Shown piece by piece: positions 1 to 37,484 of a stretch of 37,484 bases of DNA. This DNA comes from a virus: IMG/VR virus record IMGVR_UViG_3300028802_000044, positions 1 to 37,484 of that record, one strand, 5' to 3'. The notes under the pieces are model-generated. The model ran no database searches. It had not been told where the DNA came from and saw only the letters and a program-made list of their open reading frames with translations. Numbering within the stretch: the stretch's first letter is position 1; every line of letters begins with the position of its first letter. The position numbers and the translations under genes are program-made.

Positions 1-75
1 CTCGTTTGCTTCTCTCTCTCCGGCCCGAATTGGGGGCTGAGAGGGGTAATGGTATTCCTCGAGGAAGGTTATCCA

Positions 76-519
76 ATGGAATTGCCCCTGCGACACCAAA
101 CACCCTCGGCCATCCCGAATGTCGATTCCGAGCTGGCGAAGACTCGACACCGCGACGGCTTGAGCTGCGATACGCCCTCGGCATACGTTTACGATGCCAA
201 CGGGCACAAGCGCTGGTGCATCGACTGCGGAACGCAGCTCGGCGAGCAGGCATATCGCCCGGATGGAGCCGACGTGCCACATTGGGCACTCGGGGCGTTC
301 ATCGTTGGACTGACGGTCCTCCTGCTCCTGGTGGGCATCGCGATGGCCCTGGGAGGTCACGGGACGAACTCGCAGGACACGGGGGGTATCGGAGGGGGGG
401 TGCGTGCCACACCAACGACGTACGGGCCTCCGGATGGCAACGTGCGGCCCGGCAGTGGCTCGCTGCCTCGCCCGACTCCACTCCCGGCTCCGATGGTATC
501 CTCGTCTCATGCTGGGTGA
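76..519 (+). CDS. Small membrane protein with Cys-pair motif, upstream of terminase
   Basis: A 147-residue protein of unknown role. Three cysteines (C31, C48, C51, with a CIDC pair next to an HKRW stretch) suggest a small metal-binding or ribbon-like N-terminal part. One clear transmembrane segment lies at about residues 71-92 (ALGAFIVGLTVLLLLVGIAM), followed by a Gly/Pro/Thr-rich hydrophilic tail. I prefer the ATG at 76 because GAGGAAGG sits 7 bases upstream; an ATG at 49 in the same frame has only a weak purine run before it. The stop overlaps the start of the small terminase gene by 11 bases, so the two are translated together. I do not recognise the family; the position before the terminase is seen for small accessory genes in actinophages. 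Confidence 0.6.
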   Translation: MELPLRHQTPSAIPNVDSELAKTRHRDGLSCDTPSAYVYDANGHKRWCIDCGTQLGEQAYRPDGADVPHWALGAFIVGLTVLLLLVGIAMALGGHGTNSQDTGGIGGGVRATPTTYGPPDGNVRPGSGSLPRPTPLPAPMVSSSHAG

Positions 520-883
520 CACGGGCGCGGCAATCTGGACCGCATTCCAAGCCGATAAGCTGGACGCAGGATCAAAGGCCCTTGTCCGTGAGCTGGCGCG
601 TTGTGCGGACACGTTGGACCGTCTGGACAGTCTGGCCATGGGCCGACGCGAAGAATGGGTCTCACTCACGTTTGACGACATGGGCGAGGTTCATCTCACG
701 GTGGACAAGATCCTTGAGGTAAGACGGAGTCACCAGCTCGCTTTTAAGGCCCTGTACGCCGAGGTTAGGGCTGCGGGAGTCAAGGCAGGCGGGTTGGGCA
801 GCATCAGCAAGGACGAGGAGCCCGAGGACATGCTCGCTAAGCTGCGACGACAGAAGGAACAACGTGAGGGTCAATCCGGGTGA
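509..883 (+). CDS. terS: Terminase small subunit (probable)
   Basis: A 124-residue protein directly before the large terminase gene, overlapping it by 20 bases. The product is mostly charged and helical (LDAGSKALVRELARCADTLD and a Lys/Arg/Glu-rich C-terminus ending KLRRQKEQREGQSG), like the small DNA-recognition subunits of actinophage terminases. It would bind the packaging site and hand the genome to the large subunit. The start is the ATG at 509, inside the end of the previous gene; an upstream extension to 404 reads into out-of-frame sequence. The call rests on size, helical character and position rather than on a diagnostic motif. Confidence 0.7.
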   Translation: MLGDTGAAIWTAFQADKLDAGSKALVRELARCADTLDRLDSLAMGRREEWVSLTFDDMGEVHLTVDKILEVRRSHQLAFKALYAEVRAAGVKAGGLGSISKDEEPEDMLAKLRRQKEQREGQSG

Positions 884-2375
884 GTTGATCAAACCCCGAG
901 TCGCCAATTATCCGCCCTACATGACCAGCGCTGGATCTGAAGTCGTTGACCTGATGTACCAGCTCGGTCGGCCCCTCGACCCGTGGCAAGCATGGATTCT
1001 AGAGCGGGGGCTTGGTCAGAATCGGGACTTGGATACCGGTGCGCTTGAGATGGCTGCCGATACGTGCGGCTGCTGGGTGTCACGTCAGAACGGCAAAGGC
1101 GACATCATCATGGCGCTTGAGGTCGGCTGGCTATTCCTGTTCAAATCCGTGCTTATCGGTCACTCGGCCCATCTGTACTCGACGGCGGCAGAGGGTTTTG
1201 TTCGAATTAAGACCTTGATCGAGGAGAACCAGGCCATTCTCGGCTCCGCGATCAAGCAGGTGTGGAGTGCTAACGGCAAGCAGGGCATCGAGCTGACTCC
1301 GAAATACAATCGAGCCCGCTTGCTGTTCATGGCGCGTGAGGGCGGACAGGGTCTGGGATTCTCCTTCCCTAAGCTGATCCTCGATGAGGCTCAAGCTCTG
1401 GATGGGGACCTGATGCAGACCGTGTTGCCAACTCAGTCTGCAATGCCCGATCCGCAGGTCTGGTTCTTCGGTACTCCACCTAGAACCGGGAAGGCGTGGA
1501 TTTACCAGATCAAGAACAACGGGGAAGGGTGTGACCCGGATACCGCCTGGTTCGATTACGGCATCGAGTATATCGACCCGAACGCGCCGGAGTTTAAGGA
1601 GGTGGTTGGCACTCCCGAGACAAACAAGCTGACCAACCCGAGCATGGGGGTTACCAGACCCAATGGAACGGGGGTGCGGCCCAAGGCAGCAAACAGCGAG
1701 CTGAAGAAGCTCGGTTTGACCATGCGGTTTGCCCAAGAACGCAACGGGATGTGGCTTCCGCAGGAGCGCACGGCTGACGACCACGCAATCGACCCAATCA
1801 TCTGGGCAAGCCGGAAGGCAGCGAAAGCTGAGGTGCCCGGAGACCTGGTTATAGCGTTTGGCGTGAACGCGCGACGCACTCATGCCACGATCATGTGGGT
1901 TGGTAAGATTGGTGGGTATTGGAGGCTCGGTATCGCTGACCACAAACCCGGCACGGCGTGGCTCATCCCCCGACTGGTCACCCTCAAGGCGCAGTACGCT
2001 CCGATCGCCTTCACGTCTGACGTGCGGGGGGAGACTACGATCAAGGACTTGAAGGAGCATGGGATCAAGCTGCCGGACGATCCGGAGAAGCCGAAGCGGG
2101 GGGATTTGATTCTTCCGACGATCGCGGACGTGGCGGCAGCATTCGGCATGATTGTCGATGCCGCCAACAATGGGACCCTCTTGCATCACAACGAGGTGCC
2201 TCTCAACTCGGCCATCTCGGTTCCGCCTCGCCCCCTGGGGGGAGGATCGACCTTTGATCACAAGGTCGGGGTTGAGGTAGGTCCTGCGACCTGCGGGGGC
2301 TTGGGCATGTGGGCACATCGAGAGCGAGTCGATGCGATCGTTGACGATTACGACCCACTTGCCAATATCCACTAA
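864..2375 (+). CDS. terL: Terminase large subunit (packaging ATPase/nuclease)
   Basis: A 503-residue motor protein that pumps DNA into the prohead and cuts it. A Walker-A-type loop, SRQNGKG, is at residues 73-79 and a Walker B box, LILDEAQ, at 171-177, the arrangement of the phage Terminase_1 / HK97 family. The C-terminal half contains Asp residues in a plausible RNase-H-like nuclease region (for example IAFTSDVRG and the conserved-looking VDAIVDDYDP near the end). The start is GTG at 864 with AAGGAAC upstream, overlapping terS. Length is normal for the family. It heads the structural gene block and is followed by the portal gene after a small membrane protein. Confidence 0.93.
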   Translation: MRVNPGELIKPRVANYPPYMTSAGSEVVDLMYQLGRPLDPWQAWILERGLGQNRDLDTGALEMAADTCGCWVSRQNGKGDIIMALEVGWLFLFKSVLIGHSAHLYSTAAEGFVRIKTLIEENQAILGSAIKQVWSANGKQGIELTPKYNRARLLFMAREGGQGLGFSFPKLILDEAQALDGDLMQTVLPTQSAMPDPQVWFFGTPPRTGKAWIYQIKNNGEGCDPDTAWFDYGIEYIDPNAPEFKEVVGTPETNKLTNPSMGVTRPNGTGVRPKAANSELKKLGLTMRFAQERNGMWLPQERTADDHAIDPIIWASRKAAKAEVPGDLVIAFGVNARRTHATIMWVGKIGGYWRLGIADHKPGTAWLIPRLVTLKAQYAPIAFTSDVRGETTIKDLKEHGIKLPDDPEKPKRGDLILPTIADVAAAFGMIVDAANNGTLLHHNEVPLNSAISVPPRPLGGGSTFDHKVGVEVGPATCGGLGMWAHRERVDAIVDDYDPLANIH

Positions 2376-2394
2376 CGGTCTGGTGCTCTCCTGG

Positions 2395-2400
2395 TACACT
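2395..2400 (+). promoter_or_regulatory. Possible -10 element (TACACT) before the membrane/portal genes
   Basis: In the 59-base gap after terL the sequence CTGGTACACT gives a TG-N-TACACT extended -10 about 35 bases before the ATG at 2435. No good -35 is visible. It resembles the TACGAT/TACAAT hexamers seen before other gene blocks in this window. It is a sequence match only. Confidence 0.35.
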
Positions 2401-2434
2401 GCCTGCTAGGGTGTAACCTGGGCGGAGGGACGAG

Positions 2435-2647
2435 ATGATTCGAGTGATCGGGGGAGCGGCAGCCTTCCTCGGTTGGCTTGTCCGTCTGATCCTGCTCTCG
2501 TGGCCCCTCACTGTTCGGGCTCTTGGATTCGGGCTAATGACCTACTCGGTCTGGTTGTCCTGGCCCCGATTGGCCTGGGGGTTTGCTGGGATCTCCCTGC
2601 TCTGCTTGATCATGATTACCCGACCAACGGATAGGCGGAAGACATGA
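2435..2647 (+). CDS. Small integral membrane protein
   Basis: A 70-residue, very hydrophobic protein with two or three potential membrane segments (about residues 4-22, 28-45 and 46-62) and a basic tail, RPTDRRKT. The start at 2435 has GGCGGAGGGACGAG upstream. Its stop overlaps the portal ATG (ATGA), so it is translationally coupled to the portal gene. Function unknown; small membrane proteins in this position may help anchor early head assembly at the membrane, but that is a guess. Confidence 0.65.
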   Translation: MIRVIGGAAAFLGWLVRLILLSWPLTVRALGFGLMTYSVWLSWPRLAWGFAGISLLCLIMITRPTDRRKT

Positions 2648-3900
2648 GGCTGCCGTTTGGCTGGGGAGCGCGCTCCGCAGAGCCGGAGAAGCGCGACTAC
2701 ATCGGCCAATGGCCGACCTCGCCGCTGTCCGGTCTTCAATTCGGCATGGGTCGCTCATACGCTGAGGTAGACGTCACGCAGGGCGAAAGCAGCTTGCAGT
2801 CGATCGCCTACCGGACCGCAGTCGATCTGATGTGCTCGTTGGTGTCCGAACTACCCTTCACGGTCTATTCGGGTGAGGGTGTGGACCGTCGGAAGCGTCA
2901 GACACCCGGCTACCTGCTCGACCCTGCCGGAGACGGCTATGGGGTTGAGGACTGGGCTTACATGCTGGTTCAGTCCTGGTTGATGCGAGGCAATTGCTTC
3001 GGCAACATCGTGGATCAGGGACCCACCGGGATGCTCCGTCAAGTGGACCTTTACCACCCCGACCGGGTGAACGCGCGGCTTGAGGGTGGCACACCGATCT
3101 GGACGGTTAACGGGCGGATTCAGAAGCAGGGCTCGATGTTCCATCGTCGGGCTTTCCCGGTCGCTGGGTGCCTCCTAGGTCTAAGCCCGGTTGCGATGCA
3201 CGCGGACTCGATTGGTCTTTCAGTCGCTGCCACACGCTTCGGAAAGTCCTGGTTCCAGGATGGGGGTCACCCTGGGGGCATCCTGTCAAACTCGGAAGCC
3301 GACATGAGTGATGATCGGGTGGTTCAAACTGCCAAGGACCGATTCATGGCGGCTCTGTTCGGTACTCGTGAGCCTGTGGTGCTCGGTCGAGGGTGGAAAT
3401 TCGAGCAAATCCAGATCGCACCCGAGGAGAGTCAATTTCTTGAGACGCAGGGCTTCAGTGAGGCTCAGTGCGCTCGGATTGTTGGAGCCGGAGTCGCCGA
3501 GGTCCTCGGATACGACACCGGTACCACGATGACCTACTCGAACATGGTGGACCGCGACATCTCGTTGCTGAAGTACGCGGCAGACCGTTGGTTGCGCCGA
3601 ATGGAGCGGATCTACTCCTCGTTCCTGCCTCGACCCCAGTACGCCAAGTTTGAGCGCGACGCGTTCCTGGACACGAACATCATGCAGAAGTGGTTGGTCA
3701 GCGAGAAGAAGCTGAACACTGCGGCTTACACGATCAACGAGATCCGAGCCTCGAATAACGATAAGCCGGTCGAGTGGGGCAACAAGCCCTTCAAGCTGAC
3801 CGAGGTAGAGGCAGCGAAAGAAGCCGAGCCGCCCGCCGATCCGGAGAACCCACCGGAGCCGGGAACGGACCCCGTACCACCGACAGGAGGAAACGCATGA
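2644..3900 (+). CDS. Portal protein (HK97 family)
   Basis: A 418-residue protein forming the dodecameric portal at the head vertex. The pattern of the HK97/SPP1-type portal family is visible: an N-terminal region leading into SIAYRTAVDLMCSLVSELPF, then LVQSWLMRGNCFG, and LGYDTGTTMTYSNMVDRDIS followed by the tunnel helix region. The C-terminal tail is Pro/Glu-rich (AAKEAEPPADPENPPEPGTD). It starts at the ATGA overlap with the previous gene and ends at another ATGA overlap with the protease gene. Order terminase, portal, protease, capsid is standard. Confidence 0.92.
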   Translation: MRLPFGWGARSAEPEKRDYIGQWPTSPLSGLQFGMGRSYAEVDVTQGESSLQSIAYRTAVDLMCSLVSELPFTVYSGEGVDRRKRQTPGYLLDPAGDGYGVEDWAYMLVQSWLMRGNCFGNIVDQGPTGMLRQVDLYHPDRVNARLEGGTPIWTVNGRIQKQGSMFHRRAFPVAGCLLGLSPVAMHADSIGLSVAATRFGKSWFQDGGHPGGILSNSEADMSDDRVVQTAKDRFMAALFGTREPVVLGRGWKFEQIQIAPEESQFLETQGFSEAQCARIVGAGVAEVLGYDTGTTMTYSNMVDRDISLLKYAADRWLRRMERIYSSFLPRPQYAKFERDAFLDTNIMQKWLVSEKKLNTAAYTINEIRASNNDKPVEWGNKPFKLTEVEAAKEAEPPADPENPPEPGTDPVPPTGGNA

Positions 3901-4742
3901 GGATTAAGGGCCTCCCGGTCGTTCGGTCGGGAATCCTGGTTCCGTTCCGTGCCGATGAGGGCACGACGGATCCGGAGGCAACGGAAACGGACGATGGCAC
4001 CCTTGGTCGGCTGTTCGTCCGCTTCTCGCCGTTCAACACCCCCTACGAAATCAATTCGTGGTGGGAGGGCCGGTTCATGGAACACACCGAGCCCGGGTCG
4101 TTCCGCAAGACGATCTCGGAGAGCAAGCGGAGTGACGGGACCTTCGGGACTAAGGTCCTGTTCAATCATGGCGGAGACCTCAACATCGGGGACAAGGTGC
4201 TTACCGTCCCGGACCGTCTGGCCGAAGTGAACACCGACGGATATCATGGGCCGGAGCTGGAAGGCGACCTGCTGGACACGAGCTACAACCGGGACCTGCT
4301 GCCTGGGTTGAAGCGCTCGGCGTACGGCTCCAGTTTCATGTTCGAGGTCATCCGGGAGTCGTGGAACAACGAACCCGACCCGAGCGACACCAACCCCGAA
4401 GGTCTGCCCGAGCGGACCATCCAAGAAGTGCGTCTGTTCGAAGCGGGTCCCGTCACGTGGCCAGCCTCGCCGACAGCCAGCGCGGGCATGCGCACCCAAA
4501 TCGTCGGTCGCTGCGGCACCGATGGCTGGATGGAACGACTTCAGACCCGGAACGCCCGACGCTACGACGATCTGGTACGATCGTTCGAAGCATTCCGGGC
4601 GATGTACAAGACGCCCGACTTCAAGCCCGGTACCCCGACACCCGAGTCCAACCCGGACACGCGCCGTCAGGTCGAAGAGGCAGCACACCGCGCGGCAACA
4701 ATCCGTGCGCGTCGACTCGCACTGATGAAGATGGGGTACTGA
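3897..4742 (+). CDS. Prohead maturation protease (HK97 / U35 family)
   Basis: A 281-residue protease that removes the scaffold domain of the capsid protein during maturation. Family features are the FMEHTEPGSFRKTI block at about residues 60-73, a probable catalytic His at 91 (LFNHGG), and the LLPGLKRSAYGSSFMFEV block at about 134-151 that holds the catalytic serine region. The C-terminal 60 residues are basic and helical. The true start is the ATG at 3897, which overlaps the portal stop; upstream in-frame sequence is out-of-frame portal DNA. The stop overlaps the capsid start as TGATG. Confidence 0.9.
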   Translation: MRIKGLPVVRSGILVPFRADEGTTDPEATETDDGTLGRLFVRFSPFNTPYEINSWWEGRFMEHTEPGSFRKTISESKRSDGTFGTKVLFNHGGDLNIGDKVLTVPDRLAEVNTDGYHGPELEGDLLDTSYNRDLLPGLKRSAYGSSFMFEVIRESWNNEPDPSDTNPEGLPERTIQEVRLFEAGPVTWPASPTASAGMRTQIVGRCGTDGWMERLQTRNARRYDDLVRSFEAFRAMYKTPDFKPGTPTPESNPDTRRQVEEAAHRAATIRARRLALMKMGY

Positions 4743-6319
4743 TGAACCTGACCCGAGGCTACACGCCTCCTCGCAAGCCGACCATCATCGGCTACCGCAA
4801 GAACGGCTCCCCGATCTGGCTCGCCGCTGGCGCACAGCCGGACGAGCTGGAGCAGATCGCATCCCGCCAGCGGGAGCTGCTCGACCTCATGGAGGCCACG
4901 AGCGCGGACATCGACAAGGAAGGTCGTACCGCCGAGCAGCGGTCGGCCGACGTCAAGACGTTCGACGAGTACGAGGCCGAGTTCAAGAAGAACGAAGGTC
5001 GCGAGGCCGAGATCAACAAGGGTGTCGAGGAGCGCAAGGCCCGTGAGGCCCGGGTCAAGGCCGCGCGTTCCCACTACGGCGACGTCAACATCAAGCCGGG
5101 CAAGGACTCCGGCATGGACCGCTGGAACGTCGACTACCGGCAGATCGGGTACGAAGACTCGGCCGAGGTCTGGCACCAGCGCGCGGCGACCATGCTCGAC
5201 GACAAGAAGGTCCAGCGACACCTCACACCCGACCAGCGGACCCGGCTCAACGCGTTGACGCAGCGCAAGGACGGGGACACCGACGGCGAGCTGATCGCCG
5301 CGTTCCTGGTCGCCACGTCCAACCCGCACTACCGTTCGGCGTTCCAGAAGGCTTCCTCGGGCCTCGCCCCGGTATTCAGCCCCGAGGAGGGTCGCGCCGT
5401 CCGTGAGGTGAACTACCTCAAGCGTGCGATGGCCATCGGTTCCGACGGCGCGGGCGGTTTCGCCGTCCCGGTCGTGATCGACCCGACGATCATCCTGACG
5501 GCGCAGGGGTCGGACAACCCGATCCTCAGCCGGGCACGGGTCGAGACGATCACAAATGACGAGTGGAAGGGCCTCTCGTCGGCAGGCGTGACGTGGAAGT
5601 TCGATGCCGAGGCGGCAGCCTCGACCGACAACGCGCCGACCATCGCCCAGCCGAGCGTGCCGACCAAGCGCGCGGACGGGTTCATCCCCTTCTCGATCGA
5701 GGTCGGACAGGACTGGCCCGGGTTCGCCGAGCGCATGTCGGAGCTGCTCGGTTCCGGCTACGACGAGCTGCTGGCCGACAAGCTCACGATCGGTACCGGC
5801 GCGAACACCCCGACCGGTGTCATCGCCAAGATCTTCGCCATCACGTCCCCTGCGACGGTTAAGACCGAAGTCGCCGTGGCGGGAGCCATCGCGACGTCGG
5901 ACATCTACAACATGTGGGCTGCACTTCCGCAGCGGCACCGTCGCCGTGGAACCACCGCCTGGATGTCGTCGACCAAAACCCAGAACGCCATCCGGCAGCT
6001 CGGTACCCTCGACCCGAACTTCACGGTCAATCTGACCGAGGAGGGTATCGGCGCGCTGTTCGGTCGCGGATACGACATGAACGACTACATGGCCGACTTC
6101 GCAGCCGGTACCGGCACGCAGAGCTGGGTCACGGTCGGCAACTGGCAGGGCTACCTCATCGCGCAGCGCGCGGGCATGAACATCGAGTTCGTCCCGATGC
6201 TGTTCGACGTCACGAACAACCGCCCGACCGGTCAGCGCGGTTGGTTCGCGTGGGCTCGGATCGGCGCGGACGTCGTGGACCCGACGGCGTTCCGTCTCCT
6301 CACCAACCGGAGCGCGTAA
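4742..6319 (+). CDS. Major capsid protein with N-terminal scaffold domain (HK97 fold)
   Basis: A 525-residue major capsid precursor. Residues about 35-115 form a highly charged, heptad-like helical stretch (the delta/scaffold domain), expected to be removed by the upstream protease. The rest has the HK97-family flow: GSDGAGGFAVPVVIDPTIIL, a central domain with long acidic loops, and GTGTQSWVTVGNWQGYLIAQ near the C-terminus. Codon use is the most GC-biased of the window, consistent with high expression. Start at 4742 is part of a TGATG overlap with the protease stop. An open frame on the opposite strand over this gene is a by-product of the GC3 bias. Confidence 0.93.
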   Translation: MNLTRGYTPPRKPTIIGYRKNGSPIWLAAGAQPDELEQIASRQRELLDLMEATSADIDKEGRTAEQRSADVKTFDEYEAEFKKNEGREAEINKGVEERKAREARVKAARSHYGDVNIKPGKDSGMDRWNVDYRQIGYEDSAEVWHQRAATMLDDKKVQRHLTPDQRTRLNALTQRKDGDTDGELIAAFLVATSNPHYRSAFQKASSGLAPVFSPEEGRAVREVNYLKRAMAIGSDGAGGFAVPVVIDPTIILTAQGSDNPILSRARVETITNDEWKGLSSAGVTWKFDAEAAASTDNAPTIAQPSVPTKRADGFIPFSIEVGQDWPGFAERMSELLGSGYDELLADKLTIGTGANTPTGVIAKIFAITSPATVKTEVAVAGAIATSDIYNMWAALPQRHRRRGTTAWMSSTKTQNAIRQLGTLDPNFTVNLTEEGIGALFGRGYDMNDYMADFAAGTGTQSWVTVGNWQGYLIAQRAGMNIEFVPMLFDVTNNRPTGQRGWFAWARIGADVVDPTAFRLLTNRSA

Positions 6320-6334
6320 CCCCGACTCGATCAC

Positions 6335-6390
6335 CTACCGGCTCTCGTTTCCAGTCTCGTCCCTGGGGGCGGGGGCCGGTAGGCTACGAT
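6335..6390 (+). promoter_or_regulatory. Inverted repeat and TACGAT -10 after the capsid gene
   Basis: The 111-base gap after the capsid gene holds an inverted repeat, CTACCGGC (6335-6342) and GCCGGTAG (6375-6382), with a 32-base loop, and directly after it GGCTACGAT, a possible -10 hexamer at 6385-6390. The stem may attenuate capsid transcription while the promoter restarts it. No -35 is evident. The same TACGAT hexamer occurs before other blocks (19738, 22202, and 30236 on the minus strand). Confidence 0.45.
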
Positions 6391-6430
6391 AGGACATTCC
6401 GATTGGACGAGTGGCTCGGGAGGGTCAATC

Positions 6431-6679
6431 ATGAAGTACAGCTCATTCTCAGGCATCGTGGCCTGGTCGCAGGGCGAAATCTTGCTCCAGCATGGCCAGG
6501 CAGCTGACGATGACCATCCCCTGGTTCAGGAGCGACCCGACCTGTTCAGGGGGTTGGCTCCTCGGGCCGACCTGTCCACCTCGCCCACCCCCGACCCAGT
6601 GGAGCACGTGGAGCGGGCAACCCGCGCGCCGGGTGAGACCCGTCCGACGCGCATCCCGAGGGCTGGTTCGGCTCAGTGA
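6431..6679 (+). CDS. Small protein of unknown function after the capsid gene
   Basis: An 82-residue protein. The N-terminal half (MKYSSFSGIVAWSQGEILLQ, then HPLVQERPDLF) resembles short proteins often found beside actinophage capsid genes, where a short hydrophobic start is followed by DHPLVxERPDLF-like sequence; the C-terminal half is Pro/Arg-rich and probably disordered. Start ATG 6431 is preceded by GGGAGGG. Its stop overlaps the GTG start of the glycosyltransferase gene (GTGA). Role unknown; it may be a minor head component. Confidence 0.55.
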   Translation: MKYSSFSGIVAWSQGEILLQHGQAADDDHPLVQERPDLFRGLAPRADLSTSPTPDPVEHVERATRAPGETRPTRIPRAGSAQ

Positions 6680-7662
6680 CGGGAGTGGCTCCGGTGGACG
6701 AGACGGCTGCCACCCCCACCGATATACCGGCGGATACCAGCGAGGTCGCGGGAGAAGCTCCCGGAGGCCAGGACGGGGCGCCCTCGGACGAGAGCGTGCA
6801 GGTAGCGTACCTGCACTCCAGCCGAGTTTCCCATTCCTGGCACCAGAGCATGATGAACCTGATCGGCTGGGACAAGTCGGTCGGGCTGAACGTCATCCGC
6901 TCGATGCCGTATGGCGTGTCCTGCTCGGGGCCGAACAGCCTCGTCGAAGGCCGCAATATGGCGGTAACCCACTTCCTGGACAAGACGGACGCCGGTTGGC
7001 TGTTCTTCGTGGACACGGACATGGGTTTCCGTCCTGATGCGATGGAACAGCTCCTGCTCGCTGCCGATCCGGTGGAACGACCGGTCGTCGGTGGGCTGTG
7101 CTTCGCCATGAAGCACATCGGGCCGGATGGTCAGGGTGGGCAGAAGGTGCTTCCCATCCCGACTCTGTTCATGCTGGCGAAGAATCCGGGGCAAGGCATT
7201 GGGTTCGCCAACCGGTTCATCTACCCGCCGGATTCGATGGTTCAGGTCGCAGGAACCGGGGCAGCGTTCATCCTCATTCACCGGTCGGTCCTGGAGAAAC
7301 TGAGGGACTTGCACGGGGACGTCTGGTTCAACTTCGTGCAGTATGGGGACGGAGCGCAGGTCAGCGAGGACCTGTCGTTCTGCTGGCGGGTCGTGCAAGC
7401 TGGCATGCCGATCTTCGTTCACACGGGAGTCAAGGTCACTCACCACAAGGAGCTGTGGCTCGGTGAGGAAGACTACCGGATGCCGGACCGCGAGCCGATG
7501 CAGAAGATGATGGACGCGGTGACCGAGGATGTCGACGCGGCAGCGAAACAAATGGGCATGGCGCTGGTCGACCGCACCGACTGCCCCCCCGATGTCGATC
7601 CGGCCAAATGGGCGTTGTTCAACCGCCAGCAGCGCCGGGAGTGGGGGAAGCGTCGTGCTTAA
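6676..7662 (+). CDS. Glycosyltransferase, GT-A fold (family 2-like)
   Basis: A 328-residue protein with an acidic, Thr/Ala-rich leader of about 40 residues, then a GT-A domain. The nucleotide-sugar/metal motif is visible as WLFFVDTDMGF (DTD), preceded by SLVEGRNMAVTHFLDKTDAG and followed by PVVGGLCFAMK and VAGTGAAFILIHRSVLEKL, with ED in QVSEDLSFCWRV as the likely catalytic acidic pair. It would transfer a sugar, most likely to a virion protein given its place between capsid and connector genes. GTG start overlaps the previous stop; the gene overlaps the next methyltransferase start by 8 bases. First gene of a three-gene modification cassette. Confidence 0.82.
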   Translation: MTGVAPVDETAATPTDIPADTSEVAGEAPGGQDGAPSDESVQVAYLHSSRVSHSWHQSMMNLIGWDKSVGLNVIRSMPYGVSCSGPNSLVEGRNMAVTHFLDKTDAGWLFFVDTDMGFRPDAMEQLLLAADPVERPVVGGLCFAMKHIGPDGQGGQKVLPIPTLFMLAKNPGQGIGFANRFIYPPDSMVQVAGTGAAFILIHRSVLEKLRDLHGDVWFNFVQYGDGAQVSEDLSFCWRVVQAGMPIFVHTGVKVTHHKELWLGEEDYRMPDREPMQKMMDAVTEDVDAAAKQMGMALVDRTDCPPDVDPAKWALFNRQQRREWGKRRA

Positions 7663-8356
7663 TCCGCTGGAAAGCTGGGATCTCGGCAAGACCTGGAACA
7701 CCTTCCCGAGTGGGACCTTCCACGGGCAGGTGATGGGGGTCGAGATCCAGAAGTCGGATGACGACCTCGAACGATACCGGGAGCTGGTCGAGATCAGCCA
7801 ACCGGACATTGTGATCGAGACGGGGACCCGAGCCGGGGGGTCAGCCCTCTGGTTTCACAAGGAGCTTGGCCTCCAGGTGATCACGATCGATCTCGCGCCG
7901 CAGTGGGGATCGAACGGCCCACCTTGGATCGAATCGTGGGGAGCCAATGGGGGTCCGGGTGCCTCGCCCATCCACTCGATCTCGGGGCGCAGCTCGATTC
8001 GAGAAGAGCTGACCCATGAGGTCAAGCCTTTCATCGAGGGCAAGCGGGTCATGGTCAGTCTTGACTCGGACCACCACTCGTCCCATGTGCAGGCCGAGAT
8101 GGCGACGTGGGGGCCGCTCGTGTCGCCCGGATGCTACATGGTGGTCGAGGACGCGTGCTTCGACGCCTTCCACGAGTTCGGGCAGTCGGACTGGGCTCGG
8201 CTCGGTGGGCACAAGATCCCCGAGATCGGTGGACCGCTAGATGCGCTCCGCAAGAGCGGAATCGAGCACTCGTCGGTGTTCTGGCGAGATGAAGTCCTCG
8301 AGAGTTTGACCGACATCTCGCATTCGCCCTGCGGCTGGTGGAGGAAGCATGAATGA
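7655..8356 (+). CDS. CmcI-like SAM-dependent methyltransferase
   Basis: A 233-residue protein resembling the cephalosporin hydroxylase CmcI / rhamnosyl O-methyltransferase family. The SAM-binding region is IVIETGTRAGGSALWF (about residues 52-67), followed by VITIDLAP; a second block, VMVSLDSDHHSSHVQAEM, and the PGCYMVVEDACFD stretch match the family's metal/SAM-site pattern. It may methylate the sugar added by the flanking glycosyltransferases. I chose the GTG at 7655, which has GGGGGAAG before it and overlaps the upstream stop; the frame remains open farther upstream but that region is the glycosyltransferase gene. It overlaps the next gene by 8 bases. Confidence 0.78.
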   Translation: MLNPLESWDLGKTWNTFPSGTFHGQVMGVEIQKSDDDLERYRELVEISQPDIVIETGTRAGGSALWFHKELGLQVITIDLAPQWGSNGPPWIESWGANGGPGASPIHSISGRSSIREELTHEVKPFIEGKRVMVSLDSDHHSSHVQAEMATWGPLVSPGCYMVVEDACFDAFHEFGQSDWARLGGHKIPEIGGPLDALRKSGIEHSSVFWRDEVLESLTDISHSPCGWWRKHE

Positions 8357-9050
8357 GCTTGCGGTGATAGTGCCGACCCGCAGTCGGCCGCAGAACGTTG
8401 CCCCGATCCTCACTGCATGGGCTCAAACATCCGCCTGGTCGGTCGCTGACCTGTGGTGGGTCGTCGATGCCGACGATGCGGAGCTTCCGGCCTATCACAA
8501 AGTCCTCGATCAGTTCGCAGGTCCATTCCGTCTGCACATCATCCCGGAGTGGAGACCACTCGTTCCGAAGCTGAACGCCAGCGCAATCGGGCTGCGCAGG
8601 GAGTTCGGATACAAGAACCTGGCCTTCATGGGTGACGATCACATCCCGCGTACGCCGATGTGGGCTCACACCCTCGTGTCGTTCCATTCGCGTCGGCCCG
8701 GCTACATTTACTACGGTCGAGACGGGATCCAGGACCAGCGGTTGCCGACTTGGTGGTCGATGGATGGTCGGATCATCGACGCGCTGGGGCGGATGGTTCC
8801 GGCTCCCGTGCAACATCTATACTGTGACAATGCTGTCAAGGCTCTCGGCGAGAAGACCGGGCGCCTTGGCTTTCTGCCCGATGTCCTGGTCGAGCACATG
8901 CATCCGGTTGCAGGCAAAGCCGAAATGGATGCGCAGTACGAGCGGGTCAATCGGAGGCAGCAGTACGACCGGGATCGGGCTGCGTTCGATAGCTGGGTGG
9001 CGTCTGGGTTAGACCAGGATGCTACTCTCCTGGCAGACATCTGGGGGTGA
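8349..9050 (+). CDS. Second glycosyltransferase-like protein (GT-A)
   Basis: A 233-residue protein starting MNELAVIVPTRSRPQNV, the typical first strand and loop of a GT2-type nucleotide-diphospho-sugar fold, followed by LWWVVDADDAEL and NLAFMGDDHIPRTP; the GDDH element is a plausible metal-binding DxD. The later FLPDVLVEHMHPVAGKAEMD stretch gives the conserved late His. It overlaps the methyltransferase gene and completes the modification cassette. Substrate unknown. A virion-protein target is inferred from position; a DNA-base target is less likely because no hydroxymethyl-base pathway is visible here. Confidence 0.75.
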   Translation: MNELAVIVPTRSRPQNVAPILTAWAQTSAWSVADLWWVVDADDAELPAYHKVLDQFAGPFRLHIIPEWRPLVPKLNASAIGLRREFGYKNLAFMGDDHIPRTPMWAHTLVSFHSRRPGYIYYGRDGIQDQRLPTWWSMDGRIIDALGRMVPAPVQHLYCDNAVKALGEKTGRLGFLPDVLVEHMHPVAGKAEMDAQYERVNRRQQYDRDRAAFDSWVASGLDQDATLLADIWG

Positions 9051-9053
9051 GGC

Positions 9054-9656
9054 ATGGCGATCGGCGACCCGTACATCACGCGGGACCAACTCAAGGGTGT
9101 TTTGGGCATCGAGTTGGCCAACACGGATGAGGACGTGCTGATCGATCGTGCCATCAAGGGAGCCGCTCGGTCGATCGAGCGTCGATCGGGCTGGCCCACC
9201 TTTTGGAAGACGACGGCGGCTGAGGCCCGGACCATCGACGTCACACGCAAGGTGGTTCGGGTCCGGACCGCTGGGTGGGTTTATGACAAGGTGTTGCTGC
9301 GCAACGGGATCGCGTCAGCAACCGGCTTCCTCGTCACGGGTTACACGAGCCCAGTCCTGATGCCGGAAGACGCCATTGCCGAGGGTCTGCCCGCTGACGC
9401 AATCCGTCTGCCGGGGGGCGGCTCGTACGGCAACTTCGGCTCGCTGGTGGTTACGGCCCAGTGGGGTTGGCCCGACGTGCCGGACGACATCGTCATGGCA
9501 AACCAGATGCAGGCTCATCGGTATTACGACCGGAAGGGCAGCCCCGAAGGGATCGCAGGGTCGGCCGAGTGGGGGATCACCCGAATCCCGCCTCTTGACC
9601 CCGACGTCCTGTCCATCTTGAAGGGTGGCGGGTTCATGAGGGCGGGTATCGGCTGA
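9054..9656 (+). CDS. Head-to-tail adaptor protein
   Basis: A 200-residue connector protein. The start, YITRDQLKGVLGIELANTDE, followed by an AIKGAARSIERRSGW helix and the later VVTAQWGWPDVPDDIVMANQ segment, is the pattern of gp6/gp15-like head-completion proteins of siphoviruses. It would dock below the portal. The gene follows the modification cassette by 3 bases and its stop overlaps the next start (TGATG). Confidence 0.82.
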   Translation: MAIGDPYITRDQLKGVLGIELANTDEDVLIDRAIKGAARSIERRSGWPTFWKTTAAEARTIDVTRKVVRVRTAGWVYDKVLLRNGIASATGFLVTGYTSPVLMPEDAIAEGLPADAIRLPGGGSYGNFGSLVVTAQWGWPDVPDDIVMANQMQAHRYYDRKGSPEGIAGSAEWGITRIPPLDPDVLSILKGGGFMRAGIG

Positions 9657-10096
9657 TGGACTGGAACGCCATTGCTCTCAAGCTGGAAGCGGCTGCCGCG
9701 ACCACCGGAATCAACGCATTGGACTATGTGCCAGATTCGCTGCCCACCGAGGCGTTCTACGTCGGTGAGATGGACATCGAAATGGATGTTACCTTCCGCA
9801 GGAACACCACCGATGGGGGTGGGCATGTCACCAGGGTCGGTACCGATCAGGGGACAATCACCTGTCGAGTGTTGGTTGCTCGGTCGACCGACAAATATGC
9901 GGTCCGCAAGATGCGTGAGTACATGGCTGGTTCGGGGCCGACCGCAGTTGCGGAAGCCCTGATTCAGGACAAGACCCTCGGGGGAACCTGCCACGCGTCG
10001 CAGTTGAAGCGTCTGCGGGGCAATCGGCTGTTCGAGGTCGGTGGCAAGATGTATTACGGCGTCGAGATGGAAATCTTCGTGATTGGGGCAGCATGA
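9656..10096 (+). CDS. Head-tail connector / tail-completion protein (probable)
   Basis: A 146-residue protein between the adaptor and the tail-tube genes. The sequence opens with MDWNAIALKLEAAAATTGIN, then alternates short beta-like segments (TFRRNTTDGGG, ITCRVLVARSTDK) with a helix (AVRKMREYMAGSG), as in tail-terminator or neck proteins. No catalytic motif. The call rests on position and general fold; it could be the stopper or the tail terminator. Confidence 0.6.
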   Translation: MDWNAIALKLEAAAATTGINALDYVPDSLPTEAFYVGEMDIEMDVTFRRNTTDGGGHVTRVGTDQGTITCRVLVARSTDKYAVRKMREYMAGSGPTAVAEALIQDKTLGGTCHASQLKRLRGNRLFEVGGKMYYGVEMEIFVIGAA

Positions 10097-10839
10097 CTAA
10101 GCTGGTGCTACTCGACTCGCGATTGTTCGTCGGTGGGGCCGACCTCTCCGGCTCTGGCAACAAGATCGAGTTGGAAGAGGAATGGGAAGCTAAAGCGGTA
10201 ACCAACTGGCGTTCAGGTGGGGCCGAAGAGCTGATCGCAGGACTCGGCAAGGTCACAGCACAGGGTGAGGGGCAGTGGGAAGCCGGAGACGCGTCCAAGG
10301 TCGATGACGCGATGTGGGCGAGCCGTCGGATCATCGAACCCTGGTCGGCCGGACCAACCAATGCGTCCGACCTCGCACCCGGCAATCTGATGTACCTGAC
10401 CCAGATGCTGCGCACCAAGTCGACCATCTGGGGCAACCTAGGCGAAGTTGCGGGCTGGACAGCCGACGCGAAGGGCTCGTGGCCACTCGTCCGGGGCCAG
10501 TCAGCCCATGCATCCGGCGTCCCGAGGACAGCAACCGGCAGCGGCACTGCCCTGCAACTCGGGGCGGTTCCCGCAGGGCAGCGAATGTACGCCAACGCGC
10601 ACGTCCTGTCGGTTGCTGGAACCGCAGCCCCGACCATCACCCTGACCGTTCAGTCGGACAATGCGGTTGGCTTCCCCTCCTCGACGACGCAGCTCGCGTT
10701 CGCTGCCAAGACCGCTATCGGTGGCGAGTCGCTGCGGACCAACGGGACCGCTATCACTGACGACTGGTGGCGGGTTGGCTGGACCATCACCGGCACCAAT
10801 CCCAGTTTTCTTTTCCTGGTATCACTGGGCATCGAGTAG
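10093..10839 (+). CDS. Major tail (tube) protein, long form
   Basis: A 248-residue protein beginning MTKLVLLDSRLFVGGADLSG and continuing with a beta-rich domain containing the KIELEEEWEAKAVTNW stretch, typical of tail-tube subunits that build the tail shaft. The C-terminal half (GTALQLGAVPAG to LFLVSLGIE) looks like an added beta-sandwich, possibly an Ig-like or carbohydrate-binding decoration. ATGA overlap with the upstream gene. The next gene is a shorter relative with the same start pattern. Confidence 0.72.
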   Translation: MTKLVLLDSRLFVGGADLSGSGNKIELEEEWEAKAVTNWRSGGAEELIAGLGKVTAQGEGQWEAGDASKVDDAMWASRRIIEPWSAGPTNASDLAPGNLMYLTQMLRTKSTIWGNLGEVAGWTADAKGSWPLVRGQSAHASGVPRTATGSGTALQLGAVPAGQRMYANAHVLSVAGTAAPTITLTVQSDNAVGFPSSTTQLAFAAKTAIGGESLRTNGTAITDDWWRVGWTITGTNPSFLFLVSLGIE

Positions 10840-10851
10840 GAGGATAGGCAC

Positions 10852-11196
10852 ATGACAAAAATCGTTTTGCTCGATGCGCAGCTTAGCATCGCCAACAACA
10901 ACCTGACCTCGTATACCGCCAAGATCGAACTCAGCGAGAAGTTCGAACTCGGCATCACCTTCAAGCAGAGCTACACGACAGCCGAGCTGGACGCCATCAT
11001 GTGGGCTTTGCGCCGGAGTGTCGTGACGTTCTCCGGCCGAGCCGACGACGCGGCAGTCGGTGTCAGCAACCCGCAGTATCAGGGGTCCATTCTCATCAAC
11101 AAGTGGGTGCCGATCTCCGGCTCGGTGGGCGACGTCGCAGAGGTCGACGTCACCTTCCCCGGCTCGGGTCCGCTCGCTCGGGTGACCAGCACGTAG
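10852..11196 (+). CDS. Second tail-tube-like protein, short paralogue
   Basis: A 114-residue protein whose opening (MTKIVLLDAQLSIANNNLTS, then AKIELSEKFE) matches that of the preceding 248-residue gene (MTKLVLLDSRL, KIELEEEWE). The two share the alternation MWALRR/MWASRR as well (LDAIMWALRRSVVTFSG versus VDDAMWASRRIIEPWSA). This indicates a tandem duplication of a tail protein gene, the upstream copy having gained a C-terminal domain or this one having lost it. Either could be the tube subunit. RBS AGGAGGATAGG precedes the ATG. Confidence 0.7.
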   Translation: MTKIVLLDAQLSIANNNLTSYTAKIELSEKFELGITFKQSYTTAELDAIMWALRRSVVTFSGRADDAAVGVSNPQYQGSILINKWVPISGSVGDVAEVDVTFPGSGPLARVTST

Positions 11197-11230
11197 TTCG
11201 CCGCTGGAGAGCCACACGGAGCACACGGCA

Positions 11231-11263
11231 CGGCCCGGGGGTACCGCCATAGCCCCCGGGCCG
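11231..11263 (+). terminator. GC-rich hairpin after the tail-tube genes
   Basis: Left arm CGGCCCGGGGG (11231-11241) pairs with CCCCCGGGCCG (11253-11263) across an 11-base loop. It lies in the 105-base gap after the second tail gene. There is no T-run after the stem, so it may work as a partial terminator or an mRNA 3-prime stabiliser that keeps tail protein mRNA abundant. Confidence 0.6.
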
Positions 11264-11301
11264 CTCTGATTCGAGGGCGGACATTCCAGGGGGCACGACG
11301 C

Positions 11302-11802
11302 ATGATCGAGATGGACGATAAGGACATCCGACGAGCCATGCATGCTCTCAGTCGAGAGCTAAGCTCCAGCAAGGTCGGTAAGCAGATCAAGCGGGAGACG
11401 AGCAAGCGTCTTCGGTCCCTCATGCAGCCGATGGTCAACAAGCGCAAGGCGGCTGTGCTCCGATTGCCCTCCCATGGGCATGTTGGCACGTCGATGCGGC
11501 AGGCTATCGCTAAGCGCGTGAAGGCTACCACCCGGTGGTCTGGCGAATCCGGTGGTGTGTCGATCTCGCAGTCGGCACGCGGGATGCCTCGCAACTTCAA
11601 CATGGCCGGTCGCATGTTCAATCGGGCTGAGGGCTGGAATCCCAAGAACCTGGGGGGCGAGGTTGAACACCAGCAGGTTCGCCCTGTGGAGTGGTTCGAC
11701 TCGCAGGCTGACCATGGGGATCGGGAGCGCGCACGTCACGAGATAGTCGAGGCCCTTGAGCAGACTGCTGGTAGGCTCGCGTCTGAGATCCGGCGCATCT
11801 AG
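11302..11802 (+). CDS. Minor tail / tail-completion protein (HK97 gp10-like)
   Basis: A 166-residue, strongly basic protein starting MIEMDDKDIRRAMHALSREL and rich in Lys/Arg through residue 80, then NMAGRMFNRAEGWNPKNLGG and WFDSQADHGDRERARHEIVE. Basic proteins of this size that begin with an alpha-helix and lie near the tail tube genes are usually the tail terminator or completion (HK97 gp10-type) protein. Here it lies after rather than before the tube genes. ATG at 11302. Confidence 0.6.
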   Translation: MIEMDDKDIRRAMHALSRELSSSKVGKQIKRETSKRLRSLMQPMVNKRKAAVLRLPSHGHVGTSMRQAIAKRVKATTRWSGESGGVSISQSARGMPRNFNMAGRMFNRAEGWNPKNLGGEVEHQQVRPVEWFDSQADHGDRERARHEIVEALEQTAGRLASEIRRI

Positions 11803-11815
11803 GAGGACGAGACTA

Positions 11816-12274
11816 ATGCAGGTGGAGTGGGATCCCGAAAACGGGGAAGACAAGCGGGAGTGGCAGTTCGATCCCGACGAGGTGTTTCGCAAGGATGCGA
11901 GCCTCATCGAGAAGCACTTCGGTGGCAGCTTTGATCAGTGGCGCGCTGGTCTGATGATCGGGAACATCGACGCGCGTGCCGTGCTGCTCTGGTACATGCT
12001 GAAGCAAGTGCACCCGTCCGTCAAGTTCGAGGACGTCCCGAACTTCCGGGTCCGGCAGCTCAAGACCGAGCTGGGCACGCTGGAGCTGAAGACGCTCTGG
12101 AAGCGTGCCGAGAAGATGAAGATGGACCCCGACACGCGCGAGGCATTCAACGCGCAGTTCGAGGGCGACATGCAAGACGCCATGAAGCGTGAGGGACTTG
12201 ACTATCACGTCGAGATCGTCGATGGTCGCCTGGAGATCGAAGGCGGGTTGGTCGATCTCCCAAAACCGCAGTAA
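11816..12274 (+). CDS. Tail assembly chaperone, G product
   Basis: A 152-residue acidic protein placed between tail-tube and tape-measure genes, where siphoviruses carry the G/GT chaperones that coat the tape measure during tail assembly. The start is the ATG at 11816 behind a strong AGGAGGACGAG site. The zero-frame product ends LVDLPKPQ at the TAA 12272-12274. The heptamer CCCAAAA at 12259-12265 lies four codons before the stop, in the register needed for -1 slippage, giving the longer GT product. Confidence 0.82.
   Translation: MQVEWDPENGEDKREWQFDPDEVFRKDASLIEKHFGGSFDQWRAGLMIGNIDARAVLLWYMLKQVHPSVKFEDVPNFRVRQLKTELGTLELKTLWKRAEKMKMDPDTREAFNAQFEGDMQDAMKREGLDYHVEIVDGRLEIEGGLVDLPKPQ
12259..12265 (+). 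promoter_or_regulatory. Programmed -1 frameshift site CCCAAAA
   Basis: The zero-frame codons are CTC CCA AAA CCG CAG TAA, so the heptamer reads C CCA AAA, the canonical X XXY YYZ arrangement. After -1 slippage translation continues ACC GCA GTA ACC and stays open for 53 codons to the TAG at 12424-12426. The site is at the usual place for tail chaperone frameshifting in lambda-like tails; the heptamer type (CCCAAAA) differs from the GGGAAAA of lambda G-T-like sites. Confidence 0.85.
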
Positions 12275-12426
12275 CCTCCGAGACCCGAGAATACTGGCTT
12301 GACATCTCGTACCACTTGCACATCCATCCACGAGATCAAGAGCGCTTGACGGTCCAGGAGTGGAACGAGGCGGTAGCGGCAATCCGGGGGATCCGGGAGG
12401 AAGTCGCCAAGATGAAGAAGGACTAG
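12265..12426 (+). CDS. Tail assembly chaperone, T extension made by -1 frameshift
   Basis: This is the part of the GT fusion read in the -1 frame: 53 residues beginning TAVTSETREYWLDISYHLHI and ending in a charged helix with WNEAVAAIRGIREEVAKMKK. It has no start codon of its own and would be made as a fusion to residues 1-150 of the G protein (about 203 residues in all). Codon bias is coding-like right up to the TAG. The tape-measure gene begins 13 bases later. Confidence 0.82.
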   Translation, partial: TAVTSETREYWLDISYHLHIHPRDQERLTVQEWNEAVAAIRGIREEVAKMKKD

Positions 12427-12438
12427 GGAGGCGTCAAG

Positions 12439-14346
12439 GTGGGAGACACGGCCCTTATCTTCAACATCATGGCGAGGGACAAGACGTCCAAGACATTCGA
12501 TAAGGTCAAGGCTGGGGCAGCTGTCGCAGGTGCGGCAATCGGCGCTGTTCTCATGTCAGCTGTCGGCACAGCCATCGAGAAGGGTAAGCTCGACGGTAAA
12601 CTGGCGGCCCAACTGGGTGCCTCCCCGGCGCAGGCCAAAGAGATCGGTAAGCTAAGCGGCAAGGTCTATGCTGCCGGGTTCGGCGAGGACATGCCGGGGG
12701 TCGCGGCAGCAATCAAGGCAGCGACCCAGAACGGGCTAATCGACGTCAAAAGCATGAGCGCAGAGGCTAGTCAGGTAGCTGTCAAGAACCTGCTCACGGT
12801 TGGCACGGTGTTGGAAGAGGATAGCGAGCGGGTCAGCTCGGCTGTCTCCCAGATGCTGCGCACTGGGCTTGCCAAGTCCAGCGAAGAGGCAATGGACCTG
12901 CTGGTCACGGCGACACAGAAGGGCGTCAACAAGAGCCAGGACCTGCTCGACACTGTGAACGAGTACGGCACTCAATTCCGCAAGCTGGGGCTAGACGGAA
13001 CCACCTCGATGGGCCTGCTCAGTCAGGCGATCAAGGCTGGAGCACGTGACTCGGACACCGCAGCCGATGCGTTGAAGGAGTTCTCGATCCGGGCGATCGA
13101 CGGCAGCAAGGCGGCAGCCAACGGATATAAAGCTCTCGGGCTCGATGCCGAGGACATGATGGCCAAGGTCGCCGCTGGTGGTCCGGGAGCCGAGCAGGCA
13201 CTCGGGGTTGTTCTAGACAAGCTGCGTGGCATGAAAGATCCGGTCAAGCAGAGCGCAGCGGCTGTCGGACTGTTCGGCACCAAGGCTGAGGACCTGGGCA
13301 CGGCGTTGTACGCGATGGACGTTGACACCGCAGCGGCACAGATGGGCAAGATGGAGGGCGCGACCGGGCAGGCTGCGGCAACAGCTTCGGCCGGAATCGC
13401 GGGCTGGTCGGCTCTCGGACGCCAATTCCAGATGGCGCTAGTCGACACTCTCAGCAAGGCCCTGCCCGCAGTGAACGCCGTATTCGGGTTCATGCAGAAG
13501 AACAGCTCATGGGTGCAGCCGCTGGCGATCGGGCTCAGCCTACTCGCTGCCGCGTTGGGCATCGTCTCGCTGGCAACCTGGGCATGGAATGCCGCCCTCG
13601 CAGTCAACCCGGTGACCTGGATCGTTCTGGGCATTGTCGCGTTGGTCGCGGTGATCGTGTTGGTGGCAACCAAGACCAAGTTCTTCCAGACGATCTGGGG
13701 GGCGACGTGGGGCTTCCTCAAGGCAGCGGGCATCTGGATTAAGAATGTCTTTGTCGGGTACTACACGTTCGTCTGGAACACGCTCGTCTCGGGAGCCAAG
13801 TGGGTATGGAAGATGGTTTCCATGTACTTCGGCTTCTGGTTCGGTCTACTGGGCAAGGTGATCAAGTGGATCGGTGACGCCAAGAACAAGATCGTGGATA
13901 AGTGGAACGCAGTAATCACCTTCTTCAAGAACGCACCGGGCAAGATCAGCGGCTCGCTGGGTCGGATGTTCAACGGGCTGTGGTCCGGCTTCAAGGGCGT
14001 CGTCAACCGGATCATCGGAGGGTGGAACAATCTCAGCTTCGGGATCCCGGGGTTCAGCTTCGCGGGGATCTCGGTGCCAGGGATCTCGGTTGGTACTCCG
14101 AATATCCCCTATCTGGCCAAGGGTGCCGGGATGGTTCAGCAAAGTGGTCTTGCGTTCATCCACCGGGGGGAGCAGGTAACCCCGTCGGCTCGGGTCACTC
14201 CCTACCACTCCACGGGTGGAGGTGGGGGTGGTACGATCACCCTCAGGAGCGACGGATCTCGGCTGATGAATCTGCTGTTGGAGATCCTGCGCGAGGCGAT
14301 CCGAGAGCGGGGGGGCGACCCGGTGAAGGTGCTGACGCCGCGATGA
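12439..14346 (+). CDS. Tape measure protein
   Basis: A 635-residue protein that sets tail length. It begins GDTALIFNIMARDKTSKTFD, is Ala/Lys-rich and helical through residue 340, and has two hydrophobic segments at about 361-382 and 390-412, as tape measures of this size do. The later part is aromatic and basic (YYTFVWNTLVSGAKWVWKMV), ending in a Gly-rich hinge and a short helix. At about 1.5 angstrom per residue this suggests a tail near 95 nm. GTG start at 12439, with GGGAGG upstream. ATGA overlap with the next gene. Confidence 0.88.
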   Translation: MGDTALIFNIMARDKTSKTFDKVKAGAAVAGAAIGAVLMSAVGTAIEKGKLDGKLAAQLGASPAQAKEIGKLSGKVYAAGFGEDMPGVAAAIKAATQNGLIDVKSMSAEASQVAVKNLLTVGTVLEEDSERVSSAVSQMLRTGLAKSSEEAMDLLVTATQKGVNKSQDLLDTVNEYGTQFRKLGLDGTTSMGLLSQAIKAGARDSDTAADALKEFSIRAIDGSKAAANGYKALGLDAEDMMAKVAAGGPGAEQALGVVLDKLRGMKDPVKQSAAAVGLFGTKAEDLGTALYAMDVDTAAAQMGKMEGATGQAAATASAGIAGWSALGRQFQMALVDTLSKALPAVNAVFGFMQKNSSWVQPLAIGLSLLAAALGIVSLATWAWNAALAVNPVTWIVLGIVALVAVIVLVATKTKFFQTIWGATWGFLKAAGIWIKNVFVGYYTFVWNTLVSGAKWVWKMVSMYFGFWFGLLGKVIKWIGDAKNKIVDKWNAVITFFKNAPGKISGSLGRMFNGLWSGFKGVVNRIIGGWNNLSFGIPGFSFAGISVPGISVGTPNIPYLAKGAGMVQQSGLAFIHRGEQVTPSARVTPYHSTGGGGGGTITLRSDGSRLMNLLLEILREAIRERGGDPVKVLTPR

Positions 14347-17300
14347 GCACAACGCCAGTCGATCCGATCTTCGAAATGAAGATCGATGGGGTGTGGACCG
14401 ACATCACCGAGGACGTGCGACTCAACTCCGCAGACTCGGGTGGCGGGATCAACATCGTACGCGGCATCCCGAACGAGGGCAATCGGGCCGAGCCCACCCA
14501 GCTCGATTTTGTCCTTAACAACCGGCACGGCGATTACAGCCCAAAGAACCCCTACTCTGTGAACTACGGGAAGCTCGGGCGGAATCAGCCCGTGCGAGTC
14601 GGGTTGTCCCGTAGGCGAGATACGTTCCAGCGGACCGAGACCGACTCGTGGGGGCGGCTGCCCAGCCGTGTCACCCCGGAGAACGTGACCGTTCTGGGTG
14701 AGCGCTGGAACCTAACTGGCACGGCTACGGCGTTCGATGTGACCACCGGGGCAGCGACCATACAGGCAGCTTCCGGTTACCGGATGGCGACGTTCGGGAC
14801 TTACGGTGACGTCGAGGTCCTGACCAAGGTCAAGGTCAGCAATCTGACCTCCGAGTTCGGTATCGTGATGCGGCTCAAGTCGACGATCGAGTCGGTCGAC
14901 CCGGGAGACTTTGAGCACGGGCTTGGCTCTTGGGTTCCGACCGGTGGCACGTCGACTCTGGCGATTTCGACTGCGCAATTCCACTCTGGCACCAGCTCGG
15001 CTCTGCTCACGGTCGCGGGCTCTCCGGCTTCCGTCACCGCTCGGACCACACAGATTCCGGTGGTCCCCGGTCGTAGCTACCGGCTGCGAATGTGGGTCCG
15101 CTGTTCGGCTACCAGGAACATCATCGCCTCGCTCGATTGGATTGACTCGGCCCTAGCCCCGGTGTCCAGTTCGACCAGCACAACAGCGGTCACGGCAAAC
15201 ACCTGGACGGTCATCGAGCTGACCGCTACCGCTCCTGATGCTGCGGCGTTCTTGAAGTACGGTCCGACCATGGACACGTCGCCAGCCAACGGCACGCTGT
15301 TGTTCCTGGATGACATCGAGGTGCTCGACCTCTCGGACATTGAGCTGTACTCGGCGTACATCACCCCTGGAACGCCGGACCTGCTACGGCTGGGCAAGGT
15401 GGTCGACACCTTCGCAGAGGCGATCTCGCAGAGCCGTCCGGTCAACGTCGTGGCAAATGACTTCTGGTGGTTCAAGGCCCAGATGTCCGGGATCCGACGG
15501 CGAGTCAAGTTCTGGAAAGACGGAGACGCAGAGCCGCTGGCCTGGAATTGGCGGACCTACGCGACGGCCAACGCGACCAATGACCACATCGTGCCGGAGT
15601 ACGGCGAGGTTGGCGTCTTCTGCAAAGATGGCACTGCTCTTGTCACCTTCGCTGAGGTCGAGATCAACCAGTGGCGCGCGCATGCCGAGATTGCGAAGTT
15701 GCCGCAGCGCTGGGACCTAAGCCGACAAGACCGCTGGGTACCGGTCGCTGCCAGGGGAATCTTGCAGCGTCTGGGTCAGGGTCGCAAATCGCTTGACTCC
15801 GCCGTGACATTGCACCTTCAGGAGTACACGACCTCGCGGCTTTGGATTCCGCTTGAGACCGTGGACCCGGGATCGAACCTGGCAGGGAACCGGATCGATG
15901 GCGGAGCCGACGCGTATGTCGGTGGACTGTCGCAGGGGACCCCAGACCAGACCGGGACCTTTGCCCTACCCGGTGTCTCGGGCTATGCCATCCTGGAGAA
16001 TGACAACTCGTTCTTGATTGCGCGGACCAAGCCGGGGGCGGCTGCTGGCACCTATTCCAATCTGGTGTTCTGGCGGATCCCGGCGGCTCCTTCGGCGGAC
16101 ATCCTGCTGTGGTCGGTTGAGACGAGTGGCACCGTTCGCCGTTTCCTGATCTATCTTCAGACGGACCTGTCGTTCCGGGTGGAGCTGCGCAGTGATGTAA
16201 ATGCGCTGATTGCGTCCGGATTCGGTGCCGCGTATTCCGGGACAGACCTCCCGCTCGGGTGTTGGCTGGCTAGCAACCTGTACGTATTCCAGAACGGTGG
16301 CAACATCGAGTGGGCTTTGAACTACCACCGACCCGGGAGCGCCAACTTCTATACGGTCAATGGGGTAAACGCCGGAACGGTGGGTGTCTCGCGAGAAGTC
16401 CGCTTCAACAGCTCGTCTGTCCACACGGCTGCGGGCAACATGCAAATTGCCCACGTGTTCCATTACCCCGGGGACCTGCCGTTCGTCACAGCGGACTTCG
16501 CTCGGGCTGCCTATGCCTATATCGGGGAAGAGGCGGTCACCCGATATCTGCGGCTGACCGGTAACGCCCGGATCAACTCGACCACCACCGGATTCACGGG
16601 CGATTCAAAGCCCATGGGAGCACAGCGGCCAGCCAAGCTGCTTGACCTGCTGGAGGAATGCGCCGAGGTCGACGACTCGATCCTCATGGAGGAACGAGAC
16701 GATTTTGGTCTGAACATGCGCACCCGCGAGTCTCTGTGGAACCAGATTGCTCTTGCACTGGACATCGACGCAGGACATTTGTCTCCGCCTCTCGATCCGG
16801 TGAACGATGATCAAGCGACACGCAATGATGTCACGGTGAAGCGAGTCAACGGCTCGTTTGCTACCTCAGTGCAGACCGAGGGACCGCTCAATATCAACGC
16901 CCCGGAGGACGACCCGGACGGTGTTGGCACGTACGACGAGGGACCGGAGATGAACTTCCGCTCCGATTCTCAGCTTCAGGCGGCAGCGAACTGGCGCAGG
17001 AGTCGGGGCACCATCGACGAGGTGAGGTACCCCGGGATTCGGGCCGACTACACCGCAGTTGCGTATCAGAACTCCCCGTCGTTCGCTGCCTCGATCCTTT
17101 CCAAGGACAGCGGCGACATGCTGTCGATCCTCAATGTCGAGGTCGGGTACGATGCCACCGACCAGATCGTCCAGTCATACACCGAGCATATCGACCAGTA
17201 CGAATTCGACTCCACTTTCGTAACCGCCCCCGGGAAGCTCTATCGGGTCGGGGTGGTGGGCAAGACGACTCGCCTAGCCACCCGATACCAGTTCCTCAAC

Positions 17301-18050
17301 GCCGATTTCGATGCGGGGGTCGACACCCGTCTGTCGGCTGTGTTGACGGGTCGACCGACTAGCATCTCGGGGGCTGGGTTGTGGGTGCAAGTCGCTGACG
17401 ATCCGGGCTCGTTCCCCTTCGAGATCGAGGTGGCTGGCTCCCGGCTGCGGGTCCGTGCGACAGGCGACGTTCTCAATGCGAATCCCTACTTCGATGAGGG
17501 AATCACGGACTACGTGGCCAGCGGGACGACAACCCTCTACTGGGACAGGTATCCGGGGCAATTCAAATCGGGGATCGCCTCGATGCGGCAGACAGCGACC
17601 GGAGCCACAACCGGCGGAGCGGTACAGACCCAAGCCGGTAACGCGGTCACGGTAGCCGGACAGAACTACCAGGTCAGCGGATGGCTGATGAGCAACGTGG
17701 CGCTGACCGATGTCCGGCTTGCGGTGGACTGGTATCAAAGTAACGGTACCACGTTCATCTCGACCAGCCTCCCGACTCAGATCGCGACGGGTGTGTTGAC
17801 CTGGGTCCACTTCGTAGCCACCGTGACAGCTCCAGCTCTCGGTGCCAGAGCACGAATCAAGACACGAGCGGTTTTGGCGAACACCGATATACTCTGGGTC
17901 GACGATCTGCGAATCATGCCTGTAACATCGTACTCGGCATCGCCGCAGACACTGTCGGTTGACCTCGCTCCGACCAACGGGGTAGACAACCTGACGCTGC
18001 CGAGCGGGTCGCCCATCACGGTCGTTCAGCCGTGGCAGATGGCTTACTGA
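14343..18050 (+). CDS. Large minor tail protein with carbohydrate-binding-like domains
   Basis: A 1235-residue protein, the largest in the window, directly after the tape measure. Residues 1-180 look like a distal-tail/tail-tip domain (DPIFEMKIDGVWTDITEDVR). About residues 185-325 form a jelly-roll of the CBM_4_9 type (GDFEHGLGSWVPTGG, then SYRLRMWVRCSA, ending LFLDDIEVLDLS). About 500-720 resemble a laminin-G/concanavalin-like sandwich. A second CBM_4_9-like unit lies at about 1043-1196 (NPYFDEGITDYVASGTT, ILWVDDLRIMPV). Such modules would bind cell-envelope glycans, so this protein probably contributes to host recognition. The true start is the ATG at 14343; upstream in-frame sequence lies inside the tape-measure gene. 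Confidence 0.82.
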   Translation: MSTTPVDPIFEMKIDGVWTDITEDVRLNSADSGGGINIVRGIPNEGNRAEPTQLDFVLNNRHGDYSPKNPYSVNYGKLGRNQPVRVGLSRRRDTFQRTETDSWGRLPSRVTPENVTVLGERWNLTGTATAFDVTTGAATIQAASGYRMATFGTYGDVEVLTKVKVSNLTSEFGIVMRLKSTIESVDPGDFEHGLGSWVPTGGTSTLAISTAQFHSGTSSALLTVAGSPASVTARTTQIPVVPGRSYRLRMWVRCSATRNIIASLDWIDSALAPVSSSTSTTAVTANTWTVIELTATAPDAAAFLKYGPTMDTSPANGTLLFLDDIEVLDLSDIELYSAYITPGTPDLLRLGKVVDTFAEAISQSRPVNVVANDFWWFKAQMSGIRRRVKFWKDGDAEPLAWNWRTYATANATNDHIVPEYGEVGVFCKDGTALVTFAEVEINQWRAHAEIAKLPQRWDLSRQDRWVPVAARGILQRLGQGRKSLDSAVTLHLQEYTTSRLWIPLETVDPGSNLAGNRIDGGADAYVGGLSQGTPDQTGTFALPGVSGYAILENDNSFLIARTKPGAAAGTYSNLVFWRIPAAPSADILLWSVETSGTVRRFLIYLQTDLSFRVELRSDVNALIASGFGAAYSGTDLPLGCWLASNLYVFQNGGNIEWALNYHRPGSANFYTVNGVNAGTVGVSREVRFNSSSVHTAAGNMQIAHVFHYPGDLPFVTADFARAAYAYIGEEAVTRYLRLTGNARINSTTTGFTGDSKPMGAQRPAKLLDLLEECAEVDDSILMEERDDFGLNMRTRESLWNQIALALDIDAGHLSPPLDPVNDDQATRNDVTVKRVNGSFATSVQTEGPLNINAPEDDPDGVGTYDEGPEMNFRSDSQLQAAANWRRSRGTIDEVRYPGIRADYTAVAYQNSPSFAASILSKDSGDMLSILNVEVGYDATDQIVQSYTEHIDQYEFDSTFVTAPGKLYRVGVVGKTTRLATRYQFLNADFDAGVDTRLSAVLTGRPTSISGAGLWVQVADDPGSFPFEIEVAGSRLRVRATGDVLNANPYFDEGITDYVASGTTTLYWDRYPGQFKSGIASMRQTATGATTGGAVQTQAGNAVTVAGQNYQVSGWLMSNVALTDVRLAVDWYQSNGTTFISTSLPTQIATGVLTWVHFVATVTAPALGARARIKTRAVLANTDILWVDDLRIMPVTSYSASPQTLSVDLAPTNGVDNLTLPSGSPITVVQPWQMAY

Positions 18051-18063
18051 GGGGGGCTTGGAT

Positions 18064-18594
18064 ATGCCGTTCGGCGCAGGGCAGATCGTTTATGAGGACG
18101 ACTACCAGACTCTGATCGACCGGGTTAAGTACCAGGAGATAACCACCGTCACGGTCAACAATTCGACTGTGCTGGTGGATGTCCCGGGCTCAATCTTCAC
18201 GGTGGTGGCCGGGGCAACATACTGGGTTCAGACCTGGGTGGCCTACGATGGGCCGATTGCAGCCGATGCCAAATTTGCGTGGCTCGTGTCTGCGGCAACG
18301 GTTAGCAGCGACCGGAATATCCTGGCCCCTGCCCTGACGATCAACAATACTGCTGGCCAGGGCAACGTGCAGATCCCAGACATGGAGATGATCCGCCGAG
18401 GGAATGCAACAGCGCAGGCGGTGGGCACCCCGGCAGCGACCGTAAATGCATTTACGCTCTACCACGAGACGGCAATCGTTAAGAGCACTGACTCGATTGA
18501 CCAGACCATCAAGATGCAGTTCGCGCAGCAGGTGGCTACCGTGGGCAACACCCTGGTACAGTCGGGATACATGCTCATCACACGGGTTGCTTAG
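18064..18594 (+). CDS. Minor tail protein (beta-rich)
   Basis: A 176-residue protein, MPFGAGQIVYEDDYQ onward, with short repeated beta-strands (TTVTVNNSTVLVDVPG, VQTWVAYDG) and no membrane or catalytic motif. Similar proteins sit between the tail-tip gene and the lysis genes in actinophages. I use the ATG at 18064, placed about 7 bases after GAGGGGGGC; a TTG at 18058 in frame would leave almost no room for the ribosome binding site. Confidence 0.6.
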   Translation: MPFGAGQIVYEDDYQTLIDRVKYQEITTVTVNNSTVLVDVPGSIFTVVAGATYWVQTWVAYDGPIAADAKFAWLVSAATVSSDRNILAPALTINNTAGQGNVQIPDMEMIRRGNATAQAVGTPAATVNAFTLYHETAIVKSTDSIDQTIKMQFAQQVATVGNTLVQSGYMLITRVA

Positions 18595-18603
18595 GAGACT
18601 AAA

Positions 18604-18843
18604 ATGGCCGATGTCGTTGTTGCCATCAATGTGCAGAGCAGCGAACCCGACACGGACGTAGTGGGAATCCGTGTCATCCTGCCCGGAGATCCGTTCAGCC
18701 CGGTTCCATCAGACCAAGATCTAATCGACTTTGCCGAGTCGCTCGATTGGGAGCCGTTGTTCGGATCTGACTACGCGTCCACGCTTACCACGTTGCAGGG
18801 CCTCACCATCGAGGGGCTTGGACACGCAATTACCCTTCCCTAG
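18604..18843 (+). CDS. Small acidic protein of the minor-tail block
   Basis: A 79-residue acidic protein (MADVVVAINVQSSEPDTDVV, then DLIDFAESLDWEPLFG). Ribosome binding site TTAGGAGACT sits before ATG 18604. The gene is 9 bases after the previous stop and 8 before the lysin start, so it belongs to the same transcript. No recognised family; a small tail-fibre or assembly protein is the likeliest role from position only. Confidence 0.55.
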   Translation: MADVVVAINVQSSEPDTDVVGIRVILPGDPFSPVPSDQDLIDFAESLDWEPLFGSDYASTLTTLQGLTIEGLGHAITLP

Positions 18844-18851
18844 GAGGACGA

Positions 18852-19706
18852 GTGGCAACATCGCAGAACGGCTGGCCCGTCATCTTCGCGGCAGACCGGG
18901 ACACGAAGATCGACAACGGGACGATCCTGGGGACCACCTTCCCCAACGGCTTCCTGGCAGGGGATGTCAAGAAGGCGTTCGTCTGGCTGTGGACCCAGCT
19001 CGATCGGAGGGTCGAGCGGATCGATAACGGCACCCCCCGAGACGAGTGGGGGTACAACGTCCGTGAGATCGAAGGCTCGGACGACTACTCGAACCACTCA
19101 TCCGGCACGGCAGGTGACTACAACGCTCGTTTGCACCCGATGGGGGTCCGCAACACGTATAGCGAAGCGGACAGGGCGGAGATCCACAAGATCCTTCAGG
19201 AAGCCGACGGGATCTTCCGTTGGGGGGGCGACTACACGGGTCGCCCAGATGATATGCACTTTGAGATCATCAAGGGACGAGACGCCGTTCACGCGTTCGT
19301 GCTGAAAATCGAGGACGGAGACGCGGATATGCTGGTCAAGAAGGGCGACACGGGCGAAGAGGTCAAGTTCTGGCAGCACGCGCTGACCGACCTCGGATAC
19401 GCGGTGGGCGAGGTCGACGGCGAGTACGGCCCGAAGATGGAGGCAGCGGTCAACGCCCAGCGCGCATTCCACGGAGTCGGCACCATCACCTACATCTCGG
19501 GGTGGGGCGGACTGTCGATCCTGCGCGACATGATGGACAAGCGCGCTGGGGACGACGGCAAGACGGGTTCCACCGGTAAGACCGGGGCGACCGGCCCGGA
19601 GGGACCCCGAGGACCTGAGGGTCCGGTCGGCCCTCAGGGTCCAGAGGGTGAACTCACCGGCACCCTGACCGTCGAGGGCGGCACGCTGAACGTGACCACC
19701 GCCTAA
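18852..19706 (+). CDS. Lysin: M15-type zinc peptidase, peptidoglycan-binding domain and collagen-like tail
   Basis: A 284-residue cell-wall enzyme. Residues 75-140 match the VanY/M15 zinc D,D- or L,D-peptidase layout: SNHSSGTAGDY (H82, D89 as zinc ligands), RLHPMG, FRWGGDY, and DDMHFEI with H136. Residues 157-205 are a peptidoglycan-binding (PG_binding_1) domain (LVKKGDTGEEVKFWQHALTD). Residues 235-268 are Gly-X-Y repeats (GATGPEGPRGPEGPVGPQG), followed by a short beta-like end. GTG start follows TAGGAGGACGA. With holin-like genes next it is probably the endolysin, but the collagen-like tail is more usual in fibres, so it could be a tail-associated lysin. Confidence 0.82.
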   Translation: MATSQNGWPVIFAADRDTKIDNGTILGTTFPNGFLAGDVKKAFVWLWTQLDRRVERIDNGTPRDEWGYNVREIEGSDDYSNHSSGTAGDYNARLHPMGVRNTYSEADRAEIHKILQEADGIFRWGGDYTGRPDDMHFEIIKGRDAVHAFVLKIEDGDADMLVKKGDTGEEVKFWQHALTDLGYAVGEVDGEYGPKMEAAVNAQRAFHGVGTITYISGWGGLSILRDMMDKRAGDDGKTGSTGKTGATGPEGPRGPEGPVGPQGPEGELTGTLTVEGGTLNVTTA

Positions 19707-19718
19707 GCCGGGATTTAG

Positions 19719-19761
19719 TGCCGGGGGCTGGGTGGGGTACGATGGGCCGCAGCTCCCGGCA
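19719..19761 (+). promoter_or_regulatory. Promoter-like TACGAT inside a 12-bp inverted repeat
   Basis: TGCCGGGGGCTG (19719-19730) pairs with CAGCTCCCGGCA (19750-19761), one G-U position apart from perfect. The 19-base loop holds GGGGTACGAT, with a -10-like hexamer at 19738-19743. Read as RNA from upstream it could terminate transcription after the lysin gene; as DNA it could start transcription of the holin-like genes. Confidence 0.5.
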
Positions 19762-19795
19762 TCCGATCGGGCGAGTTTCCCTAGGATGGATATGA

Positions 19796-20074
19796 GTGAG
19801 CGAGCGAGCCAATTCCCAGCCGTCCCGGCTCCCTGGCACGTGGACCTTGCTCCGGGACATCCTAACGTTCGTCGGTGGGTGGGTCCTGACGTTCATGGAG
19901 GTCAGCCGTCCGGAGATTCGAGAGGCGGTCCTGATCCTGTGCGGGTCGCTGATCACCGTGCCGGGGGTGGGGGTTGGCGTAGCGGCAGTCGCAGAATCAA
20001 TCAGCCAACGAAGGGCTGGTATGCCCGAGCCGCCATCCTCGCCTCAACCGGAAGCGGTGTCGCCATCCTCCTGA
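19796..20074 (+). CDS. Holin-like membrane protein 1
   Basis: A 92-residue protein with two hydrophobic stretches, DILTFVGGWVLTFM and AVLILCGSLITVPGVGVGV, and a Pro/Ser-rich hydrophilic C-terminus, as in small holins. The GTG at 19796 has AGGATGG upstream; the ATG at 19792 belongs to another frame. From about 20010 the coding bias moves to the -1 frame, which stays open to the TGA at 20101-20103 and encodes a hydrophobic end (ILASTGSGVAILLIAAV). That TGA overlaps the next gene's ATG. The protein may therefore be longer in reality, through frameshifting or a base error. Confidence 0.6.
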   Translation: MSERANSQPSRLPGTWTLLRDILTFVGGWVLTFMEVSRPEIREAVLILCGSLITVPGVGVGVAAVAESISQRRAGMPEPPSSPQPEAVSPSS

Positions 20075-20099
20075 TCGCTGCCGTCAGGGGTGTATTTGC

Positions 20100-20420
20100 A
20101 TGACACAACAGCTACGGCGCGAGGTCCGGCTGCCGATTTACTGGCTTGCAGTCGGCATGGCGGTTATGGTCGTCTCGCCGTTGCTGTCGATATTTGCTGC
20201 CGTTCAGATCACGGACAACAGGGCCGATCAAGCTCGACGTGAGGCGGCAGCGAACCAAGAAGCCGCACAGCTTGCCGCGCGCAAGGTCGTGTGTGGCTGG
20301 ATCGATGCGTTCCTTAACACGTACGAAGAGACTCCGCCGACCACCGAGGCGGGACGTAATCTACAGGCCCGTTTCATTGACCTGTACGCAATATCCCAGT
20401 GTCAACCACCAAGGAAGTAG
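20100..20420 (+). CDS. Membrane-anchored small protein of the lysis cassette
   Basis: A 106-residue protein with one N-terminal membrane segment (IYWLAVGMAVMVVSPLLSIF, about residues 13-35) and a helical, Ala/Gln/Glu-rich external part (ARREAAANQEAAQLAARKVV) with two late Cys. One segment followed by a coiled region is compatible with a holin partner or spanin-like lysis factor. It begins at an ATGA overlap with the TGA that closes the alternative frame of the preceding gene. Confidence 0.6.
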   Translation: MTQQLRREVRLPIYWLAVGMAVMVVSPLLSIFAAVQITDNRADQARREAAANQEAAQLAARKVVCGWIDAFLNTYEETPPTTEAGRNLQARFIDLYAISQCQPPRK

Positions 20421-20428
20421 GACGAGCC

Positions 20429-20800
20429 ATGCGCTTTCCCCGTGAACCGGCCCTCTGGGTTGGTCTTATCGGTACCCTCCTCACGTCGGCTGCGGCACTC
20501 GGCTTGCCCTGGCTGACGGCAGGCCAGGCGGCTGCGGCGACTGCGTTTGTCGCCTCGGTCGTGATCGCACTTTACACTCGACCGGTCGCCCCAGCGCTGT
20601 TCACGGGAGCCTTCGCCGCTTTCGTCGCCTTGATGGCGGAGTACGGGCTCCACTGGTCTGACGCGCAGGTCGGAGCTGTCGCCTCCCTGATCGTCGGTGC
20701 GTTCACCTTCTTCGGCATCCGGCCCCAGGTCGATCCCACCAGCCTCTCCGGCCAGGTGGTCGAGGGCAAGATCGTCCAGGGGGCGACCCAGCTCCGGTAG
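20429..20800 (+). CDS. Holin-like membrane protein 2 (four segments)
   Basis: A 123-residue protein almost entirely hydrophobic, with four predicted membrane segments at about residues 9-27, 32-49, 56-76 and 82-100, and a short hydrophilic C-terminus (VVEGKIVQGATQLR). I start it at the ATG 20429 behind AGGAAGTAGGACGAG; a GTG at 20399 lies inside the previous gene. Position after lysin and holin-like genes supports a lysis role. Confidence 0.65.
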   Translation: MRFPREPALWVGLIGTLLTSAAALGLPWLTAGQAAAATAFVASVVIALYTRPVAPALFTGAFAAFVALMAEYGLHWSDAQVGAVASLIVGAFTFFGIRPQVDPTSLSGQVVEGKIVQGATQLR

Positions 20801-20922
20801 TTCGGCACCAGAGAAACCCCGTCCTGGCCTGTGGGATGCCCCCACCCACACGAGCACCAGGGCGGCAGCGCCGGTTCGTCCCGTGACCCCCCGGACGTAC
20901 GCGCGGGGCATCCCGGCGCACA

Positions 20923-20960
20923 GCGGCCCCCGTCTCCGCCGGACGGGGGCCGCGTTTTAT
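20923..20960 (+). terminator. Rho-independent terminator at the end of the late operon
   Basis: Stem GCGGCCCCCGTC (20923-20934) with GACGGGGGCCGC (20942-20953), a 7-base loop and GTTTTATT after it. It closes the rightward structural and lysis transcript just before the convergent leftward operon ends at 20961. The 120 bases between the last holin-like gene and the stem hold no convincing gene. Confidence 0.85.
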
Positions 20961-21176
20961 TCAGAAATCGAGGACATCGACTGATCGGGGGGCGAGCCAG
21001 GTGCCCACCCCGGTTTTGAGTTGGACGTAGATGCGGACATGCCCGGTATTGCGCCGGACGTGAGTCAGACGGCCCTTCTTGCCCTTCCACTTCCCTCGGC
21101 GGATCTGCACTGTCTGGTTCTCCTCAAGGGTGATCAGTCCAGTTGCGTCATAGATCCGCCGACCGCGACCGGGCAT
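20961..21176 (-). CDS. Small KOW-domain protein
   Basis: A 71-residue basic protein. Residues 21-60 contain a KOW motif (QTVQIRRGKWKGKKGRLTHV, then a beta-strand, VRIYVQL), the RNA/ribosome-binding turn found in NusG, RfaH and ribosomal protein L24. Alone, without the NusG N-terminal domain, it may bind RNA, ribosome or a transcription complex. The gene begins next to the previous stop (TAAATG) and ends at the late-operon terminator. An antitermination or translation role is possible but not shown. Confidence 0.65.
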   Translation of the reverse strand: MPGRGRRIYDATGLITLEENQTVQIRRGKWKGKKGRLTHVRRNTGHVRIYVQLKTGVGTWLAPRSVDVLDF

Positions 21177-21701
21177 TTAGATCATCTCACCGTGACGCGG
21201 GCAACGCCAGCCCGGCGGACGGGAGGCAGTCCCGTTCTTTGGCTTGTCGACTGTGGGCGGAGGATCGTTGCAGATGCAGCGGGCTCGCCTTGGGGCATCA
21301 GAACGCAGGAACGTGCGCGCCCCCCGGGCTGCCTCGCCGAACGTGGTGGACTCAGCCCAGGTCGGGCTGAGATTCAAGTCCATGAACTTGGCAAGCTGGA
21401 TCAGCGCCATCACGGCGTTTGACCTTGCGCTGACCTCACCACGCCACCAGGTCACGTCCCCGGTCGCGATCTTCCACCCCCGCTCATTGTCCATGAAGTA
21501 AGCGTTGCCCTTAAGTTCGGCAGCCTGCTTTATGTGTTGCATCTTGGCCCAGCAGCGTCGATGTCTGTCGATGGCGTACATCAACTCGACCTGCGCGCGG
21601 ATCAGCTCGTCACGGATCAGTGCCGGGTTCTGCCAGTCGATCGGCTCGTCGAAGTCGGGGGGCAGCGGGGCGGAGATCCGCATCGGGTCAGTGCGTGTCA
21701 T
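21177..21701 (-). CDS. Conserved-type phage protein of unknown function with C-terminal Cys/His motif
   Basis: A 174-residue protein. The central part is helical (RDELIRAQVELMYAIDRHRR) with an aromatic patch (DNERGWKIATGDVTWWRGEV); the C-terminus has CICND and RCPRHGEMI, a possible zinc site. I do not recognise a characterised family. It is the third gene of the leftward WhiB operon; ATGA overlap with the gene before it. Confidence 0.6.
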   Translation of the reverse strand: MTRTDPMRISAPLPPDFDEPIDWQNPALIRDELIRAQVELMYAIDRHRRCWAKMQHIKQAAELKGNAYFMDNERGWKIATGDVTWWRGEVSARSNAVMALIQLAKFMDLNLSPTWAESTTFGEAARGARTFLRSDAPRRARCICNDPPPTVDKPKNGTASRPPGWRCPRHGEMI

Positions 21702-21850
21702 GGCAGCTTCCTTGCCTTGCGCAGGTGGTCGGCAGCGAGCAACTCGGCCAGGACATCCCGCCCGTTGGCATCCCAGGCAGAACGGTCGCGACGTTCACGC
21801 CGCACCCTCCAGTTGGTAAGCCATGCCCGTACGTCTGCGACGATCCGCAT
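21698..21850 (-). CDS. Small basic protein overlapping the whiB gene
   Basis: A 50-residue protein starting MRIVADVRAWLTNWRVRRER, rich in Arg/Trp/Ala. The start at 21850 lies 56 bases inside the end of the WhiB gene in another frame, with a GGAGAGG ribosome site. The stop overlaps the next start (ATGA). Coding bias and the site support it; function unknown. Confidence 0.5.
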   Translation of the reverse strand: MRIVADVRAWLTNWRVRRERRDRSAWDANGRDVLAELLAADHLRKARKLP

Positions 21851-22091
21851 TCTTGATCCTCTCCTCGGGGGAAGCGGCTGCCAGCATCGTTCGCCGCTGC
21901 GCGGGGGTGGTACCCCCATAAATGCCGTGCAGGTCTGCCCGAGCCAGCGCATCGACCAGGCAGTCCATTTTGATCGGGCAGACCTCACACCAGGCTACCG
22001 CCCGATCAGTCGCTGCCGTGACCACGTCACTGACCGGGAACCACATGTCCGGGTCCTGCGTCGTACAGGGGAGCGCGTCCTTCCTCAACAT
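21795..22091 (-). CDS. WhiB-family transcription regulator
   Basis: A 98-residue Wbl protein. Four cysteines that would hold a 4Fe-4S cluster are at 9, 35, 38 and 44 (CTTQDPDMWFP, then WCEVCPIKMDC), followed by the family's GIYGG turn and a basic C-terminus (NADRRRRTG). WhiB proteins are restricted to Actinobacteria and their phages. Phage copies (for example WhiB of mycobacteriophage TM4) are known to interfere with host WhiB function and superinfection. First gene of the leftward operon, with an AGGAGGACGAG site before its ATG at 22091. Confidence 0.93.
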   Translation of the reverse strand: MLRKDALPCTTQDPDMWFPVSDVVTAATDRAVAWCEVCPIKMDCLVDALARADLHGIYGGTTPAQRRTMLAAASPEERIKNADRRRRTGMAYQLEGAA

Positions 22092-22177
22092 CTCGTCCTC
22101 CTCCGCCCCGGACGACCCGGGGGCATCCCTATCCTATCATGCGGTTTAATCGCAGGGGAATCCCGTGACAACCTGGG

Positions 22178-22207
22178 TTGTGGCCGATGTGGTGGGTGTG
22201 GTACGAT
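22178..22207 (+). promoter_or_regulatory. Promoter for the rightward early genes
   Basis: TTGTGG (22178-22183), an 18-base spacer and TACGAT (22202-22207) preceded by GTGG, about 43 bases before the ATG at 22250. The 158-base divergent region also has AT-richer sequence near 22130 (CCTATCCTATCATG) that could carry the leftward whiB promoter. Confidence 0.6.
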
Positions 22208-22249
22208 GGTCTCTTCATCGATTCCCACCTCACCGGAGGACGAGACACC

Positions 22250-22987
22250 ATGGTTGACGTCATCGACACCGAGCAGACCGAAGCCCCCGTCGCCGAGTCG
22301 CCCGAGGCGACCGCTGCTGCGGAGGAGACGGCCCCGAAGGTCGCCAAGGACGCGCTCAAGCCCTGCTTCTGCTCCTACTTCGAGGTCGGCAACTTCGACC
22401 CCGATGTCAAGGACGAGGACGCGGAGATCTTCTCGACCGGCTGTACCCAGCAGACCAAGCGCACGTTCGCCCAGGGCCACGATGCGCGGCTCGTCAGCTT
22501 CCTGGTCGACGGCTTCTTCGACGGTTACGACCTGCGGCTCGTCGAGGGTGGCGTCGCCGTCAGCTTCAGCGACCCGGCCGGAGCCGCCGCGCGCGCGTCC
22601 GACGCGCTGCGAGACAAGGCCCTAAAGGCCACCGAGAACCGGGGGCAGAAGCTGGAAGCGGTCAAGGCCAAGAAGAACGAGCGCGAGCAGGCCAAGGCCG
22701 TGAAGGCGGCAGCCGCGTCCCAGGCCAAGGCCGAGAAGGCAGCGGCCAAGGAGAAGGCCAAGGCCGAGAAGGACGCGGCCAAGACCGGCAAGCCGCAGGC
22801 CGAGGTGGTCGCGGGCTCGCAGGAGGGCGACGCGCCCGAGCTGCCGGAGGGTGTCGTCAAGATCAAGGTCGGTCGCTGGGAGTACGACGCGACGATCGAC
22901 CAGGAGACGGGCGAGGCCAGCTTCACCGACGGCAAGGGCGAGCCGCAGACCATCGAGCGCGACGGGTACCGGCTGCTGACCGCCTGA
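22250..22987 (+). CDS. CxC/GHDAR-motif protein with Ala/Lys-rich linker, copy 1
   Basis: A 245-residue protein. Residues 37-90 hold CFC (39-41), TGC (65) and FAQGHDARLVSFLV (73-86), a small Cys/His module; short phage proteins with CxC and GHDAK/R motifs are common in actinophages but uncharacterised. Residues 125-185 are a histone-H1-like Ala/Lys/Glu helix. The C-terminal 45 residues (IKVGRWEYDATIDQETGEAS) form a small beta domain. The next gene is a diverged copy with the same three-part layout. The basic linker suggests DNA or RNA binding. Strong promoter and highly biased codons indicate high expression. Confidence 0.7.
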   Translation: MVDVIDTEQTEAPVAESPEATAAAEETAPKVAKDALKPCFCSYFEVGNFDPDVKDEDAEIFSTGCTQQTKRTFAQGHDARLVSFLVDGFFDGYDLRLVEGGVAVSFSDPAGAAARASDALRDKALKATENRGQKLEAVKAKKNEREQAKAVKAAAASQAKAEKAAAKEKAKAEKDAAKTGKPQAEVVAGSQEGDAPELPEGVVKIKVGRWEYDATIDQETGEASFTDGKGEPQTIERDGYRLLTA

Positions 22988-22989
22988 CC

Positions 22990-23003
22990 GTTTCACGTGG
23001 AAC
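22990..23003 (+). other. parS-like palindrome
   Basis: GTTTCACGTGGAAC differs by one base from the perfect ParB-binding palindrome GTTTCACGTGAAAC, and variants with GG on one side occur among actinobacterial parS sites. It starts 3 bases after the stop codon of the preceding gene. No ParA or ParB gene is in the window. Other CACGTG cores here lack the extended arms. Confidence 0.5.
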
Positions 23004-23006
23004 AAA

Positions 23007-23032
23007 CGGCCCCCGGCTCCGGCCGGGGGCCG
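23007..23032 (+). terminator. Hairpin after copy 1 gene
   Basis: CGGCCCCCGGC (23007-23017) and GCCGGGGGCCG (23022-23032) form an 11-bp stem with a 4-base loop just after the parS-like site. No T-run follows, so termination efficiency is uncertain. Confidence 0.65.
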
Positions 23033-23059
23033 ATGCGTATGCGCGCTTGGCGATGAAAC

Positions 23060-23186
23060 ATCCTAGGATCCTATCCCATCTGGCGTGTGACGAGGATCAC
23101 ACCAACCGAATTGTCACCATACAATTCCTGTGCTGATTTGGGGATGATATGATTTTCATAGAACGGCAAGGGGGGACAAGCCCCCC
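23060..23186 (+). promoter_or_regulatory. Complex regulatory region with three palindromes, promoter and leader hairpin
   Basis: In order: ATCCTAGGAT (23060-23069); GTGTGA-N6-TCACAC (23085-23102), a perfect CRP/GlxR-type half-site pair; GAATTGT-N6-ACAATTC (23108-23127), also perfect; TATGAT, a near-consensus -10 at 23148-23153 with a weak TTCCTG -35 at 23125-23130; then the hairpin GGGGGG-ACAAG-CCCCCC (23170-23186) in the leader. The second palindrome overlaps the -35, as a repressor site would. The region is AT-richer than its surroundings. Confidence 0.6.
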
Positions 23187-23209
23187 GCCCCACCCCAGAG
23201 GAGCCCGAA

Positions 23210-23758
23210 ATGGCCACCACCCCCCGCACCCGGACCACCTCCCTCCACGCCTGCTCCTGCCGCTCTTTCGAGGCCGGGACCCGGGTGGACCTGCCGAACG
23301 GCGACGTGGACTTCGTCGACGTCCGTACGACCGGCTGCAACGCCAGCACGACCCGCCTCTTCGCCCAGGGCCACGACGCCAAGCTGGTCTCGTTCTTGGT
23401 CGCTGCCGAGCTGGGCGGACTGGAAATCGCCCTCGTCGACCAGGGCTCCTCGTGGTGGCGCGCCGAGGACGTGGCACGGACCATCAGCGACGCCCTCGCG
23501 ATCAAGGCAGCGACCATGGTTGAGACGGCGCAGGCCAAGGCCGCCAAGAAGGCCAACAAGCCCGCTCGCAAGGCAGCGGCCCCCAAGGCCGAGGCTGCCC
23601 TCGCCCCCGTCGTGGAGCTGGCCCCGATCGAGGCAATGATCAAGGTTGGGCGCTGGACCTACCCGGCGCAGATCGACCGGGACACCCGCGCGGCGTCTTA
23701 CAAGACCAAGCTCGGCAAGTCGGTCACCCTGGCCGATGGCGACTACCAGATGGTGTGA
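23210..23758 (+). CDS. CxC/GHDAK-motif protein with Ala/Lys-rich linker, copy 2
   Basis: A 182-residue paralogue of the preceding gene. The N-terminal module has CSC (15-17), TGC (43) and FAQGHDAKLVSFLV (51-64); a shorter Ala/Lys linker spans about 105-130; the C-terminal domain opens MIKVGRWTYPAQIDRDTR. Overall layout equals copy 1 with shorter linker and leader. Ribosome site AGAGGAG before ATG 23210. Its TGA stop forms part of the first TGTGA-N6-TCACA site of the downstream cassette array. Function unknown; duplication with separate control suggests non-redundant use. Confidence 0.7.
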   Translation: MATTPRTRTTSLHACSCRSFEAGTRVDLPNGDVDFVDVRTTGCNASTTRLFAQGHDAKLVSFLVAAELGGLEIALVDQGSSWWRAEDVARTISDALAIKAATMVETAQAKAAKKANKPARKAAAPKAEAALAPVVELAPIEAMIKVGRWTYPAQIDRDTRAASYKTKLGKSVTLADGDYQMV

Positions 23759-23850
23759 CGCAGTTCACAGCCCCCGGGGGATTCCCCCGGGGGCTCCACC
23801 CTGGTAAAATTTTATTTAGAGGGCGGAGAGACCGCCCGGGAGAGGCAAAA
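23754..23850 (+). repeat. Intergenic cassette 1 (type A): operator-like site, palindrome, promoter, leader hairpin
   Basis: TGTGA-CGCAGT-TCACA at 23754-23769 overlaps the previous stop. It abuts a 27-base inverted repeat (23769-23795; arms of 13 bases, AGCCCCCGGGGGA and its complement). TGGTAAAAT gives an extended -10 with TAAAAT at 23805-23810. The leader has TTTATTTAGA then GGGCGG-AGAGA-CCGCCC (23821-23837) and the ribosome site GGGAGAGG. Confidence 0.85.
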
Positions 23851-24036
23851 ATGAACGAGTTCCTCATCCACCACACCGCCGGAGAATTCCTGGTTCGCAC
23901 GAACCTCCCGGCTGACGCGGCTGCTAATCTGATCGGCGAGAAGTGGGGTCTCGACATCGAATCAATCGAGCCTGCGACGGCCGAGGACATCGAGATCAAC
24001 CAGGGCCAGTGGACAGAACTGGACTCGGAGGCCTGA
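23851..24036 (+). CDS. Array gene 1: small acidic protein
   Basis: A 61-residue protein, MNEFLIHHTAGEFLVRTNLP and an acidic C-terminus (IEPATAEDIEINQGQWTELD). The upstream in-frame stretch back to 23755 is the regulatory cassette, not coding; the ATG at 23851 follows GGGAGAGGCAAAA. No family recognised. Confidence 0.65.
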   Translation: MNEFLIHHTAGEFLVRTNLPADAAANLIGEKWGLDIESIEPATAEDIEINQGQWTELDSEA

Positions 24037-24043
24037 AACCCAA

Positions 24044-24132
24044 CCGCCCCGGGGGATTCCCCCGGGGCGGCTCCATGTGGTAGAATAGACGTACGGGCCG
24101 GTTCCGGCCCCCCCGCCCCAGGGAGGCACGCA
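24044..24132 (+). repeat. Intergenic cassette 2 (type B)
   Basis: Inverted repeat 24044-24070 (CCGCCCCGGGGGA, T, then the complement), then CTCCATGTGGTAGAAT with -10 TAGAAT, and the leader hairpin GGGCCGG-TT-CCGGCCC. The previous stop region (CTGAAACCC) lacks a convincing TGTGA-N6-TCACA site. Ribosome site AGGGAGG. Confidence 0.8.
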
Positions 24133-24414
24133 ATGAGCAAGACCATCATCCACATCGAGATCGACGGACGCGACTGGACGCAGGAGCTGCCTGGCAGCGC
24201 GAGCGACGAGCAGGTCCGGCTCGCCATTAGGGACGTGACGGACGCCTACCCGGTGTTCACCCGCAAATATATCACGATCACTCGCACGTCATGGCTCTAC
24301 CGGCACCTCGCCCCGATCGCGGATGGGTGGCTCGCCCTGAACCCGGCGGTTCGGTGGGGGCTGTACTCCGTCGGTTGCGCGCTGTTCGGGATTGCGGTCT
24401 ACCTGAACGTGTGA
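24133..24414 (+). CDS. Array gene 2: small protein with C-terminal membrane segment
   Basis: A 93-residue protein. The N-terminal half (TIIHIEIDGRDWTQELPGSA) is soluble and acidic; the C-terminal 20 residues (WGLYSVGCALFGIAVYLNV) form a membrane segment. It could be a tail-anchored membrane protein. Function unknown. Confidence 0.65.
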   Translation: MSKTIIHIEIDGRDWTQELPGSASDEQVRLAIRDVTDAYPVFTRKYITITRTSWLYRHLAPIADGWLALNPAVRWGLYSVGCALFGIAVYLNV

Positions 24415-24509
24415 TGTCGATCACATCGCCCCGGGGGGATTCCCCCGGGGCGGCTCCATGTGGTAAAATTTTATTTAGAGGGCGGGAGGGCCGCCCGGGA
24501 GAGGGAAAA
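24410..24509 (+). repeat. Intergenic cassette 3 (type A)
   Basis: TGTGA-TGTCGA-TCACA at 24410-24425 overlaps the previous stop codon. Palindrome 24427-24452, extended -10 TGGTAAAAT (TAAAAT at 24464-24469), TTTATTTAGAGGGCGG leader identical to cassette 1, and stem GGGCGG / CCGCCC. Confidence 0.85.
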
Positions 24510-24719
24510 ATGGCAACTTTCACCGCGACAATCCGGTTCCACGGGACCGAGGACACCATCAAGGCCATCATCGACGCGGGCAGCAAGGCCGAGGCCGAGG
24601 GAATTGTCATCCGCAAACTCGCCACCCACCCGAGCGAGCGGAGCGCGGACTTTTCAATCGACAAGGCCACCAAGACCGAGGCGAACATCCTGGCCACCCT
24701 TAACGAAGCGCTAGACTGA
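24510..24719 (+). CDS. Array gene 3: small protein of unknown function
   Basis: A 69-residue protein, MATFTATIRFHGTEDTIKAI onward, with an alternating beta/alpha pattern (ATIRFHG, then AIIDAGSKAEAEGIVIRKLA). ATG 24510 follows GGGAGAGGGAAAA. The layout resembles that of array gene 1 (short beta start, one helix, acidic end) but similarity is weak. Confidence 0.6.
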   Translation: MATFTATIRFHGTEDTIKAIIDAGSKAEAEGIVIRKLATHPSERSADFSIDKATKTEANILATLNEALD

Positions 24720-24730
24720 CGCACAACAAC

Positions 24731-24819
24731 CCGCCCCGGGGGAATTCCCCCGGGGCGGCTCCATATGGTAGAATTGACGTATCGGGGCGGTTCCGCCCCC
24801 GGACGCGAGGAGATACCCA
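24731..24819 (+). repeat. Intergenic cassette 4 (type B)
   Basis: A perfect 28-base palindrome at 24731-24758 (arm CCGCCCCGGGGGAA), then CCATATGGTAGAATTGAC with -10 TAGAAT, leader hairpin GGGGCGG-TT-CCGCCCC and ribosome site GCGAGGAG. The stop-overlapping site is degenerate here (TGACGCACAACAAC). Confidence 0.8.
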
Positions 24820-25041
24820 ATGGCACGAGGCGAGCACCAGCCGGGCAAGCATGGGGACAAAAGGATGGGCGAAGGTCGTCGGTCGATGAACCCGCCCTAC
24901 CCGGTCACGGGGCCGCAGACCGGCACCGGGCGCAAGGCGGTCGGGCGCAAGCCCCACAAGGCGGAGATCGCGCAGCGTACGGCGAGCGGCTCGATCCTCC
25001 GCAAGCTGACCGAGGCCCTGTGGCGCGGCAAGGGCAAGTGA
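24820..25041 (+). CDS. Array gene 4: small basic protein
   Basis: A 73-residue protein rich in Lys, Arg and Gly (MARGEHQPGKHGDKRMGEGR, ending ALWRGKGK), likely disordered at the N-terminus with a C-terminal helix (SGSILRKLTEALW). Could bind nucleic acid. No family recognised. Confidence 0.6.
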   Translation: MARGEHQPGKHGDKRMGEGRRSMNPPYPVTGPQTGTGRKAVGRKPHKAEIAQRTASGSILRKLTEALWRGKGK

Positions 25042-25101
25042 CGTAAATCACACCTCCCCGGGGGATTCCCCCGGGGCGGCTCCATATGATAAAATAAAAA
25101 T
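25037..25101 (+). repeat. Intergenic cassette 5 (leaderless variant)
   Basis: AGTGA-CGTAAA-TCACA (25037-25052) overlaps the stop; palindrome core at 25056-25076; extended -10 TGATAAAAT with TAAAAT at 25090-25095. The ATG at 25102 lies where transcription should start (7 bases after the hexamer), so there is no leader, hairpin or ribosome site, unlike the other cassettes. Confidence 0.8.
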
Positions 25102-25545
25102 ATGAGAGAGACAGAGCGCATCGAGAGCCTCACCGGCAAATGGGCACCCCTCAGCAATTTCCACAAGGAAAGCAACGGCAAGACCGCCGAGCATATTTTC
25201 CAAGCAGCGAAGACGGACGACAAGGCCGAGCGCGCACATGTCTTGTCCCGCGAAAAGCCTGGCCAGGCGAAATATGCGGGCAAGAGGGTTACCCTGCGAC
25301 AAGACTGGGAAATTCTCAAGGAAGGTTTCATGGAGGAAATTCTCCGGCGCAAATTCCAGGACCCGACACTGCGCAATTTGCTTGACGCAACTGGCGACGC
25401 AGAAATTGTCGAGGGAAACCGTTGGCACGACAATTACTGGGGACAATGCCTTTGCACGCGACCAAAATGCGCCAGCCGGACCGGGCGCAACACCCTCGGA
25501 AATTTGCTCATGAAAATTCGGGAGGAGAACCGGCGGGGAATGTGA
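25102..25545 (+). CDS. NADAR-family protein (YbiA-like), probably from a leaderless mRNA
   Basis: A 147-residue member of the NADAR/DUF1768 family. Conserved blocks are visible in order: APLSNF (15-20), TAEHIFQAAK (28-37, with E30), LRQDWEILKEGFMEEILRRKF (65-85), LLDATGDAEIVE (93-104), DNYWG (110-114) and GRNTLGNLLMKIRE (128-141). Known NADAR proteins act on N-glycosidic bonds of ADP-ribose-type substrates; some reverse guanine ADP-ribosylation made by DarT1 toxins. In a phage this suggests defence against an ADP-ribosylating or NAD-linked system. Codon use is less GC-biased than in neighbours (many AAT, AAA, TTG), suggesting recent acquisition. Confidence 0.88.
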   Translation: MRETERIESLTGKWAPLSNFHKESNGKTAEHIFQAAKTDDKAERAHVLSREKPGQAKYAGKRVTLRQDWEILKEGFMEEILRRKFQDPTLRNLLDATGDAEIVEGNRWHDNYWGQCLCTRPKCASRTGRNTLGNLLMKIREENRRGM

Positions 25546-25658
25546 CAAAGGCCACACAGGGCGAATGGGCCCGGGGGAATTCCCCCGGGCCGCTCCGTAT
25601 GGTAGAATTGACATATCGGGCCGGAACCGGCCCCCCCCACCCCAAGGGAGCGTGCGCA
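25541..25658 (+). repeat. Intergenic cassette 6 (type B)
   Basis: TGTGA-CAAAGG-CCACA at 25541-25556 (one mismatch) overlaps the NADAR stop. Perfect palindrome 25568-25591 (arm GGCCCGGGGGAA), then CGTATGGTAGAATTGAC with TAGAAT at 25603-25608, hairpin GGGCCGG-AA-CCGGCCC and ribosome site AAGGGAG. Confidence 0.8.
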
Positions 25659-25970
25659 ATGCGGAATCCAACCACCATTCGAGACCTGGCCCAGACATTC
25701 GGGCTCATCACGGACGGATCGGCCGAGGTGACCCTTCGCGAGGAGCTGGGCAGCCTGTTGACCCTCCTTGCCAAGGACGTGTCAGACGACCAGGACATCC
25801 ACGACGGACATGCTCGATTCTTCGAGCATGTGACGGTGGTCACCCTGTTCGGGGACAGCGCCGAGGAGCGTCAGGCCAGGATCGACGGGATCGGGTTCAC
25901 CCAGTCGGCAGAGGCCAACGCAGTCGAGCGCGAGTCGATAGCCTGGATCCGGGCGACCTGGTTGAAGTGA
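25659..25970 (+). CDS. Array gene 6: acidic protein of unknown function
   Basis: A 103-residue acidic helical protein (MRNPTTIRDLAQTFGLITDG, a long central helix, and ERESIAWIRATWLK). ATG 25659 is behind CCAAGGGAGCGTGCGCA; the frame is open further upstream, but that region is the cassette and the NADAR gene. Function unknown. Confidence 0.6.
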   Translation: MRNPTTIRDLAQTFGLITDGSAEVTLREELGSLLTLLAKDVSDDQDIHDGHARFFEHVTVVTLFGDSAEERQARIDGIGFTQSAEANAVERESIAWIRATWLK

Positions 25971-26065
25971 CGCAATTCACAGGCCGGGGGGTTGTGGCAA
26001 ACCTCCCGGCCTGGTAAGATTTTATTTAGAGGGCGGGGAGACCGCCCGGACGAGAGGAGCCCCCG
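25966..26065 (+). repeat. Intergenic cassette 7 (type A, with a typical terminator)
   Basis: AGTGA-CGCAAT-TCACA at 25966-25981 overlaps the stop. The palindrome is replaced by a looped hairpin (GGCCGGGGGGTT, 6-base loop, AACCTCCCGGCC; 25982-26011). Then TGGTAAGAT with TAAGAT at 26015-26020, the TTTATTTAGAGGGCGG leader, and GGGCGG / CCGCCC stem. Confidence 0.8.
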
Positions 26066-26306
26066 ATGGCGAACAAGACCAAGACGCAGAAGGTGACCTA
26101 CTTCGGCCGTCGGTGCGAGGTTAAGACGATCTTCGCCGCTGGCACGCACGGCGAGCGCGAGATCCGCAACCGATGGATCGACTCGGCGGACGAGCGCAAC
26201 GGGGGGCTTCGCCGCTGGCACCCTGACCAGCACGACCGTCACGGGCAATCGTCTCAAGGGCACATTCCGTATCCTAGTCAAGCGTCACGTTATCGAGGAG
26301 TTCTGA
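26066..26306 (+). CDS. Array gene 7: small basic protein with an apparent frame break
   Basis: The gene begins MANKTKTQKVTYFGRRCEVK. Coding signal stays in the starting frame up to the six-G run at 26201-26206, then moves to the +1 frame, where it reads FAAGTLTSTTVTGNRLKGTF and RILVKRHVIEEF to the TGA at 26304-26306. In the original frame the same stretch has poor codons and unlikely composition. With one G fewer the product would be 79 residues. This is either recoding on the G run or a base error. The TGA overlaps the next ATG (TGATG), supporting that real translation ends there. Confidence 0.5.
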
Positions 26307-26422
26307 TGGCCAAAGAGAAGCCACAACCCGGCAACGGCCCTTATCACTGGGGCAACGGCCCCAAGCCGAAGAGCAAGCTGGCAATCCTGCTGGCAAAGTT
26401 AACGAAGCGCAAGGGAGCTTGA
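26306..26422 (+). CDS. Small Lys/Pro/Gly-rich protein
   Basis: A 38-residue protein, MAKEKPQPGNGPYHWGNGPK followed by a basic helix (KLAILLAKLTKRK). The ATG at 26306 follows GAGGAG and overlaps the TGA that ends the corrected preceding frame. Alternatively it is the C-terminal end of the uninterrupted frame from 26066, which I consider less likely. Confidence 0.5.
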   Translation: MAKEKPQPGNGPYHWGNGPKPKSKLAILLAKLTKRKGA

Positions 26423-26423
26423 C

Positions 26424-26588
26424 ATGATTTGGTGGCCAGGCAAGAACAGCCGCGACAAGGGCGGCAACAAGAAGAATCCCTCCACGCCGAAGGGGAAGAA
26501 GACCAAGAACAAGGGCGGCCATTGGGGCGGCAGCGCGGGCAACAACCCGGGGTCGCAGGGCGGACCGGCCAAGCCACACGGCAAGTAA
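26424..26588 (+). CDS. Very small Gly/Lys/Asn-rich protein
   Basis: A 54-residue protein starting MIWWPGKNSRDKGGNKKNPS and continuing in Lys/Gly/Pro-rich sequence to AKPHGK. ATG 26424 has AAGGGAG upstream, 1 base after the previous stop. Low complexity, basic and probably disordered. It is the last gene before a terminator. Confidence 0.55.
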   Translation: MIWWPGKNSRDKGGNKKNPSTPKGKKTKNKGGHWGGSAGNNPGSQGGPAKPHGK

Positions 26589-26620
26589 TCCCGCTGGCCT
26601 GCCCACGGACGGGCACGGAG

Positions 26621-26650
26621 GAGCCCCCACCGATATACCGGTGGGGGCTC
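26621..26650 (+). terminator. Bidirectional terminator between convergent operons
   Basis: GAGCCCCCACCG (26621-26632) pairs with CGGTGGGGGCTC (26639-26650) around ATATAC; CCTCGTTTCT follows. It ends the rightward small-gene block and may also stop leftward transcripts from the nucleotide operon. The rest of the gap to 26758 holds no convincing gene. Confidence 0.75.
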
Positions 26651-26758
26651 CCTCGTTTCTCCCGGGACACGCTAGACGGCAAGCTAGAGGCACTCTGGGG
26701 GGCCAGGACACTCATCCTCGGCGTGAGCGATGTGCTTTGCCCTGTCCGGCATCGCGGG

Positions 26759-27091
26759 TCACGTCGGCTCCCCCTCGACGAACACACCCTCTTCATTCAA
26801 GACGAGACCCGTGACCAGCAGAGTTCGCCCGACGAGCTGCAGCAGGTCCGCCGTCGGGTTCTCGATCGTGATCCGGACCTCGTGCCCCACGATGTCCGGG
26901 TTCACGCGGCAGAGCAGCGTTATTGTGCGCTTGTCGATCCGGGGGGTGATGAACGGGTCGGCAGGCTCACGCCGGGGCAATTTGCCGGGACCGATCGTCC
27001 AGTAGGGGCATTCGGGCGTGTGGTCGGTCTTGATGGTTTGTTCCTGGCCGCAGAACGAGCAGACCGCGCGCTTATTGACCGGAACTCCCAT
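26759..27091 (-). CDS. Small protein with N-terminal zinc-finger-like motif
   Basis: A 110-residue protein. The N-terminus has CSFCGQEQTIKTDHTPECPYW, a C-x2-C ... H ... C zinc-finger-like pattern common in actinophage small proteins; the rest is beta-rich (DKRTITLLCRVNPDIVGHEV). The start at 27091 has GGAGAG upstream and overlaps the dUTPase-fusion stop by 20 bases. Last gene of the leftward nucleotide operon. Function unknown. Confidence 0.65.
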   Translation of the reverse strand: MGVPVNKRAVCSFCGQEQTIKTDHTPECPYWTIGPGKLPRREPADPFITPRIDKRTITLLCRVNPDIVGHEVRITIENPTADLLQLVGRTLLVTGLVLNEEGVFVEGEPT

Positions 27092-27986
27092 AGCCGTTCT
27101 CTCCTCGCTCGTGTGCGGGCAGCTCGTCGACCTCGGTCACATCGCCCATGAACGCGGGCAGCAGCACATATTGCGCCAACCTCGTACCGGGCATGACTGC
27201 CCAGCGTGCGCTGCCTCGATTGTGTACCCCAACCATCAACTCCCCCCGATAACCGGAGTCGATGATCGCCGTTCGGATGTCGAATCGCCAATTGGTCCAG
27301 GCGGAAGAGCGACCGGTCATGAAACCGAAGAAGCCATCGGGTACCGCTGCTTTGACCCCCGTGGGCAGCAGCTTATACTCGCCCGGGTGGATCTCGTGTT
27401 CACCAACAATGGCGAGATCGAGACCTGCGTCTCCACGATAAGCACGAGTCGGGACCTTGGCGTTAGTGCTGGTTCGGCTGACCTGCAGGGCCGGATGGCC
27501 CATCGTGTCGATGATCGAGTCGGTTGTCAGGCGAGTTGGATCAGGCAGCGAACCAAGCGCGTCTGCCAGGTTCGGATTGAACAGTCTGCCCTCGGGTGAC
27601 ATGAGCAGGGTCGCCGCTCCACGGGTCGCCCAGTTGGCGATCTGGACCGAGGAGGCTCGCATTGCCTCAGTGGTCACAATACACGTCGGGCGGTTGAGCA
27701 TGAGCGCTTCTTCGATCTCGCTCGGTGTGCCCAGCGTCGGCACCCCCGGGGGCAGGATGGCGAGCAGCCCGTGTGCCTCGAACAGCGCACCCCGGTTGAT
27801 TCGGTCCAGTGCCTCAATGTCATCCCGGTTCCAGGGCGGGGCGGGGAGGCTGAACGTCGTGGGGCGGTAGAAGGTGTGCCCCTGCTGGCGTCCAGCCTCC
27901 AGCAGGTCGGCAAGGACTGAGATCAGGGGGGAGCGGCTGGTGCTCCTACCCGCCTGGTCGATCGGGTGGCCAAGATAGATGAGCAT
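27072..27986 (-). CDS. dut: Fusion: nucleoside deoxyribosyltransferase-like domain plus dUTPase
   Basis: A 304-residue two-domain enzyme. Residues 1-150 resemble the nucleoside 2-deoxyribosyltransferase fold: MLIYLGHPID, a central ALFEAHGLLAILPPG, and GTPSEIEEAL with E90 as candidate catalytic Glu. Residues 170-304 are a trimeric-type dUTPase with all five motifs: GDAGLDL (185-191), GRSS (225-228), IIDSGYRGEL (241-250), GTRLAQ (267-272) and RGENGYGSSG (294-303). The dUTPase would clear dUTP; the first domain may bind or exchange deoxynucleosides. The ATG at 27986 has AAGGAG upstream; the longer frame start lies in another gene. Belongs to the purZ operon. Confidence 0.82.
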   Translation of the reverse strand: MLIYLGHPIDQAGRSTSRSPLISVLADLLEAGRQQGHTFYRPTTFSLPAPPWNRDDIEALDRINRGALFEAHGLLAILPPGVPTLGTPSEIEEALMLNRPTCIVTTEAMRASSVQIANWATRGAATLLMSPEGRLFNPNLADALGSLPDPTRLTTDSIIDTMGHPALQVSRTSTNAKVPTRAYRGDAGLDLAIVGEHEIHPGEYKLLPTGVKAAVPDGFFGFMTGRSSAWTNWRFDIRTAIIDSGYRGELMVGVHNRGSARWAVMPGTRLAQYVLLPAFMGDVTEVDELPAHERGENGYGSSGQ

Positions 27987-28005
27987 CGTTCTCCTTGGGT
28001 GGAGG

Positions 28006-28037
28006 GGAGCCGGAGCTGGCGTGGCAGCTCCGGCTCC
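28006..28037 (-). promoter_or_regulatory. Stem-loop between two genes of the leftward operon
   Basis: GGAGCCGGAGCTG (28006-28018) and CAGCTCCGGCTCC (28025-28037) form a perfect 13-bp stem with a 6-base loop, in the 56-base gap before the dUTPase fusion and just ahead of its ribosome site. It could attenuate transcription, protect or process the mRNA. No T-run follows on the minus strand. Confidence 0.6.
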
Positions 28038-28042
28038 GGTTC

Positions 28043-28390
28043 TCAGATGTTGTCGCGTACGATCGTGTGGGGCAAGCTGTCCATCGGCTGCGGAGAGCCG
28101 AAGTGGAGATCGAGGAAGCCATACAGCTCCGAGCCCCAGCCCTCCTTGATCTGGAAGTCGACGTGGTCGCGCCATTCTCGGCCGACCATCGTGCGGACCC
28201 GGATCGTCTTGCAGCCGTAGCCCATGCTCACGCCGAACTGCGTCTTCGGGAGGATCAGCTCCTCGGGCCGACCGGGCACCGAGGCCAGTTTGTATCGAGC
28301 TGTGATCCTGGCCTTCATGAGCGCGAACTGGCGTTGGGCAGGTGAGCCCTTGCCGGGGCGGACAATCAGCGTGACCTCTTTACTCGCCAT
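28043..28390 (-). CDS. Unknown protein in the nucleotide operon
   Basis: A 115-residue protein, MASKEVTLIVRPGKGSPAQR, then FALMKARITARYKLASVPG and a beta-rich C-terminus with GSELYGFLDLHFGSPQ. It overlaps the preceding gene's stop by 11 bases, so it is translated with it. I do not recognise a family. Confidence 0.6.
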   Translation of the reverse strand: MASKEVTLIVRPGKGSPAQRQFALMKARITARYKLASVPGRPEELILPKTQFGVSMGYGCKTIRVRTMVGREWRDHVDFQIKEGWGSELYGFLDLHFGSPQPMDSLPHTIVRDNI

Positions 28391-29132
28391 CAGTGGACAG
28401 CTCCTCTCCTGGCCAGCTACCGGCCTGCCGGATGCGCTGGATCATCTTGACGTAGATCCCGATGTCCTTGATCGTGTCGTCTGACGGGAATTCGGACCTG
28501 TCGATGGCCGAGGTCGCCCGAGCCATCTTGCCGATGAGATAGAACCAGCAGCCCAGCTCGGCTGCCTCCGCATTGGTGGTGTCCCGATGCATCCACTTGC
28601 CGAGCTGGGTGCCGATGTCGATGAGGTCGGTCGCCCCGTACTCGATGGCCTTGGGGACTGTGGCCTCGATCTCCTCCTCGGAGACCGCACGCCACCACTC
28701 GTCCAGGGGGAAGGGAGCGGAGGCTGTAGCTTCCTGCTCGTCTATCCGGGCGCTGCGCGTGTTTAGAAGGCCGAACGGAGTACGGTACATCCAGGAGAAG
28801 TCGGGGGTGCGATCCCGAAACAGGTGCGTCTCGTCGAAGATGACCTTGGATGCTGCGGCTCCCTGGATTCCCTTGCCGAGCAGCTTATCGATGTACTGTG
28901 CCCCGGTGTGGCCTAGGGGGATGAATTCGTGTCGTCCGCTGTCGACCCAGATCAACGCGCCCGACTGGTGCACGATGTTCAAGTCTGTCTTGTTGTGCTT
29001 GCGGCCCTTCGTGCATTGGTCGCCATGAACGGGGGCAACGGCTCGGCAGCGCCGGATCGGGCGACCCCGCTTTCCGACTTGCAGCTGCCCACCCTCGACC
29101 AGATACTTTTTCAGTGCTTTCCACTCCGCCAT
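28380..29132 (-). CDS. Possible MazG/MazZ-like pyrophosphohydrolase with an N-terminal Cys/His region
   Basis: A 250-residue protein. The C-terminal 90 residues (KAIEYGATDLIDIGTQLGKW, then NAEAAELGCWFYLIGKMARA and SDDTIKDIGIYVKMIQRIR) form an all-helical domain with acidic positions (E189, E192, D218, D219, D223) compatible with MazG-type nucleotide pyrophosphohydrolases; the EYGATDL/SDDT pattern recurs in actinophage proteins. Near the N-terminus CRAVAPVHGDQC and a following KGRKHN suggest a metal site. The start overlaps the purZ stop (TGATG), which ties the two together: MazZ makes dGMP from dGTP for PurZ in other Z phages. The assignment is inferred, not certain. Confidence 0.5.
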   Translation of the reverse strand: MAEWKALKKYLVEGGQLQVGKRGRPIRRCRAVAPVHGDQCTKGRKHNKTDLNIVHQSGALIWVDSGRHEFIPLGHTGAQYIDKLLGKGIQGAAASKVIFDETHLFRDRTPDFSWMYRTPFGLLNTRSARIDEQEATASAPFPLDEWWRAVSEEEIEATVPKAIEYGATDLIDIGTQLGKWMHRDTTNAEAAELGCWFYLIGKMARATSAIDRSEFPSDDTIKDIGIYVKMIQRIRQAGSWPGEELSTDGE

Positions 29133-30181
29133 CAGAGCGCGACCTCCGTTAGTGTCTGGGGACCGGTGCCCACGTAGGCGATGTCGGTCTCCATCTCGTC
29201 CTGCACTTCCAGGAGCCAGGCTAGGGCCTTCTCGTGGTGTTCGAACCTCTGTAGGTCCGCTTCGCCTGCCGTCTCGGGGAACATCTGGTCTAGCATCGTG
29301 ATGGCGAGCTTGACGTCTGTGTTCCACCCACCGCCCCCGTTGGCGAAGATGGCCTCCCGCAGGAGGTCGGTGTCCCATTCTCCGACCCGGCGGACCTTCT
29401 TGGTTACGGTGGTCAGCTCCTCCGGCAGACCCAGGGCTTCCCACGACGTCTCGCCCTTGAGAGGGCCGGAGTTGCCTGCGACCCGGATCGGGTAGGTTCG
29501 GGCGACCACGATCACCTCGAACGGGCTGACGTCCAGAGACCAGGGCGAGATACCGGCCATCCCGAGGAAATCGAGCGCGCGGCAGTCGGAGGAGGTCACC
29601 TGCGGGTAGTGCTTGGTGTGCAGTCCCAGCCCGTATCCTTGGGTCCCCTCGATCACGACCCAGCCCAGTCCGGTCAGGTCGAGCGGCCCCTCCTCGCCCA
29701 GGAACGGGCTGAAAATCCCGGTTGCCTCCCCTGCCAGGTTCGCTGTCCGATGGATTCGGTCGGCTCGTGCGGCTCCGATCCCCTTGCCTGTCGAGCCGAT
29801 CCGGCCGACGATCCCGGATTCGGCTTCGAAGCGGGTGTGTCGACCTTCCAGTAGGGTCGCCGAGGGGTGAATTGTAAGCCGTTGGCTCGCCTTGTGTCCT
29901 GCCCTGTCCAGTTCGTCCAGCTCGGCCCATAGCACCCCGGCGTCGATCTCGGACCCTGCGGCGATGTGGAGTTGGCAGACCGAGTTGGTCACGGCAGCGA
30001 CAGGCACAGCACGCAGCTTCCACTCCCGTCCGCTGTTGTCGTAGGCGGTGTGTCCGGCGTTGGGTCCGGCAACCCGGATGGCCATGTCCCGTTCGCTCAT
30101 GGCTCGGCAGATGAAGCCAGCGACGGCCCCCTTGCCCTCCGATCCGAACTGGCCACCGACGACCGTTGTTACCTGCGTCAC
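29132..30181 (-). CDS. purZ: PurZ: N6-succino-2-amino-deoxyadenylate synthase
   Basis: A 349-residue PurA-fold enzyme. The P-loop reads GGQFGSEGKG, with Ser14 in place of the catalytic Asp of cellular PurA (GDEGKG). Other landmarks: GPNAGHT (40-46), GSTGKGIG, EGTQGYGLGLHTKHYP then TSSD, RTYPIRVAGN, and TTVTKKVRRVGEWD. It is about 80 residues shorter than bacterial PurA. The Asp-to-Ser change is the published mark of PurZ, which joins aspartate to dGMP using a nucleoside triphosphate, the first step to 2-aminoadenine. Start: GTG 30181 behind GGAGGATAC; a TTG at 30214 lacks a ribosome site. First gene of the leftward operon. Confidence 0.92.
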   Translation of the reverse strand: MTQVTTVVGGQFGSEGKGAVAGFICRAMSERDMAIRVAGPNAGHTAYDNSGREWKLRAVPVAAVTNSVCQLHIAAGSEIDAGVLWAELDELDRAGHKASQRLTIHPSATLLEGRHTRFEAESGIVGRIGSTGKGIGAARADRIHRTANLAGEATGIFSPFLGEEGPLDLTGLGWVVIEGTQGYGLGLHTKHYPQVTSSDCRALDFLGMAGISPWSLDVSPFEVIVVARTYPIRVAGNSGPLKGETSWEALGLPEELTTVTKKVRRVGEWDTDLLREAIFANGGGGWNTDVKLAITMLDQMFPETAGEADLQRFEHHEKALAWLLEVQDEMETDIAYVGTGPQTLTEVAL

Positions 30182-30230
30182 GTATCCTCCAGGTGGGGTG
30201 AGCCGACCGGACAACCCGGTGGCAGGGAGT

Positions 30231-30260
30231 ATCGTACCCTGGGGCTTGCCCGGGTGTCAA
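30231..30260 (-). promoter_or_regulatory. Promoter for the purZ operon
   Basis: On the minus strand TTGACA (30260-30255), an 18-base spacer and TACGAT (30236-30231) give a consensus -35 and good -10. Transcription would start near 30224, leaving a leader of about 43 bases to the GTG at 30181. Confidence 0.8.
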
Positions 30261-30265
30261 GCCCC
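30241..30265. promoter_or_regulatory. Inverted repeat (operator candidate) shared by purZ and purB promoters
   Basis: GGGGCTTG (30241-30248) and CAAGCCCC (30258-30265) are a perfect 8-bp inverted repeat with a 9-base spacer. It covers the purZ -35 and the presumed purB -35, so one bound protein could control both. The HTH protein encoded just after purB is a candidate binder. Confidence 0.6.
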
Positions 30266-30282
30266 ATGCTATCCTACTGCCA
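30246..30282 (+). promoter_or_regulatory. purB promoter, apparently leaderless
   Basis: TTGCCC (30246-30251), an 18-base spacer and TATCCT (30270-30275) end 6 bases before the ATG at 30282. Expected transcription start falls on the A of the ATG. No ribosome binding site precedes the ATG, in agreement with a leaderless mRNA, which Actinobacteria translate well. Confidence 0.6.
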
Positions 30283-31496
30283 TGGACACACGATACTCCC
30301 ACCCCGAGGTTACCGTGCTGTGGTCGCTACCGTCGACCTACGCCCAGTGGCTGCACATCGAATCCACCGTTCTGTTCCACCAACTCAAACAGGGAATCGT
30401 GCCGGAGGGCAGCCCCCGCGCACTCTCAAACGACCTGCGGGGGGTTAGTCAGCCGATCATCGACGAGCGTGCGGTCGACCTGATCGCAGAGATCGAGCAG
30501 CGCACCAAACACGACGTGGCCGCGTTCCTGGAATGGCTGCGCGGTGGTGTGAAGCCCGCTGGCCGCTGGCTGCATTTTGGGCTCACCTCGTCTGACATTG
30601 TGGACACCGCACAGGGCATGCGGTTCCGGGACATGCGCATCGTCGTGTTGGAGGCGATGCAGGGCCTGATGTCGGAGCTGACCCGCTGGTGTGAGGATGA
30701 CACGCCCATTCTCGGGTACACGCACGGACAGGTCGCGGAGATGATGACGATGCGTGCCAGGGCCTGGCAATGGGTGACCACCCTGGCCACTCCGGCGGCT
30801 GACCTGTCGCGCCACACGAATCGGGTAGCGGTATGTAAGCTGTCCGGTCCGGTCGGCACCTACCAGCACAACCCACCGGAGGTCGAGGAGGCGGTAGCCA
30901 GGGACTTGGACCTGAGGCCACACGGACCCGGTGCCAGCCAAATCGCCTCCCGGGCACCGCTCGCTGCCTGGGCGAACTCCGCTGCACTGCTGGTCGGGGC
31001 GTGCGCCAAGATCGCGATGGACGTGCGACTCATGCACCTCAACAAGGAGGCGATCGTCCAGCAGACCGATGGTCAGATCGGATCGTCTGCCATGGCACAC
31101 AAGCGCAATCCGATCGGGGCGGAGCAGCTCGGTGGAATGGCCAGGCTCGCACGCGGGTACGCGTCGATGTTGCAGCCGCTGGACGTCTGGTTGGAGCGGG
31201 ATATCTCGCATTCCAGTGTCGAGCGGGTTGCTGTGCCGGACTTATGGCATGTGGTGATGCACTCGATCGAGCTGACCACGACCCTGCTGCGGGGGCTGAC
31301 CCTCAACGAGTGGAAGATCAACATGGGAATCCCGCAGGCGGGGGTGGATCCGTTGGTTGCCGGGTTAACCCTCCAGGCAATTTCTGATGGAATGGGCTGG
31401 GAGGAGGCTCGGCGCTGGGCGACCGAACGGCAACTCAAGGCCACCCCGGAGCAAGGGCATATCGCGATGCGCAACTATCCAGGCAGCTCCCGGTGA
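30282..31496 (+). CDS. purB: Adenylosuccinate lyase (PurB), phage-encoded
   Basis: A 404-residue fumarase/aspartase-superfamily lyase. Conserved regions: LHFGLTSSDIVDTA (97-110), GYTHGQ with the catalytic His at 148, the signature GSSAMAHKRNP (267-277) with the mobile-loop serine, and LERDISHSSVERVAVPD. All expected catalytic residues are present, so it should be active. In Z phages the PurZ product, succino-diaminopurine deoxynucleotide, must lose fumarate by PurB; usually host PurB is thought to do this. Start ATG 30282; no ribosome site. The stop overlaps the next gene's GTG. Confidence 0.93.
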   Translation: MDTRYSHPEVTVLWSLPSTYAQWLHIESTVLFHQLKQGIVPEGSPRALSNDLRGVSQPIIDERAVDLIAEIEQRTKHDVAAFLEWLRGGVKPAGRWLHFGLTSSDIVDTAQGMRFRDMRIVVLEAMQGLMSELTRWCEDDTPILGYTHGQVAEMMTMRARAWQWVTTLATPAADLSRHTNRVAVCKLSGPVGTYQHNPPEVEEAVARDLDLRPHGPGASQIASRAPLAAWANSAALLVGACAKIAMDVRLMHLNKEAIVQQTDGQIGSSAMAHKRNPIGAEQLGGMARLARGYASMLQPLDVWLERDISHSSVERVAVPDLWHVVMHSIELTTTLLRGLTLNEWKINMGIPQAGVDPLVAGLTLQAISDGMGWEEARRWATERQLKATPEQGHIAMRNYPGSSR

Positions 31497-31726
31497 ACCA
31501 GGCGGAACTAGCCGCACAGCTCGACGTCTCCGAGTCGACGGTTAGCCGGATCTGCTCGGCAGAGCGGCGACCCAGCGTTGAGCTGATGCTCGATATCCGA
31601 CGGGTGTTGCGGTGGTCGCTGGAGTCCCAAGCCGACGCGCTGCGGGAGTCGCAGAGCCGATATTCGGTTGAGTTCAAGCAGCGCATGGAGCGACGGAGGG
31701 TACCACGTGAGCGTTCCCGATCTTGA
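31493..31726 (+). CDS. Helix-turn-helix DNA-binding protein
   Basis: A 77-residue XRE/Cro-type protein. Residues 2-40 form the HTH domain: QAELAAQLDVSESTVSRIC then RRPSVELMLDIRRVL. The C-terminus is basic and helical. It starts with GTG overlapping the purB stop (GTGA), so it is made with PurB. Being small and next to the divergent purZ/purB control region, it is a candidate repressor of the GGGC-AA-GCCC type palindromes found there and at 35935. Confidence 0.8.
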   Translation: MNQAELAAQLDVSESTVSRICSAERRPSVELMLDIRRVLRWSLESQADALRESQSRYSVEFKQRMERRRVPRERSRS

Positions 31727-31928
31727 GTTTCGTCCGTGTGGGGCATGTGCTGAACTGGTCCCCGCCGACACCGGATGCCAGCACTGGAAACCGGGCATCA
31801 AATCGGGGAAACGGATGGGCTGGGTTAGAGGGCGAGCACGAACCACCCCGATTCCGGCTGCCTCGCCTGCTGCCGACCTCTCGTTCATACGTGTGCTTGA
31901 CAGGGGGGCAACCGGCACGATACAATAG
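31707..31928 (+). CDS. Small protein with zinc-ribbon-like motif
   Basis: A 73-residue protein from GTG 31707 (ribosome site CGGAGGG). CGACAELVPADTGCQHW gives C-x2-C ... C-x-H, a plausible zinc site; the rest is basic and low complexity. Its last codons run into the helicase promoter, which is unusual, so the end could be non-functional. Confidence 0.5.
   Translation: MSVPDLEFRPCGACAELVPADTGCQHWKPGIKSGKRMGWVRGRARTTPIPAASPAADLSFIRVLDRGATGTIQ
31897..31926 (+). promoter_or_regulatory. Strong promoter for the helicase gene
   Basis: TTGACA (31897-31902), spacer of 18 bases and TACAAT (31921-31926) give a near-consensus sigma-70/SigA promoter. The spacer begins GGGGGGCAACCGG, similar to but less symmetric than the GGGGCAAGCCCC of the 35927 promoter. 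Leader about 30 bases, with GAAGGAG before ATG 31963. Confidence 0.8.
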
Positions 31929-31962
31929 CATCTGGCCCTCTTCCCACCCTGAAGGAGACGCA

Positions 31963-33447
31963 ATGGCACTCACGGCACCCGGTCAGGTGAAAATGGCCTC
32001 CAGCTTCGCTCCGACCGGAGAGCAGGTTGCGATCATGACCGCTTTCAATGAAGGCGATCTGGTGGTGGCTGAGGCCCTGGCCGGAACCGGCAAGACCACC
32101 ACCCTGAAGGCGATCTCGGGCATCCAGCCGATGCGACCCGGCACATACCTGGCCTTCAACAAAAGCATCGTGCGGGGGGCGGAGGGCACCTTCCCGGGCC
32201 GAGTCAACGTCACTACTGCCCATGCGCTGGCATACAAGGCGATCGGTCACACCTTCGGCCACCGACTCCCAGGCAACCCGGGGGCGACTCGGATGTCGGC
32301 TAAGCGGATGGCCACCTTCATGAAGGTCAAAGCAGCCCAGCTCGATTCGGGCACGCTAAACCCGGTTGTGGTGACCAGGATGGCGCAGGCCACTGTGGCG
32401 AACTACATCAAGAGCCCAGATGTCGAGCTGGGGCCGAAGCACATCCCGGGTCGGGTGTTGCAGCACCACGACCCGATCTCGGTGGCATCGGTCGTCTTGC
32501 CGGTAGCTCGTCGGATCTGGGCCGACCTCAGCAGCACCAACGGCAAGTTCTTCTTCACGCACGACGTCTACCTCAAGCACTGGGCATTGAGCAACCCTGT
32601 CATCAACTCGGACTACATCATGTTCGACGAGGCACAGGATTCCGACCCGGTTATCGCGTCGATCGTGGCCAGGCAGCCCGCACAGCTCGTGTACGTCGGA
32701 GACCGGAACCAGGCGATCTACGGGTGGCGGGGTGCGGTTGACTCGATGAGCCACGTGCAAGGCGCGACACGGCTGCCACTAACCAAATCCTTCCGGTTCG
32801 GTCCGGCCATCGCAGAGGCAGCGAACCAATGGCTGGACCTGCTCGGTTCTGACCTGCGTGTGGTCGGCCACGATCCGGTGAAGTCGGTGGTGGGTGAGCT
32901 GACCGGCGCGCCACGAGCCATCCTGTGTCGGACCAACGGAACCGCGCTAGGCTGGGTACTCGCTTTCCAGGCCCGAGGCATCAAGGTGGCCCTCGCCCCG
33001 GGGGACAAAACAGCAGGCAAGGACATCGAGCGCTTCGCCTGGGCAGCTCGGGATCTGATGAACGGCGAGGGCACTGACCACCCCGATCTCGTGGGCTTCA
33101 CGACATGGAACGAGGTCGTGCAGTATGCCGAGGAGGAGGAGGATGGGGCCGACCTCAAGCGGTTGGTCGGGATCATCAACCGGATCGGTTACCCGGCAGT
33201 GATCGATGCGATCCGGGGGCTGTCGCTGGAACGCGATGCGCAGGTCACGGTGTCGACTGCCCACAAGGCCAAGGGCCTGGAGTGGGGTGCGGTTAAGGTG
33301 GCAGACGACTTCGTGCCGCCGGACCGTGAAGCGGATGATGAGCCCGTCGACCCGGCGGACCTGATGCTGGCCTATGTGACAGTCACTCGGGCGAAGCTCC
33401 AGCTCGACCCGGGGCCGCTTGGGGAGCCGCAGCTATGGCGACCCTGA
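31963..33447 (+). CDS. SF1 DNA helicase (UvrD/Rep-like)
   Basis: A 494-residue helicase. Motif I EALAGTGKTTT (37-47), motif Ia region AFNKSIV and TTAHALAYKAIG, motif II FDEAQD (221-226), motif III GDRNQAIYGWRG (246-257), motif IV near SFRFGPAIAEAAN, motif V STAHKAKGLEW, and motif VI AYVTVTRAK. This is the complete set for 3-prime to 5-prime SF1A helicases, in a short version. It probably unwinds phage DNA in replication or recombination, next to the nuclease and PrimPol. Confidence 0.92.
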   Translation: MALTAPGQVKMASSFAPTGEQVAIMTAFNEGDLVVAEALAGTGKTTTLKAISGIQPMRPGTYLAFNKSIVRGAEGTFPGRVNVTTAHALAYKAIGHTFGHRLPGNPGATRMSAKRMATFMKVKAAQLDSGTLNPVVVTRMAQATVANYIKSPDVELGPKHIPGRVLQHHDPISVASVVLPVARRIWADLSSTNGKFFFTHDVYLKHWALSNPVINSDYIMFDEAQDSDPVIASIVARQPAQLVYVGDRNQAIYGWRGAVDSMSHVQGATRLPLTKSFRFGPAIAEAANQWLDLLGSDLRVVGHDPVKSVVGELTGAPRAILCRTNGTALGWVLAFQARGIKVALAPGDKTAGKDIERFAWAARDLMNGEGTDHPDLVGFTTWNEVVQYAEEEEDGADLKRLVGIINRIGYPAVIDAIRGLSLERDAQVTVSTAHKAKGLEWGAVKVADDFVPPDREADDEPVDPADLMLAYVTVTRAKLQLDPGPLGEPQLWRP

Positions 33448-33608
33448 GTTGGGTGCTGTTGGGGGTGCTTGGCCTCGCCACGCTGGGCATCCTGATTCTA
33501 ATGAAGTGGCGTTATGACGGTCTCTGCGAGGAGGTCGAGCGCGATGCGGGTTGGCATCGCATGTGGCACGAGCGGATCTGGCAGGACGAGGATGAACCCC
33601 GAGGTTGA
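33435..33608 (+). CDS. Very small membrane protein
   Basis: A 57-residue protein overlapping the helicase stop. Residues 4-22 form one membrane segment (LSWVLLGVLGLATLGILIL), followed by a charged, Trp/Glu-rich tail (RYDGLCEEVERDAGWHRMWH). GGGGAG lies before ATG 33435. Function unknown. Confidence 0.55.
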   Translation: MATLSWVLLGVLGLATLGILILMKWRYDGLCEEVERDAGWHRMWHERIWQDEDEPRG

Positions 33609-33984
33609 GCGTAGGCGACCGATCGTACCGGTCATCCAAGCGCCATCCGACCCATGGGAAGGGCAGCCGCTGTTCCCCGATTTCTACGTCATGTACTTTG
33701 TCGTCCCGGGAGGTAACGGTGCTGTTGAAGAGAATCGACCTGCGGACTGGGTTGCGGGAGGTGTCCGAGGAGGGCAGACGATCATCGGTGGAAGTGACCG
33801 TCACCATGAAGTTCATGGCCTCGCCGACCGAGGCCAGCGTGTTGGGGAGTCTACTGCTCCCTGGCTCGTCGACACCGCCGCGCGCATTCTGGGACGCGCT
33901 GGACTACGGCGACGTCAAGCCGCTCGTCATCGGCGGACCGCTCACCGCTGGAGAGGTGTCGGACATTCGGCACGCCTGGGCTAA
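33592..33984 (+). CDS. Start of a small gene with an apparent frame break into the next
   Basis: From ATG 33592 the first 40 residues (MNPEVERRRPIVPVIQAPSD, then QPLFPDFYVMYFVVP) have coding character. After CCCGGG at 33705-33710 this frame loses it although it stays open to 33984, while the +1 frame becomes strongly coding (next entry). A one-base shift would join them as one protein ending at 34078. Either two genes overlap by 266 bases or there is a frameshift or base error; I favour the latter. Confidence 0.35.
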   Translation: MNPEVERRRPIVPVIQAPSDPWEGQPLFPDFYVMYFVVPGGNGAVEENRPADWVAGGVRGGQTIIGGSDRHHEVHGLADRGQRVGESTAPWLVDTAARILGRAGLRRRQAARHRRTAHRWRGVGHSARLG

Positions 33985-34078
33985 AGCCAGCGGTCCCGAG
34001 CATGAGCGAATCCAGTCTCTTTTCGCTGCCTGCGTGGAGGTCATGCAACAGCGTTGGGAGCCGCTCGATGCTTCGTGA
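33719..34078 (+). CDS. Unknown protein, possibly the C-terminal part of a frameshifted gene
   Basis: A 119-residue protein from GTG 33719 behind GGGAGGT. It reads MLLKRIDLRTGLREVSEEGR, then EVTVTMKFMASPTEASVLGS and a helical C-terminus (PEHERIQSLFAACVEVMQQR). No family recognised. It overlaps the next gene's start by 11 bases. If the frame break at 33705 is real, this is the continuation of the 33592 gene. Confidence 0.6.
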   Translation: MLLKRIDLRTGLREVSEEGRRSSVEVTVTMKFMASPTEASVLGSLLLPGSSTPPRAFWDALDYGDVKPLVIGGPLTAGEVSDIRHAWAKASGPEHERIQSLFAACVEVMQQRWEPLDAS

Positions 34079-34442
34079 TAGCGACCTGCACGACCTGTTC
34101 CAGGGGCAGATCGTTCACCTGACACCGCACACCAAGACGGCGAGCCGGACCTGCCATGAACGCCGTGTGGTTCGGATCATGCATGACAAGCCGACGATTC
34201 GGAAGCACTGGCCGATGATCGTGGTCGAGTGGAAGCAAGATGGAAAGGACATGTGGGAGCGGGTCCACCGGGACAACATCAACCTGCGACCCAACACAAG
34301 GGGGACCAGGGCCGAGAAGGCGGAGGGGGACGGAACTCAAGGCACTAGCGATATGGGTCGATGGGCGAGGGTGCGCAAGCTACCGGGCAGGCCCAAGCCG
34401 ATTGCGCTTGCCGAGGACGAGGAACAGGGGACGCTGTTTTGA
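34068..34442 (+). CDS. Small basic protein of the replication region
   Basis: A 124-residue basic protein from ATG 34068 (ribosome site TGGGAG), reading MLRDSDLHDLFQGQIVHLTP, then VVRIMHDKPTIRKHWPMIVV with a beta-barrel-like alternation, and a disordered basic C-terminus. May bind nucleic acid. Not recognised. TTGA overlap with the next gene. Confidence 0.55.
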   Translation: MLRDSDLHDLFQGQIVHLTPHTKTASRTCHERRVVRIMHDKPTIRKHWPMIVVEWKQDGKDMWERVHRDNINLRPNTRGTRAEKAEGDGTQGTSDMGRWARVRKLPGRPKPIALAEDEEQGTLF

Positions 34443-34669
34443 AAATCAGGATCGAGGGTGAGGGTCACAGCGTCGAGATCGACGGATCGGCACTTGACCA
34501 CACCCTCCCGCAGGTGGCCGAGCTGGCAGAGGACATCTGGAACCGAATCAAACCCCAACCCAGCCCGAGGCAGCAGATGGGGTTTGCAGGGCAAATCCTC
34601 GAGAGAGGCGGGACGCCCAACATCAAGGGCGACCCGACATACCAATATGGAGGGCCGGCAGAAGCATGA
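34439..34669 (+). CDS. Small acidic protein
   Basis: A 76-residue protein with a TTG start overlapping the previous stop (TTGA). It reads MKIRIEGEGHSVEIDGSALD, a helix, and a Pro/Gln/Gly-rich end. Function unknown. ATGA overlap with the following gene shows the tight operon. Confidence 0.5.
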   Translation: MKIRIEGEGHSVEIDGSALDHTLPQVAELAEDIWNRIKPQPSPRQQMGFAGQILERGGTPNIKGDPTYQYGGPAEA

Positions 34670-34842
34670 CCGACGAACCGCAAGAACCGGAGATCCCGCC
34701 AACTCCGCCTGCCCCGGTACCGCTGGTGTTCCGGTGCAAGGAATGCAAGATCCAGCCGGTCAAGCTGATCGGTGCGAAGTGGCAGCATCCTGCGGGCACG
34801 GTGGCCGACCACCCCGCCATGCCCGAGCAGGTTCGGGACTAG
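34666..34842 (+). CDS. Small zinc-ribbon-like protein
   Basis: A 58-residue protein with a Pro-rich acidic N-terminus (EPQEPEIPPTPPAPVP) and FRCKECKIQPVKLIG followed by WQHPAG, a C-x2-C plus His arrangement. Start overlaps the previous stop (ATGA). Function unknown. Confidence 0.5.
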   Translation: MTDEPQEPEIPPTPPAPVPLVFRCKECKIQPVKLIGAKWQHPAGTVADHPAMPEQVRD

Positions 34843-34850
34843 AGTTGTCG

Positions 34851-34856
34851 TACACT
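34851..34856 (+). promoter_or_regulatory. Possible -10 (TACACT) before the nuclease gene
   Basis: TACACT at 34851-34856 follows TTGTCG directly and lies 39 bases before ATG 34895. It matches the TACACT before the portal block. No -35 at the right distance; weak evidence. Confidence 0.3.
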
Positions 34857-34894
34857 GGTGGTAGGCTGGCGTCTGCCGCAGAGAGGACGAGCAC

Positions 34895-35668
34895 ATGGCA
34901 TTGAGCGCACCAGCAGGAGACCACCCCTTCAAACGCGAGATCATTAAGTTCGTCCGTGACTATGACGCCAGTCGCCCACGTTCGATGCAGAAACACCTCG
35001 GGCCGAGCGAGATTGGGGCGCCTTGCATGCGCCAACTCGGCATGAAGTTGGCTGGAGTGGAGCCTTGCAATGAGACGGCAGATCCTTGGTTCCCGATCAT
35101 CGGCACGGCGGTACATGCGTGGCTTGCAACCGCGTTGGACTGGTACCAGTACAACCGGCTCGGCTGCACGCCGGACAACCCTCGTTTCCTCATTGAGAAC
35201 CGTGTCCATGCTGATAGCGAGGGTGGCTACTCGACGTCTGGGTCTACCGACGTGTACGACACGCTACACGATCGTGTTGTTGACTGGAAGATCGTCGGTG
35301 TGACCACGATGCGCAAGGTCGACAAGGGGGGCACACCCGAGGAGAAGGCAGGGCCGCAGTACCACGTGCAAGGCATGACCTATGGCAAGGGGTGGGAGCA
35401 ACGCGGGCTCAAGCCGCGCGAGGTGATGATTTGCTTCCTGCCGAGGTCCAACTTCCTGCACAAGATGAAGATCGTCACCATGAAGTATGACAGGTCGGTG
35501 GCGGATGAGGCTCAATTGAGGCTGGCAGCGATAGACGCGGCACGTCAGTTGGTTCCGCCTCACACGCTTCCGGCTGCGGGCTGCACGATCTGGTGTCCAT
35601 TCTATCGACCTGGTGTGCCGCTCGGTCCGTCGAGCTGCCCTGGTCACGGGGATGCGAAGGATGACTGA
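34895..35668 (+). CDS. Cas4/RecB-like PD-(D/E)XK nuclease with probable Fe-S cluster
   Basis: A 257-residue nuclease. Active-site pattern: TAVHAWL with H74, STDVYD with D119, VVDWK with D130 and K132, then QYHVQGM (Q155, Q159). Four cysteines, C44, C230, C234 and C248, are spaced as in Cas4/AddB nucleases, where one N-terminal and three C-terminal Cys hold a 4Fe-4S cluster. It may resect phage or host DNA in recombination or replication, as Cas4-like phage exonucleases do. No cas1 or CRISPR array is present. ATG 34895 follows GAGAGGACGAG. Confidence 0.85.
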   Translation: MALSAPAGDHPFKREIIKFVRDYDASRPRSMQKHLGPSEIGAPCMRQLGMKLAGVEPCNETADPWFPIIGTAVHAWLATALDWYQYNRLGCTPDNPRFLIENRVHADSEGGYSTSGSTDVYDTLHDRVVDWKIVGVTTMRKVDKGGTPEEKAGPQYHVQGMTYGKGWEQRGLKPREVMICFLPRSNFLHKMKIVTMKYDRSVADEAQLRLAAIDAARQLVPPHTLPAAGCTIWCPFYRPGVPLGPSSCPGHGDAKDD

Positions 35669-35909
35669 CGTTCGCGAACCGTGGCAGGGCTGGAAGTCCG
35701 CTGAGGCTTTGATTGAACATGGCGAGATCAGCTTCCTCCTGGCCGACGAGTTTATTGACGATCAGGAGGCGTACACTGAGATTTTGTCCTGGGTCAGGGG
35801 CGCCGCAGAGGAGGAGAATGCCCAGATCCTACCCGGTCCACCCCAACTCAGACCCTCGTTTGGATCGACTTACCGACTGACCTTCCCGGCTTGGCGGTAC
35901 CGGCGATAG
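35661..35909 (+). CDS. Small acidic protein coupled to the nuclease
   Basis: An 82-residue protein (MTDVREPWQGWKSAEALIEH, then LLADEFIDDQEAYTEILSWV). Acidic and helical. ATG 35661 overlaps the nuclease stop by 8 bases. Unknown; could be a partner or inhibitor of the nuclease, from position only. Confidence 0.5.
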   Translation: MTDVREPWQGWKSAEALIEHGEISFLLADEFIDDQEAYTEILSWVRGAAEEENAQILPGPPQLRPSFGSTYRLTFPAWRYRR

Positions 35910-35926
35910 CCTACGCACGATGCCCC

Positions 35927-35956
35927 TTGACACCGGGGCAAGCCCCGTGATGGGAT
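35927..35956 (+). promoter_or_regulatory. Promoter with GGGGC-AA-GCCCC palindrome in the spacer
   Basis: TTGACA (35927-35932), 18-base spacer and TGGGAT (35951-35956). The spacer holds GGGGCAAGCCCC (35935-35946). The purZ promoter on the minus strand has the same order, TTGACACC then GGGCAAGCCCC, so the two probably share a regulator. Confidence 0.65.
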
Positions 35957-36016
35957 ACCAATACCCACCCACCGCTGGCCATTCGGCCGGAGGCAAGGAC
36001 GAGCAAGGAGAACGCA

Positions 36017-36715
36017 ATGCCGCTTGAGGCACCCTCCCAAATGGGGGACATGTTGAGCCAGGCCGATTGCCTGGGTCACACAATGATCGTCGCACCGACC
36101 GAGTTCATCCCGCACATCCCGACCGTCAACACCAAGCCGGGGGAGCAGAGCCCAGCCATCCGGGTCAACGTCGCGGACTTCGTGGACCCGGATAACCCGG
36201 TGATCTACCGGGGGGTGCTCTGGTTCGGTGTCATCTCCGGCAACCTCCGTCGGCAGGTCGGCTCGTTCCTGGCCGCACGGATGGGCCAGGGCCAGGCCAG
36301 CCCGGGGCGCAACGCGCCGTGGCAGCTCGACGACGTGACGGGTGAGGCGGACTGGATGGCCCACCTCAACAACTGGCTGGACAACACGCAGGTCGGAGTG
36401 GACTTTCAGGCTGAGGCGATTGCCGAGGCCAATCGGGCGGCACAGGCCACCGCAGCCAACCCGGCGGCTCCGGCTCCGGTGGCTACCACGCCTGCTCCTG
36501 CGGCGGCTCCGGCCCCCGCCCCCCGTCCGGCCCCCCCGGCGGCTCCGCCCGTGAACCGTCCGGCTGCTGTAGCCCCGGTGGCACCCCCTGCCCCTGCGGC
36601 CCCCGCGCTGGCCGCTCCGGCGGCTGACCCGATGGCCCAGCTCGCAGGGCTGCCGCCGGAGGAGCTGCAGAAGGTGATGGCGCTCCTCGCCCAGCAGGGT
36701 CAGGCTGCGCACTAA
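36017..36715 (+). CDS. Single-stranded-DNA-binding-like protein with Pro/Ala tail
   Basis: A 232-residue protein. Residues 18-105 form a beta-rich, OB-like domain (LGHTMIVAPTEFIPHIPTVN, then IRVNVADFVDP and YRGVLWFGVISGNLRRQVGS) followed by MGQGQASPGRNAPWQLDD. Phage proteins with this layout, including the LGQGxAxxGxNPPW segment, lie in actinophage replication modules and are taken as SSB-like. About 75 residues of Pro/Ala follow, then a final helix (LAGLPPEELQKVMALLAQQG). Located before PrimPol. The SSB role is inferred. Confidence 0.6.
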   Translation: MPLEAPSQMGDMLSQADCLGHTMIVAPTEFIPHIPTVNTKPGEQSPAIRVNVADFVDPDNPVIYRGVLWFGVISGNLRRQVGSFLAARMGQGQASPGRNAPWQLDDVTGEADWMAHLNNWLDNTQVGVDFQAEAIAEANRAAQATAANPAAPAPVATTPAPAAAPAPAPRPAPPAAPPVNRPAAVAPVAPPAPAAPALAAPAADPMAQLAGLPPEELQKVMALLAQQGQAAH

Positions 36716-36733
36716 GCTCCTGTCTAGGGGCGC

Positions 36734-36777
36734 GACGACCCTCGGTATCGGTGAAGGAAGCCGGACCGAGGGTCGTC
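36734..36777 (+). promoter_or_regulatory. Long stem-loop before the PrimPol gene
   Basis: GACGACCCTCGGT (36734-36746) and ACCGAGGGTCGTC (36765-36777) form a perfect 13-bp stem with an 18-base loop containing a GGAAG purine run. It lies between the SSB-like gene and PrimPol; it may be an attenuator, a protein-binding RNA element or part of an origin. Confidence 0.65.
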
Positions 36778-36813
36778 CCGTCTGCAACAACAACTGGATA
36801 GGACGAGGTGAGC

Positions 36814-37484
36814 ATGATCGATCTGAACGAGTTGGCCGATCTGCCAACGGACCCGCTTGAACTGGCGCTGTTCTGGGCCGACCGGGGGCTCCCCGTCCTC
36901 CCCTGCAACCCAGACACTAAGGCTCCGTGGGTCGGCAAGAAGTGGGAGCAACAGGCCACCACCGACCAGGTGACGATTCACGCCTGGTGGTACCACAAGC
37001 CAACAGCGCGGGTCGGGATCAAGACTGGACTGGCCTGTGGGTGCGGCTGCCTGGACGGCCCCGATGTCCTGGACTTCGACGTCAGTGATGGGAAGCCCGG
37101 GATCGAACAACGTCGGATCCTGGTGGACGCGGGCATTTTGGACGGCACCAAGACGCTGCGGTTGGGGACACCCAGCGGGGGCGAGCACTGGTGGTTCCAG
37201 GGCACCTCCCAGCACAACAAGCAGAACGACGATTCGGTGTGGGGTGTGGACCTGCGCGCTCATCACGGGATGGTGCTAGCCCCCGGCAACCCGGGATACG
37301 AGGTTAAGTCGGTCCCATGGGATGAACTCGGCAAGATAGACTGGGACGCCATTCGGCTGTGCCTAGGAATACTGGTCAAGCCGGGAGGGGGGGACAAACC
37401 ACGACTCCCACCGACCCGCCCCGTGGGCGGTTCGGTGCCAGCGCCGTCTCGGTCCAAGCTGGTGGCACCCGCCCGGTTCGACAA
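36814..37484 (+). CDS. Primase-polymerase (AEP/PrimPol), N-terminal part, cut by window end
   Basis: 223 residues are visible. The Prim-Pol domain is recognisable: PLELALFWADRGLPVLPCNP (14-33), KAPWVGKKWEQQATTD, VGIKTG (67-72), VLDFDV with catalytic D87 and D89, TPSGGEHWWF (119-128) with H125, and VDLRAHHGMVLAPG with D146. It makes primers and can extend them. The Z-phage S-2L also replicates with a PrimPol, whose specificity for 2-aminoadenine depends partly on a dATPase. Start: ATG 36814, or GTG 36808 two codons earlier; the ribosome site fits both. The rest lies beyond the window. Confidence 0.9.
   Translation, partial: MIDLNELADLPTDPLELALFWADRGLPVLPCNPDTKAPWVGKKWEQQATTDQVTIHAWWYHKPTARVGIKTGLACGCGCLDGPDVLDFDVSDGKPGIEQRRILVDAGILDGTKTLRLGTPSGGEHWWFQGTSQHNKQNDDSVWGVDLRAHHGMVLAPGNPGYEVKSVPWDELGKIDWDAIRLCLGILVKPGGGDKPRLPPTRPVGGSVPAPSRSKLVAPARFD

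Follow-up and report, generated by a model that had tools for sequence, protein, structure and literature searches.

We analysed a 37,484-nucleotide stretch of viral DNA (hereafter the window), which covers the larger part of a tailed phage genome; the full genome would measure about 41 to 42 kb, and its host, judging from its relatives, is probably actinobacterial. The gene content makes it very likely that the phage carries a PurZ0-type pathway leading to 2-aminoadenine (Z) DNA, with a primase-polymerase (PrimPol) probably copying the genome. The first-pass annotation had named the gene at 29132-30181 (minus strand) a PurZ enzyme and the phage a probable Z-DNA phage, and both proposals gain support from a curated family model, a protein tree and the gene neighbourhood. 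Sequence composition cannot reveal Z and forms no part of the evidence.

The purZ open reading frame spans 349 codons from a GTG start, with GGAGG upstream, and its product is predicted to be a succino-2-amino-dAMP synthetase of the PurZ0 type. A sigma-70-like pattern in the divergent purZ/purB gap (TTGACA-18-TACGAT, 30231-30260, minus strand) is a candidate purZ promoter by consensus match only, found once against 0.0 expected in shuffles. The protein scored 333.4 bits with the NCBIfam PurZ model NF038379, above the cut-off of 300, and also matched PHROG 1211 (1.3e-81) and Pfam PF00709 (2.6e-34), matches strong enough to exclude chance. Its best phage matches (41-54% identity) were all PurZ0-type proteins of actinobacteriophages, and solved chain 7VF6, which by alignment is the PurZ0 of phage Archimedes, matched at 1e-84. 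At the DNA level, near-identity to known phages was limited to a 50-base stretch within purZ.

The P-loop of the window protein reads VVGGQFGSEGKGAVAG (core GQFGSEGKG), aligned with GTQWGDEGKG in E. coli PurA, which confirms the GSEGKG motif reported earlier and places Ser at the Asp13 position. Compared with E. coli PurA, the protein is also short by about 83 aa, as the first-pass annotation had noted (about 80 residues), but its use of this length as a mark of PurZ did not hold: archaeal PurA, with solved chains of 339-340 residues, is just as short and aligns over its whole length, so that the short form is a trait of an archaeal-type lineage and is not specific to PurZ. The TMLD motif is kept in the window protein and in archaeal PurA and is missing from the phiVC8 and S-2L enzymes, a hint, read from the alignment, that GTP may serve as donor. 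PurZ0 was reportedly described in 2023 as using GTP. One sentence in PMC12884076 points the other way.

Were the gene a phage copy of ordinary PurA, it would supply AMP precursors from IMP as a metabolic helper, with no base replacement. The fold and length are those of archaeal PurA, and archaeal PurA chains gave matches of about 140 bits. Against this stand the Ser at Asp13, the lower score of the NCBIfam archaeal PurA model (217 bits vs 333 for the PurZ model), the linkage to dutZ, dmtZ and other PurZ0 genes, and a position outside the PurA clade; we thus regard a PurA function as very improbable. That position comes from a maximum-likelihood tree of 88 proteins, comprising the window protein, 34 phage or environmental PurZ0, 6 phage PurZ, 7 Asp-type PurA and 40 chromosomal Ser-type proteins. 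In this tree, which carries out a comparison with PurA and PurZ sets proposed by the first-pass annotation, the window protein fell not inside cellular PurA but within the phage PurZ0 clade (35 rows, support 100/100), together with Archimedes, Wayne and Ghobes. Its neighbours were environmental viral contigs, the nearest at 71% identity; such close relatives were recovered by alignment-based search, single-protein searches giving little. The PurZ proteins of S-2L, phiVC8 and SH-Ab 15497, to which the gene had originally been linked, formed a separate 100/100 clade that does not include the window protein. By sequence, then, the subtype is PurZ0 and not the S-2L/phiVC8 PurZ. Two candidate identities were rejected on the tree: ordinary PurA, Asp13 being replaced as well, and S-2L/phiVC8-type PurZ, the accompanying genes being DutZ and DmtZ and not DatZ/MazZ.

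The Asp-to-Ser change, which had been presented as the PurZ signature, is present in the window protein but is not diagnostic. A genome scan for conserved motifs returned 80 loci, one on a phage-like contig and 79 on bacterial or archaeal chromosomes, and nearly all of the 79 carried Ser in the P-loop; because the scan patterns favour Ser, these 79 loci serve as examples and give no estimate of frequency. These chromosomal genes belong to lineages outside the phage PurZ0 clade, and nine of ten checked genomes carrying one also had a full-length PurA. Since Ser also occurs in non-phage lineages, it is by itself no proof of a Z phage and is unfit for calling Z-DNA; with both the substitution and the short length weaker than claimed, the surroundings of purZ decide the Z reading.

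The window gene could in principle be a member of this chromosomal GSE-type family and not a Z-phage enzyme, given that the Ser change is common to both, that they are roughly 31-43% identical and that a DCD/dUTPase-like protein occurs in GSE operons too. The tree sets the GSE family apart from the phage PurZ0 clade (100/100) that holds the window protein, which leaves this alternative with very little probability. The GSE-type genes themselves (L118-L196, e.g., L148, L163 and L121) lie within a recurring operon. In it the PurZ-like gene is accompanied by an RNase H-like exonuclease, which is fused or adjacent to a small kinase, and by a DCD/dUTPase-like protein whose C-terminal part is long; a deoxynucleoside kinase is sometimes present as well. 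PADLOC matches to this operon were weak, no literature on it was found, and it may be a Z-nucleotide or a defence system of bacteria. The phage-like locus of the scan (L117, CAIOKD010000330.1, labelled as a Verrucomicrobia MAG) carries a phage-type PurZ0, the helical protein described below and dutZ, and from this gene content looks like a Z-phage contig inside a MAG. A 735-kb huge phage (L017, LR756503.1) encodes an Asp-type GDEGKG homologue that grouped with PurA.

Downstream of purZ and on the same strand follow a conserved helical protein, a small open reading frame and a DmtZ-DutZ fusion. The helical protein (28380-29132, minus strand), whose start codon overlaps the purZ stop, has a conserved C-terminal domain of about 110 aa. 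Of 33 PurZ0-module viral records, 32 have this domain, and the one without it is G033, taken as the genome of an Arthrobacter phage isolate; Wayne has a DUF5664 (dATP/dGTP diphosphohydrolase-domain) protein where others have the helical protein. The predicted structure is a confident helical bundle (pLDDT >90 in the core), yet comparison with the PDB, MazG and HisE included, gave no match at E <0.001, and fold matches were weak and confined to viral DUF6378/nucleotide-modification families. Pfam models, the dATP/dGTP diphosphohydrolase model included, did not match the window protein. A MazG-like nucleotide pyrophosphohydrolase is our candidate, and this enzyme class is a guess because the confident model lacks a PDB match. 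The small frame (28043-28390, minus strand) overlaps its neighbour, is part of the same run of genes and had no Pfam, PHROG or NCBIfam match.

The fusion (27072-27986, minus strand) joins an N-terminal deoxyribosyltransferase-like DmtZ to a C-terminal dUTPase-like DutZ (PF00692, 1.8e-22) and aligned over its full length with fusion proteins of Arthrobacter phages at 30-31% identity. The DmtZ active-site residues given in PMC12884076 (Tyr6, Asp12, Pro57, Asn77 and Glu103, Ghobes numbering) are all kept. In assays of the Wayne and Ghobes enzymes, DutZ hydrolysed dATP and dGTP, and DmtZ hydrolysed dAMP or transferred its sugar to Z (PMC12884076). The order purZ, helical protein, dmtZ, dutZ was present in all 18 PurZ0 loci examined.

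On the other side of purZ, a purB-like adenylosuccinate lyase gene (30282-31496, plus strand) is transcribed divergently, with about 100 bp between the two genes. Its product scored 250 bits with TIGR00928, below the equivalog cut-off of 326, and alignments showed conservation of the catalytic His pair, the THG motif and the Ser loop GSSAM-HK. The loop reads SSAMAHK, where most PurBs have SSAMPHK. This Ala for Pro (SSAMAHK or SSSMAHK) is shared by the window protein and most members of its clade (L021-L025). Phage PurBs fell into several groups in a PurB tree, in which the window protein and its six closest relatives formed a phage-only clade (100/100); in all six of these relatives purB is divergent from and adjacent to purZ. 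More broadly, 30 of 46 PurZ0-module viral records had a PurB match, and the cultured phages listed among PurZ as well as PurB matches were six Gordonia and five Streptomyces records. The dSMP-to-dZMP step has been assigned to the host (PMC12884076, PMC12783734), and PMC12884076 nowhere mentions a lyase; our search found no literature on purB in Z phages.

Beyond purB lie genes for a UvrD-like helicase (31723-33447, plus strand; PHROG 1967, 2.1e-84) and a Cas4/RecB-like exonuclease (34895-35668, plus strand; PHROG 1674, 7.4e-50), followed by the start of a PrimPol gene (36802-37484, plus strand) that runs off the contig end. The latter matched PF09250 at 36865-37296 (1.3e-23) and, by tblastn, the primase/polymerase of Wayne. 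No DpoZ-1/PolA-family polymerase was found in the window, which is cut at its right end inside PrimPol and, by comparison with relatives, misses about 4 kb there. According to PMC12884076, a matching DpoZ polymerase is carried by PurZ0 phages and PurZ phages alike. However, all seven closest relatives have PrimPol and lack a PolA-family polymerase. Three of them (40.0, 45.0 and 41.1 kb) start with the same first gene as the window and share their last gene, and therefore look near complete. In these three, which were fully read, the large open reading frames are head, tail, helicase, PurB/PurZ-region and PrimPol genes or opposite-strand open frames, and PrimPol is the only DNA polymerase found. 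As judged from the relatives, replication of Z-DNA in this clade probably does without DpoZ and, by analogy with S-2L, may rely on PrimPol. Among the head genes of the window, two plus-strand genes (6676-7662 and 8349-9050) matched PHROGs annotated as glycosyltransferase and DNA methyltransferase/glycosyltransferase; their products possibly decorate the capsid or the DNA.

The lack of DpoZ in the closest relatives bears on whether adenine is fully replaced. With a PrimPol that does not discriminate, as in S-2L, where it incorporates A and Z alike (PMC8065100), and with incomplete control of the pool, dZTP could be made while adenine is replaced only in part. In S-2L, however, A is fully replaced all the same (PMC8065100) and DatZ removes dATP (PMC8342488), a purpose for which the window phage has DutZ and DmtZ. 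Partial replacement is unlikely, if clearly less so than the ordinary-PurA and GSE-type readings considered above.

In the pathway that we infer, PurZ0 would form succino-2-amino-dAMP from aspartate and dGMP, the phage PurB-like lyase would remove fumarate to yield dZMP, and host kinases would convert dZMP to dZTP. By hydrolysing dATP and dGTP, DutZ would eliminate the competitor and provide dGMP; the helical protein would probably carry out the same hydrolysis, and DmtZ would destroy dAMP or move its sugar to free Z. PrimPol would then copy the genome with Z opposite T. We counted against this pathway the 41-54% identity to named PurZ0 proteins, the PurB score below cut-off together with the SSAMAHK loop, and the contig cut in PrimPol.

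A further-reaching proposal, for which we see roughly even chances, is a self-contained dGMP-to-dZMP route built on the divergent pair of the phage's own PurZ0 and its own sequence-modified PurB, with the helical pool enzyme of almost all PurZ0 phages and a ZTGC-DNA copied by PrimPol alone. This would be the second DpoZ-free means of maintaining a Z genome, put together independently of the first. If confirmed, it would mean that a Z genome can be made with enzymes that the phage itself encodes and a polymerase outside the PolA family. The PurZ0 kind is known from the literature, in which we did not find the gene combination of the window described; what is new here is that a phage purB stands next to purZ in divergent orientation, that the helical protein is nearly universal and that DpoZ is probably lacking.

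Compared with known systems, the window phage is closest to the PurZ0 phages of Gordonia (Archimedes, Ghobes), Arthrobacter (Wayne) and Streptomyces (Hiyaa, Galactica), with which it shares the PurZ0 clade and dutZ and dmtZ adjoining purZ. The helical protein follows purZ in those outside Arthrobacter, and a PurB-like gene is present in the Gordonia and Streptomyces phages, as in the window. However, these named phages encode Pol I, which the closest relatives of the window lack, and their purB lies away from purZ. Microbial PurA has the PF00709 fold and most of the catalytic residues in common with the window enzyme but keeps Asp13 and forms its own clade. Vibrio phage phiVC8 and Acinetobacter phage SH-Ab 15497 share the P-loop Ser and the placement of nucleotide-pool genes beside purZ, whereas their PurZ is of the separate clade, their pool enzymes are of the DatZ/MazZ type and they encode Pol I. 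Cyanophage S-2L differs in having a PurZ of another clade with DatZ and MazZ, no DmtZ-DutZ and no annotated PurB, yet it resembles the window phage in that PrimPol is the apparent sole DNA polymerase and dATP is removed by pool enzymes (PMC8065100, PMC8342488).
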